Assembly: GCA_015063795.1 (NCBI GenBank)
Contig: SVTL01000009.1
Location: 1 to 64,000 of the forward strand
DNA: 64,000 nt
Direction of reading: 5' to 3'
Source: Oscillospiraceae bacterium
GTDB taxonomy: Bacteria; Bacillota; Clostridia; Oscillospirales; CAG-272
Each line of letters begins with the position of its first letter. Position 1 is the stretch's first letter. Under the pieces are notes generated by a model. That model was not told the DNA's origin. It worked only from the letters and a program-made list of their open reading frames with translations, and did no database searches. A program made the translations under genes and the position numbers. Below are positions 1-64,000 of this stretch, piece after piece.

Positions 1-1
1 T

Positions 2-115
2 TATATGCGTATTGTAGTTGTCGCTTATGATGATGAGTTACAGTTTTACGAAGCGTGTGGCTTTGAAAAAAGCAAAGATGCTTCGCCAATGTTTATAACA
101 TCGCTATGGACATAA
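2..115 (+). CDS. C-terminal fragment of a GNAT-like acetyltransferase (cut by window edge)
   Basis: Open frame from the window start ending YMRIVVVAYDDELQFYEACGFEKSKDASPMFITSLWT*; the FYEACGFE motif is typical of GNAT C-termini. Confidence 0.5.
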   Translation, partial: YMRIVVVAYDDELQFYEACGFEKSKDASPMFITSLWT

Positions 116-165
116 ATCAGCAAATTCCAATTTATCGAGAAACGATGGTGTACGGATCGTTAAAA

Positions 166-610
166 GCCTCCCTTGTGTAAAGGGAGGTGGCACGCGGAGC
201 GTGACGGAGGGATTGTAATGCAGCGAAAACACAATAAAGATATCGTTCCTACCGCAAGAATGCTACGAAAAAACATGACAAAAGAAGAAAAGCATCTTTG
301 GTATGATTTTTTGCGCACCTATCCCGTACGCTTTTCTCGTCAAAAGGTTCTCGGTAAATATATCGCAGATTTTTACTGTGCAGAGGCAAAGCTTGTCATT
401 GAGCTTGACGGTTCCGGACATTATACCGAAGAAGGAAAGCAATATGATGAAGAAAGAACCGCTTTTCTTGCAGAATACGGTTTGACAGTTATCAGAATAC
501 CGAATACGGAAATATATAAAAACTTTCGAGGTGTCTGTGAATATATTGATCACCTCATAGAACAATCCCTCAGTCAGCTTCGCTGACAGCTCCCTTTACA
601 CAAGGGAGCC
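166..610. mobile_element. MITE-like element carrying a DUF559 nuclease gene between hairpin-containing terminal inverted repeats
   Basis: Left arm GCCTCCCTTGTGTAAAGGGAGGTGGCACGCGGAGCGTGACGGAGGGATTG; right arm reverse complement GGCTCCCTTGTGTAAAGGGAGCTGTCAGCGAAGCTGACTGAGGGATTG; DUF559 ORF fills the interior. Confidence 0.75.
218..586 (+). CDS. DUF559 domain protein (Vsr-like PD-(D/E)XK endonuclease fold)
   Basis: MQRKHNKDIVPTARMLRKNMTKEEKHLWYDFLRTYPVRFSRQKVLGKYIADFYCAEAKLVIELDGSGHY... has the DUF559 signature. Confidence 0.87.
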   Translation: MQRKHNKDIVPTARMLRKNMTKEEKHLWYDFLRTYPVRFSRQKVLGKYIADFYCAEAKLVIELDGSGHYTEEGKQYDEERTAFLAEYGLTVIRIPNTEIYKNFRGVCEYIDHLIEQSLSQLR

Positions 611-771
611 TTTTTTGTTCACCTATGGCTTGTCATTTTTCCTGACAAGCACTGCATTTGTGTCCACAAATGCAAAATACGGCATACCCCTTTCGAGATA
701 TGCCGTATTTTTGAAAACTGTCCTTTAGGATACAATCCTATGGCTCCGCCGTTTTTTTCTTTTGTCGCTCC

Positions 772-3117
772 TCACGGCTTTTTTCTTAACAGCCGTTCGA
801 TGGTCTTTTTCGACAGCGCCATCAGCTCGGCGGCCTGCTCGGAATCGTAGGAATCGGCAAACAGACCGATGCTGCGCGCGTCGGGCTTCAGATGCACCTG
901 CCCGCTCTTGCCGTAGTCCAGCAGGATGCCGTCGGAGCAGGAGGCATTCTTCTCCTCGGCCAGCCGTGTCAGCAGACGGCTCCGCGTGCCGCCGTCGGGG
1001 AAAAGCAATTCCTCCTCCTCTCTGGCAAAGGGCGGAATGGCACTCTCCTCCTCGCGCAGGGTACAGCCCTCCCCCGCCAGCACCGCCAGCAGCTTGGCCG
1101 CGGCATGGGAGGCATCGCTGACGTAGAGATAGCTCCTCGCCGACGCGCGCAGCAGACGCTCCCCCTCCCCGCGGGGACGGAAGCTGTAATATTCGGCCTT
1201 GCCGCCCCGTTCGGAGGCGATCCGCTCCAGCGTCAGCGGCGAATGGAAGGGCAGGACGATCTTCTTCGCCCCTTTCTCCAGCTCGCTCCGCGCGATGATG
1301 GCCGCCGCGTGCCAGCCGTCCACCGCCGTCCCCCCTTGGGAAAAGACAAGCCCCTCGCCGCGGCTGTCCACGGTGATGCACACCTCCGCCTCCTCCTCGG
1401 AGCACAAAACAGCCCCCTTTTCGACCAGCGCCTCGGCCAGCCAATGGATGCCCTCCCCCTTCAGGCAGAAACGGGTGAAGGGGAGCGTTTCGGGCAGAAG
1501 CCGCGAAAGAGAGGCCGCATACAGTCCGCCGATGTCTGAAAACACGGCGCGTTTTGTCCTTTTGCCCTTCTCGGTCGGAGAGCCCCCACCCTCGCTCAGA
1601 TGGGAAAACAGCGCCTGCTCCGCCTCGCGCAAAGGATACAGCCCGTCGGCATCCCAGAGCGTGATGCGGACCGTCCCCTCCCCGCTTTTTCCCACGCAGG
1701 CGGTCAGCTTGCTGTTGAGATGGATGGCGGCAAAGGCGGCCAGACGGTCGAAGCCCACGCCCAGATCGAAGCAGACTCCGCCAACCTCCTCCATGCCGCA
1801 CAGCATCGCGTCCTTCCGCGCCTCCTGTCCCCTCTCGGCACAGACCGCGCATTTTCCGCCCCCTGCGCTCAGCGCCATCGCCCGTCCCAGCGAGCGGCAG
1901 ACCGAAAGCGTCAGCTCCTCCTCGCCGCCGTAAAAGCCGTCCCCCGCCGCCAGCATCAACGGGAAGGGGGAGGGCGTTTTTTCTTCCTCGCCGTGACGGA
2001 GATGGGTATGCCGCGCCAGCTTGGTTCGATCGGGAAGCACCGCGCCGTCCCCGATCACGCAGTCGCCGCCGATGATGCACCCCCGCCCGATGCGGACGCC
2101 GTCGCCCACCGTCACGTGCTCGCAGAGGATCGCCCCCTCGATCACGCAATTCCGACCAACGCTCACGCCGTCGAAGAGGAGGCTGTCCTCCACCACGCTT
2201 CCCTCCCCCACGCGGCAGTCGGCACCGAACACGGCAAGCGGCTCTGCTTCGCGCCCGAAGCGAGCAGTGTCATTATCGGGGCGTCTACGTATACCGAAGC
2301 GCTCGGTATACGTAGACTGCCCTTCGCTTTCACTCACATCTTCCTCCCCACCAAAGCAAACGGTATCCGCAGACTGCCCTTCGCTTTCCGAACGCTCCCG
2401 CCGCTTTCTTTCAAACTCCAGATTGGTCTGCAGCAGCACCCCCGCATCCCCGATGTCACACCAATCCGCCCCGTCGCTGACCGCATACAGCGCCAGCCCC
2501 ATCTTTACCATCAGCGGAAACAGATCCTTGGAAAAATCGAAGGGGAGCCCCTGCGGGATCAGCTTCAGCAGACTCTTCTGCAGCAGATAGATGCCCGTGT
2601 TGGCGCGGTTGGAAAACACGCGGTTCCACGCCGGCTTCTCCTCAAAGCGCGTCACCCTGCCCTCCGCATCGGTGAGAACGATGCCGTAACGGGTGGGATC
2701 GTCCACCTCCTTGAGCAGGATGGTCGCATCCGCGTGATGCTGACGGTGAAAGGCCAGCGCTCTTGACAGATCGATCTGAGTAAAGCAGTCGCCGCTGATG
2801 ACAAGAAACGTATCGCTCAGCCGCTCCTCGCAGACCTTCACGCCCCCCGCCGTCCCCAGCGGAACGCTCTCGTGGGAATAGGACAGGCGGATGCCGTTTT
2901 TCTCCTCGCCGCAGGCGGCACGGATGTCCTCCGCACGGTAGGCGGTGGTCAGTACGGCCTCGCGGACTCCGTGCCGCGCCAGCAGCTCCAGAATGTGAAA
3001 CAGCGTCGGCTTGCCCCCGATGGGGACCAGCGGCTTCGGACGGCTTTCGGTGATGGGGCGGAGCCTTCTCCCCTCTCCCCCCGCCAGAATGACGGCGGTG
3101 ATGCGTTCTTTGTTCAT
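772..3117 (-). CDS. Bifunctional NDP-sugar nucleotidyltransferase / left-handed beta-helix / phosphomannomutase-like protein
   Basis: MNKERITAVILAGGEGRRLRPITESRPKPLVPIGGKPTLFHIL nucleotidyltransferase motif, hexapeptide repeats, degenerate phosphohexomutase-like C-terminus. Confidence 0.87.
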   Translation of the reverse strand: MNKERITAVILAGGEGRRLRPITESRPKPLVPIGGKPTLFHILELLARHGVREAVLTTAYRAEDIRAACGEEKNGIRLSYSHESVPLGTAGGVKVCEERLSDTFLVISGDCFTQIDLSRALAFHRQHHADATILLKEVDDPTRYGIVLTDAEGRVTRFEEKPAWNRVFSNRANTGIYLLQKSLLKLIPQGLPFDFSKDLFPLMVKMGLALYAVSDGADWCDIGDAGVLLQTNLEFERKRRERSESEGQSADTVCFGGEEDVSESEGQSTYTERFGIRRRPDNDTARFGREAEPLAVFGADCRVGEGSVVEDSLLFDGVSVGRNCVIEGAILCEHVTVGDGVRIGRGCIIGGDCVIGDGAVLPDRTKLARHTHLRHGEEEKTPSPFPLMLAAGDGFYGGEEELTLSVCRSLGRAMALSAGGGKCAVCAERGQEARKDAMLCGMEEVGGVCFDLGVGFDRLAAFAAIHLNSKLTACVGKSGEGTVRITLWDADGLYPLREAEQALFSHLSEGGGSPTEKGKRTKRAVFSDIGGLYAASLSRLLPETLPFTRFCLKGEGIHWLAEALVEKGAVLCSEEEAEVCITVDSRGEGLVFSQGGTAVDGWHAAAIIARSELEKGAKKIVLPFHSPLTLERIASERGGKAEYYSFRPRGEGERLLRASARSYLYVSDASHAAAKLLAVLAGEGCTLREEESAIPPFAREEEELLFPDGGTRSRLLTRLAEEKNASCSDGILLDYGKSGQVHLKPDARSIGLFADSYDSEQAAELMALSKKTIERLLRKKP
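2283..2317. repeat. Perfect palindrome (15-bp stem, 5-nt loop) inside a coding region
   Basis: GTCTACGTATACCGA-AGCGC-TCGGTATACGTAGAC. Confidence 0.9.
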
Positions 3118-3308
3118 GCCCTTTCCTTTCTTGCTCATCCGCCCCGACCGTGAGCCGAAGCGGGATTTTGCGGTGTCCAATGCACCGTTTTCTCGATTTA
3201 TGGTGTCTCCTCCCCCTCTTTTTTATGCGTCAAATTTGGAAGCATATGAATAAAATGGCCGCCACGGACCACAATATCCACAGAACGAAACAAAAATTGA
3301 GGGACCGC

Positions 3309-3596
3309 ATGATGATAAAAGGAAACGCACGCAAGATCATTCGTTTAAAGAACACCGAAAGCGAGCTGTTTGACGAGGCTCTCTTCTTCCTCCGCGACTC
3401 CGCCGACCGCAACGGACGCATCTCCGAGCAGGATATGCTCCGCGAGGCCGACCGCATCGTCTCGCGCAACCTGATCACCGAAAGCGCCTTCCGAGTCAGC
3501 GGCAGGGACGGGCACGGACGGACGCTCTTCGCCTTTCTGGCAGGCGCAGGCAGTGCGGGGGCGCTGGGCTCACTCCTGCTGCTTCTGATCCGCTGA
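3309..3596 (+). CDS. Conserved-looking hypothetical small membrane protein
   Basis: ORF with C-terminal hydrophobic segment AGAGSAGALGSLLLLLIR; start codon uncertain. Confidence 0.55.
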   Translation: MMIKGNARKIIRLKNTESELFDEALFFLRDSADRNGRISEQDMLREADRIVSRNLITESAFRVSGRDGHGRTLFAFLAGAGSAGALGSLLLLLIR

Positions 3597-3924
3597 CCGA
3601 GAAGGCACGATTGTGAACGCCGTTAACGAATTGTGACTTAAAAAGTTAACAATTTTGTGCTATTCTGTATGGTAGCAGGAAATGCCCTTTCGAAAAAGCG
3701 AGAGAGCATCTCCACCGTGTCCGTAAAAAAAAGATCGCCTTCTCACAGGCGCATCCGACAGGAAAGGGAGACAGCCGAAGCGCGGTTCGTTGTGCGCTTC
3801 ACCGCTTCTCCTTACATACAGGCAGGCAAGCTTCCGACCGAACAAGGGCGGAGTCTTTTGCGTTTGCCATCATCCGACAGATCCGGGCAAAAATCCAAAG
3901 AAACGAGGAACAAAAACACCCTTT

Positions 3925-5595
3925 ATGAAAAAGAACGACGAAACATTGCGCATCATCTCCCTGGGCGGACTGGGCGAGATCGGCAAAAACATCACCGCCA
4001 TCGAATACGGCGAGGACATCATCCTCATCGACTGCGGTCTCGGCTTCCCCGACGACGATATGCTGGGCGTTGACCTGGTCATCCCCGACTTCACCTATCT
4101 GGAAAAGAAGCAGGAGAACATCCGCGGTCTCTTCCTCACCCACGGCCACGAGGACCACATCGGCGGAGTCCCCTACCTGCTCAAGGAGCTGGACGTCCCG
4201 GTCTACGGCACCCGCCTCACGCTGGGCATCTTAGACAACAAGCTGGCCGAGCACAGGCTGGACACCATCGCCGACCTGCACTGCGTCAAGGCAGGCGACG
4301 TGGTCAAGGCGGGCGTGTTTTCCGTGGAATTCATCCGCGTCAACCACTCCATTGCCGACGCCTGCTGTCTGGCCGTCAAAACGCCTTACGGCACGGTGGT
4401 CCATTCCGGCGACTTCAAGCTGGATCTCACCCCCGTGGAGAGCGAGATGATGGACCTCACCCGCCTCGGCGAGATCGGCAAAAAGGGCGTGCTGGCGCTG
4501 CTGTGCGAGTCCACCAACGTCGAGCACCCGGGCTACACCATGTCCGAGCGCACGGTGGGCAACTCTCTTGACGGCATCTTCATGAAAAACCCCGACAAGC
4601 GTCTGATCATCACCACCTTCTCCTCCAACGTCCACCGCGTGCAGCAGATCATCAACACCAGCGTCAAATACGGACGCAAGGTGGCCATCACCGGCCGCAG
4701 CATGCTGAACATCGTGGGCGCGGCCATCGAGCTGGGCTACATCAACGCACCGCAGGGCTCGATCATCGACATCAACGAGCTGAAGCGCTATCCCGCCGAG
4801 CAGATCACCATCGTCACCACCGGCAGCCAGGGCGAGCCCATGTCCGCTCTCTACCGCATCGCCTTCTCCGATCACGAAAAGGTCCAGCTGGGCCCGAAGG
4901 ATCTGGTGGTCATCAGCGCCAACCCCATCCCCGGCAACGAAAAGCTGGTGGGCAAGATCATCAACGAGCTCTTCCGCAAGGGCGCATCGGTCTTCCGCGA
5001 TTCCACCGTGGAGGTGCACGTGTCCGGCCACGCCTGCCAGGAGGAGCTGAAGCTCATGCACGCTCTCACCAAGCCCAAATACTTCATGCCCGTCCACGGC
5101 GAATACCGCCATCTGATCCAGCACCGTGAGCTGGCCAAGACCATGGGCATGCCCGAAAAGAATATTTTTGTTTCCGAGATCGGCAAGGTTCTGGAGATCG
5201 ACCGCAAGGGCGCCCGCTTCAACGGCACCGTTCCCTCGGGGCGCGTGCTGGTGGACGGCTACGGCGTGGGCGACGTGGGCAACATCGTCCTGCGCGACCG
5301 CAAGCACCTGTCCCAGGACGGTCTGATCGTGGTCGTTGCCACCATCGATTCCGATGAGCGCCTGCTGCTCTCCGGTCCCGACATCGTTTCCCGCGGCTTT
5401 GTGTACATGCGCGAGGCCGAGGAGCTGATGGACGAGGTGAAGGCCATCGCCGCCGACACCATCAACGAGTGTCTGGACAACGCCATCACCGACCGCGCCC
5501 AGATGAAGTCGATGCTCAAGGACGACCTGACCAAGTTCCTGTACAGCCGCACGAAAAAGAAGCCCATGATTTTGCCGGTCGTGACGGGTGTGTAA
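3925..5595 (+). CDS. rnj: Ribonuclease J
   Basis: MKKNDETLRIISLGGLGEIGKNITAIEYGEDIILIDCGLGFPDDDMLGVDLVIPDF...LTHGHEDHIGG metallo-beta-lactamase/beta-CASP signature. Confidence 0.95.
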   Translation: MKKNDETLRIISLGGLGEIGKNITAIEYGEDIILIDCGLGFPDDDMLGVDLVIPDFTYLEKKQENIRGLFLTHGHEDHIGGVPYLLKELDVPVYGTRLTLGILDNKLAEHRLDTIADLHCVKAGDVVKAGVFSVEFIRVNHSIADACCLAVKTPYGTVVHSGDFKLDLTPVESEMMDLTRLGEIGKKGVLALLCESTNVEHPGYTMSERTVGNSLDGIFMKNPDKRLIITTFSSNVHRVQQIINTSVKYGRKVAITGRSMLNIVGAAIELGYINAPQGSIIDINELKRYPAEQITIVTTGSQGEPMSALYRIAFSDHEKVQLGPKDLVVISANPIPGNEKLVGKIINELFRKGASVFRDSTVEVHVSGHACQEELKLMHALTKPKYFMPVHGEYRHLIQHRELAKTMGMPEKNIFVSEIGKVLEIDRKGARFNGTVPSGRVLVDGYGVGDVGNIVLRDRKHLSQDGLIVVVATIDSDERLLLSGPDIVSRGFVYMREAEELMDEVKAIAADTINECLDNAITDRAQMKSMLKDDLTKFLYSRTKKKPMILPVVTGV

Positions 5596-5632
5596 CGCGT
5601 AGCGTTACCGCACGTTACGACGACACCCTACA

Positions 5633-5804
5633 AAATTCGCTCGGTGTCGGAGCGACACCGCTTTTCCTGCGGAAAAGACCGCGAATTTCAAAGCGAGATA
5701 AGATCGATCGACCTACCCTTGTGGGTTATCCGTTCACCGACGCCCTACAGAGTTTGCTCGTGTCGGAGCGATACCGCTTTTCCTTCGGAAAAGACCGCAA
5801 ACTC
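5633..5804. repeat. Two units of the three-way-junction repeat family (variable outer stem, two inner hairpins)
   Basis: Outer stems AAATTCGC/GCGAATTT (5633-5640/5681-5688) and GAGTTTGC/GCAAACTC (5750-5757/5797-5804) around a near-identical core. Confidence 0.8.
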
Positions 5805-6082
5805 CAAAGCAACTGCGTATCGAACGGGCGTATAAAAGTTTTGATCAAACTTTTTCAAAAGTTTGCGCGGTGAAGGGCGCGGAGCCCTTCTCGCTCCTCG
5901 CAAGGAGCGAAACCTCTCTTTTGGCGTTTCTTTTTGCGAAGCTTTTTCTTTGCGCCTACTGTCAGCAAAGAAAAAGCGAGTAAGCGATACGCAGAAACGA
6001 ACGGCTTGGTATATTCACCGCTCAGGGCAACGCCCCCCATCACGGCACAAAACAAAAAAGCGTTCTGCCGACAGAACGCACC

Positions 6083-6109
6083 AAAAAAGGACTCTTGTGA
6101 GTCCTTTTT
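6083..6109. terminator. Putative bidirectional rho-independent terminator
   Basis: AAAAAAGGACTCTTGTGAGTCCTTTTT hairpin with flanking A/T runs. Confidence 0.6.
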
Positions 6110-6126
6110 CTTTTATACAAACAAAA

Positions 6127-6519
6127 TCACGGCAGCTTTTTGCCGCACCTGTTGCAATAAACGAAATCCTCCGCCAGCGCACTGCCGCAGTAGGGACAAA
6201 AGCGGCTGTCACCGACCGAGACACCCGACGTCTGCCGTTGTTCTCTGCCGTCCTCACCGCCGAAGCGCGTTTCAAAGGGATCAGGCTCCTCGCCCTCCTC
6301 GGTGATGTCATACAGCGAGGTGCGGTTCTTCCCCGCGGCGTTGCGGAAATGGTGAAATATGTTGTAAATGCCGATGCCCACGAACGCGATGCCGAACAGC
6401 GCCATAAACGGCTCAAACGAAGCGGCCATCACCGTCCAGAACACGCCGAACAGTGTAACAACAAGGCTCATCACACCGTTGAAAAAGGACGGTCCGCGCC
6501 CCGGCTTGATGCTTTTCAT
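6127..6519 (-). CDS. Zinc-ribbon-containing membrane protein
   Basis: Two hydrophobic segments plus FCPYCGSALAEDFVYCNRCGKKLP zinc ribbon. Confidence 0.75.
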   Translation of the reverse strand: MKSIKPGRGPSFFNGVMSLVVTLFGVFWTVMAASFEPFMALFGIAFVGIGIYNIFHHFRNAAGKNRTSLYDITEEGEEPDPFETRFGGEDGREQRQTSGVSVGDSRFCPYCGSALAEDFVYCNRCGKKLP

Positions 6520-6622
6520 AAGATGCTCCTTTTTTTGACATGGTTACGGTTGCTTTTTTGCGGCGCTCAGCGCCGCTGAATTGGGCAAGAGATGTCAGGG
6601 GGATTCTCCCCCTGAAACCCCG

Positions 6623-6652
6623 ACTTAGGTACTTTTTGAAAAAAGTACCTAA
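6623..6652. repeat. CTTTTTGAAAAAAG-core hairpin repeat (copy)
   Basis: CTTAGGTACTTTTTGAAAAAAGTACCTAAG. Confidence 0.75.
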
Positions 6653-6770
6653 GAACCTCAAAAACTTTCAAAAGCCGCTTCGCGCGACTTGGTGTTCAAC
6701 TTCAACAAATTCCCGTCTTTCGCCTTTGGCGAAAGCTGAGGCTCAGTTATGAGAAAACGGATTGCTTCAA

Positions 6771-6827
6771 CAAATTTCTGTCTTTTCCGCAGGAAAAGCG
6801 GAGGCTCGATGCCGACGAAGAAATTTG
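6771..6827. repeat. Three-way-junction repeat unit
   Basis: Outer stem CAAATTTC/GAAATTTG; inner CTTTTCC-GCA-GGAAAAG hairpin. Confidence 0.7.
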
Positions 6828-6932
6828 CTTGGGGAGGCGCTTTGTAAACGATAGCGATGGCTTCACGCTCCCCTAGGAATTTGCTCGGGCGCAAAACGAA
6901 GAAACAGTTACGCTGAACTTCACGCGCCCGTC

Positions 6933-9086
6933 TTATATGCCTTTCATGGACAGCGAGATGCGGTTTTTGGCCACGTCCACGCCCTTGATGCGGACCTTCA
7001 CCGTATCGCCCACCGACAGCGCCTCACTGGGATGGCGGATGAATGTGTCCGAGATCTCCGACACATGCACCAGTCCGTCCTGATGGACGCCGATGTCCAC
7101 AAACGCGCCGAAATCGATCACATTCCGCACCTTGCCGGTAAAGACCATGCCCTCCTTCAGGTCGCGGATGTCCATCACGTCGCTTCGCAGCTCGGCAGGG
7201 GGCAGGTCGCTTCTCGGATCGCGCCCCGGCTTTTCCAATTCACTCACCATATCGCGCAGCGTCGGCTCGCCGATGTTCAGCTCCACGCACAGCGATTCGA
7301 TGTCCTTCTCCACTCGCGCGCCCAGTCCCGACAGCTTGCCCTCTCTTACGTCGCTCTCCTTGCAGCCGTACTTCTTGAGCAGCGCCTTCGCCGCGCCGTA
7401 GGACTCGGGATGCACGCCCGTACAGTCCAGCACCTCGTCGGCACCCGACACTCGCAGGAAGCCGGCGCACTGGGTAAAGGCCTTTTCGCCCAGACGCGGC
7501 ACCTTCAGCAGCTCCTTGCGCGAGCGGAAGACACCGTTCTCATCGCGGTATTTGACAATGTTCTTGGCGGTGGTAGCATTCAGCCCCGCCACATAGGAAA
7601 GAAGCGAATGGGACGCGGTGTTCAGATCCACGCCCACGCTGTTCACGCAGTCCTCCACCACGCCGGTCAGCGATTCGTCAAGCCTTGCGGGCTTCATGTC
7701 GTGCTGATACTGCCCCACGCCGATGGACTTGGGATCGATCTTCACCAGCTCGGCCAGCGGATCGATGAGGCGGCGGGCAATGGACACCGCGCTTCTCTGC
7801 GTCACATCAAAATCGGGGAACTCCTCGCGCGCGGTCTCCGAAGCCGAATACACCGAAGCGCCCGCCTCGGACACCATCGCATAGCCCACCTCCTCGGGGA
7901 TCTCCTTCAGCAGCCCCGCCACAAAGATCTCGCTCTCCTTGGACGCGGTGCCGTTGCCGATGGCGATGGCGGTCACCCGATGGGAGCGGATGAGCGTTTT
8001 CACGATCTTTTTCGCCTCGTCGATGCGCTCGAAGGGCTTGGTGGGGTAAATGACCGCGGTGTCCAGCACCTTGCCCGTCTTGTCCACCACCGCCAGCTTA
8101 CAGCCGGTGCGGTAGCCGGGGTCGAGCCCCAAGACAGTCTTGCCTGCCAGCGGCGGCGTGAGCAGCAGGTTGCGCAGGTTCTCGGCAAAGAGACGGATGG
8201 CCCCCTCCGAGGCGCGGTCGAACAGGTCGGAGCGGATCTCGCGTTCGACAGAGGGCGCGATCAGGCGGTCATAGGAATCGACCACCGCTCTCGCCACGTA
8301 TTTCGACGCCTTCGAGCCATTGTTTTCCACAATTTCCGAGAACAGATAGTTCAAAATCGCATCCGAGGGCGCATCGATCGCCACCTTCAGCTTGCCCTCC
8401 TTCTCGCCGCGGTTGATGGCCAGCAGGCGGTGTCCGGGCAGGGTGGACAGCTTTTCGGCGAAATCGTGGTACATCGCATAGGTGGAATCGGCCTCTTCGC
8501 CGGTCTTTTTCACGTTGATGAGGCCGAAATCGACCGTCAGCGCGCGGATCTCCTTGCGGTAGGACGCATCGTCGCTGATGTCCTCGGCGAGAATGTCGCA
8601 GGCGCCGCCGATGGCCTCCTCGATTGACAGCACGCCCTTCTCCTCATCGACGAACGAGGCGGCATACTCCTCGATCGCCATCTCAGGCGAGCTCTCCTGC
8701 AGAAGAAGCGCCGAGGCCAGATCCTCCAGCCCCTTCTCCCTTGCCACCGACGCGCGTGTTTTGCGCTTCTGCTTGTAGGGGCGGTAGATGTCCTCGATCT
8801 CGGTGAGGATGACCGCCTTTTCCAGCGCTTCGACGATGGCGGGCGTCAGCTTGCCCTGCGCTTCGATGGCACTCCGCACCTCCTCGCGGCGCTTTTCCAG
8901 ACCGCGCAGGTAGTTGAGACGGTCAAACAGCGTGCGCAGGACCTCGTCGTTCATCGAGCCGGTGACCTCCTTGCGGTAACGGGCGATGAAGGGGACGGTG
9001 TTGCCCTCGTCGATGAGGGCGACGGTGCTTTCCACACGCTTCAGAGGCAGGGAAAGCTCGGCAGACAGGATCTCGTTGATGGTCAT
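6933..9086 (-). CDS. tex: Tex-family RNA-binding transcriptional accessory protein (YqgF-like plus S1 domain)
   Basis: NTVPFIARYRKEVTGSMND, LGLDPGYRTGCKLAVVD, C-terminal S1 GMVFTGKVRNVIDFGAFVDIGVHQDGLVHVSEISD. Confidence 0.95.
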   Translation of the reverse strand: MTINEILSAELSLPLKRVESTVALIDEGNTVPFIARYRKEVTGSMNDEVLRTLFDRLNYLRGLEKRREEVRSAIEAQGKLTPAIVEALEKAVILTEIEDIYRPYKQKRKTRASVAREKGLEDLASALLLQESSPEMAIEEYAASFVDEEKGVLSIEEAIGGACDILAEDISDDASYRKEIRALTVDFGLINVKKTGEEADSTYAMYHDFAEKLSTLPGHRLLAINRGEKEGKLKVAIDAPSDAILNYLFSEIVENNGSKASKYVARAVVDSYDRLIAPSVEREIRSDLFDRASEGAIRLFAENLRNLLLTPPLAGKTVLGLDPGYRTGCKLAVVDKTGKVLDTAVIYPTKPFERIDEAKKIVKTLIRSHRVTAIAIGNGTASKESEIFVAGLLKEIPEEVGYAMVSEAGASVYSASETAREEFPDFDVTQRSAVSIARRLIDPLAELVKIDPKSIGVGQYQHDMKPARLDESLTGVVEDCVNSVGVDLNTASHSLLSYVAGLNATTAKNIVKYRDENGVFRSRKELLKVPRLGEKAFTQCAGFLRVSGADEVLDCTGVHPESYGAAKALLKKYGCKESDVREGKLSGLGARVEKDIESLCVELNIGEPTLRDMVSELEKPGRDPRSDLPPAELRSDVMDIRDLKEGMVFTGKVRNVIDFGAFVDIGVHQDGLVHVSEISDTFIRHPSEALSVGDTVKVRIKGVDVAKNRISLSMKGI

Positions 9087-9280
9087 AGGTGTGTTCCTTT
9101 CGTTTGGTCAAGTGGTGGTAAATGGGGACAAATGGGGATAAGCGGAGACAAAATCAGCCTCCGCGTGGGGAAAACTCATTTCTTTTTCGTGCCAAAGCGG
9201 AGAAAAGTGGAGACTGCCGTCATCGTGCTTTCTCACGCGGCGGCACCATACGTCATCGCCATACAGGATCGACTGCGGCA

Positions 9281-9613
9281 TCACGCGGCGGCGGTCGTCT
9301 CCTCGCGCACGCTCACCTCGGGCTCGGCTACCCAAGCGCCGTCCTCGTTTTTGTTCAGCGTGACGCAGACCAGCTTATCACCCTCCTGCGGGAAGGTGAC
9401 CTCCACGGTGTCGCCGTCAAAGGCACGGATCTGACCGTCTTCTGCATCAACACCATCCACCATGGCCGCAGCCAGCGTCAGCACAAGCTGCTGCTCGGCA
9501 TCGGTCAGCGTTCCTGCGGTATCCTTTTTCTGCTCCTCTCCGCCACAGGCGGCCAAAAGAACGGAAAAGCAAAGGATCAGAGCGAGCAAGAGAGCCTTGT
9601 TTCTTAAAATCAT
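9281..9613 (-). CDS. Small lipoprotein
   Basis: MILRNKALLLALILCFSVLLAACGGEEQ signal peptide and lipobox. Confidence 0.7.
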   Translation of the reverse strand: MILRNKALLLALILCFSVLLAACGGEEQKKDTAGTLTDAEQQLVLTLAAAMVDGVDAEDGQIRAFDGDTVEVTFPQEGDKLVCVTLNKNEDGAWVAEPEVSVREETTAAA

Positions 9614-9705
9614 GGAAATCATCCTTTCTTTGTTGACAAACGGACGCTTTTTTGCTACCATAAAAGCAGAAGCCTCCGCTCTTTTTTCTATTGTAACATA
9701 AAAAA

Positions 9706-10392
9706 ATGAAAAACACAATCAAAAAACCGTCGAAAACAAGAAAAATCCTGACCGTCCTTCTGCTCCTCGCCGTTCTCGGCTGTCTTACGGTAAGCGGCCT
9801 TGACCTGTTTGTGGTCAAAAGCACCGAAAAGCGGATCCTGCCTGCAAAAGAGCTGAGCGGACACGCCTTTGACTGCGCGCTGGTGCTGGGCGCGGGCGTG
9901 AAGGAGAACGGACGGCTCAGCGATATGCTCGCCGACCGCATGGACACCGCCATCGCGCTGTACAAAGACGGGCGCGTTCCCAAGCTCCTGCTGTCGGGCG
10001 ACCACGGCCGCGAAGACTACGACGAGGTGAACGCCATGCGCGCGTATGCCCTCGAACGCGGCGTGCCCTCTTCCGACATGTTCACCGACCACGCAGGCTT
10101 TTCCACCTATGAAAGCGTCTACCGCGCAAGAGACGTGTTTGCGGTGGAAAAAGCGGTGATCGTCACCCAAGAGTATCACCTCCACCGCGCGCTGTACATC
10201 GCCGAGTCGCTGGGCGTGGAGGCTGTGGGCGTCTCCGCCGACCTGCATACCTACCGCGGACAGCCGATCCGTGACGGACGGGAGGTCCTCGCCCGTGTCA
10301 AGGACGTGTTCTCCTGCCTGTTTGCCGTCAAGCCCACGTATCTCGGCGGCATCATCCCCGTCAGCGGCAACGGCGAGGCTTCGTTGGGATAA
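9706..10392 (+). CDS. YdcF/SanA-type DUF218 envelope protein
   Basis: N-terminal TM, CALVLGAGVKENGRLSDMLADRMDTAIALYKDGRVPKLLLSGDHG, YHLHRALYIAESLGVEAVGV. Confidence 0.87.
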   Translation: MKNTIKKPSKTRKILTVLLLLAVLGCLTVSGLDLFVVKSTEKRILPAKELSGHAFDCALVLGAGVKENGRLSDMLADRMDTAIALYKDGRVPKLLLSGDHGREDYDEVNAMRAYALERGVPSSDMFTDHAGFSTYESVYRARDVFAVEKAVIVTQEYHLHRALYIAESLGVEAVGVSADLHTYRGQPIRDGREVLARVKDVFSCLFAVKPTYLGGIIPVSGNGEASLG

Positions 10393-10417
10393 CAAACACA
10401 TCAGGGAGGGATTTTTT

Positions 10418-11932
10418 GTGAAAAAAGAAGAGGGCATCTCCTGGATTCTCGACCGACCGGTCACCGAGGTCATCGCGCTGAAACGAAAATACCCCTCGGA
10501 TCCCGACGAATACCGAAAGCATCTTTGGGCCTATGAGGACGAAATGACTCAGCGCAAGCGGGACTTTGTCCATTCGCTGGGACTGCGGTGCGACACGGTT
10601 GGCTGGTGCCACGTGGAGGCCGACAAAACCGACATCCCTTGGCTGCTGGATGAGATCGAGCGCTTCTGCAAACAGGAGGGCTTTCTCGCCCGCGGCGGCT
10701 ACGGCTGCTCCTACGAGGGCGTGGAAAGCGATTGGTTCGAGGTGTCGAGATGGGCGCCCGAGGTCCCCGGTCTCAGCGACTATATTGAAGATGGATTATA
10801 CTCGATCCACGCCTATAAAAATCACGGCCGCCCCTTCTTTATGGGAGTAACCTTTCAAGTTCCGCCCGTGGTGTCCGAGCGCTTCCGCGACGTCTGCCTG
10901 CAAAACGGCATTCCCGACCTCCGCTTCTCCCGCGTCATCGACACGGGGCGGTATGACGCAAGCCCCTATTTCTTCCTCTTCCCCCAAGCCCGCGTCACCG
11001 AGATCGCTTGGGACAAGGGACTGCGCTATTCCGACGACAAGGCACACTACCTCTACCGCAAGGTCCCCGACGGCTGCCTCGCCCCTCTTTACCGACACAT
11101 GAATCACTTGCGCTTCCTCTGCACCAGAGTTCCTCACGGCCGCTTCTCCCCGCTTTACCGTCGGCTGAAGCAGCTGGGCGGTTTTCTGCCCCGTCTGGCG
11201 GAGGTTTTTTACGATTTTCAGTTCCATCTGCCGGACTATTACCCCGCCAAGGCCCTTCCCGAAACCGGCTTTGCTCAGGTTTACGACCATGACCGCGACA
11301 CTCTGCTCATCCACAAGGAGACCGCCGAGCTTCTGATCGCCGAAAAGCTCCTCTCCCCCTCCTGGCTGCAGCCCGCGCTGATCTATGACAAAACGCCGCC
11401 GCCCGGATATCGGACCGACATCATCAACGATCCGCTCTGGCGCGGCTATAACACAGAGCAGGCCGCCAAAGCCGAGGCTGCTTACGAAGCGCTGCAAAAG
11501 AAGCAGCGTCCTCCCTTCAAGGCCACCGAAAAGCAGACGCTGACCCTTCTGCGCTCGGCCAAGCGCAGCCGCAAGGAGGATTTCAACCAAAAAATGCGGC
11601 AGGAAACGGCCGATTCGCTGGCCGATACCCCCCTCGCTCCGCTGATCCCCTTTTATCTTGTGGCAAACGGCTGTTTTTTGGACGACGAATACCGCATCCT
11701 TCCCTATGAGGAGACCGAAAAGGCCACCCGTATGCTGGAAGAACGCCTGGCAAGTGAAGAATACGCCTCCCTCCCCCGCGGTCCCGTCTTCTGCCGCTGT
11801 CCCGACGGCGATGACGTCATCCTTTGCGGCGACGGTAAGGTCTGCCGCATCAGCCACGAGGTCCCCGAGGTCAGTGAGGAATGGGAGAGCCTCTTTCTCT
11901 TTGCCTTTGAATGCCTGAACAACAATCCGTAA
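10418..11932 (+). CDS. Hypothetical protein, GTG start (C-terminal segment faintly SUKH-like)
   Basis: 505-codon ORF with AGGGAGGG ribosome-binding site 8-9 nt upstream of GTG; no confident family recognised. Confidence 0.75.
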   Translation: MKKEEGISWILDRPVTEVIALKRKYPSDPDEYRKHLWAYEDEMTQRKRDFVHSLGLRCDTVGWCHVEADKTDIPWLLDEIERFCKQEGFLARGGYGCSYEGVESDWFEVSRWAPEVPGLSDYIEDGLYSIHAYKNHGRPFFMGVTFQVPPVVSERFRDVCLQNGIPDLRFSRVIDTGRYDASPYFFLFPQARVTEIAWDKGLRYSDDKAHYLYRKVPDGCLAPLYRHMNHLRFLCTRVPHGRFSPLYRRLKQLGGFLPRLAEVFYDFQFHLPDYYPAKALPETGFAQVYDHDRDTLLIHKETAELLIAEKLLSPSWLQPALIYDKTPPPGYRTDIINDPLWRGYNTEQAAKAEAAYEALQKKQRPPFKATEKQTLTLLRSAKRSRKEDFNQKMRQETADSLADTPLAPLIPFYLVANGCFLDDEYRILPYEETEKATRMLEERLASEEYASLPRGPVFCRCPDGDDVILCGDGKVCRISHEVPEVSEEWESLFLFAFECLNNNP

Positions 11933-11956
11933 CGCCCCCACCCAAACGCAAAAGCA

Positions 11957-11980
11957 AAAGCCGGCAGAGCCGGCTTTTTT
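11957..11980. terminator. Rho-independent terminator
   Basis: AAAAGCCGGCAGAGCCGGCTTTTT. Confidence 0.75.
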
Positions 11981-12034
11981 CGTATACCGCACCGCTCCTC
12001 CGCGCATACTAAAGCCAAAGGAGCGGTTATTTTT

Positions 12035-12136
12035 ATGAACAAACAGGATTTTCTGCGGCTGTTCGCCATCGGCTTTCTTTCGGGCGTCGGTCTTCTGGGG
12101 CTTCTCTTCCTCGCCGCGATCGGGATGTTTTTTTGA
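12035..12136 (+). CDS. 33-aa single-span membrane microprotein
   Basis: MNKQDFLRLFAIGFLSGVGLLGLLFLAAIGMFF* with AAAGGAG upstream. Confidence 0.4.
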   Translation: MNKQDFLRLFAIGFLSGVGLLGLLFLAAIGMFF

Positions 12137-12249
12137 AAGGAAAGCATCCCTTTTTTCTTGGGCAAAAACCGGCGCACAGCGCCGTAAAAGAAGATTTTCG
12201 TCAAAAGACGAAAATCCTCCTTCACTTTTCACTTTTCACTCTTCATTCT

Positions 12250-13944
12250 TCATTCAATCGTCATGTCCAGCTTGAAGCGCATGATCTTCCTCAGGGTATT
12301 CTTGGGGAATTCGGTGTCGCGCACCTTGAGAATGGCGATCTTCTTGTAAGGCACGGCGGTCTTGTTGTAGGCGTTGATATAAGGCTTCAAGAAGCCCTCG
12401 ATGTCGGAAATGCCGTTCTTCTCAAAATACTCCTTGTCGGGATAGACCTCGGCAACAATGGCATTGTGGGACAGACCGCGCTTGCTCTGCCCCTCATAGA
12501 CGATGATGTCCAGAATGCCGGGGGTGGCGATCAGCTCGTTTTCGATCTCCTCGGGATAGACATTCTTGCCGTTGGAGAGGATGATCAGATTCTTCTTGCG
12601 TCCGGTGATGGTCAGCACACCGTCAACCATCTTGCCGTAGTCGCCCGTGCGGAAATAGCCGTCCTTGAACGCCGCCTCGGTGGCCTCCTCGTTCTTGTAA
12701 TAGCCCAGCATCACGTTGGGGCCCTTCACCAGAATCTCGCCCTCACCATCCTCGTTGGGCTCGTCGATGACCACCTCATCGATGTCGATGGGGTGTCCCA
12801 CACTGCCCTTGACCACATGGCGGCTGCGGTTGACCGCGATCAGCGGCGCGCATTCGGTGATGCCGTAGCCGTTGAGGATGGTGATGCCCACCGCATCGAA
12901 AAAGTCCATGATATCGGGGTTCACGGGCGCACCGCCGGTGATGACCATCTTCACCCTGCCGCCGAAGGCCGCGCCGATCGCGGAAAAAAAGGTCTTGCGC
13001 AGGTCGATGCCCACCTTCCGCAGGCCATTGCTCAGCTTGATCATGCGCGAAATCAGCTTCTCCTTGCCCTGCTCCTTGATGTTGGCCATGATCTTGCGGT
13101 AGAAGGTCTCCAGATACAGCGGCACCAGCACCAGATGCCCCGGCTTCTGCTCGATCAGCTCCTTCTGCACATACCGCAGACCCGAGGAGAGATAGATCTC
13201 CGAGCCGATGATGGCGTGACCAATGAACATGACGCTGGAGCCGTAGGTGTGGTGCGGAGGCAGAACGCCCACCGTATTCTCGGCAAAATCGATGTAAGGG
13301 ATGGCGGAGGTCAGGTCCTGCAGGATCGCGTCCTGGCTGAGCATCACGCCCTTGCCCTTGCCCGTTGTTCCCGAGGTGAACACCAGCAGCGACAGATCGT
13401 GCGGATCGATCGGCGCATTGGCAAAGGCATCGGGATCGGCCGCATAGGTCTCGCGCCCCGTCTCGATGAGGGCGGTGACGCTTCTCTCCTCAGCCTTGGC
13501 CAGCAGGTAGACCGTGGGAGCCGACAGCGCACAGCGGGACGCGATGGCCTCCGCCTTTTCCTTCAGCTCCTCCTCGCAGAAGAGGAAGGCCACATCCGCC
13601 GACTGCGCCGTCTCCGCCAGATCCGCGGCCGGCCAATCCCGATCCATCGGAACCAGGATCGCACCGACCGACTGCGCGGCAAAATAGACCGCCACCCACT
13701 CGTAGGTGTTTTTGCCCACGATGGCGCAATGCTTGCCCGCACAGCCCATGCGAAGCATCTCGCTGCCCAGCGCACGCACGTCGTCACGCAGCTGGGCAAA
13801 GCTCTTTTTCAGGATCGGAGAGGAGAGCGAGCCTGTGCGGTAAGAATAGGCGATCCGCTCGCCGTAGGTCTCGCCCGCCCATTCGATCAGCTCGCGCACA
13901 TCGGTAAAGGTACGTATGTCATGCAGCTTGTCTTTGTTTTCCAT
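12250..13944 (-). CDS. AMP-dependent synthetase/ligase (acyl-CoA synthetase family)
   Basis: LLVFTSGTTGKGKGVMLSQ, ILNGYGITECAPLIAVNR, GRKKNLIILSNGKNVYPEEIE. Confidence 0.94.
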   Translation of the reverse strand: MENKDKLHDIRTFTDVRELIEWAGETYGERIAYSYRTGSLSSPILKKSFAQLRDDVRALGSEMLRMGCAGKHCAIVGKNTYEWVAVYFAAQSVGAILVPMDRDWPAADLAETAQSADVAFLFCEEELKEKAEAIASRCALSAPTVYLLAKAEERSVTALIETGRETYAADPDAFANAPIDPHDLSLLVFTSGTTGKGKGVMLSQDAILQDLTSAIPYIDFAENTVGVLPPHHTYGSSVMFIGHAIIGSEIYLSSGLRYVQKELIEQKPGHLVLVPLYLETFYRKIMANIKEQGKEKLISRMIKLSNGLRKVGIDLRKTFFSAIGAAFGGRVKMVITGGAPVNPDIMDFFDAVGITILNGYGITECAPLIAVNRSRHVVKGSVGHPIDIDEVVIDEPNEDGEGEILVKGPNVMLGYYKNEEATEAAFKDGYFRTGDYGKMVDGVLTITGRKKNLIILSNGKNVYPEEIENELIATPGILDIIVYEGQSKRGLSHNAIVAEVYPDKEYFEKNGISDIEGFLKPYINAYNKTAVPYKKIAILKVRDTEFPKNTLRKIMRFKLDMTIE

Positions 13945-14078
13945 GGTTCTTCCTTTCTTCTCGTTGCGCCGTCCCCGCTTCCCAAAGCAGGCGGCCTTCT
14001 GTTCTGTTTATTGTATACAGCCCTCGGGCGCTTTATCCCGTCGGCGTCTCTTGTATGCGTTTCGGTCGGCAAGGCCGC

Positions 14079-14531
14079 TTATTCCCGCTCGCCCTGCCCG
14101 ATCCGCTGCAGGTTGGACTCAATGCGCGACAGGTTTTTGTAAAGCAGCACACGCTCCTCCTCGTCGATCCCCTCGCCCGCCTGCTCCAGAATGCGGTCGA
14201 TCCTCGCGGCGATCCGTTCGCCCACCGTTTGGCCCTTGTCCGTCAGCGTCAGCAGGCTCCGCGGACGCTTGCCCGCCTGCTTTTCGCCGGTCAGATAGCC
14301 GTTTTCCTCCAAAAACTTCAGCGAGCGCGAGACGTTCGCCTTGTCCTCCCCGCACCTCTCGCAAAGCGACGCCGCCGTCATGGGCCCGGCTTTGCAGAGG
14401 TAATACAGGCAGGACACATGGGGGCTTTTCAGCCCGAATTCGGCCATTTCCTCGGTCTTGATGCGGCGGATGCTGCGGCTGATGCCCGCAATCAGGACCG
14501 TAAAAGCGTGAAATCTCTCTTCCATGGCCAA
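14079..14531 (-). CDS. MarR-family transcriptional regulator
   Basis: Winged-helix pattern HVSCLYYLCKAGPMTAASLCERCGEDKANVSRSLKFLEENGYL. Confidence 0.88.
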   Translation of the reverse strand: MAMEERFHAFTVLIAGISRSIRRIKTEEMAEFGLKSPHVSCLYYLCKAGPMTAASLCERCGEDKANVSRSLKFLEENGYLTGEKQAGKRPRSLLTLTDKGQTVGERIAARIDRILEQAGEGIDEEERVLLYKNLSRIESNLQRIGQGERE

Positions 14532-14651
14532 TCTCCTCCCGTTTTTGTTCAGTTGTTTTTACAACCAACGGTATTGTAGCACATGAATGTTGATTTGTCA
14601 ACAACGGGCGCATATTATTTACAACTTTTTTTACTTCAGCGGCGCCCAATA

Positions 14652-15076
14652 TGCCGCTTCGCGGCGCGATATGTTGGCTTTGCCAACGCGATATGTGCCG
14701 GCAGGATGCTCCGCATCTGCGCTGAGGCACGCGATATGTCCGCTTTGCGGACGCGATATGGTTGGCTTCGCCAACCGTGAAAAAGGGAGACTATCATGAC
14801 GCGAAAGCGTCAATTCATGCCGCGCAGCGGCATTTTCCATCACATTCGGCGAAGCCGAATACATCACGCCCACGCAGTGGGCATATCGCGTTCGGGCTCT
14901 GCCCGAACATATCACATTCGGCGAAGCCGAATATATCACGCCCACGCAGTGGGCATATCGCGTTCGGGCCATGCCCGAACATATCACATTCGGCGAAGCC
15001 GAATATATCACGCCCACGCAGTGGGCATATCGCGTTCGGGCTCTGCCCGAACATATCACGTTTGGCGAAGCCAAAC
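14652..15076. repeat. Variable-stem hairpin array A (ATATCGC/ATATCAC linkers)
   Basis: Inverted-orientation half 14652-14780, forward half 14797-15076; includes three 72-bp tandem copies at 14844, 14916 and 14988. Confidence 0.9.
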
Positions 15077-15129
15077 ACAAAACCGGGGCCCTTGCGATGC
15101 AAAAGCCCCGATGGTATCCTTCTGTTTTT

Positions 15130-16755
15130 TTACTGCGGATCGAACATCACCACGCCGTCCTCCCACAGGGGATAGGGACAGACGGGGATATCGAAGACGG
15201 TGAGCGTGTAGTGGCAGTTATAGGAATTGGTGAAGCCGCCGCTGCCGACCTTACCGATCACATCGCCGGTTTTGACAACGTCGCCCTCCTTGACCGAAAT
15301 CGACTCCATATGCGCGAACCAGCTCTTGAGGCCGAAGCCGTGATCGATGACCACCAGCTTACCGCTCAGCGTCTGCTCGCCCACATAAATGACCTTACCG
15401 CCGTTGACCGCCTGCACGTTATCGCCCTTGTTGACGATGTAATCCACGCCCTGGTGCGTATAGGTCTCGCCGGTGGAATCGATCTTGCGGATACGGCCGA
15501 AGCCGATCAGCACCGACTTGTTGTGAACCGCCTCAAGGAAGAGACCGTCGAAATAGCGGGTGGTCTCCTGATGGGCGGCCACGGGAGCCATCGCGGTGGC
15601 AAACGCCGACTGCGTAGCGGCCGTGCGCGTCTTGTTGACGATATCCGCCGCGATCTTATAGGACAGCGTTGCCTTCTTCTCCTTGGCAGTGACCTTCAGC
15701 AGCATTTCCTGCTTGGCGGAGCCGGAGGTGATCGTGAAGGTGTAGTCGCCGGCGACCGTTTCCAGAGACAGGGGAACCAGCGCACGGACCAGATCGCCGT
15801 CGCGGAAGAAGACGGGAGTGAAGCCGATGGCAGGACTGCTGGAGAAGGCAATGCTCTTCTCATCGCGCACGTTCTTGCCGGTGATCACAACGAAATCGCC
15901 CTGCTCAACGGCAGACTCGCCCAAATAGAACACAGCCGCAGGCGCCAGAGATGCGGGGAAGGAATAGGCAGACTCGCCGCTGTAGCCCTTGCCGTCGCTT
16001 TCATACCACTTGGCCAGCATGGACACCGACACATCGGCGGTCACATTCTCCAAGCTCTTGCCCAGATCCTCGTACAGACCGTCGTACAGCACCTGCCCGT
16101 CGGAGGTGGACACCACCTTCACCGACAGATAGTCAGGCGTGAGCGAGAAGGTGGGGTTGATGCCGCCGCTGATCTCGATGGGAGTCTGTCCCTCCGCACC
16201 GCTGCCGATCTCACTCTCAACGGAGGTGAACGCGCCGGAAATGTTGCGGAACTTCCAGACCATGCTGTCGGGCAGGAGGGTACGTCCGTCGGCCAGCGTC
16301 AGCGTGGGGCGGACCGAATCGGGATAGAGGCTTTCGGCGCGGGAGCTGAGCAGGAAGGCATTGGCCGCCTCCTCCTCGATGTGCGCCGCCTTGCCCTCCT
16401 CATTGACCACAAAGGCCTCCTTGGGGTTCAGCGTGAAATAATAGGTGTATTCCTTCTGTGTGTCGAAGCTGGTGATGACCGCTTCAAAGGCCGAGGCCTC
16501 GGTCAGCTGCTGGGGAAGCGCGGGCACCGATTCCGCCTTGTCGTTCATCTCCACAAAGAAGCGGATCCAGGCCAGCCCCTCCTCGCTGTCGCGGGTGAAG
16601 GCATACTCCCTTCCGTCAGGCGCGGTCAGAACGACCTTGCTGACGTTTTTATGACTGATCGGGGCATTCTGCGCGGTGGCAAAGTTGATGACGGCCACCA
16701 CCGTCGGAAGAAAGAGCGCAAGGACGATCAGGATCTTGATCCATTTGTTTTTCAT
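15130..16755 (-). CDS. Membrane-anchored M23 family peptidase
   Basis: N-terminal TM; C-terminal THQGVDYIVNKGDNVQAVNGGKVIYVGEQTLSGKLVVIDHGFGLKSWFAHM. Confidence 0.9.
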   Translation of the reverse strand: MKNKWIKILIVLALFLPTVVAVINFATAQNAPISHKNVSKVVLTAPDGREYAFTRDSEEGLAWIRFFVEMNDKAESVPALPQQLTEASAFEAVITSFDTQKEYTYYFTLNPKEAFVVNEEGKAAHIEEEAANAFLLSSRAESLYPDSVRPTLTLADGRTLLPDSMVWKFRNISGAFTSVESEIGSGAEGQTPIEISGGINPTFSLTPDYLSVKVVSTSDGQVLYDGLYEDLGKSLENVTADVSVSMLAKWYESDGKGYSGESAYSFPASLAPAAVFYLGESAVEQGDFVVITGKNVRDEKSIAFSSSPAIGFTPVFFRDGDLVRALVPLSLETVAGDYTFTITSGSAKQEMLLKVTAKEKKATLSYKIAADIVNKTRTAATQSAFATAMAPVAAHQETTRYFDGLFLEAVHNKSVLIGFGRIRKIDSTGETYTHQGVDYIVNKGDNVQAVNGGKVIYVGEQTLSGKLVVIDHGFGLKSWFAHMESISVKEGDVVKTGDVIGKVGSGGFTNSYNCHYTLTVFDIPVCPYPLWEDGVVMFDPQ

Positions 16756-16870
16756 ATCTTTTGGCCTCTCATTGGAATTTTTTCTGCCTTTTTTCTATTA
16801 TACCCCATTTATCGCTTGAAATCAAGTCCTATTTTTCATTCCGTGTAAATTTCTGCCTCCGTCCTTTTCC

Positions 16871-17275
16871 ATGACGCGAAGCGTCAATTCACGAAATCGA
16901 AGAGTTCAATTCATGAACGTTCGTTCAATTCATGCACCGTCAGGTGCAATTCATGCCGCGAAGCGGCCATTTCTCGTCCGCAAACGCGGCGGGAGCAAGC
17001 CCCCGCCCTACAACACCCACGTCCGCAAAAGCGAAACTTTTCCATGACGCGAAGCGTCAATTCATGAAATCGAAGAGTTCAATTCATGAACGTTCGTTCA
17101 ATTCATGCACCGTCAGGTGCAATTCATGCCGCGAAGCGGCTATTTCTTGTCCGCAAACGCGGCGGGAGCAAGCCCCCGCCCTACAACACCCACGTCCGCA
17201 AAAGCGAAACTTTTCCATGACGCGAAGCGTCAATTCATGAAATCGAAGAGTTCAATTCATGACGCGAAGCGGTAT
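16871..17275. repeat. Variable-stem hairpin array B (AATTCATG linkers), 173-bp tandem period
   Basis: ATGACGCGAAGCGTCAATTC at 16871, 17044 and 17217 (173 nt apart). Confidence 0.9.
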
Positions 17276-17433
17276 ATCGCTGCGCCGAAAGGGCCATTTC
17301 GCATTTTTTCGGTTCGCCAAGCATATTTTCCCGCGCATAGTCATCGTTCCGCCGCGCACACTAAGAGCACAGCATCGTACAGACACCGCCGGCAACAAGG
17401 ACACAGCAAGCAAAAAACGGGAAGAGAAGCATC

Positions 17434-17655
17434 ATGAGCAACCGCATCGACACATGCAAAGCGGCCGACCGTCTCGGTATGGGAGGCGGCAAGATCGGGA
17501 TGCCCTTACGCTTCGGCATCGCGCTGGCGCAGGACCGCCGTGCGACCGACGCCTTCTCCGCGCTGCCCGACGACCGTAAAAAGCAGGTCATCGAGGGCGC
17601 GAGAGGACTTCACTCCAACGAGGAGCTTCGGCAGTATGTCTCCTCGATCGGCTGA
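17434..17655 (+). CDS. Small conserved-looking cytosolic protein
   Basis: MSNRIDTCKAADRLGMGGGKIGMPLRFGIALAQDRRATDAFSALPDDRKKQVIEGARGLHSNEELRQYVSSIG. Confidence 0.6.
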   Translation: MSNRIDTCKAADRLGMGGGKIGMPLRFGIALAQDRRATDAFSALPDDRKKQVIEGARGLHSNEELRQYVSSIG

Positions 17656-17704
17656 GAAAGCCGCCGAAAGGCGTCCCATCTGAAAAAAAGAACAGACCGC
17701 AAAA

Positions 17705-17746
17705 GATCCCCTGCAGCGCCGTCAAGCACCGCGGGGGATCGCTTTT
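17705..17746. terminator. Rho-independent terminator
   Basis: GATCCCCTGC...GCGGGGGATCGCTTTTTT. Confidence 0.6.
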
Positions 17747-17808
17747 TTATGCAAGCTATTTTCCGTCTTTTTCCGGCCTTTGCTTCGATTTGTTTGTCTC
17801 CGCTCCGC

Positions 17809-20286
17809 TCACGCACGCCCGTCCAGACAGGCCAGCGCGATGGACGCATTGCTCTCGGCCTTTTGCTTCATGGGGCGGAGCGACTCCTTCACGTCCTCGG
17901 ACAGACGGGTGCGGTTGCGAAGCACCTCGTCGGCATAATCGACCAAAGCCTCCGCGTCCAGATCGGCGGCGCTCAGCTTGTACGGATAGGCCAGCGAGGC
18001 CAGCAGCGCATCGATCTTGGGGTCATAGGACAGACCGATCAGCGGACGGCCGGCCGAAAAGGCATAGATCAGCGCGTGCAGGCGCATCCCGATCACAAAT
18101 TCCGCCTCCGCCAGCAGTGAGACCGCCTCGGTGGCGCAGAGACGTCCGCCTTTTCCGCTGTTGACATGGCCGCCGCAGACGATACCGCCGCAGGAGGCCG
18201 CACACTCCTCGCTGATGCGAAGGTCCTTGGACAGCTGCATGGGCAGAAAGACCGGTGTCAGCCCGTGCTTTTCGCGGATGGCGCGGCAGGCGGACGCGAT
18301 CTTCTCGGCAAAATGGCCGTCGGCACCGTGCCAGCTGCGGATGCAGACCGCAAAGAAGCGATTGCCCGCAGGAAGACCGTCCCGGCGCATCCGATACGCC
18401 GTCCAGTCGCTGCCGTCGGGCTCCAGCCCAAACGCCGGGTCCACGGTCACCTCCACGTCCTTCCGCCCCACGCCCAGCCGCTCAAGCTCGCGGAGGCTGG
18501 AGGGCTCACGCAGGGTGATGCGGTCGGCGGAGAGAAGCGCCTTCTTCGCAAAAGCGGACGCCTTTTCGCCGTAGAACGGGCCGATGCCGTTGGCATACAG
18601 CATCACCTTCATCCCCGCCCTCTTGCAGGAGTTGATGATATACGAATAGTACACAAGCGAGCGCATGCTGGTGGCGTTGGTCAGCAGACTGCCGCCGCCG
18701 CTGATGAGAAGCCCGCCCTTTTTCTGCTCACGGCGCAGAGCGATCAGGTCAAACCGGCGGATGCTCTTCACATGATAAGCCTCCGCGGTCTGCCGCGGGT
18801 TGTTGGAAATGACCGTGATCGACAGCGTCGGATCGAGGCGGCGCAGGTCGCGGACCATCACCTGAAGCAGCGAATCGTCGCCCATGTTGCCAAAGCCGTA
18901 GTAGCCGCTGATCAGCACGCGGCGCGTCTCGTCCACGGTTCGGACCGCGCGGTCGTACAAAGCCTCCGCGTCATCGCCCATGCGCGTGATGGTGTAATGC
19001 TCCTCCACCACCGCGCGGTTGAAGCGTCCCGCCTCCTCCCGCTGCGAAACACTCAGCGACAGACGGGAAACGATCTCGTCAAACAGCGCCTCGCTCTCAC
19101 ATTTTCCGCTGTCACGGCAGCAGAAGTTGGTGGCCAGCGCGTCGTCCAGCCTCTCCGCGTTCAGCGCACCCAGATAGCCCTCCGCGCCCGCCAGGATCAC
19201 GTCCATCCCCGAGGCCATGGCCTCCAGAGCGGCGCGGGAAACGCCCACAAACAGACCGCCCCGCTTCATGAACGTGTGCACATCGGTGCGCGCGCCGTAG
19301 AGAACGACAACCTCCCGTCCGCAGGCGGCGTTGGCAGCATCGGCCTGCGCCTTCAGATCGGCAAAGGCGGTACCGCTGCCCACCAGATGCAGGCGGATGT
19401 CGGGAAAGCGCTGATTCAGCCTCTGAGCCAGCGAGACCAGCGTGAAGCCGATCTCGGCCACCTCCTTGTCAATGCGGCTGACATACAGAAGATCGTGTCC
19501 GCCTGCCGCCTCCCCCTGCGGAGAAAAGGTGTGCGTGTCGATGGCGTTGACCGTCACCGCGATGTTGTCGGGGAAGAGGGAGTAGTTGCCGATCAGATAG
19601 GCCTTGATGTCGTTGCTGACCGCCAGCGAATAGTCGCCCCAATGCGAGGCGCGCTTCCAGAGAAAGCCGGCGCGGTACTGCCCGTGGCAGGTGGTGACCA
19701 TCGGAATGCCGCACGCCTTGCCCACCAGCCGCGACAAAAAGGCGGGAATGCGGGCATGGGCATGAAGAATCTCGAAGCCTGCGGCTTTGAGCGGATCGGA
19801 ACCTGCGCTTTCCGCGGCGGTGTCTTCGCGCGGATCTCTGCCTGCGCTTTCCGCGGCGGTGTCTTCGCGCAGATCTCTGCCTGCGCTTTCCGCGGCGGTC
19901 GTTTCGCGCTGACCGGAACCTGCGCTTTTCGCGGCGGTATCTTTGCGCTGACCGGAACCTGCGCTTTCCGCGGCGGTGTCTTCGCGCGGATCTCTGCCTG
20001 CGCTTTCCACCCCTGCTTCTTTCAGCGCGTTTTGCTTTTCCTCTTTGACCAGCTTCATCAGTCCGCGGTAGGCGCAGAGCATGGACAGCGGATTTTTGCG
20101 GTGCATGGGCAGGCAGACATGACGGATCCCGATCTGCTCCAGCCGATCGGCAAAGGGACCGCCGGCCGAGGCAACGGTGACCTTGTGACCGCGGCGGTGA
20201 AGCTCCCTCGCCAGCTCAAAAATGTGGGTTTCCGCGCCGCCGATGCCCAGCGACATGGCGGTGAGCAGGATGTTTTTCTTCTCCAT
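17809..20286 (-). CDS. Fusion of GT4-type glycosyltransferase with CsaB-like polysaccharide pyruvyl transferase
   Basis: N-terminal LTAMSLGIGGAETHIFELARELHRRGHKVTVAS; C-terminal RRVLISGYYGFGNMGDDSLLQVMVRDLRRLDP and FVIGMRLHALIYAFSAGRPLIGLSYDPKI. Confidence 0.9.
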   Translation of the reverse strand: MEKKNILLTAMSLGIGGAETHIFELARELHRRGHKVTVASAGGPFADRLEQIGIRHVCLPMHRKNPLSMLCAYRGLMKLVKEEKQNALKEAGVESAGRDPREDTAAESAGSGQRKDTAAKSAGSGQRETTAAESAGRDLREDTAAESAGRDPREDTAAESAGSDPLKAAGFEILHAHARIPAFLSRLVGKACGIPMVTTCHGQYRAGFLWKRASHWGDYSLAVSNDIKAYLIGNYSLFPDNIAVTVNAIDTHTFSPQGEAAGGHDLLYVSRIDKEVAEIGFTLVSLAQRLNQRFPDIRLHLVGSGTAFADLKAQADAANAACGREVVVLYGARTDVHTFMKRGGLFVGVSRAALEAMASGMDVILAGAEGYLGALNAERLDDALATNFCCRDSGKCESEALFDEIVSRLSLSVSQREEAGRFNRAVVEEHYTITRMGDDAEALYDRAVRTVDETRRVLISGYYGFGNMGDDSLLQVMVRDLRRLDPTLSITVISNNPRQTAEAYHVKSIRRFDLIALRREQKKGGLLISGGGSLLTNATSMRSLVYYSYIINSCKRAGMKVMLYANGIGPFYGEKASAFAKKALLSADRITLREPSSLRELERLGVGRKDVEVTVDPAFGLEPDGSDWTAYRMRRDGLPAGNRFFAVCIRSWHGADGHFAEKIASACRAIREKHGLTPVFLPMQLSKDLRISEECAASCGGIVCGGHVNSGKGGRLCATEAVSLLAEAEFVIGMRLHALIYAFSAGRPLIGLSYDPKIDALLASLAYPYKLSAADLDAEALVDYADEVLRNRTRLSEDVKESLRPMKQKAESNASIALACLDGRA
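19802..19996. repeat. 39-bp in-frame minisatellite, five copies
   Basis: CCTGCGCTTTCCGCGGCGGTGTCTTCGCGCGGATCTCTG repeated; encodes the DTAAESAGRDPRE repeat. Confidence 0.92.
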
Positions 20287-20411
20287 CGTCTGTTTTCCCT
20301 TCATACGCAAAATCCCGCCGGAGCGGGATGGATGAGCGAAGCGCGAAGAGTGAAGCCGCAGGCAAAGCCCCGCCGCTTTTCACTCTTCCCATTTCGCATT
20401 CAGTCGGTTTC

Positions 20412-20610
20412 ATACGCCCGCAAAGCGGACCATTCTCTGCCCCGAAGGGGCAATTCATGCCGCGAAGCGGCTTTCCTTCGCGCTTGGCGGAACGCCAAGC
20501 ACATCACGTTCGGGCTTGCCCGAACATATCACGTTGGCGAAGCCAACATATCACATTCGGCGAAGCCGAATACATCACGTCCGCGAAGCGGACCAGCCCC
20601 CGAAGGGGCT
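20412..20610. repeat. Variable-stem hairpin array C
   Basis: CCCCGAAGGGG, CCGCGAAGCGG, CTTGGCGGAACGCCAAG, GTTGGCGAAGCCAAC, ATTCGGCGAAGCCGAAT, GTCCGCGAAGCGGAC with ATATCAC/AATTCATG linkers. Confidence 0.9.
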
Positions 20611-20612
20611 AT

Positions 20613-21455
20613 TCATCCTTCCTCCGGAAGCGTGCGGACGATCGCGCCCTCGCGGAAGGTGCCGGTGTAGGTGCGGTGATCGCCGTCGGCCCAGGTGTAA
20701 ACGCCCTGACCGTCCATGTCGCCGTTCTTGAAGCCGCCGGTGTACACGTCGCCGTTGGCCCAGGTGTAGGTGCCCTCGCCGGTGCGGGTGTCGCCCAGAT
20801 AGTCGCCGGTGTAGACATCGCCGTTGGCAAAGGTCTCACTGCCCTTGCCCTCCTTGCGGTCGTTCACATAGCCGCCCTCGTAGGTGTTGCCCTCCGCGCT
20901 GATGTACTTGCCCTGACCGTGACGCATGCCCTTGGAATAGTCGCCGATGTACACGCCGCCGTTGGCCCAGGTGTAGGTGCCGAAGCCGTCCATCATGCCG
21001 TCCTCCAGCTCGCCCTCGTACACGTCGCCGTTGGCAAAGGCGATGCGGCCGCTGCCGTTCAGCTCATCGTCGGCGAACATACCCTCGCAGACCTGACCGT
21101 CGGCAAAGGTGATCTTGCCCTGTCCGCTCCGCTGAAGCTTCAGCAACTCACCCTCGTACACGTCGCCGTTGGCGTACACCACCTTGCCCGCCGCCATATC
21201 CACCTGCGCGACGCTGCCGTCGGACAGATACAGCTTGCCGTCAAAGGGCGTGCCGGTGGAATCCACCTTGCCGTAAAACTTGATGTCGCCGTCGGGGGTG
21301 GTGATCTTCATATAGCGGTAGCCCATCAGATAGATCACAAGAAAGACCAAAGCCACCAAAAACGCGGCCACGGCCAGCAGGATCAACAGAATGGACGATG
21401 TGCTTTTCGGCGGTCTGCGGCGTCTGCCGCCGCCATAGGTGTAGCGGTTGTTCAT
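20613..21455 (-). CDS. Membrane-anchored MORN-repeat protein
   Basis: N-terminal TM followed by repeated YANGDVYEGE..., FANGDVYTGDYLG... units. Confidence 0.92.
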   Translation of the reverse strand: MNNRYTYGGGRRRRPPKSTSSILLILLAVAAFLVALVFLVIYLMGYRYMKITTPDGDIKFYGKVDSTGTPFDGKLYLSDGSVAQVDMAAGKVVYANGDVYEGELLKLQRSGQGKITFADGQVCEGMFADDELNGSGRIAFANGDVYEGELEDGMMDGFGTYTWANGGVYIGDYSKGMRHGQGKYISAEGNTYEGGYVNDRKEGKGSETFANGDVYTGDYLGDTRTGEGTYTWANGDVYTGGFKNGDMDGQGVYTWADGDHRTYTGTFREGAIVRTLPEEG

Positions 21456-21512
21456 AGCGATTCTCCCAATATCATAAAATATACAGGCATTTTTTATAAA
21501 AGGCGTGCGGTT

Positions 21513-21986
21513 TTAAGCGCCTCCGCCGCCGAACATCGACCCGATCAGGTCAAGCAGCAGGGGAAGAAGCATGGCCGAGAGGAAAGCGACGATCGCAAAC
21601 ATCACAATGGCGATGAGAATGCCCATCAGCCCGTTGCCCTTGGCCTCGTACATACAGGAGGCGTGGAGCGCCTTCTCCTCGGGGATATAGAAATGCAGCT
21701 CGTCGTCGGAAGCGACGATCTTGCGGAAGGTGCTTTTTTTGCGCAGAGAGAAGCGGACGAAGGGATTTTTGCCGTACCCGGCCTCCTCCAGCGTCAGAGC
21801 GCTTTCGGGGGAGAGGGCCTTGCGCGCCAGCAGCAGACGGACGAAGCCGCCTAAAATCTGCTTGTTGTACATCACGCCCACACTGGCCAAAACGATCCCA
21901 AGGAAGAGCGACCACACGATCAGCTCCACCGACGTCCCGCCGTATTCATACAGGAAGGAAAAGCTCGGAAGCTCAAGTCCCGCCAT
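21513..21986 (-). CDS. Hypothetical membrane protein
   Basis: Two hydrophobic segments; sits downstream of parB. Confidence 0.6.
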   Translation of the reverse strand: MAGLELPSFSFLYEYGGTSVELIVWSLFLGIVLASVGVMYNKQILGGFVRLLLARKALSPESALTLEEAGYGKNPFVRFSLRKKSTFRKIVASDDELHFYIPEEKALHASCMYEAKGNGLMGILIAIVMFAIVAFLSAMLLPLLLDLIGSMFGGGGA

Positions 21987-22003
21987 TCACATAACCTCCT
22001 TCT

Positions 22004-22136
22004 CATGACGCTCAAGCGTCAATTCATGAAATCGAAGATTTCAATTCATGCCCGCAGGGCAATTCACGCCGTACGAAGTACGGCATATCGCTGCGCCACA
22101 GGCGCTATTTCGCGTCCGCAAAGCGGACATGGGGCT
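22004..22136. repeat. Variable-stem hairpin array D
   Basis: GACGCTCAAGCGTC, GAAATCGAAGATTTC, CCCGCAGGG, CCGTACGAAGTACGG, GTCCGCAAAGCGGAC. Confidence 0.88.
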
Positions 22137-22219
22137 CTGCCCCAATCCCCGTCAAAGGGACTTTTTGAAAAAAGTCCCTCTGAACTCTTCAAAAACGTTC
22201 AAAGAAGCGGTTTTTGCGA

Positions 22220-23092
22220 TCACTCCTCAACAAACTCCTTGCCGCAGAGACGGACCAGCAGCTCCTGCAGGTCGTCAGAGTCGGTGTAAGCGATCTCGCA
22301 GACGTTCACACCCTTGCGGCGCGTCAGCTTGAAGCTGCGTCCCAGCACAGCCGCCACGCGACGCTCCAGATCCTTGGCGTAATCCACATCGGGGAGCGCC
22401 TCGGTCTCCTTGTCCTCCTCGCGCTTCTTGGCGTTGAGCGTTTTGACCAGCTCCTCGGTGGAGCGCACCGACAGTCCGCGCCCGGTCACACGCTGGACGG
22501 CAAAGGGCAGATCCTCCTTGTAAGCGATGCCCAGCAGCGCACGGGCATGACCGGCGGTGAGCGTTTTCTCGGTCACCAGCGTCAGCACCGACTCGGGAAG
22601 CTCCAGCAGACGGAGGGTGTTGGCCACCGCACTGCGGCTCTTGCCGATGCGCTTGGCGATCTCCTCCTGCGTCATGGTGTGCTCGTCCATCAGCGTTTTA
22701 TACGCTTTCGCCTCTTCGATGGCGTTCAGGTCCTCGCGCTGCAGGTTTTCGATCAGCGCGATCTCGGCGGTCTTTTTCTCATCGGCATCCACCACAATGG
22801 CGGGGATCTCGGTCAGACCGGCCATTTTGGAGGCACGCCAGCGGCGCTCGCCGGCAATGATGCTGTAAAAGCCGTCCCCCACGGGGCGGATGAGGATGGG
22901 CTGAAGAACGCCGTGGATCGAGATCGACTCGGCCAGCTCCTCCAGCGCCTTTTTGTCAAATTCGGTACGGGGCTGCGTGCGGTTGGGTTCGATCTGCGAG
23001 AGGCGGACGGTCAGCTTTTCACTGCCGTTTTTCGTTTCGTTGTCGATGAAGATGGCATCGAGGCCTCTGCCTAATCCTGAAATTTTCGCCAT
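22220..23092 (-). CDS. parB: Chromosome-partitioning protein ParB (Spo0J)
   Basis: MAKISGLGRGLDAIFID...IEPNRTQPRTEFDKKALEELAESISIHGVLQPILIRP...ITAGERRWRASKMAG. Confidence 0.95.
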   Translation of the reverse strand: MAKISGLGRGLDAIFIDNETKNGSEKLTVRLSQIEPNRTQPRTEFDKKALEELAESISIHGVLQPILIRPVGDGFYSIIAGERRWRASKMAGLTEIPAIVVDADEKKTAEIALIENLQREDLNAIEEAKAYKTLMDEHTMTQEEIAKRIGKSRSAVANTLRLLELPESVLTLVTEKTLTAGHARALLGIAYKEDLPFAVQRVTGRGLSVRSTEELVKTLNAKKREEDKETEALPDVDYAKDLERRVAAVLGRSFKLTRRKGVNVCEIAYTDSDDLQELLVRLCGKEFVEE

Positions 23093-23167
23093 GGTCTGTC
23101 CTTTCTGTCCGGTCAAAAGCGTATCGTTTCTGCTTGCGTTCCCTTGCGAGGGATCGATTGTTATGTG

Positions 23168-23935
23168 TTATAGTCTCTCTGTCAGTTCCTTTGCGATCTC
23201 CTCATAGCACTTGCAGCCGACCGAGTGCCGGTCGAAATAGCCGATGGGCTTGCCGAAGGAGGGCGCCTCGCTGAGACGCACATTTCGCTGAACCGGCGTG
23301 GCAAAGAGCTTGGAGGCATAATACCGCTTGATCTCGCGGAGCACCTGCAGAGACAGGTTCAGCCGCCCGTTGTACATGGTGATGAGAATGCCGGTCAGCT
23401 CCAGCGAGGGATTGTAGAGCTTCTGCACGCGGCTGACCGTTCCCGTCAGCTGGGAGAGCCCCTCCAGAGCAAAGTATTCACACTGCATGGGAATGACCAC
23501 ACCGTCGGAAGCGACCAGCGCATTGAGCGTGATCATCCCGAGGGAGGGCGGGCAGTCGATGATGATGTAATCGTATGCCGCCTTCAAGGGCTCCAACGCG
23601 CTCTTCAAACGGCTTTCCCGCTTGTCCAGAGCCGAAAGCTCCAGCTCGCAGGCCGCCAGCTCGATGTTGGACGGGATCACGAAGAGGTTGTCAAACCCGG
23701 TCTCGCGCACCGTTTCCTCGGCGCCCGATGCGCCTGCCAGCAGCGTATACAGCGAAAAGCGGAGGTTCTTTTTGGCGATTCCCACCGCGCTGGTGGCATT
23801 TCCCTGCGGGTCGGCGTCCACAAGAAGGGTACGCTTGCCCATCTGCCCTAAGGCCGAGGCGATGTTGACCGCCGATGTTGTCTTGCCCACGCCGCCCTTT
23901 TGGTTGGCAAAGGCGATGATCTTGCCCACGTTCAT
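23168..23935 (-). CDS. parA: Chromosome-partitioning ATPase ParA (Soj)
   Basis: KIIAFANQKGGVGKTTSAVNIASALGQMGKRTLLVDADPQGNATSAVG. Confidence 0.96.
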   Translation of the reverse strand: MNVGKIIAFANQKGGVGKTTSAVNIASALGQMGKRTLLVDADPQGNATSAVGIAKKNLRFSLYTLLAGASGAEETVRETGFDNLFVIPSNIELAACELELSALDKRESRLKSALEPLKAAYDYIIIDCPPSLGMITLNALVASDGVVIPMQCEYFALEGLSQLTGTVSRVQKLYNPSLELTGILITMYNGRLNLSLQVLREIKRYYASKLFATPVQRNVRLSEAPSFGKPIGYFDRHSVGCKCYEEIAKELTERL

Positions 23936-24061
23936 CCCACCAAACTTGTTGTTTTTCCGCACGTCCGCAGTTCTTTTTGCGTCTCTCTCCCTACCTGCGG
24001 CCATGCTTCTTTCATTATACCAACAGAAGCAGGCAAAGTCAACAGCCTTTTTATGAATTTT

Positions 24062-24077
24062 TGTTTCACGTGAAACA
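24062..24077. promoter_or_regulatory. parS site
   Basis: TGTTTCACGTGAAACA, perfect 16-bp palindrome matching the canonical parS motif, upstream of parA. Confidence 0.95.
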
Positions 24078-24084
24078 GCGCGTT

Positions 24085-24455
24085 GACGCCGCAGGCGTCA
24101 AGCGCTGACAAGTTGGGCGGAGCCCAACTTGCGGATAACGGCAGGGACGCAAAACAGCTCGTTCACGGCGCGTTTCTCATGAAGGCGTCAAGCGCTGACA
24201 AGTTGGGCAGAGCCCAACTTGCGGATAACGGCAGGGACGCAAAACAGCTCGTTCACGGCGCGTTTCTCATGAAGGCGTCAAGCGCTGATCAGAACGGCGC
24301 AGCCGCACCCGCGTCCGCGAAGCGGACATATCGCATTCGGCAAAGCCGAATCTATCGCGCCGAACGAAGTGAGGCATATCGCGTTGGCGAAGCCAACATA
24401 TCGCGTTCGGGCTTTGCCCGAACATATCGCGCGCCGTCAGGCGCGATTCGCGTCC
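24085..24455. repeat. Variable-stem hairpin array E with 90-bp tandem repeats
   Basis: GGCGTCAAGCGCTGA at 24094, 24184 and 24274; then ATATCGC-linked palindromes. Confidence 0.9.
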
Positions 24456-24463
24456 CCATAACG

Positions 24464-25441
24464 TCAACACCTGCGCCCGATGTGTACCCTCACCTCATAT
24501 CCGCTCTCGTCCTCGTGTTTTTCCACGCTCACCGAAGCGCCCGCCGCCTGCAGGAACGCCGCCGCGCGGTCGATGGTGTTATAAAACAGCCGCAGGTCCT
24601 TTAGAACCAGCTTATGCACCCCGGCCGTCTCCCGCTCATCCGCCGTTTCTTCGGCTGCGGATATTTGCTCTCCGCCTGCGACGGCGGCCGTTTGCTCCGT
24701 CTGATGCAACGTCTCCGGATGCACCGGCTCCGGATGCAGCGTCTGGAGATGCAGCATCTCCAGATGCTTGTCTACCAGCTCCTCGGTCTTGGACACCGTC
24801 AGTCCGCCCGCAGCTGCCGCGCGCAGCAGAGACAGACGCTCGCCGCCATCGCTCACACGAAGCAGAGCGCGGACATGCCGCTCGCTCAGGTGCGCGGCAC
24901 GCACGACCTCACGCTCCTCCTCGCTCAGCCGCAGCAGGCGCAGCTTGTTGCCCACATACGACTGACTGACCGACAGCAGCCTCGCCGCCTGCTCCTGCGT
25001 CATCCCCTCCCCCTCCATCAACGAAAGAATGGCCTCCGCCTGCTCAAAGATGTCCAATTGCTCACGCTGAACGTTCTCCAACAGCGCCAGCTCCGCAGAG
25101 CGGCGGGGATCGGTCTCGCTCACCAGACAGGGAACCCGCGTCAGCCCCAGCAGACGGCAGGCGCGAAGCCGTCTCTCCCCCGAGATCAGCTCATACCGCC
25201 TCTCCTTCCCCTCGCCGCCCAGCAAGCGCACGCTCAGCGGCTGCAAAAGCCCATACCGCCTGATGCTGTCGGCCAGCCGCACGATGGCATCCTGCTCGAA
25301 GCGCACACGGCCTCCGCTTCGTTTCGGACCGATGGCCGTCGGCGCGATCAGCTCCACCTCCCCCGCCGTACACCGCCGCGGCGCCAGCACCTCATCCTCA
25401 CTCAACACGTTCTTTTTCACGTCCTTCTCCTTTCCGGGCAA
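24464..25441 (-). CDS. ParB/Noc-like DNA-binding protein
   Basis: IRRYGLLQPLSVR, YELISGERRLRACRLLGLTRVPCLV, EQAARLLSVSQSYVGNKLRLLRL; order rsmG-noc-parA-parB. Confidence 0.9.
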   Translation of the reverse strand: MPGKEKDVKKNVLSEDEVLAPRRCTAGEVELIAPTAIGPKRSGGRVRFEQDAIVRLADSIRRYGLLQPLSVRLLGGEGKERRYELISGERRLRACRLLGLTRVPCLVSETDPRRSAELALLENVQREQLDIFEQAEAILSLMEGEGMTQEQAARLLSVSQSYVGNKLRLLRLSEEEREVVRAAHLSERHVRALLRVSDGGERLSLLRAAAAGGLTVSKTEELVDKHLEMLHLQTLHPEPVHPETLHQTEQTAAVAGGEQISAAEETADERETAGVHKLVLKDLRLFYNTIDRAAAFLQAAGASVSVEKHEDESGYEVRVHIGRRC

Positions 25442-25608
25442 GCGTCACGCCGCCCCTTTGCTGACCTCATCGTATCATTTCTCGTAATTTCCCGCACGAA
25501 AAAAACGTCGGCGCGAAAGGACGTCCGCTTTTGTCAAAGCACAAAAAAAGAGCCGACGTTTCCGCGCATTTTCACGCAAAACTTCGGCTCCTGCCCGATT
25601 TCGTTGTG

Positions 25609-26328
25609 TTATTTCAGAGGATTTTTGCTCATCGCGGCAAAAGAACGGGGATACTTTTTCTCGCAAGCGCCCACCTTTTCGCAGATCAGCAAAAAGCGCG
25701 AGAAGGATTCGACACCGTCGGAAAGAGAAAGCGGAATGCTCTGCCAATCACCGCCGCCCAGCGTTTTTGCGGCATTTCCCGCCAAAGCACGCTCTTCCTC
25801 GGCCTTTTCGCCCTTCATGGCCACAAAAAGACCGCCTTTTTTCACGAAAGGAAGGCAGAGCTCGCACAGGATCGGCAGAGATGCCACCGCACGGGAGATG
25901 ACCACGTCAAAGCTGCCGCGCAGCGAATCGTTGTGCGACGCCTCCTCGGCACGGGCGGAGAGCGTTGAAAGGTTGCGAAGCCCCAGACTCTCGGCCGTTT
26001 GCTTGACAAACTCCATCTTCTTCGCCGTGGAATCCAGCGCCACGATGCGCAGATCGGGACGGGCGGCCGCCAGAGGAAGCGCAGGGAAGCCGCCGCCGCT
26101 GCCAACGTCCAGCACACGCGCGTTCTGCGGCAGATAGGGCGCGGCGCTGAGGCTGTCGGTGATGTGCAGCAGCGCCATGCGCGCAGGCTCCTTGACCGCG
26201 GTGAGATTCATCACCTTGTTTTTCTCGCTCACCGCCAGACAGATCGCCTCGCAGAGCGTGCAAATGCCGTCGGTGGCATAGCTCTCCAAATGGTTTCGGA
26301 CCAGCAGGTCCGCTATGGTGTTCCGCAT
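25609..26328 (-). CDS. rsmG: 16S rRNA (guanine-N7)-methyltransferase RsmG
   Basis: KNKVMNLTAVKEPARMALLHITDSLSAAPYLPQNARVLDVGSGGGFPALPLA. Confidence 0.94.
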   Translation of the reverse strand: MRNTIADLLVRNHLESYATDGICTLCEAICLAVSEKNKVMNLTAVKEPARMALLHITDSLSAAPYLPQNARVLDVGSGGGFPALPLAAARPDLRIVALDSTAKKMEFVKQTAESLGLRNLSTLSARAEEASHNDSLRGSFDVVISRAVASLPILCELCLPFVKKGGLFVAMKGEKAEEERALAGNAAKTLGGGDWQSIPLSLSDGVESFSRFLLICEKVGACEKKYPRSFAAMSKNPLK

Positions 26329-26453
26329 GAGGTCAGTTCTCCTTTTGCGTCTGTTTTTCGTATGCTTCGCCCTCTTCAGACGGATTTTGCGCATCCAGCA
26401 TCACGGGCGCACGCCGTTTGCCTGCCGCTTTTGCCGCTTGCGTCTGTTTTTTC

Positions 26454-28202
26454 TTATGCTTCGTCCTCTTCGGACGGCTTTTCCGCATCCAGCATCACGG
26501 GCGCACGCCGTTTGCCTGCCGCTTTTGCCGCGCGCTCGGCCTCCATGCGCCGCTCATATGCCTCCTCGGCGGTCAGCGAACGGCTCTCCGCACTTTGCAA
26601 GGGACGTCCGGGAGCGGTGGGGATCGGCGTATGCAGAAGCATGGGCGAGGGCGCCTGATCGCGGTCGAGAGAGCGGAGGTGGATGGCCTCGGCCACGTGC
26701 CGCGTGCGGATGGCGATGCTCTCGTCCAGATCGGCGATGGTGCGCGAGAGGCGGAGGATGTGATCGTAGGCGCGCGCGGAGAGACGGAGCCGCTCGAAGG
26801 CAGTCCGCAGAAGCTCCTGCGCGTCGTCCTCCAGATGGCAGATCCGCTGCAGATCGGAGGAGGTCAGGTCGGCGTTGCAGTGGATCCGCTTCTCCTTGAG
26901 AAAGGGCAGATCCTCCACGCGGGCGCGCGCCAGCTCTCGAGCCTTGATCACACGCTGACGGATGACCTCGGAGCTTTCGCCGTTGCGGGGGGCGGTCAGC
27001 TGGTCAAAGGAGAGCGCGGTCAGCTCCACCTGCATATCGATGCGGTCGGCCACCGGTCCGCTGAGACGGGCGCGGTATTCGTCCAGATCGGCCTGCTTGC
27101 ACACACATTCCCGCTGTCCGCTGGCGTAATAGCCGCAACGGCAGGGGTTGGCCGCGCCGATCATCATGAAAGCCGCCGGGAAGACCGAGCGTCCCGCCGC
27201 ACGGGAGACGACCACCTGTCGGTCCTCCATGGGCTGACGGAGCGCGTCGAGGCTGTACCGCGGAAATTCCAGCAGCTCGTCGAGGAAGAGCACGCCGTTG
27301 TGCGCCAGCGAGACCTCGCCGGGTGCGGGGACCTTGCCGCCGCCGATGAGCGCCACCGCCGAAGCGGTATGATGGGGCGCACGGAAGGGGCGCTGGGTGA
27401 GCATGGCCGTGCCCTCGGGCAGAACACCCGCCGCCGAATGCAGACGGGTGGATTCCAGCGATTCGGCAAAGGTCAGCGGAGGCAGAATGGAGGGCATCCG
27501 CTTGGCCAGCATGGACTTGCCCGAGCCGGGAGGTCCGATCATCAGAACGCTGTGACCGCCCGCCGCCGCCACCTCCAGACAGCGCTTGGCGTAGCTTTGC
27601 CCCACCACGTCCGCAAAGTCGATGTGGAAGCGGTTGAATTCCTTTTCAAATGTCCCCATGTCAAACACCGTGGGGGACAGGTCGGTCTCGCCGTTGAAGA
27701 AGGCGGTCAATTCGGAGATGTGGTCGATGGCGAAGACCGTCAGCCCCTGCACCGCCGAAGCCTCGGGCGCATTGACCGTCGGCACAAACACCGCCTGCAT
27801 CCCCGCCTTGCGCGCAGCCAGACACATGTTGATCGTGCCCTTCACCTCGCGCAGATGCCCCGAATAGGACACCTCGCCGAGAAAGCAGCAGCGGTCGAAG
27901 GCAAAACGGCTGTGGGAGATCTTCCCTGCCGCGTCCAAAATGCCCATGAGGATGGCCAGATCGTAGGAAGCGCCCTCCTTCCGCCTGCCCGCCGGTGCCA
28001 GATTGACGGCGATCGCTCCCTTGGGAAAGGGGAGGCTCAGCATCTGCGAAGCGATCCGCAGACGGCTCTTGGCCTCCCGGATGGAGGCATCGGGCAGACC
28101 GACGATGTCAAAGGCCGGGATCCCTCCCGACACCGACACCTCAACGGTGACAAGAAAGCCCTCGATGCCGTTGCTGCCGGCAGAAAAGGTGGTGGAAAGC
28201 AT
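26454..28202 (-). CDS. YifB/ComM family Mg-chelatase-like AAA ATPase
   Basis: VTVEVSVSGGIPAFDIVGLPDASIREAKSRLR, HSVLMIGPPGSGKSMLAKRMPSILPPL. Confidence 0.95.
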   Translation of the reverse strand: MLSTTFSAGSNGIEGFLVTVEVSVSGGIPAFDIVGLPDASIREAKSRLRIASQMLSLPFPKGAIAVNLAPAGRRKEGASYDLAILMGILDAAGKISHSRFAFDRCCFLGEVSYSGHLREVKGTINMCLAARKAGMQAVFVPTVNAPEASAVQGLTVFAIDHISELTAFFNGETDLSPTVFDMGTFEKEFNRFHIDFADVVGQSYAKRCLEVAAAGGHSVLMIGPPGSGKSMLAKRMPSILPPLTFAESLESTRLHSAAGVLPEGTAMLTQRPFRAPHHTASAVALIGGGKVPAPGEVSLAHNGVLFLDELLEFPRYSLDALRQPMEDRQVVVSRAAGRSVFPAAFMMIGAANPCRCGYYASGQRECVCKQADLDEYRARLSGPVADRIDMQVELTALSFDQLTAPRNGESSEVIRQRVIKARELARARVEDLPFLKEKRIHCNADLTSSDLQRICHLEDDAQELLRTAFERLRLSARAYDHILRLSRTIADLDESIAIRTRHVAEAIHLRSLDRDQAPSPMLLHTPIPTAPGRPLQSAESRSLTAEEAYERRMEAERAAKAAGKRRAPVMLDAEKPSEEDEA

Positions 28203-28353
28203 GGCGCTGTTTCCTTTCTGGATTTGATTGATCCACAAAGAACCCTTTTTGGAACAAGGTTTCTTTGCTCTTTCAAAAACTTGAAAAAGACGCTTTGCTT
28301 GGCCGATTTTTGTCAAACCGAACATGTAAGCAAGGCATGTTTTCCCTGTTTTT

Positions 28354-28453
28354 CATGTCCGCGAAGCGGACAATTCATGCGCCTGTGGCGCAATTCATGA
28401 AATCGGAGATTTCAATTCATGAACGAAGTTCAATTCATGCCCGCGAAGCGGGC
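28354..28453. repeat. Variable-stem hairpin array F (AATTCATG linkers)
   Basis: GTCCGCGAAGCGGAC, GCGCCTGTGGCGC, GAAATCGGAGATTTC, GAACGAAGTTC, CCCGCGAAGCGGG. Confidence 0.9.
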
Positions 28454-28460
28454 TTTTCTA

Positions 28461-28508
28461 TCCCCTCACCCGACTTCGTCGGGAGCTCCCCTTTCGAAAA
28501 GGGGAGCC
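28461..28508. repeat. Solo terminal repeat of the DUF559/MITE element family
   Basis: Reverse complement GGCTCCCCTTTTCGAAAGGGGAGCTCCCGACGAAGTCGGGTGAGGGGA matches the left arm of the 51.5-kb MITE. Confidence 0.8.
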
Positions 28509-28712
28509 TTACGTCCGCGAAGCGGTTCTGCGTGCCTGCGGGGACATTTCGCTTTTGCAAGCACGGCGGGAGCAAGACGACAGCCCTGCGGTTTTCCGCT
28601 TTGCTTCTTCTTTTCCCTTTTTATCAAAGTTTTTGAAGAGTCCAGAGGGACTTTTTTCAAAAAGTCCCTCTGGTGGGGTATGGGGCGAAGCCCCAATCGC
28701 TCCCCGTTCTCC

Positions 28713-28847
28713 TTACGCCATCGCGTCGGCGATCACGACCTCAGGCTCCACCTCGGAGGGCTGACAGCCGACCGTCCCGGCGAGAAGCGCGAGCGCGAGC
28801 AGCAGAAGCGCCGCTTTTTTCAGACTCTGTTTGTTGTTCATCTTCAT
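28713..28847 (-). CDS. 44-aa predicted lipoprotein
   Basis: MKMNNKQSLKKAALLLLLALALLAGTVGCQPSEVEPEVVIADAMA-type signal and lipobox; read by hand, not in the ORF track. Confidence 0.55.
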   Translation of the reverse strand: MKMNNKQSLKKAALLLLALALLAGTVGCQPSEVEPEVVIADAMA

Positions 28848-28870
28848 TCTTCTTCCTTTCGCTTCGGCGA

Positions 28871-31800
28871 TCATTTGCCCTTTTCGGTCATGGTGGGCAC
28901 GCCCTTCTGAGAGACGGTCAGGTTCAGCACGCAGAGCGGACCGTACTTATTCTCCTCCCAGAGACGGTCAAACTGCTCGGCCTTCAGAGGCGTGTTGTCC
29001 TGCTTGCCGTCCACGGAGCGGTAGCCGGTCTCCACGGTGAGGGAGAGGCCGTCGCCGTATTCGGCCACGAACCAGTTGCCGTAGCCGGCGTGGATGGAAT
29101 CGGCGGAGGAATAGCTGACGTTGAGGCTGTAGCCGGTGACGGTGCGGAGCATCGCGATGGCAGTCTCGTTCTTGGCCAGCTGACCGGCGGACATAAAGTT
29201 CGTCGGCATCTGCAGGCAGGGAGAATACGAGTGGTAATTGATGGTGACGTTATAGCCGATGCGGTCGATGAGCGCCTTGGTGGCGATGGTCTCGGGCTGG
29301 GTGAGACCGCCGTTTCCGAACGCATCCTTGATCTTGGGAGCCTGATACTGCTCCTTCTTCACGTAATTCTGGAAATTGGTGTTGAACATCTTGGTGTTCT
29401 TCGCGTTGTAGTAATCGCGGTGCAGGTCAACGCCGTTGATGTTGGCGGCCCATTTGCCCCACCAGATGCCCTCGGAGTCCACCCAGTCCTCGATGAAGCG
29501 GTCGTTGTCGTAATCCACGCCGCGCTCGGCAGTCTCCAGGTATTCCAGCATCACGGGCGCCAGCAGATCCTTATAATAGGCGCGCTTGGCGGGATCCTCG
29601 ATGGAATCAAGACCGCGGAGGGTGAGCATCACGCCGTCGGGGTTGCACATGGGGATGAAGGAGATGAAGTGGGTGTCAAAGAACTCCTTCATGGTGATGC
29701 CGTCCACCGAGCCGCCGTTCTGCAGGTTGTGGGCGTAGAACTCCAGCTGGCTCATCACGATCTGGCTGTTCATCAGCTCGCGGGAGTGGTCGGTGCCCTT
29801 GATGAGCGTGCGGTACTCGGCATCGGGGTTGCCCATGTGGATGACGGGGATGTCGCGTCCGAGAACGGTCTGTCCCATGACCTCCACGGTGATCACGTCG
29901 CCGTACCGCTCCTTGAGCTGCCCGATCTCGGTCATCATCCGATCGTAGGTGTATTCATAGGTGGTCGTGTCCACCACGCTGACGTAATCCTCCTTCATGG
30001 AGGTGGTGATCACGCGGCCGCCGGGAAGCATCAGCGGGATCTCGTCTGTTTCACGTGAAACAGTGGCCTCGCCGGCAATGGTACCGCTCACGCTCTCGCC
30101 GTAGACGGTGGTCACGCGGCCGCCGTCATCGCGGCAAACGATGTAGGGCGTGGCTGTCCACGCATTGCCGCCGGCCGTGCCCTTGGAGAGGGTGTAAACG
30201 CCGGTGGAGGCGATGGCGGCAGGGGAAACGGTCAGCGAGGAGTCGGCGCTTTCCAGCTTCATGCCGGCATCGAGGACCTCGCCGACACCCTCCCACAGCA
30301 TGCGGAAGGTGACGGTCTTTTCGTCGGAGGCAAGCACCTCGATCTGCGTGCGGGCGTCGCCGGTGACGGTGATGGTGGGAAGATCGACCGCCTCGTCGCG
30401 GGCATACACGGCGCGGACCACGCCGCTGGTCTTGACGTTTTCATATGTACCCTGCCATTCGGTGAAGGTGAAGCCGTCCAGCACGGGGGGCTGGGGCAGA
30501 ACAGCATCGCTTCCCTGCTTTTTCAGCGTCTGCGTGTCAAGGATGCCGCCGTCAGGACCGACGATGAGCACCACGGGGCTGAAGGTGGCGGTCAGCTCGG
30601 GCACATAGAAGGCGCGGAGCGAGGTGTCGGAGGCCAGATAGAAGGTGTAGGCAGGCTCGGCAGTGAGCAGCTTGTTGCCGTTCACATCCACCCAGCCCAA
30701 GAAGGCATAGCCGTTCATGATCTCGGCCGTCAGCGAGACCTCAACGCCGGTGCGGAGCGAGAGCGATTCCACGTCGGTGAGCGTGTCGCCGTTGAAGGTG
30801 ATGCGTCCGCTGGTGGCGTCCACGGTCAGGCGGGAGAGCGCGTTGGGCTCGGCCTTGGCATACAGAACCGTGTCCGCGGTGAACACGCCGTCCTCGGGGA
30901 TGGCAGCCTTGGCGGTCAGTCCGCTGTCGGTGAACCAGCCCTCAAAGGCGTAGCCGTGGCGGGACAGATCAAGGTCGTAAGCGATCTTGCCCTGCGCATC
31001 GGTATAAGAAACGGTGGTCTCGCCGGCCACATTCAGCTCAATGCGGTAGCCGGTGCGGTAGACAAACGAGCTTCCCTCGGACGAAGCATAGAAGCCCTCG
31101 CCGTAGAAAATGTCGGCAGGAGAGGTGATCAGCGTCTTCTGAGAGGCGGGCTCGGTGAGACGAAGCTCGGTCCGTCCGGCGCAGGAGGCGATGGTCAGCG
31201 AGGAGGAGGGGGTGAGCACCAGTCGGCCGCCGCCCTCAAAGTCGGAAATGGCGTAGCTGCCGTCCAGATGCAGAATGCCGCGGGCGGTCAGATCCACGCG
31301 CAGCTCGGGAGCCGTTACCTTGGCCAGCGAGCCGCCGCGGACGGTGAGGCTGTCAACGGTCATTTCGGCCACGCTGCCGCCCATCATGGTCACGCGGACC
31401 GCGCTCAGCTTGTCCACGCTCACGCCGTCAACATAGAGCGAAGAGGCCGCGATCTCGCCCACCTTGCCGCTCGCATCGGGCAGAGCCACGGACAGATTGC
31501 TGCGGATGGCGCCCACGTCCAGCCGGATGTCGGAGAGGGTGAGGCGGGAGGAGGTGGTGATGCTGCCGCTGACCGTCAGAGACGCGCCGGAAACGGTCAG
31601 ATCCTTGCTCAGCGTCAGGTCGCCGGAGACGGTCACATCCTTTTCGAGCACGATGCGCTCAGCACCCGAGGCGATCGCGCGCTCGATGGTGGCATAGCGG
31701 TCGGTGCCGGTCTGATCGGACACATAAGCGGTCTTGGGCGAGCCCCAGACGGCTTCAAAGGCCACGTAAGTATCGCCCAGCTTGTAGGCATCGCCGGGGT

Positions 31801-33058
31801 AGTAGGTCTTGCTTCCCTGCTTCCAGTAGAGGAAGACGCGGCTTTCGTCGGGGGATTTGAGACCGTTGGGATAGTCAAGGGTGATGGTGCTTCCCTTCTT
31901 GGCATGGACCGAGGGCATGTTGCCGCTGCCCTGCCCGGAGGTGTAAGCAACGGGAATGGTGTCGCCGGCAACGGTGAGCGTCACCTTGCCCGTGGAGGCC
32001 GATTCGCCCTTTTCGGTGATGCCGCCGGTGATCTTCAGATCGGCGCCGATGGCGATGCTGACCGTGCCGGTGACGCGGGCAGCCTTACCGCCGGCAAACA
32101 CGTTGCCCACGCGGCCGCCGTTCAGAGCCATCGTCACCTTGCCGGTGGTGGAGGCCGCCGATTCGCTGCCGCCGCCGTAGAGGTTGTCCACCTGACCGCC
32201 GTTGAGGGTGATGAAGGTGTTCTTGGACTGGACCTTCATACCGCCGCCGTAGACGTTGGCCACGTGTCCGCCCTCGACGGTCAGCGAGGTATCCACCGCC
32301 TTGGTGTCACCGTCGGAGGCGCTGGTGCGGTAGGAATAGTTCTTGGTGCTGCCCGCGCCGCAGAGGTTGAAGATGGAGTAGGAGCCGTCGGGCGTTTCCA
32401 CGTTGCGCAGGCGGAAGGGGTTGCCCGAGGCCAGCACGTTGCGCGAGCTGATGTCATAAACGATGATGTTCTCGATCTGACCGGGCGCGCCGTAACGGAT
32501 GGTGCCGTTGATGACGAACGACGAGCCGCTGATGCCCGTGATCGTGCAGGGATTCTTCATCACCTGTCCGCCGTTGGAGGAGGTGTATTCGCCGAGGATG
32601 ACGACGTGGTTGTTGTAGATGGTGCCGCCGTCCTTCAGCGCGCGGAGCTTGTTCATCGCGCCGTTGAGGGATTTGAGCGCGGTCTCGGCGGTCTTGCCGT
32701 TGTTGGAGTCATCTCCGTTGACCGCATCGACATAAACCTGCGTCAGTCCGCTCCATTTGGCGGAGAAGGTCACGTCCTTGGCGGGCATGGTGAACACCTC
32801 GCCGGGAGCGTAATATTCATTGTTGTACTGCCAGCCGGCAAACACATCGCGGCTGCCGTTGGGATAGAGACGGCCGAGGATGTTGTCGGGATAGAGGAGG
32901 GTGAGCATCGTCCCCGCCTCCACGGTCTGTGTGATGGGTTGGTCGGTGCCGTTGGCCGGGTTGTAGGTCAGCTTGTAGGAGGCAGCCTGACCGGGTACAG
33001 CCAGCAAAAGAGCCGTCAGAACCGACAGCACGAACAACAAGAGCAGTTTCTTTTTCAT
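28871..33058 (-). CDS. Large secreted protein: signal peptide, InlB-like/beta-helix repeat regions, C-terminal M14 zinc carboxypeptidase domain
   Basis: Signal MKKKLLLLFVLSVLTALLLAVPGQA; M14 HxxE (DHSRELMNSQ), second His (TINYHSYS), catalytic Glu (LTVETGYR). Confidence 0.9.
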   Translation of the reverse strand: MKKKLLLLFVLSVLTALLLAVPGQAASYKLTYNPANGTDQPITQTVEAGTMLTLLYPDNILGRLYPNGSRDVFAGWQYNNEYYAPGEVFTMPAKDVTFSAKWSGLTQVYVDAVNGDDSNNGKTAETALKSLNGAMNKLRALKDGGTIYNNHVVILGEYTSSNGGQVMKNPCTITGISGSSFVINGTIRYGAPGQIENIIVYDISSRNVLASGNPFRLRNVETPDGSYSIFNLCGAGSTKNYSYRTSASDGDTKAVDTSLTVEGGHVANVYGGGMKVQSKNTFITLNGGQVDNLYGGGSESAASTTGKVTMALNGGRVGNVFAGGKAARVTGTVSIAIGADLKITGGITEKGESASTGKVTLTVAGDTIPVAYTSGQGSGNMPSVHAKKGSTITLDYPNGLKSPDESRVFLYWKQGSKTYYPGDAYKLGDTYVAFEAVWGSPKTAYVSDQTGTDRYATIERAIASGAERIVLEKDVTVSGDLTLSKDLTVSGASLTVSGSITTSSRLTLSDIRLDVGAIRSNLSVALPDASGKVGEIAASSLYVDGVSVDKLSAVRVTMMGGSVAEMTVDSLTVRGGSLAKVTAPELRVDLTARGILHLDGSYAISDFEGGGRLVLTPSSSLTIASCAGRTELRLTEPASQKTLITSPADIFYGEGFYASSEGSSFVYRTGYRIELNVAGETTVSYTDAQGKIAYDLDLSRHGYAFEGWFTDSGLTAKAAIPEDGVFTADTVLYAKAEPNALSRLTVDATSGRITFNGDTLTDVESLSLRTGVEVSLTAEIMNGYAFLGWVDVNGNKLLTAEPAYTFYLASDTSLRAFYVPELTATFSPVVLIVGPDGGILDTQTLKKQGSDAVLPQPPVLDGFTFTEWQGTYENVKTSGVVRAVYARDEAVDLPTITVTGDARTQIEVLASDEKTVTFRMLWEGVGEVLDAGMKLESADSSLTVSPAAIASTGVYTLSKGTAGGNAWTATPYIVCRDDGGRVTTVYGESVSGTIAGEATVSRETDEIPLMLPGGRVITTSMKEDYVSVVDTTTYEYTYDRMMTEIGQLKERYGDVITVEVMGQTVLGRDIPVIHMGNPDAEYRTLIKGTDHSRELMNSQIVMSQLEFYAHNLQNGGSVDGITMKEFFDTHFISFIPMCNPDGVMLTLRGLDSIEDPAKRAYYKDLLAPVMLEYLETAERGVDYDNDRFIEDWVDSEGIWWGKWAANINGVDLHRDYYNAKNTKMFNTNFQNYVKKEQYQAPKIKDAFGNGGLTQPETIATKALIDRIGYNVTINYHSYSPCLQMPTNFMSAGQLAKNETAIAMLRTVTGYSLNVSYSSADSIHAGYGNWFVAEYGDGLSLTVETGYRSVDGKQDNTPLKAEQFDRLWEENKYGPLCVLNLTVSQKGVPTMTEKGK
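30047..30062. promoter_or_regulatory. Intragenic parS site
   Basis: TGTTTCACGTGAAACA, identical to the 24062 site, inside the M14 gene. Confidence 0.93.
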
Positions 33059-33137
33059 TTGTGGGTTACTCCTTTTGGTTCAAAATGGAAGGGAACTGTA
33101 TGTAAACGCTTCATCAGCGCAATGGTTTTGGGTTCAT

Positions 33138-33235
33138 CATGTCCGCGAAGCGGACAATTCATGATGCGAAGCATCCATTCATGAAATCAAAGATTTCAAT
33201 TCATGAACGAAGTTCAATTCATGCCGCAAAGCGGC
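33138..33235. repeat. Variable-stem hairpin array G (AATTCATG linkers)
   Basis: GTCCGCGAAGCGGAC, GATGCGAAGCATC, GAAATCAAAGATTTC, GAACGAAGTTC, GCCGCAAAGCGGC. Confidence 0.9.
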
Positions 33236-33240
33236 TTTCT

Positions 33241-33843
33241 TTATTTCCTTACATATGTCGGGCTGTCGAGCAGCCAGACGCCGTCGGTGTTGGCGAGGGT
33301 AAAGGACTTGATGCCGCTTGTGCCGTCGGCATAGCGGACGGGGGCCTCGATCTTCACCGCATAGGGGTTGCTGTGTGTGACCACCGCCTGCGTCAGGTCG
33401 ATGTCGCTTCCCAGCGAGGCGCCCTCGTAAGCCGCATCCACGCAGAACACGCCGTCCAGAGTCGCATAACGGGGATCGTGCTCGCCGTCGCCGGTCAGCG
33501 CCAGCCACATGATCTCCTCGGCGCGCTCGACGGTATACACCTGCGCCAGCTCGGCGATCAGCGCCATCTCGGAGTCAAAGGCAGCGCCGCTCGCCACAGG
33601 CGCATACTGCGCTCCCTCCTTGTGCGGATCGGGCGTGAAACCGCCTTCAAAGGGGAGTCCGCCTCCCCACACCGCCTCCTCGATGGCCAGCGACCGGGGG
33701 AGAAGCTCACCCAGTCTTGCGATCGCCTCCTCGTCGGACAGCGAGCCGCAGCCGCAAAGGAGCAGGCAGAGCAGAGCCAGCGGACACAAAATCACAAGCT
33801 TTAACGCCTTAAGAGACGGCGATTTTATCTTTCGTTCGTTCAT
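33241..33843 (-). CDS. Hypothetical lipoprotein
   Basis: [19 protein letters not shown] lipobox. Confidence 0.75.
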
Positions 33844-36311
33844 TCGTCCTCTCCGCTCTCCTCACCGGCCACAGGGGCGATGGTGACGATGCGCTCGTCC
33901 TCGGCGGTGCGCATGACGATGACACCGGAGGCGGCGCGGGAGTAGGAGGAGATGCCCGAAACGGGGGTACGGATCATGGTGCCGCGATCGGTGATGAGCA
34001 TGATGTCGCTCTCTTCGTCGACGGTGGTGAGTCCGGCCAGTCGTCCGGTCTTGTCGCTGACGCGCTGGCAGATGACACCCTTACCGCCGCGATTGCGGAC
34101 GGGGAAGTCGGAGAAGTCGCTTCTCTTGCCGAAGCCGCGCTCGGTGACGGTGAGAAGCTGCTTGCCCTCCTGCGGAATGGCGGCACCGACCACCTCATCG
34201 CCGTCAACCAGACGGATGGCGGTCACGCCGCGGGCGGTTCTGCCCAGCGTGCGGGCATTCTTCTCGGAGAAGCGGACGGCCAGACCGCCCTTGGTGGCGA
34301 TGACAATGTCGTCCTGCCCGCTGGTGATCTGCACGAAGACCAGCGTATCGCCCTCGTCGAGGGTAATGGCACGCTTGCCGCCCTTGCGCTGGTACTCATA
34401 CTCGGACAGCGCGGTGCGCTTGATGATGCCGCGGCGGGTGACCATGGTCAGGTAGCGGTCGTCGAAGGTCTCCAGCGAAAGCAGGGAGGTGATCTTCTCG
34501 CCCTCCTCCAGCTCCAGCAGGTTGACGATGTTCGAGCCCTTGGCGGTACGGGCGGCCTCGGGGATCTGGTAGGCCTTCTTGCACATGACCTTGCCGTAGT
34601 TGGTGAAGAAGAGCACGTAAGAATGGCTGTGGACCGCCAGCAGCTTTTCCACAAAGTCCTCTTCCTTTGTGGTCATGCCGATCAGACCCTTGCCTCCGCG
34701 CTTCTGGGCGTTGATGCCGTCGGAGGGACGGCGCTTGATGTAGCCGCCGCCGGTCATGGTGATCACGCAGGTATGCTTTTCGATCAGGTCCTCGAGAAGG
34801 ATGTCGTCCTCATAGGGGACGATCTCGGTACGGCGCGCGTCGCCGAAGCGCTTTTTCAGATCGGCCAGATCGTCTTTGATGATCTGCTTGACGCGGCTGT
34901 CGTCGGCCAGAATCTCCTGCAGCTCCTGAATCTGGGCATAGAGACGCTCCAGACGGTCGAGAACCTTCTGTCTCTCCAGACCCGACAGACGGCCGAGCGT
35001 CATGTCCACGATGGCCTGCGCCTGCAGCTCGGAGAGACCGAAGCGCTCCATCAGCGCGGCCTTGGCATCGGGGATCGAATCGGAGGAGCGGATGATCTTG
35101 ATGACCTCGTCGATGTGGTCGGCGGCGATCTTGTAGCCCTCGTTGATGTGGGCCTCGCGCTGTGCCTTTTCCAGCTCAAAGCGGGTGCGTCGGGTGATGA
35201 CCTCGGTGCGGTGGGCGATGTAATATTCGAGGATCTGCTTGAGATTGAGAACGCGCGGAATGTTGTCCACCAGCGCCAGCATATTCACCGCGCAGGTGTC
35301 CTGCAGCTGGGTGTACTTATACAGCTGATTCAAGATGATCTGCCCGTTGGCGTCGCGGCGGTATTCGATGACGATGCGCATGCCCTTGCGTCCGCTCTCG
35401 TCGCGCAGCCCGGTGATGCCCTCGATGCGCTTTTCCTTCACGCAGTCGGCGATGGACTCGACGAGCATGCTCTTGTTGACCTGGTAGGGGATCTCGGTGA
35501 CGATGATGCGGCGCTTCTCCTCGTCGATCTCGGCTCTCGCGCGCACGTAAACGCGGCCGCGTCCGGTCAGATAGGCCGACTGGATGCCGCTGGTGCCGAA
35601 GATCTGAGCGCGCGTGGGGAAATCGGGACCCTTGATGAAGGTCATCAGCTCCTGGATGGAGGCTTCGGGGTTGTCGATGAGGTGGGTGATGCCGTCGCAG
35701 ACCTCGGACAGGTTATGAGGCGGAATGTTGGTGGCCATACCCACCGCGATGCCCACGCATCCGTTGACCAGCAGGTTGGGCATACGGGAGGGGAGAACCA
35801 CAGGCTCCTTCAGCTTGTTGTCGAAGTTGGGCATGAAATCCACGACTTCCTTGTCGATGTCGGCCAGCATTTCGTCGGCCATGCGGGACATTCTCGCCTC
35901 GGTGTAACGGTAAGCGGCCGCGCCGTCGCCGTCCACGTTGCCGAAGTTACCCTGGCCGTCGATCAGCGGATAGCGCAGGGAAAAGGGCTGGGCGAGACGG
36001 ACCATGGCATCGTAAACCGATGCGTCGCCGTGGGGATGATAGCGTCCCAGCACGTTACCGACCGTCGTTGCCGACTTGCGGAAGGGGTTGTTGTAGGTGA
36101 GGTGGTCCTCGTACATGGCGTAGAGGATGCGGCGGTGAACGGGCTTGAAGCCGTCACGCACGTCGGGCAGGGCGCGGGAGACGATGACGCTCACCGAATA
36201 GTCAATGAAGCTTTTCTTCACTTCCCTTGACAGGTCGGTATCCACGATCTTCTGCTCGGCAAATTCCAAATTCTGTTCGTTGTGTTCCACGGTATGTTCT
36301 CCCTCTTTCAA
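33840..36311 (-). CDS. gyrA: DNA gyrase subunit A
   Basis: [35 protein letters not shown]...[20 protein letters not shown]. Confidence 0.98.
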
Positions 36312-36369
36312 GGTCGTTTATTTTTATCGTTTCGCTTTTTGCTGTTTTCTCTTTTTGGACAGCGGGCGT

Positions 36370-37326
36370 TTACCAATTCAGCTTTTCGGCATGAAGCCCC
36401 TTCAAGTGGCGTCCCATCTCCTCGGCGGTGGGGATCTCGGTGCCCTCCTTTTCGGCCTTCGCCGCGGCGGCTGCCGATGCGATCTCCAGAGCGCGGGCGA
36501 TGTCGCCGGATTCCTCGGGATCGAAGTGGCCGTAGTAAGAGAGCAGGAAGGCGGCCAGGAAGGTGTCGCCGGCGCAGACGGTGTTGCCGATGCGGTCGAT
36601 GGAGGCGGCGGGGACGGCATAAAGCCCCTCGGGACCGATGTAGAGAGCGCCCAGAGCGCCCATGGTACAAAGCACGCGCACGCCCTTTTCCTCCCAGATG
36701 CGGCGGATGGCGGCGATGGTCTCCTCGCGGTCGGCAGGCAGGCGGCCGAGATACATGCCCAGCTCATGGATGTTGGGCTTGATGAGGAAGGGCTTTTCCT
36801 CCACGGCCAGACGCAGCGCCTCGCCGTCGCAGTCCACGACAACGGTCTTGCCCTTTTCCTTCATTTTGCGGACGATGCGGGCGTAGGTATCGGCAGGCAG
36901 ACCGCGCGGAATGCTGCCCGAAAGGACCATCAGATCGCTGTCGTCCTTTTCCAGCTCCTTGAAGAAGGAGGCCAGCTCGCTTTCGCGGATAGGACCGCCC
37001 ATTTCGTTGGCCTCGGTCATCACGCTGCCGGCGTCCTTGATCTTGATGTTGATGCGCGTCTCGGCCTTGGTACGGGAGAAGCGGTAGGGGATATCCAGCG
37101 TGTCGAGAAGCTCGCAGACGATGTTGCCGTTGATGCCGCCGATGAAGCCGGTGCAGAGGGCGTTGACGCCGTACTGCTTCATCACGCGGGAGACGTTGAT
37201 GCCCTTGCCGCCGACGGCTTTGAGAGCGGAATGGGAGCGGTTGACGCCGCCGAGCAGGAAGTCGCGCTCAAAGAACATGGTCTTGTCGAGAGCGGGATTG
37301 AGCGTGACGGTGGTGGTTTTGATCAT
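36370..37326 (-). CDS. 1-phosphofructokinase (PfkB family)
   Basis: MIKTTTVTLNPALDKTMFFERDFLLGGVNRSHSALKAVGGKGINVSRVMKQYG. Confidence 0.9.
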   Translation of the reverse strand: MIKTTTVTLNPALDKTMFFERDFLLGGVNRSHSALKAVGGKGINVSRVMKQYGVNALCTGFIGGINGNIVCELLDTLDIPYRFSRTKAETRINIKIKDAGSVMTEANEMGGPIRESELASFFKELEKDDSDLMVLSGSIPRGLPADTYARIVRKMKEKGKTVVVDCDGEALRLAVEEKPFLIKPNIHELGMYLGRLPADREETIAAIRRIWEEKGVRVLCTMGALGALYIGPEGLYAVPAASIDRIGNTVCAGDTFLAAFLLSYYGHFDPEESGDIARALEIASAAAAAKAEKEGTEIPTAEEMGRHLKGLHAEKLNW

Positions 37327-37389
37327 GATTTCCTCCGAAGAATGCACGTTTCCGTGCGCAAACATAGTCGAAAAAAGTCTTACGAATTT

Positions 37390-37740
37390 GGCTTGTTTTT
37401 TTGAAAGTTTTTGGGTGGTCCAGGCCCCCTTTTTTCAAAAAGGGGGTTTGGTGGGGTTTGGGGCAAAGCCCCATGCCCGGCACTTTCTTTTTGCAAAGCT
37501 TTTTCTTTGTGCCTACATAGGCAAAGAAAAAGCGTCTTCAAGGAAGAAATTACTCCCTCTCGGCGCTTCGCGCCGAAATAAAGCATCAGCAAAGCCGATA
37601 GCCGCTTTTCTCTTGGCTATTCAGGCGCAAGAGAAAAGCTAAGCAAAAGAGAAACGCCATGCATGGGGCTGCCGCCCCAAACCCTGCCTTAGGTACCTTT
37701 TTGAAAAAAGGTACCTAAGAACCGCCAAAAACTTTTAAAC
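37390..37740. repeat. Complete long inverted-repeat element of the CTTTTTGAAAAAAG-core family
   Basis: Left CCCCCTTTTTTCAAAAAGGGGG, GGGGCAAAGCCCC, GCTTTTTCTTTG..CAAAGAAAAAGC; right arm repeats the order in reverse with different stems (GGTACC, GGGGC..GCCCC). Confidence 0.75.
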
Positions 37741-37758
37741 GATGTGAAGCGATGCCCG

Positions 37759-39777
<2,019 letters not shown>

Positions 39778-39993
39778 TCAAGCTTTTTCAAAAGCTTGCG
39801 GGGTGGAGGGGCGGAGCCCCCCGTAACGGCACTTCTCTTTTGCAAAGCTTTTCTCTTGGGCCTACATAGGCAAGAGAAAAGCGTCTGACGAAAAGCAGTT
39901 GCTTCCCTTTTTGCAGTTATCTGCGAATTGCGCCTGCGGCGCATGAGATGTCTTTCTCCTTTGGTGAAAGACGAAATCGGGGGAAGAAACCCC

Positions 39994-40218
39994 TCATTTC
40001 TTCCTCTCCACCAAACGGCTGACGGTGGATTGGGTGAAGTAGATCTTCTTGTCGGTGACGAGGAAGGAGCGGGGCATATCGCTCCAGAGGTGCTCGGTTT
40101 TACCCATTTTCTCGGCGTGGGAGAGAAAGGACGCTGTTTTTTTGGTGGCGCGGTCGAGGTCGAAGATGCCGATGACCTCCTTGTCGCGGATGTAGCGGTT
40201 GCCGATGGACAGATACAT
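39994..40218 (-). CDS. remB: RemB/YaaB-like DUF370 protein
   Basis: MYLSIGNRYIRDKEVIGIFDLDRATKK..., position between recF and gyrB. Confidence 0.85.
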   Translation of the reverse strand: MYLSIGNRYIRDKEVIGIFDLDRATKKTASFLSHAEKMGKTEHLWSDMPRSFLVTDKKIYFTQSTVSRLVERKK

Positions 40219-40285
40219 ATGGCTGTTTTCCTTTTTTGGTGTTTATCTTTTCCGCAAACGGTATGTTCACGGAAGCGGAGCGCCT

Positions 40286-40556
40286 TTAGAAAGTTTTTGG
40301 GGTTCTTAGGTACCTTTTTTCAAAAAGGTGCCTAAGGCAGGGTTCGGGGCGGCAGCCCTGACAATCTTTGCCTCTTACGGCGCTTTGCGCCGTGTGTTTG
40401 CTTTGGTGGTATCGTCAGACGCTTTTCTCTTGCTGACAGAAGGCGCAAGAGAAAAGCTTTGCAAAAGAGAACGCCGGTGACGGGGGAGCTTCCCCCGCGC
40501 CCCCGTTTAGAAACCTTTTTGAAAAAAGGTTTCTAAAAACTTCCAAAAACTTTCAT
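40286..40556. repeat. Complete CTTTTTGAAAAAAG-core element
   Basis: CTTAGGTACCTTTTTTCAAAAAGGTGCCTAAG at left, TTAGAAACCTTTTTGAAAAAAGGTTTCTAA at right, inverted outer ends AAAGTTTTTGG/CCAAAAACTTT. Confidence 0.75.
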
Positions 40557-40585
40557 GAAGACAATGCAATCAAAAAATTGAGGTG

Positions 40586-41662
40586 TTATTCAAAGAATGC
40601 TCCGTTTTCCACGCGGATTTTTTTGGCGGCAATGCCGTCGAAATCGCTCTCCATGCAGGTGGTGACCACCGTCTGCCGTCCGTCCATGGCCTCGAGAACA
40701 CGCGCGCGGCGGCGGGCATCCAATTCACTGAGCACGTCGTCAAACAGATACACCGGCGACGTGCCGCTGATCTCCTCAGACAGCATCCCTTCCCCGATCT
40801 TGAGAGCAAAGGCGATGCTTCTCTGCTGCCCCTGCGAGGCAAACAGTCTCGAGTCGCGCCCGTTCAATTCGATGATGATGTCGTCGCGGTGAATGCCGTA
40901 AAGAGTCGCGCCCGCGGCGATCTCACGCTCGGTGTTCTCGCTCAGCTTGCGGAGATACTCCTCCTCGCTCAGCCGCTTGTCGTATCGCATGCTCACGCAC
41001 TCCTCCCCGCCCGACAGATGGCGGAAGAAGCCGGCAACCTTTTGTGAGATCGCCTCGGTGAAATGCTCTCTTTCCTGCGCGATGTACGCCGCTTCCCTTG
41101 CCAGCTGTGCCGACCAGATGGCCAGCGTGGTGTCAAAGGAGGGGGATCTGCCGTTCTCTGCGCTTTTCAAAAGACTGTTTCTCTGCTTTAAGATGTTGTT
41201 GTATTTCTGCAGCGAGAGCAGAAACAGCGGCTTCAGCTGACAGATGGCCGCATCGGCAAACAGCCTGCGCTCGCCGGGACCGCCCTTGACCACCCCAATG
41301 TGCTCGGGGGAAAACAGGACAGCGCGGAAAGAGCCCATAAATTCGGCGGCGGAGGGGATGTGAACGTCGTTTTTGCGGTGCTCCCTGCCCCGTCCGGCAA
41401 AGAGGCGGAGCGAAAGGACATTGTCCCGCCGTCCGTCGTGGTAAGAAAGAGACAGACGGGAACACTCTTTTCCGAACGCCACCAGATCCTTGTCAAAGGC
41501 GGTGCGGAAGCTCTTGCCGTTGGCGAAGAGATAGAGAGCCTCCAGAGCGTTGGTCTTCCCTTGGGCGTTGGCGCCGCAAAGGATGTTCATTCCGCTTTCA
41601 AAATGCAGGCTTGCTTGTTCGATGTTTCGGAATTGTTCGATGTCAATGGTTGTCGCTTCCAT
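40586..41662 (-). CDS. recF: DNA replication/repair protein RecF
   Basis: FRNIEQASLHFESGMNILCGANAQGKTNALEALYLFANGKSFR. Confidence 0.95.
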   Translation of the reverse strand: MEATTIDIEQFRNIEQASLHFESGMNILCGANAQGKTNALEALYLFANGKSFRTAFDKDLVAFGKECSRLSLSYHDGRRDNVLSLRLFAGRGREHRKNDVHIPSAAEFMGSFRAVLFSPEHIGVVKGGPGERRLFADAAICQLKPLFLLSLQKYNNILKQRNSLLKSAENGRSPSFDTTLAIWSAQLAREAAYIAQEREHFTEAISQKVAGFFRHLSGGEECVSMRYDKRLSEEEYLRKLSENTEREIAAGATLYGIHRDDIIIELNGRDSRLFASQGQQRSIAFALKIGEGMLSEEISGTSPVYLFDDVLSELDARRRARVLEAMDGRQTVVTTCMESDFDGIAAKKIRVENGAFFE

Positions 41663-41713
41663 CCTGTCCTCGTTGCTTGGAAATGACGCCGCACAGCGGC
41701 AATGAATCATATT

Positions 41714-42056
41714 TCCCCTTTTAAAAGTTTTTGGGTGGTCCAGGCCCCGGAAGAAAGCCGAAGGCTTTCTTCACACAGTTGCACTGTGTGCAACTGTTCC
41801 TTTTCATTCAAAAAGGGGGTTTGGCGGGTTGCAGGGCAGCGCCCTGTGCCGGCACTTCTCTTTTGCAAAGCTTTTCTCTTGTGCCTACATAGGCAAGAGA
41901 AAAGCGTCTAAGGGGAAGATATTGCTTTCCTTTTTGCTTTTGGCGATGCTCACGCATCGCTGGAGAAGTAGGAGATGTCAGGGGCTTCCCCCCTGAAACC
42001 CTGACTTAAGAGGCTTTTTGAAAAAAGCCCCTTAAGAATCCGCAAAAACGTTTATA
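41714..42056. repeat. CTTTTTGAAAAAAG-core element with secondary hairpins inside its first hairpin
   Basis: Inserted GAAGAAAGCC-GAA-GGCTTTCTTC and CAGTTGCA-CTGTG-TGCAACTG in the first hairpin. Confidence 0.75.
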
Positions 42057-42146
42057 AAAAAGTTGCTTTCCCTTTTTTAAAGTTTTTGAGGGGATTCCAA
42101 AGGGGAATCTTTTTTCAAAAAGTTCCCCTTTGGTCAATCAACCAAA

Positions 42147-43310
42147 TCAAATATTCTCCTCCGGCGGGCGGACGGGGAGGACCATAATGGTGAAAGCGCC
42201 GTCCTTGAAGTCCTCGTCGGGGTTGGCGGGGGAGAGGACCATTCCCATCAGATTGGTGTTGAGCGAGAGCTTAAGCTTCTCCATCGAGCAGGCGCGGACA
42301 GCCTCTAACAGTCTCTTACAGGAGAAGAAGATGGTGATGTCCTTCCCTTCCTTACGGATGGGGAGATCGTCGTAGAAGCGGCCGCTGTTGGACTGGGTGG
42401 AGATCTTCAGCTGGCTTCCCTCGAAATCGCAGCGGAGGATGCTCTTCTTCTGACCAAGCTCGCGGTCCTCGGTGACCAAAGCGGCGCGCTCGAGAACCGA
42501 GATCAGGTAGTCGGAATCGACGTGAACGGTGGTGGCGGCCTCCTTGGGCAGGAACTTTTCATATTCAATGTAATCGCCCTCGATCAGACGGGAGAAAAGA
42601 ATGTAGTCGCCCATCTTGAAAACGGCATGCTTGCGGTTGAAATAAACGATCGCCTCCTCGTCGGAGTCCTCCAACATCCGGTAAAGCTCGGCAACGGTCT
42701 TGCCGGGGAGGATGAGGCTCTTGTTGATGGAGGAGCCGTCGTTCATGTCCTTGGCGGAGCAGTTCATCGAGCAGACCGAGAGAACGAAGTGGTCGGTGGA
42801 GGCGGCGGTAATCTTTTCGTCATTGGCTTCCAGATACAGACCGTTGAGCGTGGGCTTCACATCGTTCTGCGCCACGGAGAAGAGGGTTTTGCCGATCATG
42901 GCGCGCAGGTGCTTCTGCTTGACGGGAAAGGGATGGTCGCCGCCCAGCTCGGGCATGCTGGGAAAATCGCGTCCCTTGAGCGCATGGAGACCGAACTGGC
43001 TGCGTCCGCTGGTGATGGAAACGATGTTTTTGTCGTCGATGTCCACCGTCAGCTCCTCGTCGGAGAGGGAGCGGACGATCTGAGTAAACTTATTGGCGTT
43101 GAGGATATAGCTTCCCTCGCGCTCCACGCGGCAGGGGATGGTGGTACGGATACCCTTTTCCAGATCGTAAGCGACGGCGGAGCAGGTGTTTTCGTCAACG
43201 GTGGTGAAGAGGATACCGGAGATGGTGGCGATGGTATTGCGGGTGGAGACGGCGCCCATCACGGGAGCGAGGCGATCGAGAAGGACCGCTTTTTCAAAGG
43301 TGATTTTCAT
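42147..43310 (-). CDS. dnaN: DNA polymerase III beta sliding clamp
   Basis: MKITFEKAVLLDRLAPVMGAVSTRNTIATISGILF, position after dnaA. Confidence 0.97.
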   Translation of the reverse strand: MKITFEKAVLLDRLAPVMGAVSTRNTIATISGILFTTVDENTCSAVAYDLEKGIRTTIPCRVEREGSYILNANKFTQIVRSLSDEELTVDIDDKNIVSITSGRSQFGLHALKGRDFPSMPELGGDHPFPVKQKHLRAMIGKTLFSVAQNDVKPTLNGLYLEANDEKITAASTDHFVLSVCSMNCSAKDMNDGSSINKSLILPGKTVAELYRMLEDSDEEAIVYFNRKHAVFKMGDYILFSRLIEGDYIEYEKFLPKEAATTVHVDSDYLISVLERAALVTEDRELGQKKSILRCDFEGSQLKISTQSNSGRFYDDLPIRKEGKDITIFFSCKRLLEAVRACSMEKLKLSLNTNLMGMVLSPANPDEDFKDGAFTIMVLPVRPPEENI

Positions 43311-43377
43311 ATCCAAAATTCCTTTCAAAGGGGGATTATTTTATAAGAAAACGAAAAATAAGAAGGAGCGCGCTTTT

Positions 43378-43652
43378 TTTAAAGTTTTTGGGTGGTCCAG
43401 GCCCCCTTTTTTCAAAAAGGGGGTTTGGCGGGTTGCAGGGCAGCGCCCTGTGCCGGCGGTTTCTTTTTGCTAAGCTTTTTCTTTGCGCCTACATGGTCAA
43501 AGAAAAAGCGAGTAAACGAAGACAGCAAAGCAAGCAAACGGCGCAAAGCGCCGTAGAAAGGGCAAGAGATGTCAGGGACTTCGTCCCCGAACCCCTGACT
43601 TAAGAGGCTTTTTGAAAAAAGCCCCTTAAGAATCCGCAAAAACTTTCAATCG
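43378..43652. repeat. Complete CTTTTTGAAAAAAG-core element between dnaN and the origin
   Basis: CCCCCTTTTTTCAAAAAGGGGG ... CTTAAGAGGCTTTTTGAAAAAAGCCCCTTAAG. Confidence 0.75.
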
Positions 43653-43687
43653 ATGCGCTTTTCTCCTCGCCTTCGATGCGCGGGATG

Positions 43688-44115
43688 ATACATAACATAT
43701 ATAACAGAAGAGTTAGAAGAAGAAGTGACAGTAGGTGCTGTGGAAAGAATGGAAAAGTCGGAAAATCCAGACAGGACAAGCCCTTCTTCCCTCTTCCTCC
43801 TGTGGAAAAGAACAGGCGAAGGCTCTGCAAAACGCTGGGGAAAACGAGAGGACTTTCCACAGGGGGCTTTTCAGGCGAAAAAACCTCCCTTTTCTCTCAT
43901 GTTTTTTCCACAGAAACCCACAGAGTTTTGCACAAGGCTGTGGAAAACTTTTGTCTCCCCTTTTTTACCCGACAAAGCCTGTCTCCATCGGGCTTTCTGC
44001 CCTGTTTCCCTTCTCCGCGAAAGAGGGAAAACCCACAGCGTCAAAAGGCGGAAAAAGCGCATGAGAAAAGGAAAAATTCACGTTTTCCACAACCCTTTCC
44101 ACAGCCTGTGGAAAA
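43688..44115. promoter_or_regulatory. oriC: Putative oriC: AT-rich tract, DnaA-trio-like tract, DnaA-box cluster
   Basis: TGTGGAAA(A/G) / (T/C)TTTCCACA boxes at 43739, 43801, 43853, 43904, 43939, 44083, 44095 and 44107 in the dnaA-dnaN intergenic region. Confidence 0.88.
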
Positions 44116-44147
44116 GCACGCACCCTTCCCTTTTTTCAGATTCGCGT

Positions 44148-45545
44148 TTAATGCTCGCGGATGTCCTTCATCAGCTCCTTGATCTCGATCTCCAGCTTCG
44201 TGTCCTTGACAATGGACTGATCGATGTGGAGGAAGGAGCTGCGGATGGTGGTGTGGTCCTTCTTGTTGAAGACCTTGGCGATGGCCGGGAAGGACATCTC
44301 GGTCATCTTACGGGTAATGTAAATGGCGATGTGCCTGGCATACATATAGTCCTGCTTGCGCTCCTGACCGGTGATGGCCTTCACGGGAATGCCGTATTTG
44401 CGCGAAACGCGGTCGAGAATCTTGTCAACGGTCACATTCACCGGCTCGCGCCCGTCGATCATGCCGGCCACACAGTTGACCGCCATGTCCGAGGTGATGG
44501 CGCTGCGGTTGAGAAAATGCTGAGCGGAGAGCTTTTTCAGCGCCCCCTCCAGCTGACGGATGTTGTTGGTCAGGTTTTCGGCTAAGATGTAGATCACCTC
44601 GTCGGTGAGGTCCATACCCATTTTCTGCGCCTTGTCGCGGATGATGGCCACGCGCAGCTCCAGCTCGGGAGGAATGATGTCGGCGATCAGTCCCCACTCA
44701 AAGCGGGAACGGATGCGCTCCTCCAGCGGGTTGATGTCCTTCGGCGGACGGTCGGAGGTGAAGATGATCTGCTTGTTGTCCTCGTAAAGGGTGTTGAAGG
44801 TGTTGAAAAACTCCTCCTGCGTTCCGCCCTTGTTGGCAATGAACTGCACGTCGTCGATGAGGAGCACGTCGGCCTTGCGGTATTTCTTGCGGAAGTCGGT
44901 CATGGGCAGACCCAGACGGATCTTCTCGATCATCTGGTTGACGAAATCCTCGCACTTGACGTACACGATACGCATATGCGGATGCTTTTCGCGGATGCGG
45001 TTGGTGATGGCATACAGCAGATGCGTCTTGCCCAGACCGCTGGGACCGTAGATGAACAGCGGGTTGTATTCCTGCGCGGGGTTGTTGGACACGGCAATGG
45101 ACGCGGCGTGCGCAAAGTTGTTGGACGTGCCCACAATGAAGTTTTCAAAGGTGTAATTGGCGTTGAAAAAATTGGAATTGCCCACAAAATCGCTGTCCTT
45201 TTCCGCGGAGGGCGATGCGGAGGGCTTCTCCTCCTCGGGCTCTCTTCCGCTCTCTTGAAGAGACACGATCAGCCGCGGAATGTCGATCTCCCCCTTCTCC
45301 TCGGAAAAGAGGTGGACCGACGGGCGAAAGCCCAAATGGTCGGAAAGGCAGTCGGCAAGGATCGATTCGGACTTGTTGTTTTTGAGAAATTGGATCTTCA
45401 GATCGCTGCGGTTGGCCAGCACCGCATACCGATCGTCGGCATACAGCAAACGAAGATCGGCAAACCAGGTGGCCACATAGGATTCGGAGAAGGATCTGCG
45501 GAGGGTAAGCAGGCAGGCTTCCCAAAGAGAGGTCAGGTCTTGCAC
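44148..45545 (-). CDS. dnaA: Chromosomal replication initiator DnaA (GTG start proposed)
   Basis: NYTFENFIVGTSNNFAHAASIAV, LFIYGPSGLGKTHLLYAI, KKDHTTIRSSFLHID; AAAGGAG precedes GTG at 45545. Confidence 0.97.
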   Translation of the reverse strand: MQDLTSLWEACLLTLRRSFSESYVATWFADLRLLYADDRYAVLANRSDLKIQFLKNNKSESILADCLSDHLGFRPSVHLFSEEKGEIDIPRLIVSLQESGREPEEEKPSASPSAEKDSDFVGNSNFFNANYTFENFIVGTSNNFAHAASIAVSNNPAQEYNPLFIYGPSGLGKTHLLYAITNRIREKHPHMRIVYVKCEDFVNQMIEKIRLGLPMTDFRKKYRKADVLLIDDVQFIANKGGTQEEFFNTFNTLYEDNKQIIFTSDRPPKDINPLEERIRSRFEWGLIADIIPPELELRVAIIRDKAQKMGMDLTDEVIYILAENLTNNIRQLEGALKKLSAQHFLNRSAITSDMAVNCVAGMIDGREPVNVTVDKILDRVSRKYGIPVKAITGQERKQDYMYARHIAIYITRKMTEMSFPAIAKVFNKKDHTTIRSSFLHIDQSIVKDTKLEIEIKELMKDIREH

Positions 45546-45734
45546 GGGCAGAGCTCCTTTCAAAAGCGTCAAAAGCGGAACAAACACGAAAAACATGTTT
45601 GTAAAGAACAAAAAAAGCCACTTTGAGGCAGACGAACCGCCTTAAAGTAATATATATATAATATTATATCATAAAAGGGAGCGGATTTCAATACCAAAAA
45701 AATATATTTTTTTCGGAATTGTTTGAAAAAACCC

Positions 45735-45763
45735 TTGACAAGAAGGAAAAAATGTGTGATAAT
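45735..45763 (+). promoter_or_regulatory. sigma-A-type promoter for rpmH
   Basis: TTGACA-17 nt-GATAAT. Confidence 0.75.
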
Positions 45764-45808
45764 AAAATAACCATGGATATTCTTGTGATCGAAGGAGGTG
45801 CTTAAAGC

Positions 45809-45943
45809 ATGCTCAGAACATATCAGCCTAAAAAGAGGCAGAGAAAAAAGGAGCACGGCTTCCGCAAGAGAATGAAGACTGCCAACGGCAGAAAGGTTCT
45901 CAAGGCTCGCCGCGCCAAAGGCAGAAAGGTCCTCACCTATTGA
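45809..45943 (+). CDS. rpmH: 50S ribosomal protein L34
   Basis: [51 protein letters not shown] upstream; absent from the supplied ORF track. Confidence 0.98.
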
Positions 45944-46100
45944 TCACAGCTGCTTTTTGAGCAACTGTGATCGGGGGAGGTTCTCTCTCGTTGCCTTCAA
46001 ACATTTTGACAGTTTTTTGATCGGCTGTCATTCACAAAACCGCCGAGGTACCAATCGGGGGTTTTTGTTTTCGCAGAGAAAACGCATAGGCAGGGCGAAG

Positions 46101-46475
46101 ATGAAGTACAAAGCCATCGGCGAAAACCACCTGTATGTAAAGGCGTATACCAAGGGAAAGCGGACGGCCACCGGAACGGTGGTCGTTTATGTGCTTGCTG
46201 ACAAGCAGGCCTACCGCTTCCGCAAGGCGAATCCGCAGAAGAAGAGCATCAACCGCATCGGGCTGACGGTCACGAAAAAGATCGGCGGCGCGGTTCAGAG
46301 AAGCCGTGTGAAGCGGGTGCTGCGCGAGGCGTATCGGCTGATCGATCGGGCACACGGAGTCAAAACCGGGCATCTGATCGTGCTGATGGCGCGGGAGGGA
46401 ACGGTCAAGGCCAAGGTGCCGCAGGTGGAAAAGGATATGGCGTATGCGCTGCGAAAGCTGGGGCTGCTGCCGTGA
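46101..46475 (+). CDS. rnpA: Ribonuclease P protein component
   Basis: [29 protein letters not shown]. Confidence 0.95.
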
Positions 46476-46717
46476 AGAGGCTTTGCCTGTGGCTGATCCG
46501 GTTGTATCAGAAGCATCTGTCGCCGCAAAAGGTGCGGCCAACCTGCCGTTTTCTGCCAACCTGCTCGCAGTATGCGTTTGAGGCGATCGAGAGGCACGGT
46601 GTCCTGCTGGGCGGGATGCTGGCGTTCTGGCGGATCCTGAGGTGCAATCCCTTCAACCGCGGCCCGATGATCGACTACGTGCCCGAACGGTTTTTGTGGA
46701 GTAAGGGAAAGGATTAA
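46472..46717 (+). CDS. yidD: Membrane protein insertion efficiency factor YidD
   Basis: [36 protein letters not shown]. Confidence 0.96.
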
Positions 46718-47068
46718 GGTATTAGCCAAGGAGGATTTTTGAAAAAATCCCCCTTGGAACCCCCAAAAACGTTCAAAAAAAGCAAAGCGCCGATTGAAAG
46801 TTTTTGAAGGTTTTCAGGAAACTTTTTTCAAAAAGTTTCTTGAAGCAGGGTTCGGGGCGGCAGCCCTGACATCTCCTGCCCCTCTGCGATGCGTGAGCAT
46901 CGCCAAAAGCAAAAAAGAAAGCCGATTCTTCCCTTTTTGATTCGGATACAAAACCTTTCATAACAAAGCGAACATCAACAAAAACCTTTCATTTTTTATA
47001 TTTCAGAAAAAAACGTTTTCAAAAAGAAGATTTTTGTTTTCAAAAAACGGCATGGCGGGCGCACGACT

Positions 47069-47178
47069 GTCCGCTTCGCGGACGCGATATGTTGGCTTCG
47101 CCAACGCGATATATTCGGCTTTGCCGAATGCGATATGTCCGCTTCGCGGACGCGATATGTTTGGCTTCGCCAAACGTG
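47069..47178. repeat. Variable-stem hairpin array H (GCGATAT linkers, reverse orientation)
   Basis: GTCCGCTTCGCGGAC, GTTGGCTTCGCCAAC, ATTCGGCTTTGCCGAAT, GTCCGCTTCGCGGAC, GTTTGGCTTCGCCAAAC. Confidence 0.92.
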
Positions 47179-47260
47179 AAAAACGGCGGAAAGACTTCCG
47201 CATTATATAAATGTTAAAAACCAAACATTTAAGAAAAAAAGGAACGGTAACAAACAAGAC

Positions 47261-48535
47261 ATGAGCAGTATTTTTGACATCCTCTATTATCCGCTCGGCT
47301 TTTTGGTTCGGCTGTGCAACGCGATCGTGCCCAATTACGCCATCGCGCTTTTGCTCTTCGCGTTATTCATCAAGCTGATCCTTCTGCCCTTCGGCATCAA
47401 GCAGCAGAAGAACTCCATCAAGCAGGCCTCTCTTCGCCCGCGGGAAATGGCCATCCGCAAAAAGTATGCCGGGCGTACCGACAAGCCCACACAGCTGAAA
47501 ATGAACGAGGAGATCCAGCAGCTGTATCAGTCCGAAAACTTCAATATGTTCGGCTCCTGCATCAACCTCCTCATCCAGTTCCCCATCCTGATGGCGCTGT
47601 ATACCGTCATCCGCTCCCCGCTGCAGTATGTGCAGATGGTCTCCACCCAGCTGATCGATAAAATGGAGGTCCGCTTCCTCTCGCTGGTCAACGACGAAAC
47701 GCTGGTCATCCCGCAGGCCATCAAGGACGCCGTGGCGCGCCTGTCGGAGGCCAACATCACCGCGCTGAATGCCGATCCGTCGTCGGTCTCCTCCTTCCAG
47801 CTGCAGCAGATCGATATGATCTCCGCGCTGAAGAACAACGAGGGCCTGTTTGACCGCTTCGCCGACATCTTCGCCGAGACCAACATCGCCTCCGTTGCCG
47901 ACCTGCCCAACTTCATGCTCTTCGGCATCGACCTGTCCCAAACGCCCACCGTGGCGCTGAATTGGCTGATCCTCATCCCGATTTTGACCTTTGTCTTCCT
48001 CTTCTTCAGCATGAAGATCACCAGACGCTTCACCTATCAGCCCACCGACCAGCAGTCCCAGGACGCCATGAACTCGATGAAGATCATGGACTTCACCATG
48101 CCTCTGCTCAGCGTGTGGATCACCTTCAGCGTGCCCGCCGCCATCGGCCTGTACTGGATCTATCAGAACATCTTCTCCACCATCCAGCAGATCATTCTGG
48201 CCAAGGTCATGCCGCTGCCCCGCTTCACCGAGGAGGATTATAAGGAGGCCGAGCGCAAGTATCTCGGCTCGCTGTCCAAGAAGGAAAAGAAAAAGATCCG
48301 TTCGCTGCACCACATCGATGACGACGATGTGAAGGCCGAGGCCAAGGAGCAGAAGGCGTCTCCTTCTCCCGCTCCCTCGCCCATCGATAAGCCGGTGCTG
48401 AAGCGCGATGAGCGCAAGCGCGACGCGCGCTGTGAATCGGCCGAGACCGAAGCGCCCAAGGAAAAGAAGAAGGTCCGCTCGCTGCACCGCATCGACGAAG
48501 AGGACGAGCCTTCCGCCGAAGACAAACAAAACTGA
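47261..48535 (+). CDS. yidC: YidC/SpoIIIJ-type membrane insertase
   Basis: PNYAIALLLFALFIKLILLPFGIKQQKNSIKQASLRPREMAIRKKY, PAAIGLYWIYQNIFSTIQQ. Confidence 0.95.
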   Translation: MSSIFDILYYPLGFLVRLCNAIVPNYAIALLLFALFIKLILLPFGIKQQKNSIKQASLRPREMAIRKKYAGRTDKPTQLKMNEEIQQLYQSENFNMFGSCINLLIQFPILMALYTVIRSPLQYVQMVSTQLIDKMEVRFLSLVNDETLVIPQAIKDAVARLSEANITALNADPSSVSSFQLQQIDMISALKNNEGLFDRFADIFAETNIASVADLPNFMLFGIDLSQTPTVALNWLILIPILTFVFLFFSMKITRRFTYQPTDQQSQDAMNSMKIMDFTMPLLSVWITFSVPAAIGLYWIYQNIFSTIQQIILAKVMPLPRFTEEDYKEAERKYLGSLSKKEKKKIRSLHHIDDDDVKAEAKEQKASPSPAPSPIDKPVLKRDERKRDARCESAETEAPKEKKKVRSLHRIDEEDEPSAEDKQN

Positions 48536-48570
48536 ACGAAAACGATAAAACGATAAGGAAAGAAAGCATC

Positions 48571-49257
48571 ATGAAAAAAGAAGCAATCGGAATCGGAAAA
48601 ACCGTTGAAGAGGCCATTCTGGCCGCCCTGCAGGAGCTGGGTGTGTCCAGTGACAAGGCCGAGCATGAGATATTGGAGCAGCCCAAGAAGGGCTTTTTCG
48701 GCATCGGTGAGGCTCCGGCCAAGGTGCGTGTCACCTGCGATGTGGACGCCGCCGACAAGGGCGTGGCGTTTATCGAGAATCTGATCGCCGAGATGGGGCT
48801 GACCGCCAAGGTCACCTGCAAGCCCGTGGCAGAGGGCGCGTCCAAGAGCGAGAAGAAGGAGCGTCTGATCACCATCGAGGGCGAGGAGGCCGGAATTTTG
48901 ATCGGCCACCACGGCGATACGCTGGATTCGCTGCAGTATCTGACCAATCTGGTGGTCAACAAGCGCGAGGAAGAGGGCAAGGAAGACTATACCCGCATCA
49001 CCGTGGACATTGAAAATTACCGCGCCAAGAGAGAGCAGACGCTGCGTGCTCTGGCGTCCCGTATGGCAACCCGCGCGCTGAAGAGCGGCAGAAGCGTCAC
49101 GTTGGAGCCCATGAGCGCCTATGAGCGCCGCATCATCCATTCGGAGGTGCAGGGCATGGAGGGCGTCTCCACCCACTCGGTCGGCGAGGACGAGAACCGC
49201 AAGATCGTCATTGTGCCCGAAAAGGCACGCCGCCCGCGCCGCGAGAAGGAAGAGTAA
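48571..49257 (+). CDS. khpB: Jag/KhpB RNA-binding protein
   Basis: Jag-N KTVEEAILAALQELGVSSDKAEHEILEQPKKGFFGIG; KH GILIGHHGDTLDSLQYLTNLVVN; R3H RALKSGRSVTLEPMSAYERRIIH. Confidence 0.93.
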   Translation: MKKEAIGIGKTVEEAILAALQELGVSSDKAEHEILEQPKKGFFGIGEAPAKVRVTCDVDAADKGVAFIENLIAEMGLTAKVTCKPVAEGASKSEKKERLITIEGEEAGILIGHHGDTLDSLQYLTNLVVNKREEEGKEDYTRITVDIENYRAKREQTLRALASRMATRALKSGRSVTLEPMSAYERRIIHSEVQGMEGVSTHSVGEDENRKIVIVPEKARRPRREKEE

Positions 49258-49261
49258 GAAG

Positions 49262-49930
49262 AGAATACAAGAGGGGGGACTTTTTGAAAAAAGTCCCCCC
49301 TCTTGACTCCCCTTCAAAAACTTTCAAAAAAGAAGAAGACAAACTCCCTTTCGAAAGTTTTGCGAGATTTGAAAGGGAGTATTTTTTTATCAACAAAAAC
49401 ACCCCAGCGAAGCGTTTTATAAAAGTTTTTGCGGGATTTTTAAGGGGGCTTTTTTCAAAAAGCGCCCTTAAACGGGGTTTCCCAGCGCATGCGGAGCATG
49501 GCGCTTGCGGCCCCCTGACATCTCTTACTCCTTGGGGTAAAGGGGCGGAGCCCCTTTCGAATGTTTTGCGAGAATTGAAAGGGAGCTTTTTTTATGAGCA
49601 AAAACACCCCAGCGAAGCGTTTTGAAAGTTTTTGGGGGATTTTTAAGGGGGCTTTTTTCAAAAAGCGCCCTTAAACGGGGTTCGGGGCGGCGCCCTGACA
49701 TCTCTTACTCCTTGGGGTAAAGGGGCGGAGCCCCTTTCGAAAGTTTTGCGAGATTTGAAAGGGATCTTTTTTTATCAACAAAAACAACCCTGCAAACCCC
49801 TTTTTGAACGTTTTTGCGGGATTTTTAAGGGGGCTTTTTTCAAAAAGCGCCCTTAAACGGGGTTTCCCAGCGCATGCGGAGCATGGCGCTTGCGGCCCCC
49901 TGACATCACCTGCTCCTTTTGGGGGTACGG
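49262..49930. repeat. Direct array of CTTTTTGAAAAAAG-core repeats
   Basis: TTTTTAAGGGGGCTTTTTTCAAAAAGCGCCCTTAAACGGGG in three copies near 49437, 49637 and 49822. Confidence 0.85.
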
Positions 49931-50015
49931 GGGCAGCGCCCCCGCTTTTATTCTTTCCGCAAAACAAAAAGAGAAAGACACAAAATCTTCCTCTTTGTTT
50001 CTATATGTTCTTCGA

Positions 50016-51362
50016 TCAATCGTCCTTGCCGCGGACGTCATCGGTCTGCTCGGCGGGGAGCTTTTCGATGACCGCCTTTTCGATGCGTCGGTCAGCGACC
50101 GCACAGGCGGTGATCCGCAGGCCGTCGGCCTCCACAGAGGGGGTGGTGCCCTCCTCGGGAATGACGTTCAGCCGGGAGAGGATGTAACCGCTCAGCGTTT
50201 CGGCCTCGGTGTCGCCGAAGTCGAGGGAGAGCTCGTCGCGGAGGATGTCCAGGCTCGTGGTGCCCAGCACCTGCCAGAGATTGTCGCCGAGAACGGTGAT
50301 CTCCTTTTCGTCGGGTTCGTCGTCAAACTCATCGTAGATGTTGCCCACGATGCGTTCAAGCAGGTCCTCCATGGTCACGATACCGGCCGTACCGCCGTAT
50401 TCATCGATGATGACGGAAATGTGAGTCTTGGCCATCTGCATCCGTTTGAACAGCTCGCCTGCGCCCACCGACTCGGGAGCGAGCAGGGGGGACTGGAGCA
50501 TGGAAGCGAGGGAGACGCCCTTCTGACCGTTTTCGCGGTCGATGAGGTAGCGCTTGGTGTTGAAGATACCGATGATGTTGTCGATATCGCCCTCGTAGAC
50601 GGGGATGCGGGAGAAGCCGGAGTCGGAAACGGTTTTCAGGATCAGGCTCTCATCGGCATCGGCGGGGAGAGCGGTCAGCTCGGTACGGTGTGTCATCACG
50701 TCGGATGCCTTCAGATCGGAAAAGTCGAAGATGTTTTCGATCATATCGCGCTCGTCGGCGTTGATCGTTCCCTTTTCCTCGCCCTCGTCCACCATGATCA
50801 TGATCTCCTCCTCGGTCACGGTCTCCTCATCGGCGTTGGGATCGATGCCGAACAGGCGAAGCACCAGGTTGGTGGACTTGGAGAGAAACCAGACCACAGG
50901 CTTCATCAGCAGAGCGATGCAGGAGATAACGCCGCAGGCGAAGTTGGCAACAGCCTCAGGCTTTTTCATGGCCAGACGCTTGGGAACCAGCTCGCCGAGA
51001 ACCAGCGTGAAATAGGAGAGGATCAGCGTGACCAGCACGACGGAGATGGTGTGCATGGCCGCCTCGGGCAGACCGGTCAGAGCCGACAGGCCGCCGCTGA
51101 TGCGGGAGGCGAAGGAATCGGCGGCGAATGCGCTTCCCAAGAAGCCCGCCAGGGTGATGCCGACCTGAATGGTCGAGAGGAAGCCGGAAGAATCGGAAAG
51201 AAGCTTGAGAATCTTCCTCGAGCGCTTGTCGCCCTCCTCGGCGGCGTGACGCACCTTAGCCTCGTTGAGGGAAAGGAAAGCGATCTCGCTGCAGGCGAAA
51301 AAGGCGTTGATGAGAATCAGGATCACTTGAATGAGAAGCTGACTCCATAAAGGGTCGTCCAA
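50016..51362 (-). CDS. CNNM/CBS-domain hemolysin-family transporter
   Basis: LLIQVILILINAFFACSEIAFLSLNEAKVRHAAEEGD, CBS pair and C-terminal CorC-HlyC-like domain. Confidence 0.92.
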   Translation of the reverse strand: MDDPLWSQLLIQVILILINAFFACSEIAFLSLNEAKVRHAAEEGDKRSRKILKLLSDSSGFLSTIQVGITLAGFLGSAFAADSFASRISGGLSALTGLPEAAMHTISVVLVTLILSYFTLVLGELVPKRLAMKKPEAVANFACGVISCIALLMKPVVWFLSKSTNLVLRLFGIDPNADEETVTEEEIMIMVDEGEEKGTINADERDMIENIFDFSDLKASDVMTHRTELTALPADADESLILKTVSDSGFSRIPVYEGDIDNIIGIFNTKRYLIDRENGQKGVSLASMLQSPLLAPESVGAGELFKRMQMAKTHISVIIDEYGGTAGIVTMEDLLERIVGNIYDEFDDEPDEKEITVLGDNLWQVLGTTSLDILRDELSLDFGDTEAETLSGYILSRLNVIPEEGTTPSVEADGLRITACAVADRRIEKAVIEKLPAEQTDDVRGKDD

Positions 51363-51533
51363 AATAGGGTCCTCCTTTGAAAAAAGAAAAATTTTTTGTA
51401 CCCGTTTTTGCGGATATCATGCCCATTGTAGCATAAGCGGACGAGTTTGTCAAGGCTAACTGAAAAAAAGCGGAGAAGATCAGCAAAAAAGGCAAAGAGA
51501 AATCGTCCTCGTCAGCAAACAGCTGAGGCATGA

Positions 51534-51665
51534 AGGCTCCCCTTTTTGAAAGGGGAGCTCCCGACGAAGTCGGGTGAGGGGATAGAAAAAAACCGCTTTG
51601 CGGATACGGAAACGATCCCCTCCGTCACGCTGCGCGTGCCACCTCCCCTTTACGAAAGGGGAGGC
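51534..51665. mobile_element. Short MITE with the same terminal repeats as the DUF559 element
   Basis: Left GGCTCCCCTTTTTGAAAGGGGAGCTCCCGACGAAGTCGGGTGAGGGGAT; right reverse complement GCCTCCCCTTTCGTAAAGGGGAGGTGGCACGCGCAGCGTGACGGAGGGGAT. Confidence 0.82.
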
Positions 51666-51809
51666 TATCGGTAAGGCGTTCGCGGACGTGAAACCCGTAG
51701 GGCGCTCGTCTTGCTGATCGCCGTGAAGGCGAGGGGAATTGTCCGTATCGCAAAAAAACGAAAAAAAACGAGACTTCCCTTGTCAAAGAAGCCTCGCGTT
51801 TTTGTTTTT

Positions 51810-52619
51810 TTACCGTTCTTTTTTGTGAATGATCTTTCTCGGGCACTTGGACACGCAGACGCTGCAGCCGGTGCACTTGTCGTAATCGATGACCGCGCGT
51901 CCGTTTTCCACGTGGATGGCGTCAAACGGGCAGTTTTTCTCGCAGATACGGCAGCTGATGCAGCCCACCGAGCATTGCTGGTTGGTGGTTTTCGCGTCCG
52001 AGACCGACATACAGCCCACCCAGCAGACAGCGTCATAGGGGATGAGACGGATGATGCCCTTGGGGCAGGCCTTCACGCAGGCGCCGCAGCCGGTACACTT
52101 GTGGTAATCCACCTTGGCCAGCCCGTTTTCGAGGGAGATGGCATGGAACGCGCACTTGCTCACGCAGGTCCCGAAGCCGATGCAGCCGTTGAGACAGAGC
52201 TTGGTCCCGCCGCCCAGCTGGGTAGCGGCAACGCAGTCGGACGCGCCGTCGTAGGCATATTTGAAGCGTGCGGTGGACAGATCGCCGCTGCACATGACCT
52301 GCGCGCGCTTGCGGACCGTCCTGGCCGGGGGCTCTTGCCCCAGAATGGCGGCGATATCGACCGCGGTCTGATGGGGGGAGGCGGTGCAGGCGGCAGGGGA
52401 GGCTTCGCCTTTGACGATGGCCTCAGCCAGCTGAGCGCAGCCCACATAGCCGCAGCCGCCGCAGTTGGCGCCGGGGAGACAGGCAAGGACCTGCTCGGCG
52501 CGCTCGTCCTTTTTCACCTCAAAGACCTTGGAGGCGACCGCCAGCAGAAGCCCGAACAAAAGCCCGAGGGCAGCGAAGCAGGCGCAGGCGATGAGGATGG
52601 TTTGAAGCGTGGGATTCAT
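51810..52619 (-). CDS. rnfB: Rnf complex subunit RnfB (multi-cluster ferredoxin)
   Basis: LPGANCGGCGYVGCAQLAEAI and repeated CxxCxxCxxxCP motifs. Confidence 0.95.
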   Translation of the reverse strand: MNPTLQTILIACACFAALGLLFGLLLAVASKVFEVKKDERAEQVLACLPGANCGGCGYVGCAQLAEAIVKGEASPAACTASPHQTAVDIAAILGQEPPARTVRKRAQVMCSGDLSTARFKYAYDGASDCVAATQLGGGTKLCLNGCIGFGTCVSKCAFHAISLENGLAKVDYHKCTGCGACVKACPKGIIRLIPYDAVCWVGCMSVSDAKTTNQQCSVGCISCRICEKNCPFDAIHVENGRAVIDYDKCTGCSVCVSKCPRKIIHKKER

Positions 52620-52646
52620 ATGTAACGTCCTACCTTTCTGCCGCGA

Positions 52647-53234
52647 TCAGAGGCTCATGCCCGAGAAGCCGGCGAAGGCCATCGCGCACAGACCGGCGGT
52701 GATCAGCGCGAGGGGCATCCCCTTGAACGAATCGGGGGGAGAGGCGAGACGCAGACGCTCGCGCACGCCCGCGAAGATGACGATGGCCAGCGTAAAGCCC
52801 AGCGCGGCGGAGAAGCCGAAGACCACCGATTCGAGGAAGCTCCTTTGATACTGCACGTTCAGCAGGCAGGCGCCGAGAACGGCACAGTTGGTGGTGATGA
52901 GGGGGAGATAGATGCCCAAAGCGGTGTAAAGCGCGGGGACGAAGCGGCGCAGGAACATCTCAATGAACTGCACCAGCGAGGCGATCACAAGGATAAAGGC
53001 GATGGTTTTGGTGTATTCGAGAGAGAAGGGGACGAGGAGGAAGTGGTAAACGGCGTAGGTCGCGCCGCTGGCCAGCGTCATGACGAACATGACCGAAAAT
53101 CCCATGCCCAAAGCGGTGGAAGGCTTTTCGGAAACGCCGAGGAAGGGGCAGATGCCCATAAAGCGGGAGAAGATGAAGTTTTCGACCAGAACGGCCGAGA
53201 GCATCAGCAGAAACAGAGAAAACAGACCGTCCAT
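52647..53234 (-). CDS. rnfA: Rnf complex subunit RnfA
   Basis: Hydrophobic; VENFIFSRFMGICPFLGVSEK; LPLITTNCAVLGACL. Confidence 0.94.
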   Translation of the reverse strand: MDGLFSLFLLMLSAVLVENFIFSRFMGICPFLGVSEKPSTALGMGFSVMFVMTLASGATYAVYHFLLVPFSLEYTKTIAFILVIASLVQFIEMFLRRFVPALYTALGIYLPLITTNCAVLGACLLNVQYQRSFLESVVFGFSAALGFTLAIVIFAGVRERLRLASPPDSFKGMPLALITAGLCAMAFAGFSGMSL

Positions 53235-53858
53235 TTATTCCACCTCCCGATTGGGCTTGCGATTCTTGAGAAAGCGCACCGCCGCCAGCAGACAGCCCAG
53301 CGTGAGGAAAGCGCCGCTGGGGAGAACGAAGATCAGCATCGGCTGGAAGGAAGCACCGAACAGAGCCTTTCCGAACAGCGTACCGCTGCCCAGCACCTCG
53401 CGGATCGCGCCCAGCACAAACAGCGCCAGCGTGAAGCCGATGCCCGAGGCAAAGCCGTCAACGGCGGAGGGAATGGGGGCGTGCTTGGAGGCAAAGGCCT
53501 CGGCGCGGGCGAGGATGATGCAGTTGACCACGATCAGGGGGATAAAGAGCCCCAGCGAAGCGTCCAGAGCGGGGAAGAACGCCTTGACCAGCAGCTCAAC
53601 GGCGCTGACAAAGCCCGAGATCACCACGATGTAAGCGGCGATGCGGACCTCTTTCGGGATGAATTTCCGCAGCAGGGAAATGAAGACGTTGGAGCAGATG
53701 AGCACCAGCGTGGTGGTCAGACCCATGCCGATGGCGTTGGAGGCCGAGGTGGTGGTGGCCAGAGTGGGGCAGGTGCCCAGCAGCTGGACGAGGATGGGGT
53801 TGTTGTCCAGAATCCCGTCGCGGAGCTGCCTGAGATAAGGTGAGGTTGTTTTGTTCAT
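53235..53858 (-). CDS. rnfE: Rnf complex subunit RnfE
   Basis: NPILVQLLGTCPTLATTTSASNAIGMGLTTTLVL; FIPLIVVNCIILARAEAFAS. Confidence 0.94.
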   Translation of the reverse strand: MNKTTSPYLRQLRDGILDNNPILVQLLGTCPTLATTTSASNAIGMGLTTTLVLICSNVFISLLRKFIPKEVRIAAYIVVISGFVSAVELLVKAFFPALDASLGLFIPLIVVNCIILARAEAFASKHAPIPSAVDGFASGIGFTLALFVLGAIREVLGSGTLFGKALFGASFQPMLIFVLPSGAFLTLGCLLAAVRFLKNRKPNREVE

Positions 53859-53883
53859 GTTGTTCCTCTCGAAATTAGGTCAC

Positions 53884-53991
53884 GTCGGCAGCAGCCGACA
53901 TATCGCGTTGGCGAAGCCAACATATCGCATCCGCGAAGCGGATATATCGCATTCGGCGGAGCCGAATATATCGCGTTCGGCGGAGCCGAAC
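53884..53991. repeat. Variable-stem hairpin array I inside the rnf operon
   Basis: GTTGGCGAAGCCAAC, ATCCGCGAAGCGGAT, ATTCGGCGGAGCCGAAT, GTTCGGCGGAGCCGAAC with ATATCGC linkers. Confidence 0.92.
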
Positions 53992-54064
53992 AGCTTTTTG
54001 CGAGCATAGAAGTTTTCGTCTTTCGCCTTTGGCGAAAGCGGTAAACGGTTTTTGCACAATTAAA

Positions 54065-54121
54065 CAAGTTTTCGTCTTTTTCGAAGAAAAAGTTGTGTCG
54101 CTCCGACACAAAGAAAACTTG
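54065..54121. repeat. Three-way-junction repeat unit
   Basis: Outer stem CAAGTTTTC/GAAAACTTG; inner CTTTTTC-GAA-GAAAAAG and TGTGTCGCTCCGACACA. Confidence 0.78.
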
Positions 54122-54237
54122 CTTGGGTATCCCGCTGAAAAACGATTGTGTCTTGCTTCACGATGCCCATTAACACCGAGAAAACTTGTTAGGGCGCCGC
54201 TGAATGAGCGATCGCTGTTTGATTCACGCGCCCGTTC

Positions 54238-55368
54238 TTATGCGTTTTCGCCGGATTCCTCGGTCTCGTAGTCGCTGAAGTCCTCCTCGGTTTCGGGCGA
54301 TTCGGTTTGCTCGGTGTCGGAGGTGGTATCAGACGATTCGGGGGAGGCATCAGAGCCTTCGCCCTCGGTGGAATCGGTGGAATCGGCGGTATCGGTGGAA
54401 TCGGCGGTATCGGTCGGCTCGGTCGTGTCAGCCGGCTCGGTTGTGTCGGAAGGCTCGGTTGTGTCGAACGGATCGGAGGGGGCGGACGGCTCGGGCGAAT
54501 CGGTCTGTTCGCTTGATTGAGACGTGTCCTCGCTGGGAGCGACGGGCTTTTCCTCGCCGTCGGTCGGCTTGCTCTCGTCTTCCTCGCCGCTTTGATTGGG
54601 ATCGGACGGCTCCTTGCTTTGCTCGGGCGAGTCGGAGTCCTCCTCTTCGCTCGATGCGCTTGACTCGGTGGTCTCGCGGATGACGATGTCGGTCACGGCG
54701 ATGGTCTCGGTGAGGAAGGGGACGGTGTTTGGCGTCGGAGCAGTGGATTCGGCATCGGGGGAAGAAGTCTGCTCGGGGACGTTGACCGCCTCGGTCTGCT
54801 CGGGCGCGGCGGTTTCGGGGAGGGGGGAGGTGCCAAGCGACTGCCCGATCAGCGCCAGCGCGGCAGAAACGGCCTCATGGACCGCCTTGGAGGTGACGGT
54901 CGCGCCCGAAACGGCGTGGATCTCTTTACCCAGCGTGACTGAGCCGCTCTTGCCGATGTATGCGGACAGATGGGACGGATCGGCCGCCTTCGAGCCGATG
55001 CCGGGCGTTTCGGACATGGCGGTGATCTGCACGCCGATGCAGGCGCCCTTCGCATCGGTGCCCACCATCAGCGAGACGGTGTCCTTAAAGCCGATGGACG
55101 AGGCCTTGGCGCAGTAGCCGAGAAGCGAGCCGCCCTGCTCGATGCGGAAGAGGGCGGAGACGTTGGACGAGGCGGGGAAGTCCACCTCAATGGGGGCATC
55201 GCATTCGCCGAAAATCGAGGCGATGGCCGAACGATCCTGCTCGGCGAGGTTTTGCGCGATGCGCTCCTCGGTGACGGCATTGACCGCGGCCAACAGCAGT
55301 CCGACGCAGGCGGCGATCAGCATCAGCGAGCAGCCGACGCGCAGAAAAAACAGGGGATTCTTTTTCAT
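54238..55368 (-). CDS. rnfG: Rnf complex subunit RnfG with long acidic, repetitive C-terminal extension
   Basis: FMN-site-like AVSGATVTSKAVHEAV; tail rich in DTTEPSDTTEPADTTEPTDTADST. Confidence 0.9.
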   Translation of the reverse strand: MKKNPLFFLRVGCSLMLIAACVGLLLAAVNAVTEERIAQNLAEQDRSAIASIFGECDAPIEVDFPASSNVSALFRIEQGGSLLGYCAKASSIGFKDTVSLMVGTDAKGACIGVQITAMSETPGIGSKAADPSHLSAYIGKSGSVTLGKEIHAVSGATVTSKAVHEAVSAALALIGQSLGTSPLPETAAPEQTEAVNVPEQTSSPDAESTAPTPNTVPFLTETIAVTDIVIRETTESSASSEEEDSDSPEQSKEPSDPNQSGEEDESKPTDGEEKPVAPSEDTSQSSEQTDSPEPSAPSDPFDTTEPSDTTEPADTTEPTDTADSTDTADSTDSTEGEGSDASPESSDTTSDTEQTESPETEEDFSDYETEESGENA

Positions 55369-55458
55369 AAAAGGTCCTTTCTGAAGGAAAAAGCGGTGGG
55401 AGTGCGAAACGGACGGCCGCTCAAAAAAACCGTTTTGTCAAGCGGTCAAGCGCTTTTT

Positions 55459-56466
55459 TTACGGCGCTTTGGCTTCGTCCTTTTTCTTTTTCACAAAGCC
55501 GTAGGGCTTGGGACGGGTGAACGAATCGATGTAGAACACGAGAAGGTTCATGATGAGGATGGCGAAGGAAACGCCCTCGGGATAGCCGCCGAAGAAGCGG
55601 ATGAAGACCGTCAGCGCGCCGCAGCCGAAGCCGTAGATCAGCCGGCCGGCGGGGGTGACGGGGGAGGTGGTGTAGTCGGTGGCCATGAACAAAGCTCCCA
55701 GCAGAAGACCGCCCGAGAAGAACTCGGTGAGAGCGAACATCAGCGTGGCGTTTTCGGCCTGGGGGAAGAGGAGGGAGAGCACAAGCACCGTTCCCAGATA
55801 AGCGGTCGGGATCTGCCAGCTGACCACGCGGCGGAGCAGCAGGTAAGCAAAGCCGATCAGCAGCGCGATGGCCGACACCTCGCCGATGCAGCCGCCAACG
55901 CTTCCCACGACCAGGTCAAAGAGGGTGGATTCGGGGAGCTGACCGCCCTTCAGCGCCGCCAGCGGGGTGGCGGAGGAGACCGCATCCACGCTCACAGACA
56001 GCGCAGGCAGACGGTCAAAGGGGGCGGTGAAGGTGTTGAGCATGGCGGGGAAGGAGATGAAGAGGAACACGCGCGCGGCCGCGGCGGGATTGACGATGTT
56101 TTTGCCGATGCCGCCGAAGAGCATCTTGACGATGACAATGGCGAAAAAGCCGCCGAGGATCGGCACCCACAGCGGGACCGAAGCGGGCAGAGAGAGGGCG
56201 AGCAGGATGCCGGTGACCGCCGAGGACAGGTCAAAAACGCGGACGGGCAGCTTCAGCAGCTTTTCATACAGCCACTCGAAGAGCATACAGCTGCCGACGC
56301 TGATCGCGGTGAGCAGCAGAGCGCGCAGACCGAAGACGTAGCAGCCCCACAGCAGCGCAGGCAGCAGCGCGATGCAGACATCGCCCATGATGGAGGCGGT
56401 CGTCACGTGATGGCGGATATGGGGGGAGGGGGAAACGGTCAGCATGGGAGAGGAGGGAGTGTTCAT
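55459..56466 (-). CDS. rnfD: Rnf complex subunit RnfD
   Basis: LTVSPSPHIRHHVTTASIMGDVCIALLPALLWG; FMN-site-like DAVSSATPLAALK. Confidence 0.94.
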   Translation of the reverse strand: MNTPSSPMLTVSPSPHIRHHVTTASIMGDVCIALLPALLWGCYVFGLRALLLTAISVGSCMLFEWLYEKLLKLPVRVFDLSSAVTGILLALSLPASVPLWVPILGGFFAIVIVKMLFGGIGKNIVNPAAAARVFLFISFPAMLNTFTAPFDRLPALSVSVDAVSSATPLAALKGGQLPESTLFDLVVGSVGGCIGEVSAIALLIGFAYLLLRRVVSWQIPTAYLGTVLVLSLLFPQAENATLMFALTEFFSGGLLLGALFMATDYTTSPVTPAGRLIYGFGCGALTVFIRFFGGYPEGVSFAILIMNLLVFYIDSFTRPKPYGFVKKKKDEAKAP

Positions 56467-56580
56467 GTGTAGATTCCTACCTGAAAATGAATAGTGAATA
56501 GTGAATAGTGAATAATGACCACGGGCGCGTGTGGTGTGCGGAAAAGACGGATAGTTGTTGAAGCGAGCCGACGTGAAAAC

Positions 56581-56700
56581 CGTAGGGCGGGGGCTTGCTC
56601 CCGCCGTTTTCAAGCGAACGAAAGCCGCTTCGCGGCATGAATTGAAATCTTCGATTTCATGAATTGCGCCTGCGGTGCATGAATGGACGCTTCGCGGACC
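56581..56700. repeat. Variable-stem hairpin array J inside the rnf operon (reverse orientation) plus GTAGGGCGGGGGCTTGCTCCCGCCG repeat
   Basis: GCCGCTTCGCGGC, GAAATCTTCGATTTC, GTCCGCGAAGCGTCC with CATGAATT linkers. Confidence 0.85.
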
Positions 56701-56702
56701 TG

Positions 56703-57974
56703 TTATTTCTTTCTCAGCTTGGCCTTGGCCATGCGGAAATACTGCACCAGCTGAATCTTGGCGGGGCAGACATAGGCGCAGGTGCCGCATTCCATGCAGG
56801 TCTTCACACCAAAGCGCTCGGCGCTCTCCATATCGTCCGCCTTGGCGAAGGAGGCCAGATAATTGGGCATCAGGTGCATGGGGCAGACCTCCACGCAGCG
56901 TCCGCAGCGGATGCAGGCGGGCTCGGTGACGGTCTTCTTTTTCTTGGGGAAGAAGAGGAGCGCGGAGGTGGTTTTGGTCACGGGCATGGACAGGTCCCAG
57001 TGGGCGGCGCCCATCATCGGACCGCCGTTGATGACCTCGCCGATCTCGCACACAGGACCGCCGCAGAAATCCAGCAGATCCTGATAGGGCGTACCGATGG
57101 GGACCAGCAGGTTGGCAGGCTCTTTGATGCAGCCGCCGGAAACGGTGACCACGCGCTCGATCAGGGGGAGACGGTGGGCAACGGCATTGAACACGGCGCG
57201 GACGGTCTCGGCGTTGAAGACCACACAGCCCACGTCGGAGGGGAGAGAGCCTGCGGGCATTTCCTTGCCGGTGATCACGCGGATGATCTGTCTCTCATCG
57301 CCCTGCGGGTACTTGGTCTGCAGCACGCAGATGTCCACAACCCCGCTGTCGCCTGCGGCATCGGCGATGGCATCGGCCGCATCCAGCTTATTGTCCTCGA
57401 TGGCGATGGTGGCCGTGCGCAGACCGAAGGTCTTGAGCAGGATCTTCACGCCGCCGAGAAACTCCTCGGTGTTTTCCAGAAGCAGACGGTGGTTGGCGGT
57501 GATGTAGGGCTCGCACTCCACGCAGTTGACGATCAGGCGGTCAACCTTGCCCAGCGCAGAGGAGATCTTGGCATAGGTGGGGAAGCCCGCGCCGCCCATA
57601 CCGCTGATGCCGGCCTGCTTCACCAGCTCGACCACGTCCTCCGCGGTCAGCTCCTTCAGCGGCTTATCCAGATCGGCGATGGAGGGATCGGGTGTATTTT
57701 GAAAATCGTTTTCGATCACGATCCGGCCGAAGGCCTGCCCGTTGGCGGCAACGGCGTTCTCGATGGCGGTCACCTTCCCGGAGACCGAGGCATGGACCGG
57801 ACAGCCCAGCGCGTTTTCGACGCGTCCGATCACCTGTCCGCGCAGGACGGTATCGCCAACGGCAACCGTCGGCTCGGCAGGCTTTCCGATGTGCTGGGAG
57901 AGCGAGATCGAAACGCTTTTGGGCGGCGTGATGGGACGGATGGGGGAGGAAGCGGCGTCCTTATGTCCGTGCAT
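56703..57974 (-). CDS. rnfC: Rnf complex subunit RnfC
   Basis: GMGGAGFPTYAKI; two CxxCxxCxxxCP clusters (CIRCGRCVEVCPMHLMP, CMECGTCAYVCP). Confidence 0.95.
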   Translation of the reverse strand: MHGHKDAASSPIRPITPPKSVSISLSQHIGKPAEPTVAVGDTVLRGQVIGRVENALGCPVHASVSGKVTAIENAVAANGQAFGRIVIENDFQNTPDPSIADLDKPLKELTAEDVVELVKQAGISGMGGAGFPTYAKISSALGKVDRLIVNCVECEPYITANHRLLLENTEEFLGGVKILLKTFGLRTATIAIEDNKLDAADAIADAAGDSGVVDICVLQTKYPQGDERQIIRVITGKEMPAGSLPSDVGCVVFNAETVRAVFNAVAHRLPLIERVVTVSGGCIKEPANLLVPIGTPYQDLLDFCGGPVCEIGEVINGGPMMGAAHWDLSMPVTKTTSALLFFPKKKKTVTEPACIRCGRCVEVCPMHLMPNYLASFAKADDMESAERFGVKTCMECGTCAYVCPAKIQLVQYFRMAKAKLRKK

Positions 57975-58322
57975 ATGGAAGCCGCCTTTGAAGGTACGGT
58001 ACAAAACAAAGCTCCTTTCCCTGTCCGGAAAAAGCGGCAGCGGACAGGCGGGAATAAAAAAGGAAAAACGGTCGGACGGAATGTTCAAAAGCGTCGGACC
58101 GAAGGTGTCGGAAGGCTCCGCATGGGTTCAAAAAGCGGAACGGAGCAAAAAACGTCATGAGACTTTCACCTATTGTAACATATTTTCCGTTTCATTGCAA
58201 GAGAAAACGCCGACATTTTATAAAAAGTAAAGATTTTCGGCGGGCGTTTAAAAAAAGGAAAAATTTTTTCGAAAAAGGGGGGATGGTTTTGAGAAAAGCA
58301 GGGAAAAAATTATAAAAAACTC

Positions 58323-58351
58323 TTGCCAAACGCCTGAGAGGATAGTATAAT
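58323..58351 (+). promoter_or_regulatory. sigma-A-type promoter upstream of the GcvH-like gene
   Basis: TTGCCA-17 nt-TATAAT. Confidence 0.75.
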
Positions 58352-58462
58352 GGGAATGCCTGTACCCTGAAAAAACAGGAAGCTTTCCGCTCTGCCTGCC
58401 AAAGGAGGGCAGGGCATGACGATAGAAGATTCGCTTATACACAGACTAAATGGAGGAACAGT

Positions 58463-58840
58463 ATGTACATTCCCGAGGAACTCATGTATACGGAAACACA
58501 CGAATGGGTGAAATTTCTGCGCGGCGGACGCGTGGCGGTCGGTCTGACCGAGTATGCGGTCAAGTCGCTGGGCGAGATCACCTATGTGAGCCTGCCCGAG
58601 GAGGAATACGGTCTTTTGGCCGGAGAATCCTTCGCCGAGCTGGAGTCGGCCGCCGGCTCGCACGATGTATACAGTCCCGTGGACGGCATCGTCTGCGAGG
58701 TGAACGAGATGTTGACCGATTGGCCCGAGCTGATCAACGAATCGCCCTACGATGCGTGGCTGGTCAAGGCCGAGAACGTGACCGAAGGCGATGAGCTGAT
58801 GAGCGCGGCCGAATATGCCGAATATCTGGAAACGCTGTAA
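58463..58840 (+). CDS. GcvH-like protein lacking the lipoyl-lysine
   Basis: ETHEWVKFLRGGRVAVGLTEYAVKSLGEITYVSLPEE...LESAAGSHDVYSPVDGIVCEVNEML. Confidence 0.88.
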   Translation: MYIPEELMYTETHEWVKFLRGGRVAVGLTEYAVKSLGEITYVSLPEEEYGLLAGESFAELESAAGSHDVYSPVDGIVCEVNEMLTDWPELINESPYDAWLVKAENVTEGDELMSAAEYAEYLETL

Positions 58841-58878
58841 GAACAGCGGAATATCATAAAAAAGAAAGAGAGACATCC

Positions 58879-59445
58879 ATGAGGATCATAACCGGAACAG
58901 CCAGAGGAACCACCCTGCAGACACTGGACGGCGAGGCCACGCGCCCCACGCCCGAGCGTGTGAAGGAAGCGGTTTTCAGCATGATACAGTTTGATATCGA
59001 GGGGCGGCGTGTGCTGGACCTGTTCGGCGGAAGCGGACAGATGGCGCTTGAAGCGCTGAGCCGCGGCGCACGGACGGCGGTGATCGTTGACGAGAGCGCG
59101 GAGGCGGTGAGAGTGATCCGCGAGAACGCGCAGAAAACCAAGCTGTTTTCGGCCTGCCGTCTGATCCGAAGCTCGCACAAGGAGTATCTGCGGGGGGCGA
59201 AGGGGCGCGAGGTGTTTGACATCGTCTTTCTCGATCCGCCCTATGCGGAGGCGGAAACGCTGCGCGAATCGCTGGAGCTGCTGGTGCGGTATGAGCTGCT
59301 GGCGCAAAATGCGCTGGTCATCTGCGAGACCGACCGCAAGGAGCCGATGGAGGCGGAGGGACTGCGTGTGCTGCGCCACAATCGGTATGGCCGCGTGTTC
59401 ATCACCCTGCTGACCAATGCTCCCGAGCAAACCGAAGAAGAATAA
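58879..59445 (+). CDS. rsmD: 16S rRNA (guanine966-N2)-methyltransferase RsmD
   Basis: MRIITGTARGTTLQTLDGEATRPTPERVKEAVFSMIQ...VLDLFGGSGQMALEALSRGA...DIVFLDPPYAE. Confidence 0.94.
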   Translation: MRIITGTARGTTLQTLDGEATRPTPERVKEAVFSMIQFDIEGRRVLDLFGGSGQMALEALSRGARTAVIVDESAEAVRVIRENAQKTKLFSACRLIRSSHKEYLRGAKGREVFDIVFLDPPYAEAETLRESLELLVRYELLAQNALVICETDRKEPMEAEGLRVLRHNRYGRVFITLLTNAPEQTEEE

Positions 59446-59468
59446 GGTCCGCTGCGCATTCTTTTTAC

Positions 59469-59622
59469 GTTTGGCGGAACGCCAAACATATCGCGTCTGC
59501 GGAGCAGACATATCGCATTCGGCGAAGCCGAATATATCGCGCCCGCAAAGCGGGCATATCGCGTCGGCAAAGCCGACTATATCGCGCCCGCAAAGCGGGC
59601 ATATCGCGTCGGCAAAGCCGAC
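59469..59622. repeat. Variable-stem hairpin array K
   Basis: GTTTGGCGGAACGCCAAAC, GTCTGCGGAGCAGAC, ATTCGGCGAAGCCGAAT, then GCCCGCAAAGCGGGC and GTCGGCAAAGCCGAC alternating twice, ATATCGC linkers. Confidence 0.94.
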
Positions 59623-59643
59623 TATAAAGGAGAAGAGCGCGAG

Positions 59644-60138
59644 ATGAACAAGAAAAAAGCCATCGTCCCGGGGACGTTTGATCCCATCACCAAGGGGCAT
59701 TTTGACCTGATCGAAACGGCGTCTCTCCTCTTCGATGAGGTGACCGTCCTGCTGGGGACCAACGGGGCGAAGTCAACACGCTTTTCCGATGAGGAGCGTC
59801 TTGGCATGGTCAAGCAGGCCATCGCCGGTCTGCCCAACGTGAGAGCCGAGCTGTACGGCGGGCTTGTGGGCGAGTATTGCGCTTCGCATGGCATCGGCGC
59901 CATCGTCAAGGGGCTTCGCTTTTCCAAGGATTTTGAGTATGAGCACGAGATGGCGGAGGTCAATGCCATGCTTTCGCCTCAAACGAAAACCATCTTTCTG
60001 CACGCCACGCGGGAAAACGCCTTCGTCAGCTCGACGATGGTGCGGACCTTTTTGGACAGCGGCAGAAGCGTGGACGAATATCTGCCGCAGGGCGTCACGC
60101 TGCCGCGCGGAGAACAAACAGACACAAAGGAGGACTGA
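59644..60138 (+). CDS. coaD: Phosphopantetheine adenylyltransferase
   Basis: KKAIVPGTFDPITKGHFDLIETASLLFDEVTVLLGTN. Confidence 0.95.
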   Translation: MNKKKAIVPGTFDPITKGHFDLIETASLLFDEVTVLLGTNGAKSTRFSDEERLGMVKQAIAGLPNVRAELYGGLVGEYCASHGIGAIVKGLRFSKDFEYEHEMAEVNAMLSPQTKTIFLHATRENAFVSSTMVRTFLDSGRSVDEYLPQGVTLPRGEQTDTKED

Positions 60139-60140
60139 GC

Positions 60141-60980
60141 ATGGGAACGGTTATCGGCATTGACGTCGGCGGAAGCACCACCAAGATCGTGGGGCTGCGG
60201 GACGGTGTGGAGATGATGGAGCCGATGCTGGTGGTGGCGGGCGATCCGGTCACCTCCATTTACGGCGCGTTCGGACGCTTCACCTCCGAATACGGGCTGT
60301 CGTTGGACGACATTTCGCGGATCATGGTCACAGGCGTTGGCGGCGCATACGTCAACGATTCGCTCTACCGCTGCCCCTGCACCCACCTGCGCGAGTTCGA
60401 CTGCGTGGGACGGGGCGGACTGTATCTGTCGGGGCTGCGTGAGGCGATCGTGGTCAGCATGGGAACGGGCACGGCGCTGATCCACGCCAAAAAGAACGGT
60501 GAGATGACCTATCTCGGCGGCACGGGCGTGGGCGGAGGCACCATCCTCGGTCTCTCCCGTCTGACCATGGGCATGGACGACATCGATCACATCGTCTCGC
60601 TGGCCAAGGAGGGGGATCTGGAGAAGATCGACCTGCGGGTGGGCGAGATGACCAAGATCGCAAAAAAAGAGGGGGGCTTGGGTCTGCCCGGCAAGATGAC
60701 CGCGGCCAACTTCGGCAAGATCAGCGACATTGCCACCAAGGGAGACATCGCTCTGGGCATCATCAATATGGTCTTTGAGGTGGCGGCCATGGTGGCCATC
60801 TTCAATGCCCGTCTCTGCAAGGTGAAGGACATCATCCTCACCGGCAACCTGACCGAGATCGACCAGGCGCCCGAGATCTTCGAGAGCCTGAGCCGTATGT
60901 TTGATGTGAATTTTGTCATTCCCAAGAAGGCGCAGTTCAGCACGGTCATCGGCGCGGCGCTGTACGGCGCGGAAACCTGA
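60141..60980 (+). CDS. coaW: Type II pantothenate kinase
   Basis: GTVIGIDVGGSTTKIVGL, VSMGTGTALIHAKKNGEMTYLGGTGVGGGTILGLSRL. Confidence 0.92.
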   Translation: MGTVIGIDVGGSTTKIVGLRDGVEMMEPMLVVAGDPVTSIYGAFGRFTSEYGLSLDDISRIMVTGVGGAYVNDSLYRCPCTHLREFDCVGRGGLYLSGLREAIVVSMGTGTALIHAKKNGEMTYLGGTGVGGGTILGLSRLTMGMDDIDHIVSLAKEGDLEKIDLRVGEMTKIAKKEGGLGLPGKMTAANFGKISDIATKGDIALGIINMVFEVAAMVAIFNARLCKVKDIILTGNLTEIDQAPEIFESLSRMFDVNFVIPKKAQFSTVIGAALYGAET

Positions 60981-61122
60981 GGACTTCGCTTCGCAAAAGA
61001 GTGAAAAGTGAAAAGTGAAGAGTGAAAAATGAAGAGGTATGGAGGATTTTCGCTGAAGCGAAAATCAGCTTTTGGCTGATAAATCCGCAGGGAGGGGGCT
61101 TGCTCCCACCGAGAAAGCGAAA

Positions 61123-61281
61123 GGCACCTTTGGTGCGCGATATATTCCGCTTCGCGGACGTGATAGGTTCGGGCATAGCCCGAACGTGATATATTCGGCT
61201 TCGCCGAATGCGATATACCGCTTCGCGGTGTGATATGTTGGCTTCGCCAACGCGATATATTCGGCTTCGCCGAATGTGATA
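61123..61281. repeat. Variable-stem hairpin array L (reverse orientation)
   Basis: CCGCTTCGCGG, GTTCGGGC..GCCCGAAC, ATTCGGCTTCGCCGAAT, GTTGGCTTCGCCAAC, GTGATAT/GCGATAT linkers. Confidence 0.9.
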
Positions 61282-61332
61282 AGAACGGGCGCATGAGGCA
61301 AACGGTACCCGAACATACAGCGGCGCCCTAAC

Positions 61333-61389
61333 AAGTTTTCTCGGTGAGATCGACTCACCGCTTTCGCCAAAGGCAAAAGACGAAAACTT
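61333..61389. repeat. Three-way-junction repeat unit
   Basis: Outer stem AAGTTTTC/GAAAACTT; inner GGTGAG..CTCACC and CTTTCGCC..GGCAAAAG. Confidence 0.72.
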
Positions 61390-61435
61390 CAACGTTGGGA
61401 GGTAGCCGTTCGGCGGACGTGGAAAAGGAAAGATC

Positions 61436-62047
61436 ATGAGCCATACATTTTTTGCGGTGAAGACCGCTCTGGAAAAAAAGGGATACCGCGTTTCGGTGTT
61501 TGAGAGTAAGGAGGCGGCGGCTTCGTATGTGAATGGCCGCATCGACGGGCGGACGGTCGGCTTCGGCGGCTCGGTCACGCTGCGAGAGATGGGGCTGTTT
61601 GAGCTGCTTTCCCCGCACAACGAGGTGATCTGGCACGACCGATTGCCCGTCGGTATGAGCGTCGCACAGGCGAGGACGGCGGCTTCGCGGGCGGAGGTCT
61701 ATCTCAGCTCGGTCAACGGGCTGTCGGAAAAAGGCGAGATCGTCAACATCGACAACACGGGCAACCGCGTTGCGGCGGTGAGCTACGGACCGCAGGAGGT
61801 CTGGCTCTTTGTCGGCTGCAACAAGCTGGCGGGCACGCTGGAGGAGGCGATCTTCCGCGCGCGCAACGTGGCCGGACCGAAGAACGCACAGCGTCTGGGA
61901 AGAAAAACGCCCTGCGCTCTGCGCGGCGACCGCTGCTATGACTGCGACAGTCCCGAGCGCATCTGCCGTCATCTGTCGGTCCTTCTCGAAAAGCCGACCG
62001 GCGCCGAGTACGAAGTGATCCTCATCGGCGAGCCTTTGGGATATTAA
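61436..62047 (+). CDS. LUD-domain (DUF162, LutC-like) protein
   Basis: GRIDGRTVGFGGSVTLREMGLFELLSPHNEVIWHD; EIVNIDNTGNRVAAVSYGPQEVWLFVGCNKL; C-terminal RCYDCDSPERIC. Confidence 0.88.
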   Translation: MSHTFFAVKTALEKKGYRVSVFESKEAAASYVNGRIDGRTVGFGGSVTLREMGLFELLSPHNEVIWHDRLPVGMSVAQARTAASRAEVYLSSVNGLSEKGEIVNIDNTGNRVAAVSYGPQEVWLFVGCNKLAGTLEEAIFRARNVAGPKNAQRLGRKTPCALRGDRCYDCDSPERICRHLSVLLEKPTGAEYEVILIGEPLGY

Positions 62048-62208
62048 AAAACGCCGACAGCGGCCTGCAAAACCATGCACATGCGCGCCCGTCGGCTTTT
62101 TTTGTTCTTGAAAAAGCGGCTCATGCCGCAGGTCGATCACAGGCGGTCCGTTTTTTCAAAAAACATCATGTAATCTCAAAAAAACATCATGGAATCGGAG
62201 GAATTGCG

Positions 62209-64000
62209 ATGAACCTTTTCTTCAAAACCCTGCGTGCCGCTCTGGCGGCCATGCTTCTTCTGAGTGTGCTTGCGGTCTGCGGCTGTTCGGCAGACAAGCC
62301 CGATCCGCCCAAAGAGCCTCTGACCATCCTTTCGGCAGGCGAGTGCCGGTACACCGTCATCCGTCCGGAGGCTGCCGGCAAGGAGGTTGTCAGCGCCGCG
62401 CGGGCATTGAAGCAAGCGCTTGCGGAGGTCAGCGGCGGAGCGGTGGAGCTCAAAAGCGACGCTCTGTACGGCGCCGCTCAGCCCGAGGGATATGAGATCC
62501 TCGTCGGGCAGACCAACCGAGCGGAATCGGTCAAAGCGCTCGACTCCCTGCGCTACGACGATTACATCGTTTCCATCGAGGGGGAGAAGCTGGTCATCAA
62601 TTCGCAGAGCGAACACGGGCTGGCCGAGGCGGTCAATTACGTGATCGGTCTGCTGAAGGAATCGGGGGGCGAATTTGTGTTCGCCGAGGAGGACGAAATG
62701 CTTTTCACCGTCTCCTATCCCTATGAGGACGTCACCGTCGGCGGGCATTCGCTCAAGGGGTACACCCTTGTGATCCCCGAGGATGCCGACCCGATCGTGG
62801 CAGACAGCGCGTCGTCCTTGCGCGATGCGATCACAAAAGCCTGCGGCATCCGTCTCCCCCTCGTTTTTGACAGCGAGGAGGAGAGCGAAAACGAGATCCT
62901 GATCGGAGAAACGGCACGAGAGGCGTCGAAGACGATCGAGAAAGAATCGCTGGGCAAGTACGGTTATGAAGTGAGCGAGAGCGGATCGAAGATCGTGATC
63001 GGGGTAAGCGAAAACGAGCTTGCGTGGAAAAAAGCCTTTGAAGCGCTGGAAAAAGAGCTGGAGAAAGGGTGCCTTCCCATGGAAAGAAAACAGATCGAGC
63101 TGTCAAACGAGCCGGTGCTGAGCTCCTTTTTCTTCACCGACATCCACAACAATTTCGCCATGCTGGAGCCGACGAACGACACCGGCGATTACGTGATCCG
63201 AAAGAATGTGGATGCGATGATCGACCACCTGCTTGCGACCGAGGGCAAGGTGGATGTGGTTCAGGTGGGCGGCGATCTGATGTCCGATTACCACGAATGG
63301 TATAAGTCGGGCTGTTGGCCGTATGCCTATTTTGTCGAATACCGACAGCGCCTCGTGGACACCTTCAACCGTCTGGCCAAGGACGGCAAGGTGCTCTATA
63401 CCGCGGGCAACCACGATTATGCGCAGGGCGAGCTTGCCACCGACGGCCCCGGGCTCAACGGCTCTTACAATTCCTTTGATTTTTATTTCGGCGATGTGGG
63501 CATGAGGCAGGGCATCGGCGAGCTTGCGCAGGAGGATATGTTTGTCAAACTCGGCGAGAAAACCGGCGAAAAGTACCTGCTTGCCTATTATTATGAAGTG
63601 AACGGCATCGGCTTTGCCGGGCTTTCCCCCGATCATGACAAGATCTGGGCAAAGCAGGGGGAGGGCTTTGATGCGGCTTCGCTGGAATGGCTGGACAAAA
63701 AGCTGGATGAGGTCGATCCGCACGGAAACAAGGTGATCTTTGTCAGCTGCCATTACAATCTGGATCTGAGACTGGAAATCGAGGCGAGCGGACGCAATGT
63801 GTATGCAAACGAAAGCCGTGTGGTCCGCGATGCGCTGCAGCCGATCTTCCGCGGGCATAAAAATCTCTACCATCTCTTCGGGCACTACGAGATTTGGTTC
63901 AGCGACAGCACCGCAAGATACATGAGCCATCACAATCAGTCGGGCAAGGTCATCGACGTCACGGGAAAAGAGACCGAGTCCACGCAGGTGGTCGCCTATG
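62209..64000 (+). CDS. Lipoprotein with C-terminal calcineurin-like metallophosphoesterase domain (runs off window)
   Basis: MNLFFKTLRAALAAMLLLSVLAVCGCSADK lipobox; SSFFFTDIHNNF...VVQVGGDLMSDYHEW...LYTAGNHDYA; not in the ORF track because no stop in window. Confidence 0.85.
   Translation, partial: MNLFFKTLRAALAAMLLLSVLAVCGCSADKPDPPKEPLTILSAGECRYTVIRPEAAGKEVVSAARALKQALAEVSGGAVELKSDALYGAAQPEGYEILVGQTNRAESVKALDSLRYDDYIVSIEGEKLVINSQSEHGLAEAVNYVIGLLKESGGEFVFAEEDEMLFTVSYPYEDVTVGGHSLKGYTLVIPEDADPIVADSASSLRDAITKACGIRLPLVFDSEEESENEILIGETAREASKTIEKESLGKYGYEVSESGSKIVIGVSENELAWKKAFEALEKELEKGCLPMERKQIELSNEPVLSSFFFTDIHNNFAMLEPTNDTGDYVIRKNVDAMIDHLLATEGKVDVVQVGGDLMSDYHEWYKSGCWPYAYFVEYRQRLVDTFNRLAKDGKVLYTAGNHDYAQGELATDGPGLNGSYNSFDFYFGDVGMRQGIGELAQEDMFVKLGEKTGEKYLLAYYYEVNGIGFAGLSPDHDKIWAKQGEGFDAASLEWLDKKLDEVDPHGNKVIFVSCHYNLDLRLEIEASGRNVYANESRVVRDALQPIFRGHKNLYHLFGHYEIWFSDSTARYMSHHNQSGKVIDVTGKETESTQVVAY

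Follow-up and report, generated by a model that had tools for sequence, protein, structure and literature searches.

A DUF559 nuclease gene enclosed by inverted hairpin repeats, a candidate mobile element of Clostridia

The window, which is the whole stretch of 64,000 nucleotides analysed in this study, contains at positions 163-613 of the + strand a gene for a DUF559 nuclease enclosed by inverted repeats that each comprise two hairpins and a short box. The ends and the gene form one co-inherited unit, and this unit recurs at unrelated sites. We tentatively interpret 163-613 as a self-contained mobile element belonging to a family not yet described, driven by the DUF559 protein acting on the folded ends, an explanation that we consider nearly as likely to be right as wrong. 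That the DUF559 protein is the engine by either route, folded ends or homing, is probable.

Element anatomy and the encoded nuclease

The element measures 441 bp from hairpin 1 to hairpin 1 (168-608) in the sequence of the window. Each end comprises, from outside to inside, AAAGC or AAAGG, hairpin 1 (CTCCCTTGTGTAAAGGGAG), a GNA-triloop hairpin 2, and the GAGGGATTG box; the left module is followed by the gene of the 122-aa DUF559 nuclease and then by the same module inverted. The outer tips are AAAGC (163-167) and CCTTT (609-613), and the limits of the whole element are supported by a second copy, by copies in other genera, and by the tip frequencies. These outer bases were conserved over 88 elements, and no conservation was observed beyond the tips.

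On the left (+ strand), hairpin 1 at 167-187 is CCTCCCTTGTGTAAAGGGAGG, that is, CCTCCC TTGTGTAAA GGGAGG, a subfamily-specific hairpin whose type tracks the DUF559 tree. Hairpin 2 at 191-203 is CACGC-GGA-GCGTG, which has a GNA triloop and a C-G closing pair and is supported by covariation and loop statistics, and the box at 203-216 is GACGGAGGGATTGT, identified from its sequence and kept in other copies. This box carries GGAGG at 206-210 (GGAGGG at 206-211), the likely ribosome-binding site of the DUF559 gene, which extends from its ATG at 218 to 586 on the + strand. On the right (- strand), the box at 563-571 is CAATCCCTC, which reads inwards as GAGGGATTG and was recognized from its sequence and in other copies. 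Right hairpin 2 at 573-587, supported by folding, covariation, and loops, reads inwards as GTCAGC-GAA-GCTGAC (GTCAGC-TTC-GCTGAC on the + strand) and contains the stop codon TGA (584-586) of the gene; the C-terminal residues QSLSQLR come from right-repeat sequence. Right hairpin 1 at 589-609, supported by folding and terminator score, is GCTCCCTTTACACAAGGGAGC (GCTCCC...GGGAGC), which together with the T-run downstream of it makes a terminator-like site and was scored as an intrinsic terminator. The two ends are not identical, because a C-G closing pair followed by GTGGC marks the left and a G-C pair followed by CTGTC marks the right; this closing-pair difference was found in 37 of the 54 paired ends, across several hairpin types. 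The first-pass annotation had claimed that a DUF559 gene is fitted into inverted hairpin-containing repeats, that the middle hairpins differ and keep both complementarity and a GNA triloop, and that the ribosome-binding site and the stop codon lie in the left repeat and the right hairpin, respectively; the sequence confirmed this layout at the coordinates given above.

No Rfam family exceeded its gathering score over window positions 1-1000. Directly after the right end, positions 618-735 contain a conserved three-hairpin module with a DNA fold z-score of -7.3. Modules of this type, observed in L019, L021, L156-L160, and L235-L245, lie directly 3' of many copies. They also occur in fragmentary form or where the element is absent, and in 17 of 59 relatives they are repeated in their own right.

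DUF559 proteins occur in many bacteria and to our knowledge have no agreed role. The protein of the window matched the PF04480 profile with 102.7 bits (cut-off, 20.6; E 1.3e-29), all 31 aligned relatives matched as well, and the residues E24, D51, E62, D64, and H68 were invariant in the alignment of 31 diverse members. A profile search of the PDB retrieved 3hrl, a DUF559 protein of Neisseria (E 1.9e-20), and 3r3p, the mobile-intron homing endonuclease I-Bth0305I (E 5e-4); Foldseek with an AlphaFold2 model (pLDDT 88.6) retrieved 3hrl, 3r3p (E 5e-4), and, weakly, Vsr (1cw0). The earlier claim of a Vsr-related PD-(D/E)XK fold is borne out by these matches, and the protein is predicted from sequence and model to be a Vsr-like PD-(D/E)XK nuclease. 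Judged from the sequences, it is under strong purifying selection, with a median dN/dS of 0.054 between close copies (54 non-independent pairs). PADLOC and PHROGs yielded weak matches only, to restriction- or homing-type nucleases, and the Pfam matches of the element were DUF559-related only, with no known transposase family among them. Structure comparison also identified the Vsr-like fold in RNA-binding RAP proteins, in which such folds bind RNA (PMC11879112); by analogy, Vsr-like DUF559 may have an RNA role.

Copies of the element and the link between ends and gene

A second full copy with 91% identity and different flanks was found on another contig of the host genome, which also contains about six gene-less short copies of roughly 120 bp that keep both ends at different sites. 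The hairpin-1 pattern occurred 2-14 times per genome in six genomes, and a control pattern read backwards occurred 0 times. Matching sequence was present in 49 of 97 relatives, with full elements of 441-445 bp in several genera, and order-mates and gut viral contigs carried the same ends with unrelated flanks. IMG/VR provided 77 stretches with an end hairpin, often as paired forms of 91-184 bp and in some cases as a lone end at the boundary of phage genes; when all fetched loci were searched by tblastn, no DUF559 gene was detected in these 77 stretches. Gene-less and single-end forms carry the same ends as the full element, the gene-less short forms are more numerous than the full elements, and genome G031 contains short forms with no matching DUF559 copy found. 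The window itself holds, at 51536-51664 on the - strand, a gene-less paired element of 129 bp with another hairpin-1 type (CTCCCCTTTTTGAAAGGGGAG), the same module order, and a GAA-loop hairpin 2. With few copies in the genome and only 91% identity between the two full ones, no very recent movement was seen.

Single right ends of 53 nt were observed at phage gene boundaries (L122:5690-5750, L048 about 1920-1975, and L101 about 5340-5395), and the one in L048 apparently supplies the stop codon. Some short forms repeated within a genome (L274, L275, and L276 in G036; L278, L283, and L284 in G031) sit within larger repeats, because near-identical flanks of at least 20 bp are repeated with them.

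Flanking inverted repeats were found for 63% of 116 distinct related DUF559 genes versus 2% of the control ORFs, the latter being 91 ORFs from the same kind of loci judged at the same repeat-score threshold. The DUF559 gene of the window scored 69, whereas the median of the controls was 17 and their 99th percentile 29. Between the ends of elements of 427-478 bp, the only gene found was DUF559. Hairpin 1 varies by lineage, with loops of the GTGYA, TTGCCTAAA, TCTGAYGA, and TTCCCC types and others, and its labels required 31 changes on the DUF559 tree versus 68 when shuffled, the tree having few alignment columns and many unresolved forks. For the four clear hairpin types with two later proteins, the tree needed 4 changes, the smallest number possible, versus 29 when shuffled. 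The proposal that the repeats move with the gene is upheld by the 63% versus 2% comparison, by the agreement of hairpin type with the gene tree, and by the presence of the unit at unrelated loci. DUF559 genes without the repeats, which the first-pass annotation had named as evidence against its idea, were encountered in part: about a third have no detectable matching end pair, and many of these retain one end. Few families recurred among 298 neighbouring ORFs; a general hot spot was rejected, the recurrence of neighbours being no higher than expected by chance.

The same arrangement was found outside Clostridia. Among 19 DUF559 genes in plasmid and phage records from Proteobacteria, Deinococcota, Cyanobacteria, and gut phages, 12 had flanking inverted repeats with a score that 14 of 570 shuffles reached. 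On plasmids of Sphingomonas parapaucimobilis (L318:393-878 and L334:450-904), DUF559 genes with inverted C-rich hairpins lie inside conserved operons, one between sufB and sufC and another within a transhydrogenase operon, and their ends match the module of the window in the order hairpin 1, GAA-loop hairpin 2, GGAGGGG. The sufB-sufC gap in Azospirillum argentinense is a few dozen bases. The Neisseria DUF559 gene (NGO0050) showed no clear flanking repeats in the same test.

In Azospirillum lipoferum (NC_016623.1, L323:593-1211), inverted GTCATCCCCGCGAAGGCGGGGATCCAG hairpins between sufB and sufC enclose a GIY-YIG nuclease gene, and its relative B510 (L324) is without this gene between sufB and sufC. 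This unrelated nuclease may share the life style of the DUF559 element, and, with this one example, other small homing-type nucleases may have built elements of this kind independently.

Folding of the ends and comparison of related sites

Both ends, folded as single-stranded DNA, had z-scores of -5.1 to -5.9, and 0 of 200 dinucleotide shuffles folded as well. The middle sequences of hairpin 2 included 44 distinct ones on the left (22 stems) and 48 on the right (23 stems). Stem length was 4.36 on the left versus 2.98 (maximum, 3.5) when hairpin halves were swapped among sequences of equal length in 200 rounds, and the corresponding values on the right were 5.06 versus 3.59 (maximum, 4.27). The exceptional stability of DNA mini-hairpins generalises from GAA to GNA loops. 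The 49 distinct triloops comprised 36 of the GNA form, and 48 were closed by C-G; mini-hairpins of the GCGAAGC type are extraordinarily stable as DNA (PMC10527192). Hairpin 2 is under structural selection, probably as DNA, to judge from these patterns of sequence variation. Because it covaries and retains the C-GNA-G loop, foldback DNA appears to matter, which lends the role suggested earlier for foldback DNA indirect support.

Related sites differ in element state, with a full element, one hairpin, or no element. A methyltransferase gene has a full element at its 3' end in L157 and L158, and L236, with a left flank 93% identical, has only AAAAGCCTCCCTTGTGTAAAGGGAGCCTTTTTT. In further relatives, the same 3' position is occupied in L300 and L302 by an element of a different DUF559 clade, which groups with the TTCCCC clade (SH-aLRT 98), and in L301 by its single hairpin. 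A second site contains a short form in L269, a single hairpin in L241, and nothing in L244, and within one genome, L280 and L281 have near-identical flanks with the body present versus absent. The comparison of empty sites suggested by the first-pass annotation thus yielded presence/absence variation, and no certain pre-insertion site was found among the related sites compared.

Several candidates for such a site were rejected. The single-hairpin alleles L236, L241, L281, L285, and L268 carry the outer bases of both ends, a combination more simply explained by deletion between AAGGGAG repeats; L240 is the sole perfect terminator among the single-hairpin alleles. In L244, the neighbouring hairpin is truncated, which fits deletion between GGGAG repeats rather than a pristine empty site. 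The relatives of the viral loci were too diverged, and the locus around L136 was too rich in repeats for a genus comparison. Target-site duplication was sought in 81 elements, and no enrichment of any offset or length rose above multiple-testing noise. Insertion into existing hairpins was rejected as a general rule, with few cases (7% vs 2% of permuted flanks). Most elements (68 of 73) were not spanned by an ORF of at least 100 aa.

Possible mechanisms and relation to known systems

We infer that DUF559 mobilises the element by acting on folded single-stranded DNA and also moves the short copies in trans. The nuclease would most likely recognise the folded ends, with hairpin 1, which differs by subfamily, as the identity signal and hairpin 2 read as a C-GNA-G-looped DNA hairpin. 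Nicking of the ends would occur in their single-stranded state, and the element would be copied or moved without target duplication. We favour this explanation because full and gene-less forms share both ends at different flanks, because flanking repeats accompany 63% of the genes versus 2% of the controls and hairpin type tracks the DUF559 tree, because related sites show presence and absence without target duplication, and because the arrangement recurs in other phyla (12 of 19). The covariation of hairpin 2, the C-G-closed GNA loops, fold z-scores below -5, the conserved active site, purifying selection, and homology to a homing endonuclease also agree with it. Counting against this explanation are the low copy number, the 91% identity of the full copies, the short forms alone in G031, and the roughly one third of genes without a detectable end pair; the single-hairpin alleles, moreover, fit direct-repeat deletion better than a pristine target.

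Alternatively, DUF559 may cut a terminator-like target in double-stranded DNA near gene ends, and break repair would then copy the element in. In that case the hairpins would not be a single-strand substrate but would belong to the target or to a terminator, and the element would spread like free-standing homing endonuclease genes. This mechanism, the main rival, is unlikely, although several observations agree with it: I-Bth0305I is the closest mobile relative by sequence and fold, two DUF559 clades share the methyltransferase 3' position in different genomes (L157/L158 vs L300/L302), right hairpin 1 scores as a terminator, and the elements are closer to the 3' ends of genes (median, 99 vs 218 nt). 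However, apart from this one shared site, the flanks are unrelated, with no conservation past AAAG/CTTT and rarely recurring neighbours, unlike a long homing site. Homing also offers no role for structured ends with covarying GNA hairpins, and the gene-less short forms would depend on activity supplied in trans at a common target.

The excess of gene-less short forms over full elements, and the genomes that contain short forms without a DUF559 copy, are compatible with hairpin repeats that belong to a REP or MITE family of another, unlinked transposase, one version of which captured DUF559. We consider this quite improbable, because DUF559 is the only gene between the ends in the 427-478-bp elements and the link spans many lineages and phyla, with diverged ends tracking the DUF559 tree, which is unexpected under a foreign transposase. 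Even less probable is a non-mobile repair or restriction-like nuclease gene regulated at the RNA level by terminator and leader hairpins. The terminator score of hairpin 1, the ribosome-binding site in the left box, the weak similarity to methyl-directed restriction enzymes, a Caulobacter DUF559 protein in a DNA-damage context (PMC12907096), and RNA binding by Vsr-like folds (PMC11879112) agree with such a gene, but gene-less modules with both ends are present in phages and at many sites, each end is an inverted copy of the other with a sequence specific to its subfamily, and C-G-closed GNA triloops are a DNA-hairpin signature.

Among known systems, the best reading of the element is a REPtron-like mobile element whose sole enzyme is a Vsr-like nuclease. 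REPtrons combine a RAYT/TnpA-REP transposase with REP palindromes, the short paired forms of which are REPINs (PMC3733652, PMC8266576). In both systems, inverted hairpin repeats enclose a single small nuclease gene, palindromic ends are common to dispersed gene-less copies, gene-less paired or single copies are numerous and mostly intergenic, and hairpin and enzyme co-evolve (PMC3733652, PMC8266576). In contrast to REPtrons, the DUF559 element has a PD-(D/E)XK Vsr-like protein rather than an HUH tyrosine transposase as its only ORF, the tips AAAGC/CCTTT in 88 elements rather than GTAG at the hairpin foot, two hairpins and a box in each end, and about 1-8 copies per genome. We did not class it as a REPtron because both the HUH transposase and the GTAG tag are absent. 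I-Bth0305I is likewise a Vsr-like enzyme, related in sequence and fold and itself part of a mobile intron, whereas the DUF559 gene lies in terminal hairpin repeats with gene-less derivatives and without an intron, an intein, or a long conserved target. Insertion sequences and MITEs share terminal inverted repeats and the coexistence of autonomous and gene-less forms, but the DUF559 element has no DDE, HUH, serine, or tyrosine transposase and no target-site duplication, and its hairpins lie inside each end. Neisseria NGO0050 (3hrl) and Caulobacter VsrA belong to the same protein family and fold and have been studied as host genes (PMC12907096).

The open library searched, which takes in only a minority of subscription journals and preprints, contained nothing relevant on DUF559 with mobile palindromes or on the end sequence. 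We know of no mobile-element class that has this enzyme as its sole protein together with structured ends. If DUF559 is the mobiliser, it would represent a class of enzyme new to bacterial mobile DNA, and the element would possibly be among the smallest autonomous ones (about 450 bp, 122 aa). Such elements would then also account for the origin of many palindromic repeats between genes that are so far unexplained, in parallel with REP/RAYT but through an unrelated enzyme. A pan-bacterial class of mobile elements with a single DUF559 nuclease and hairpin ends, which would be a source of many C-rich hairpin repeats and range over Clostridia, Proteobacteria, Deinococcota, Cyanobacteria, and their phages, is a substantial possibility that we nevertheless lean against slightly. 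Every subfamily would come with a candidate substrate of its own, which makes the question of what DUF559 cuts directly testable.

The window also contains other repeats. Positions 14760-15076 and 61193-61275 hold an unrelated array of palindromic repeats, in which regularly spaced TTCGGCGAAGCCGAA and TTCGGGC...GCCCGAA hairpins alternate, and several CCTTTTTTCAAAAAGG-type hairpin copies lie about 200-300 bp apart at 37425-43623.
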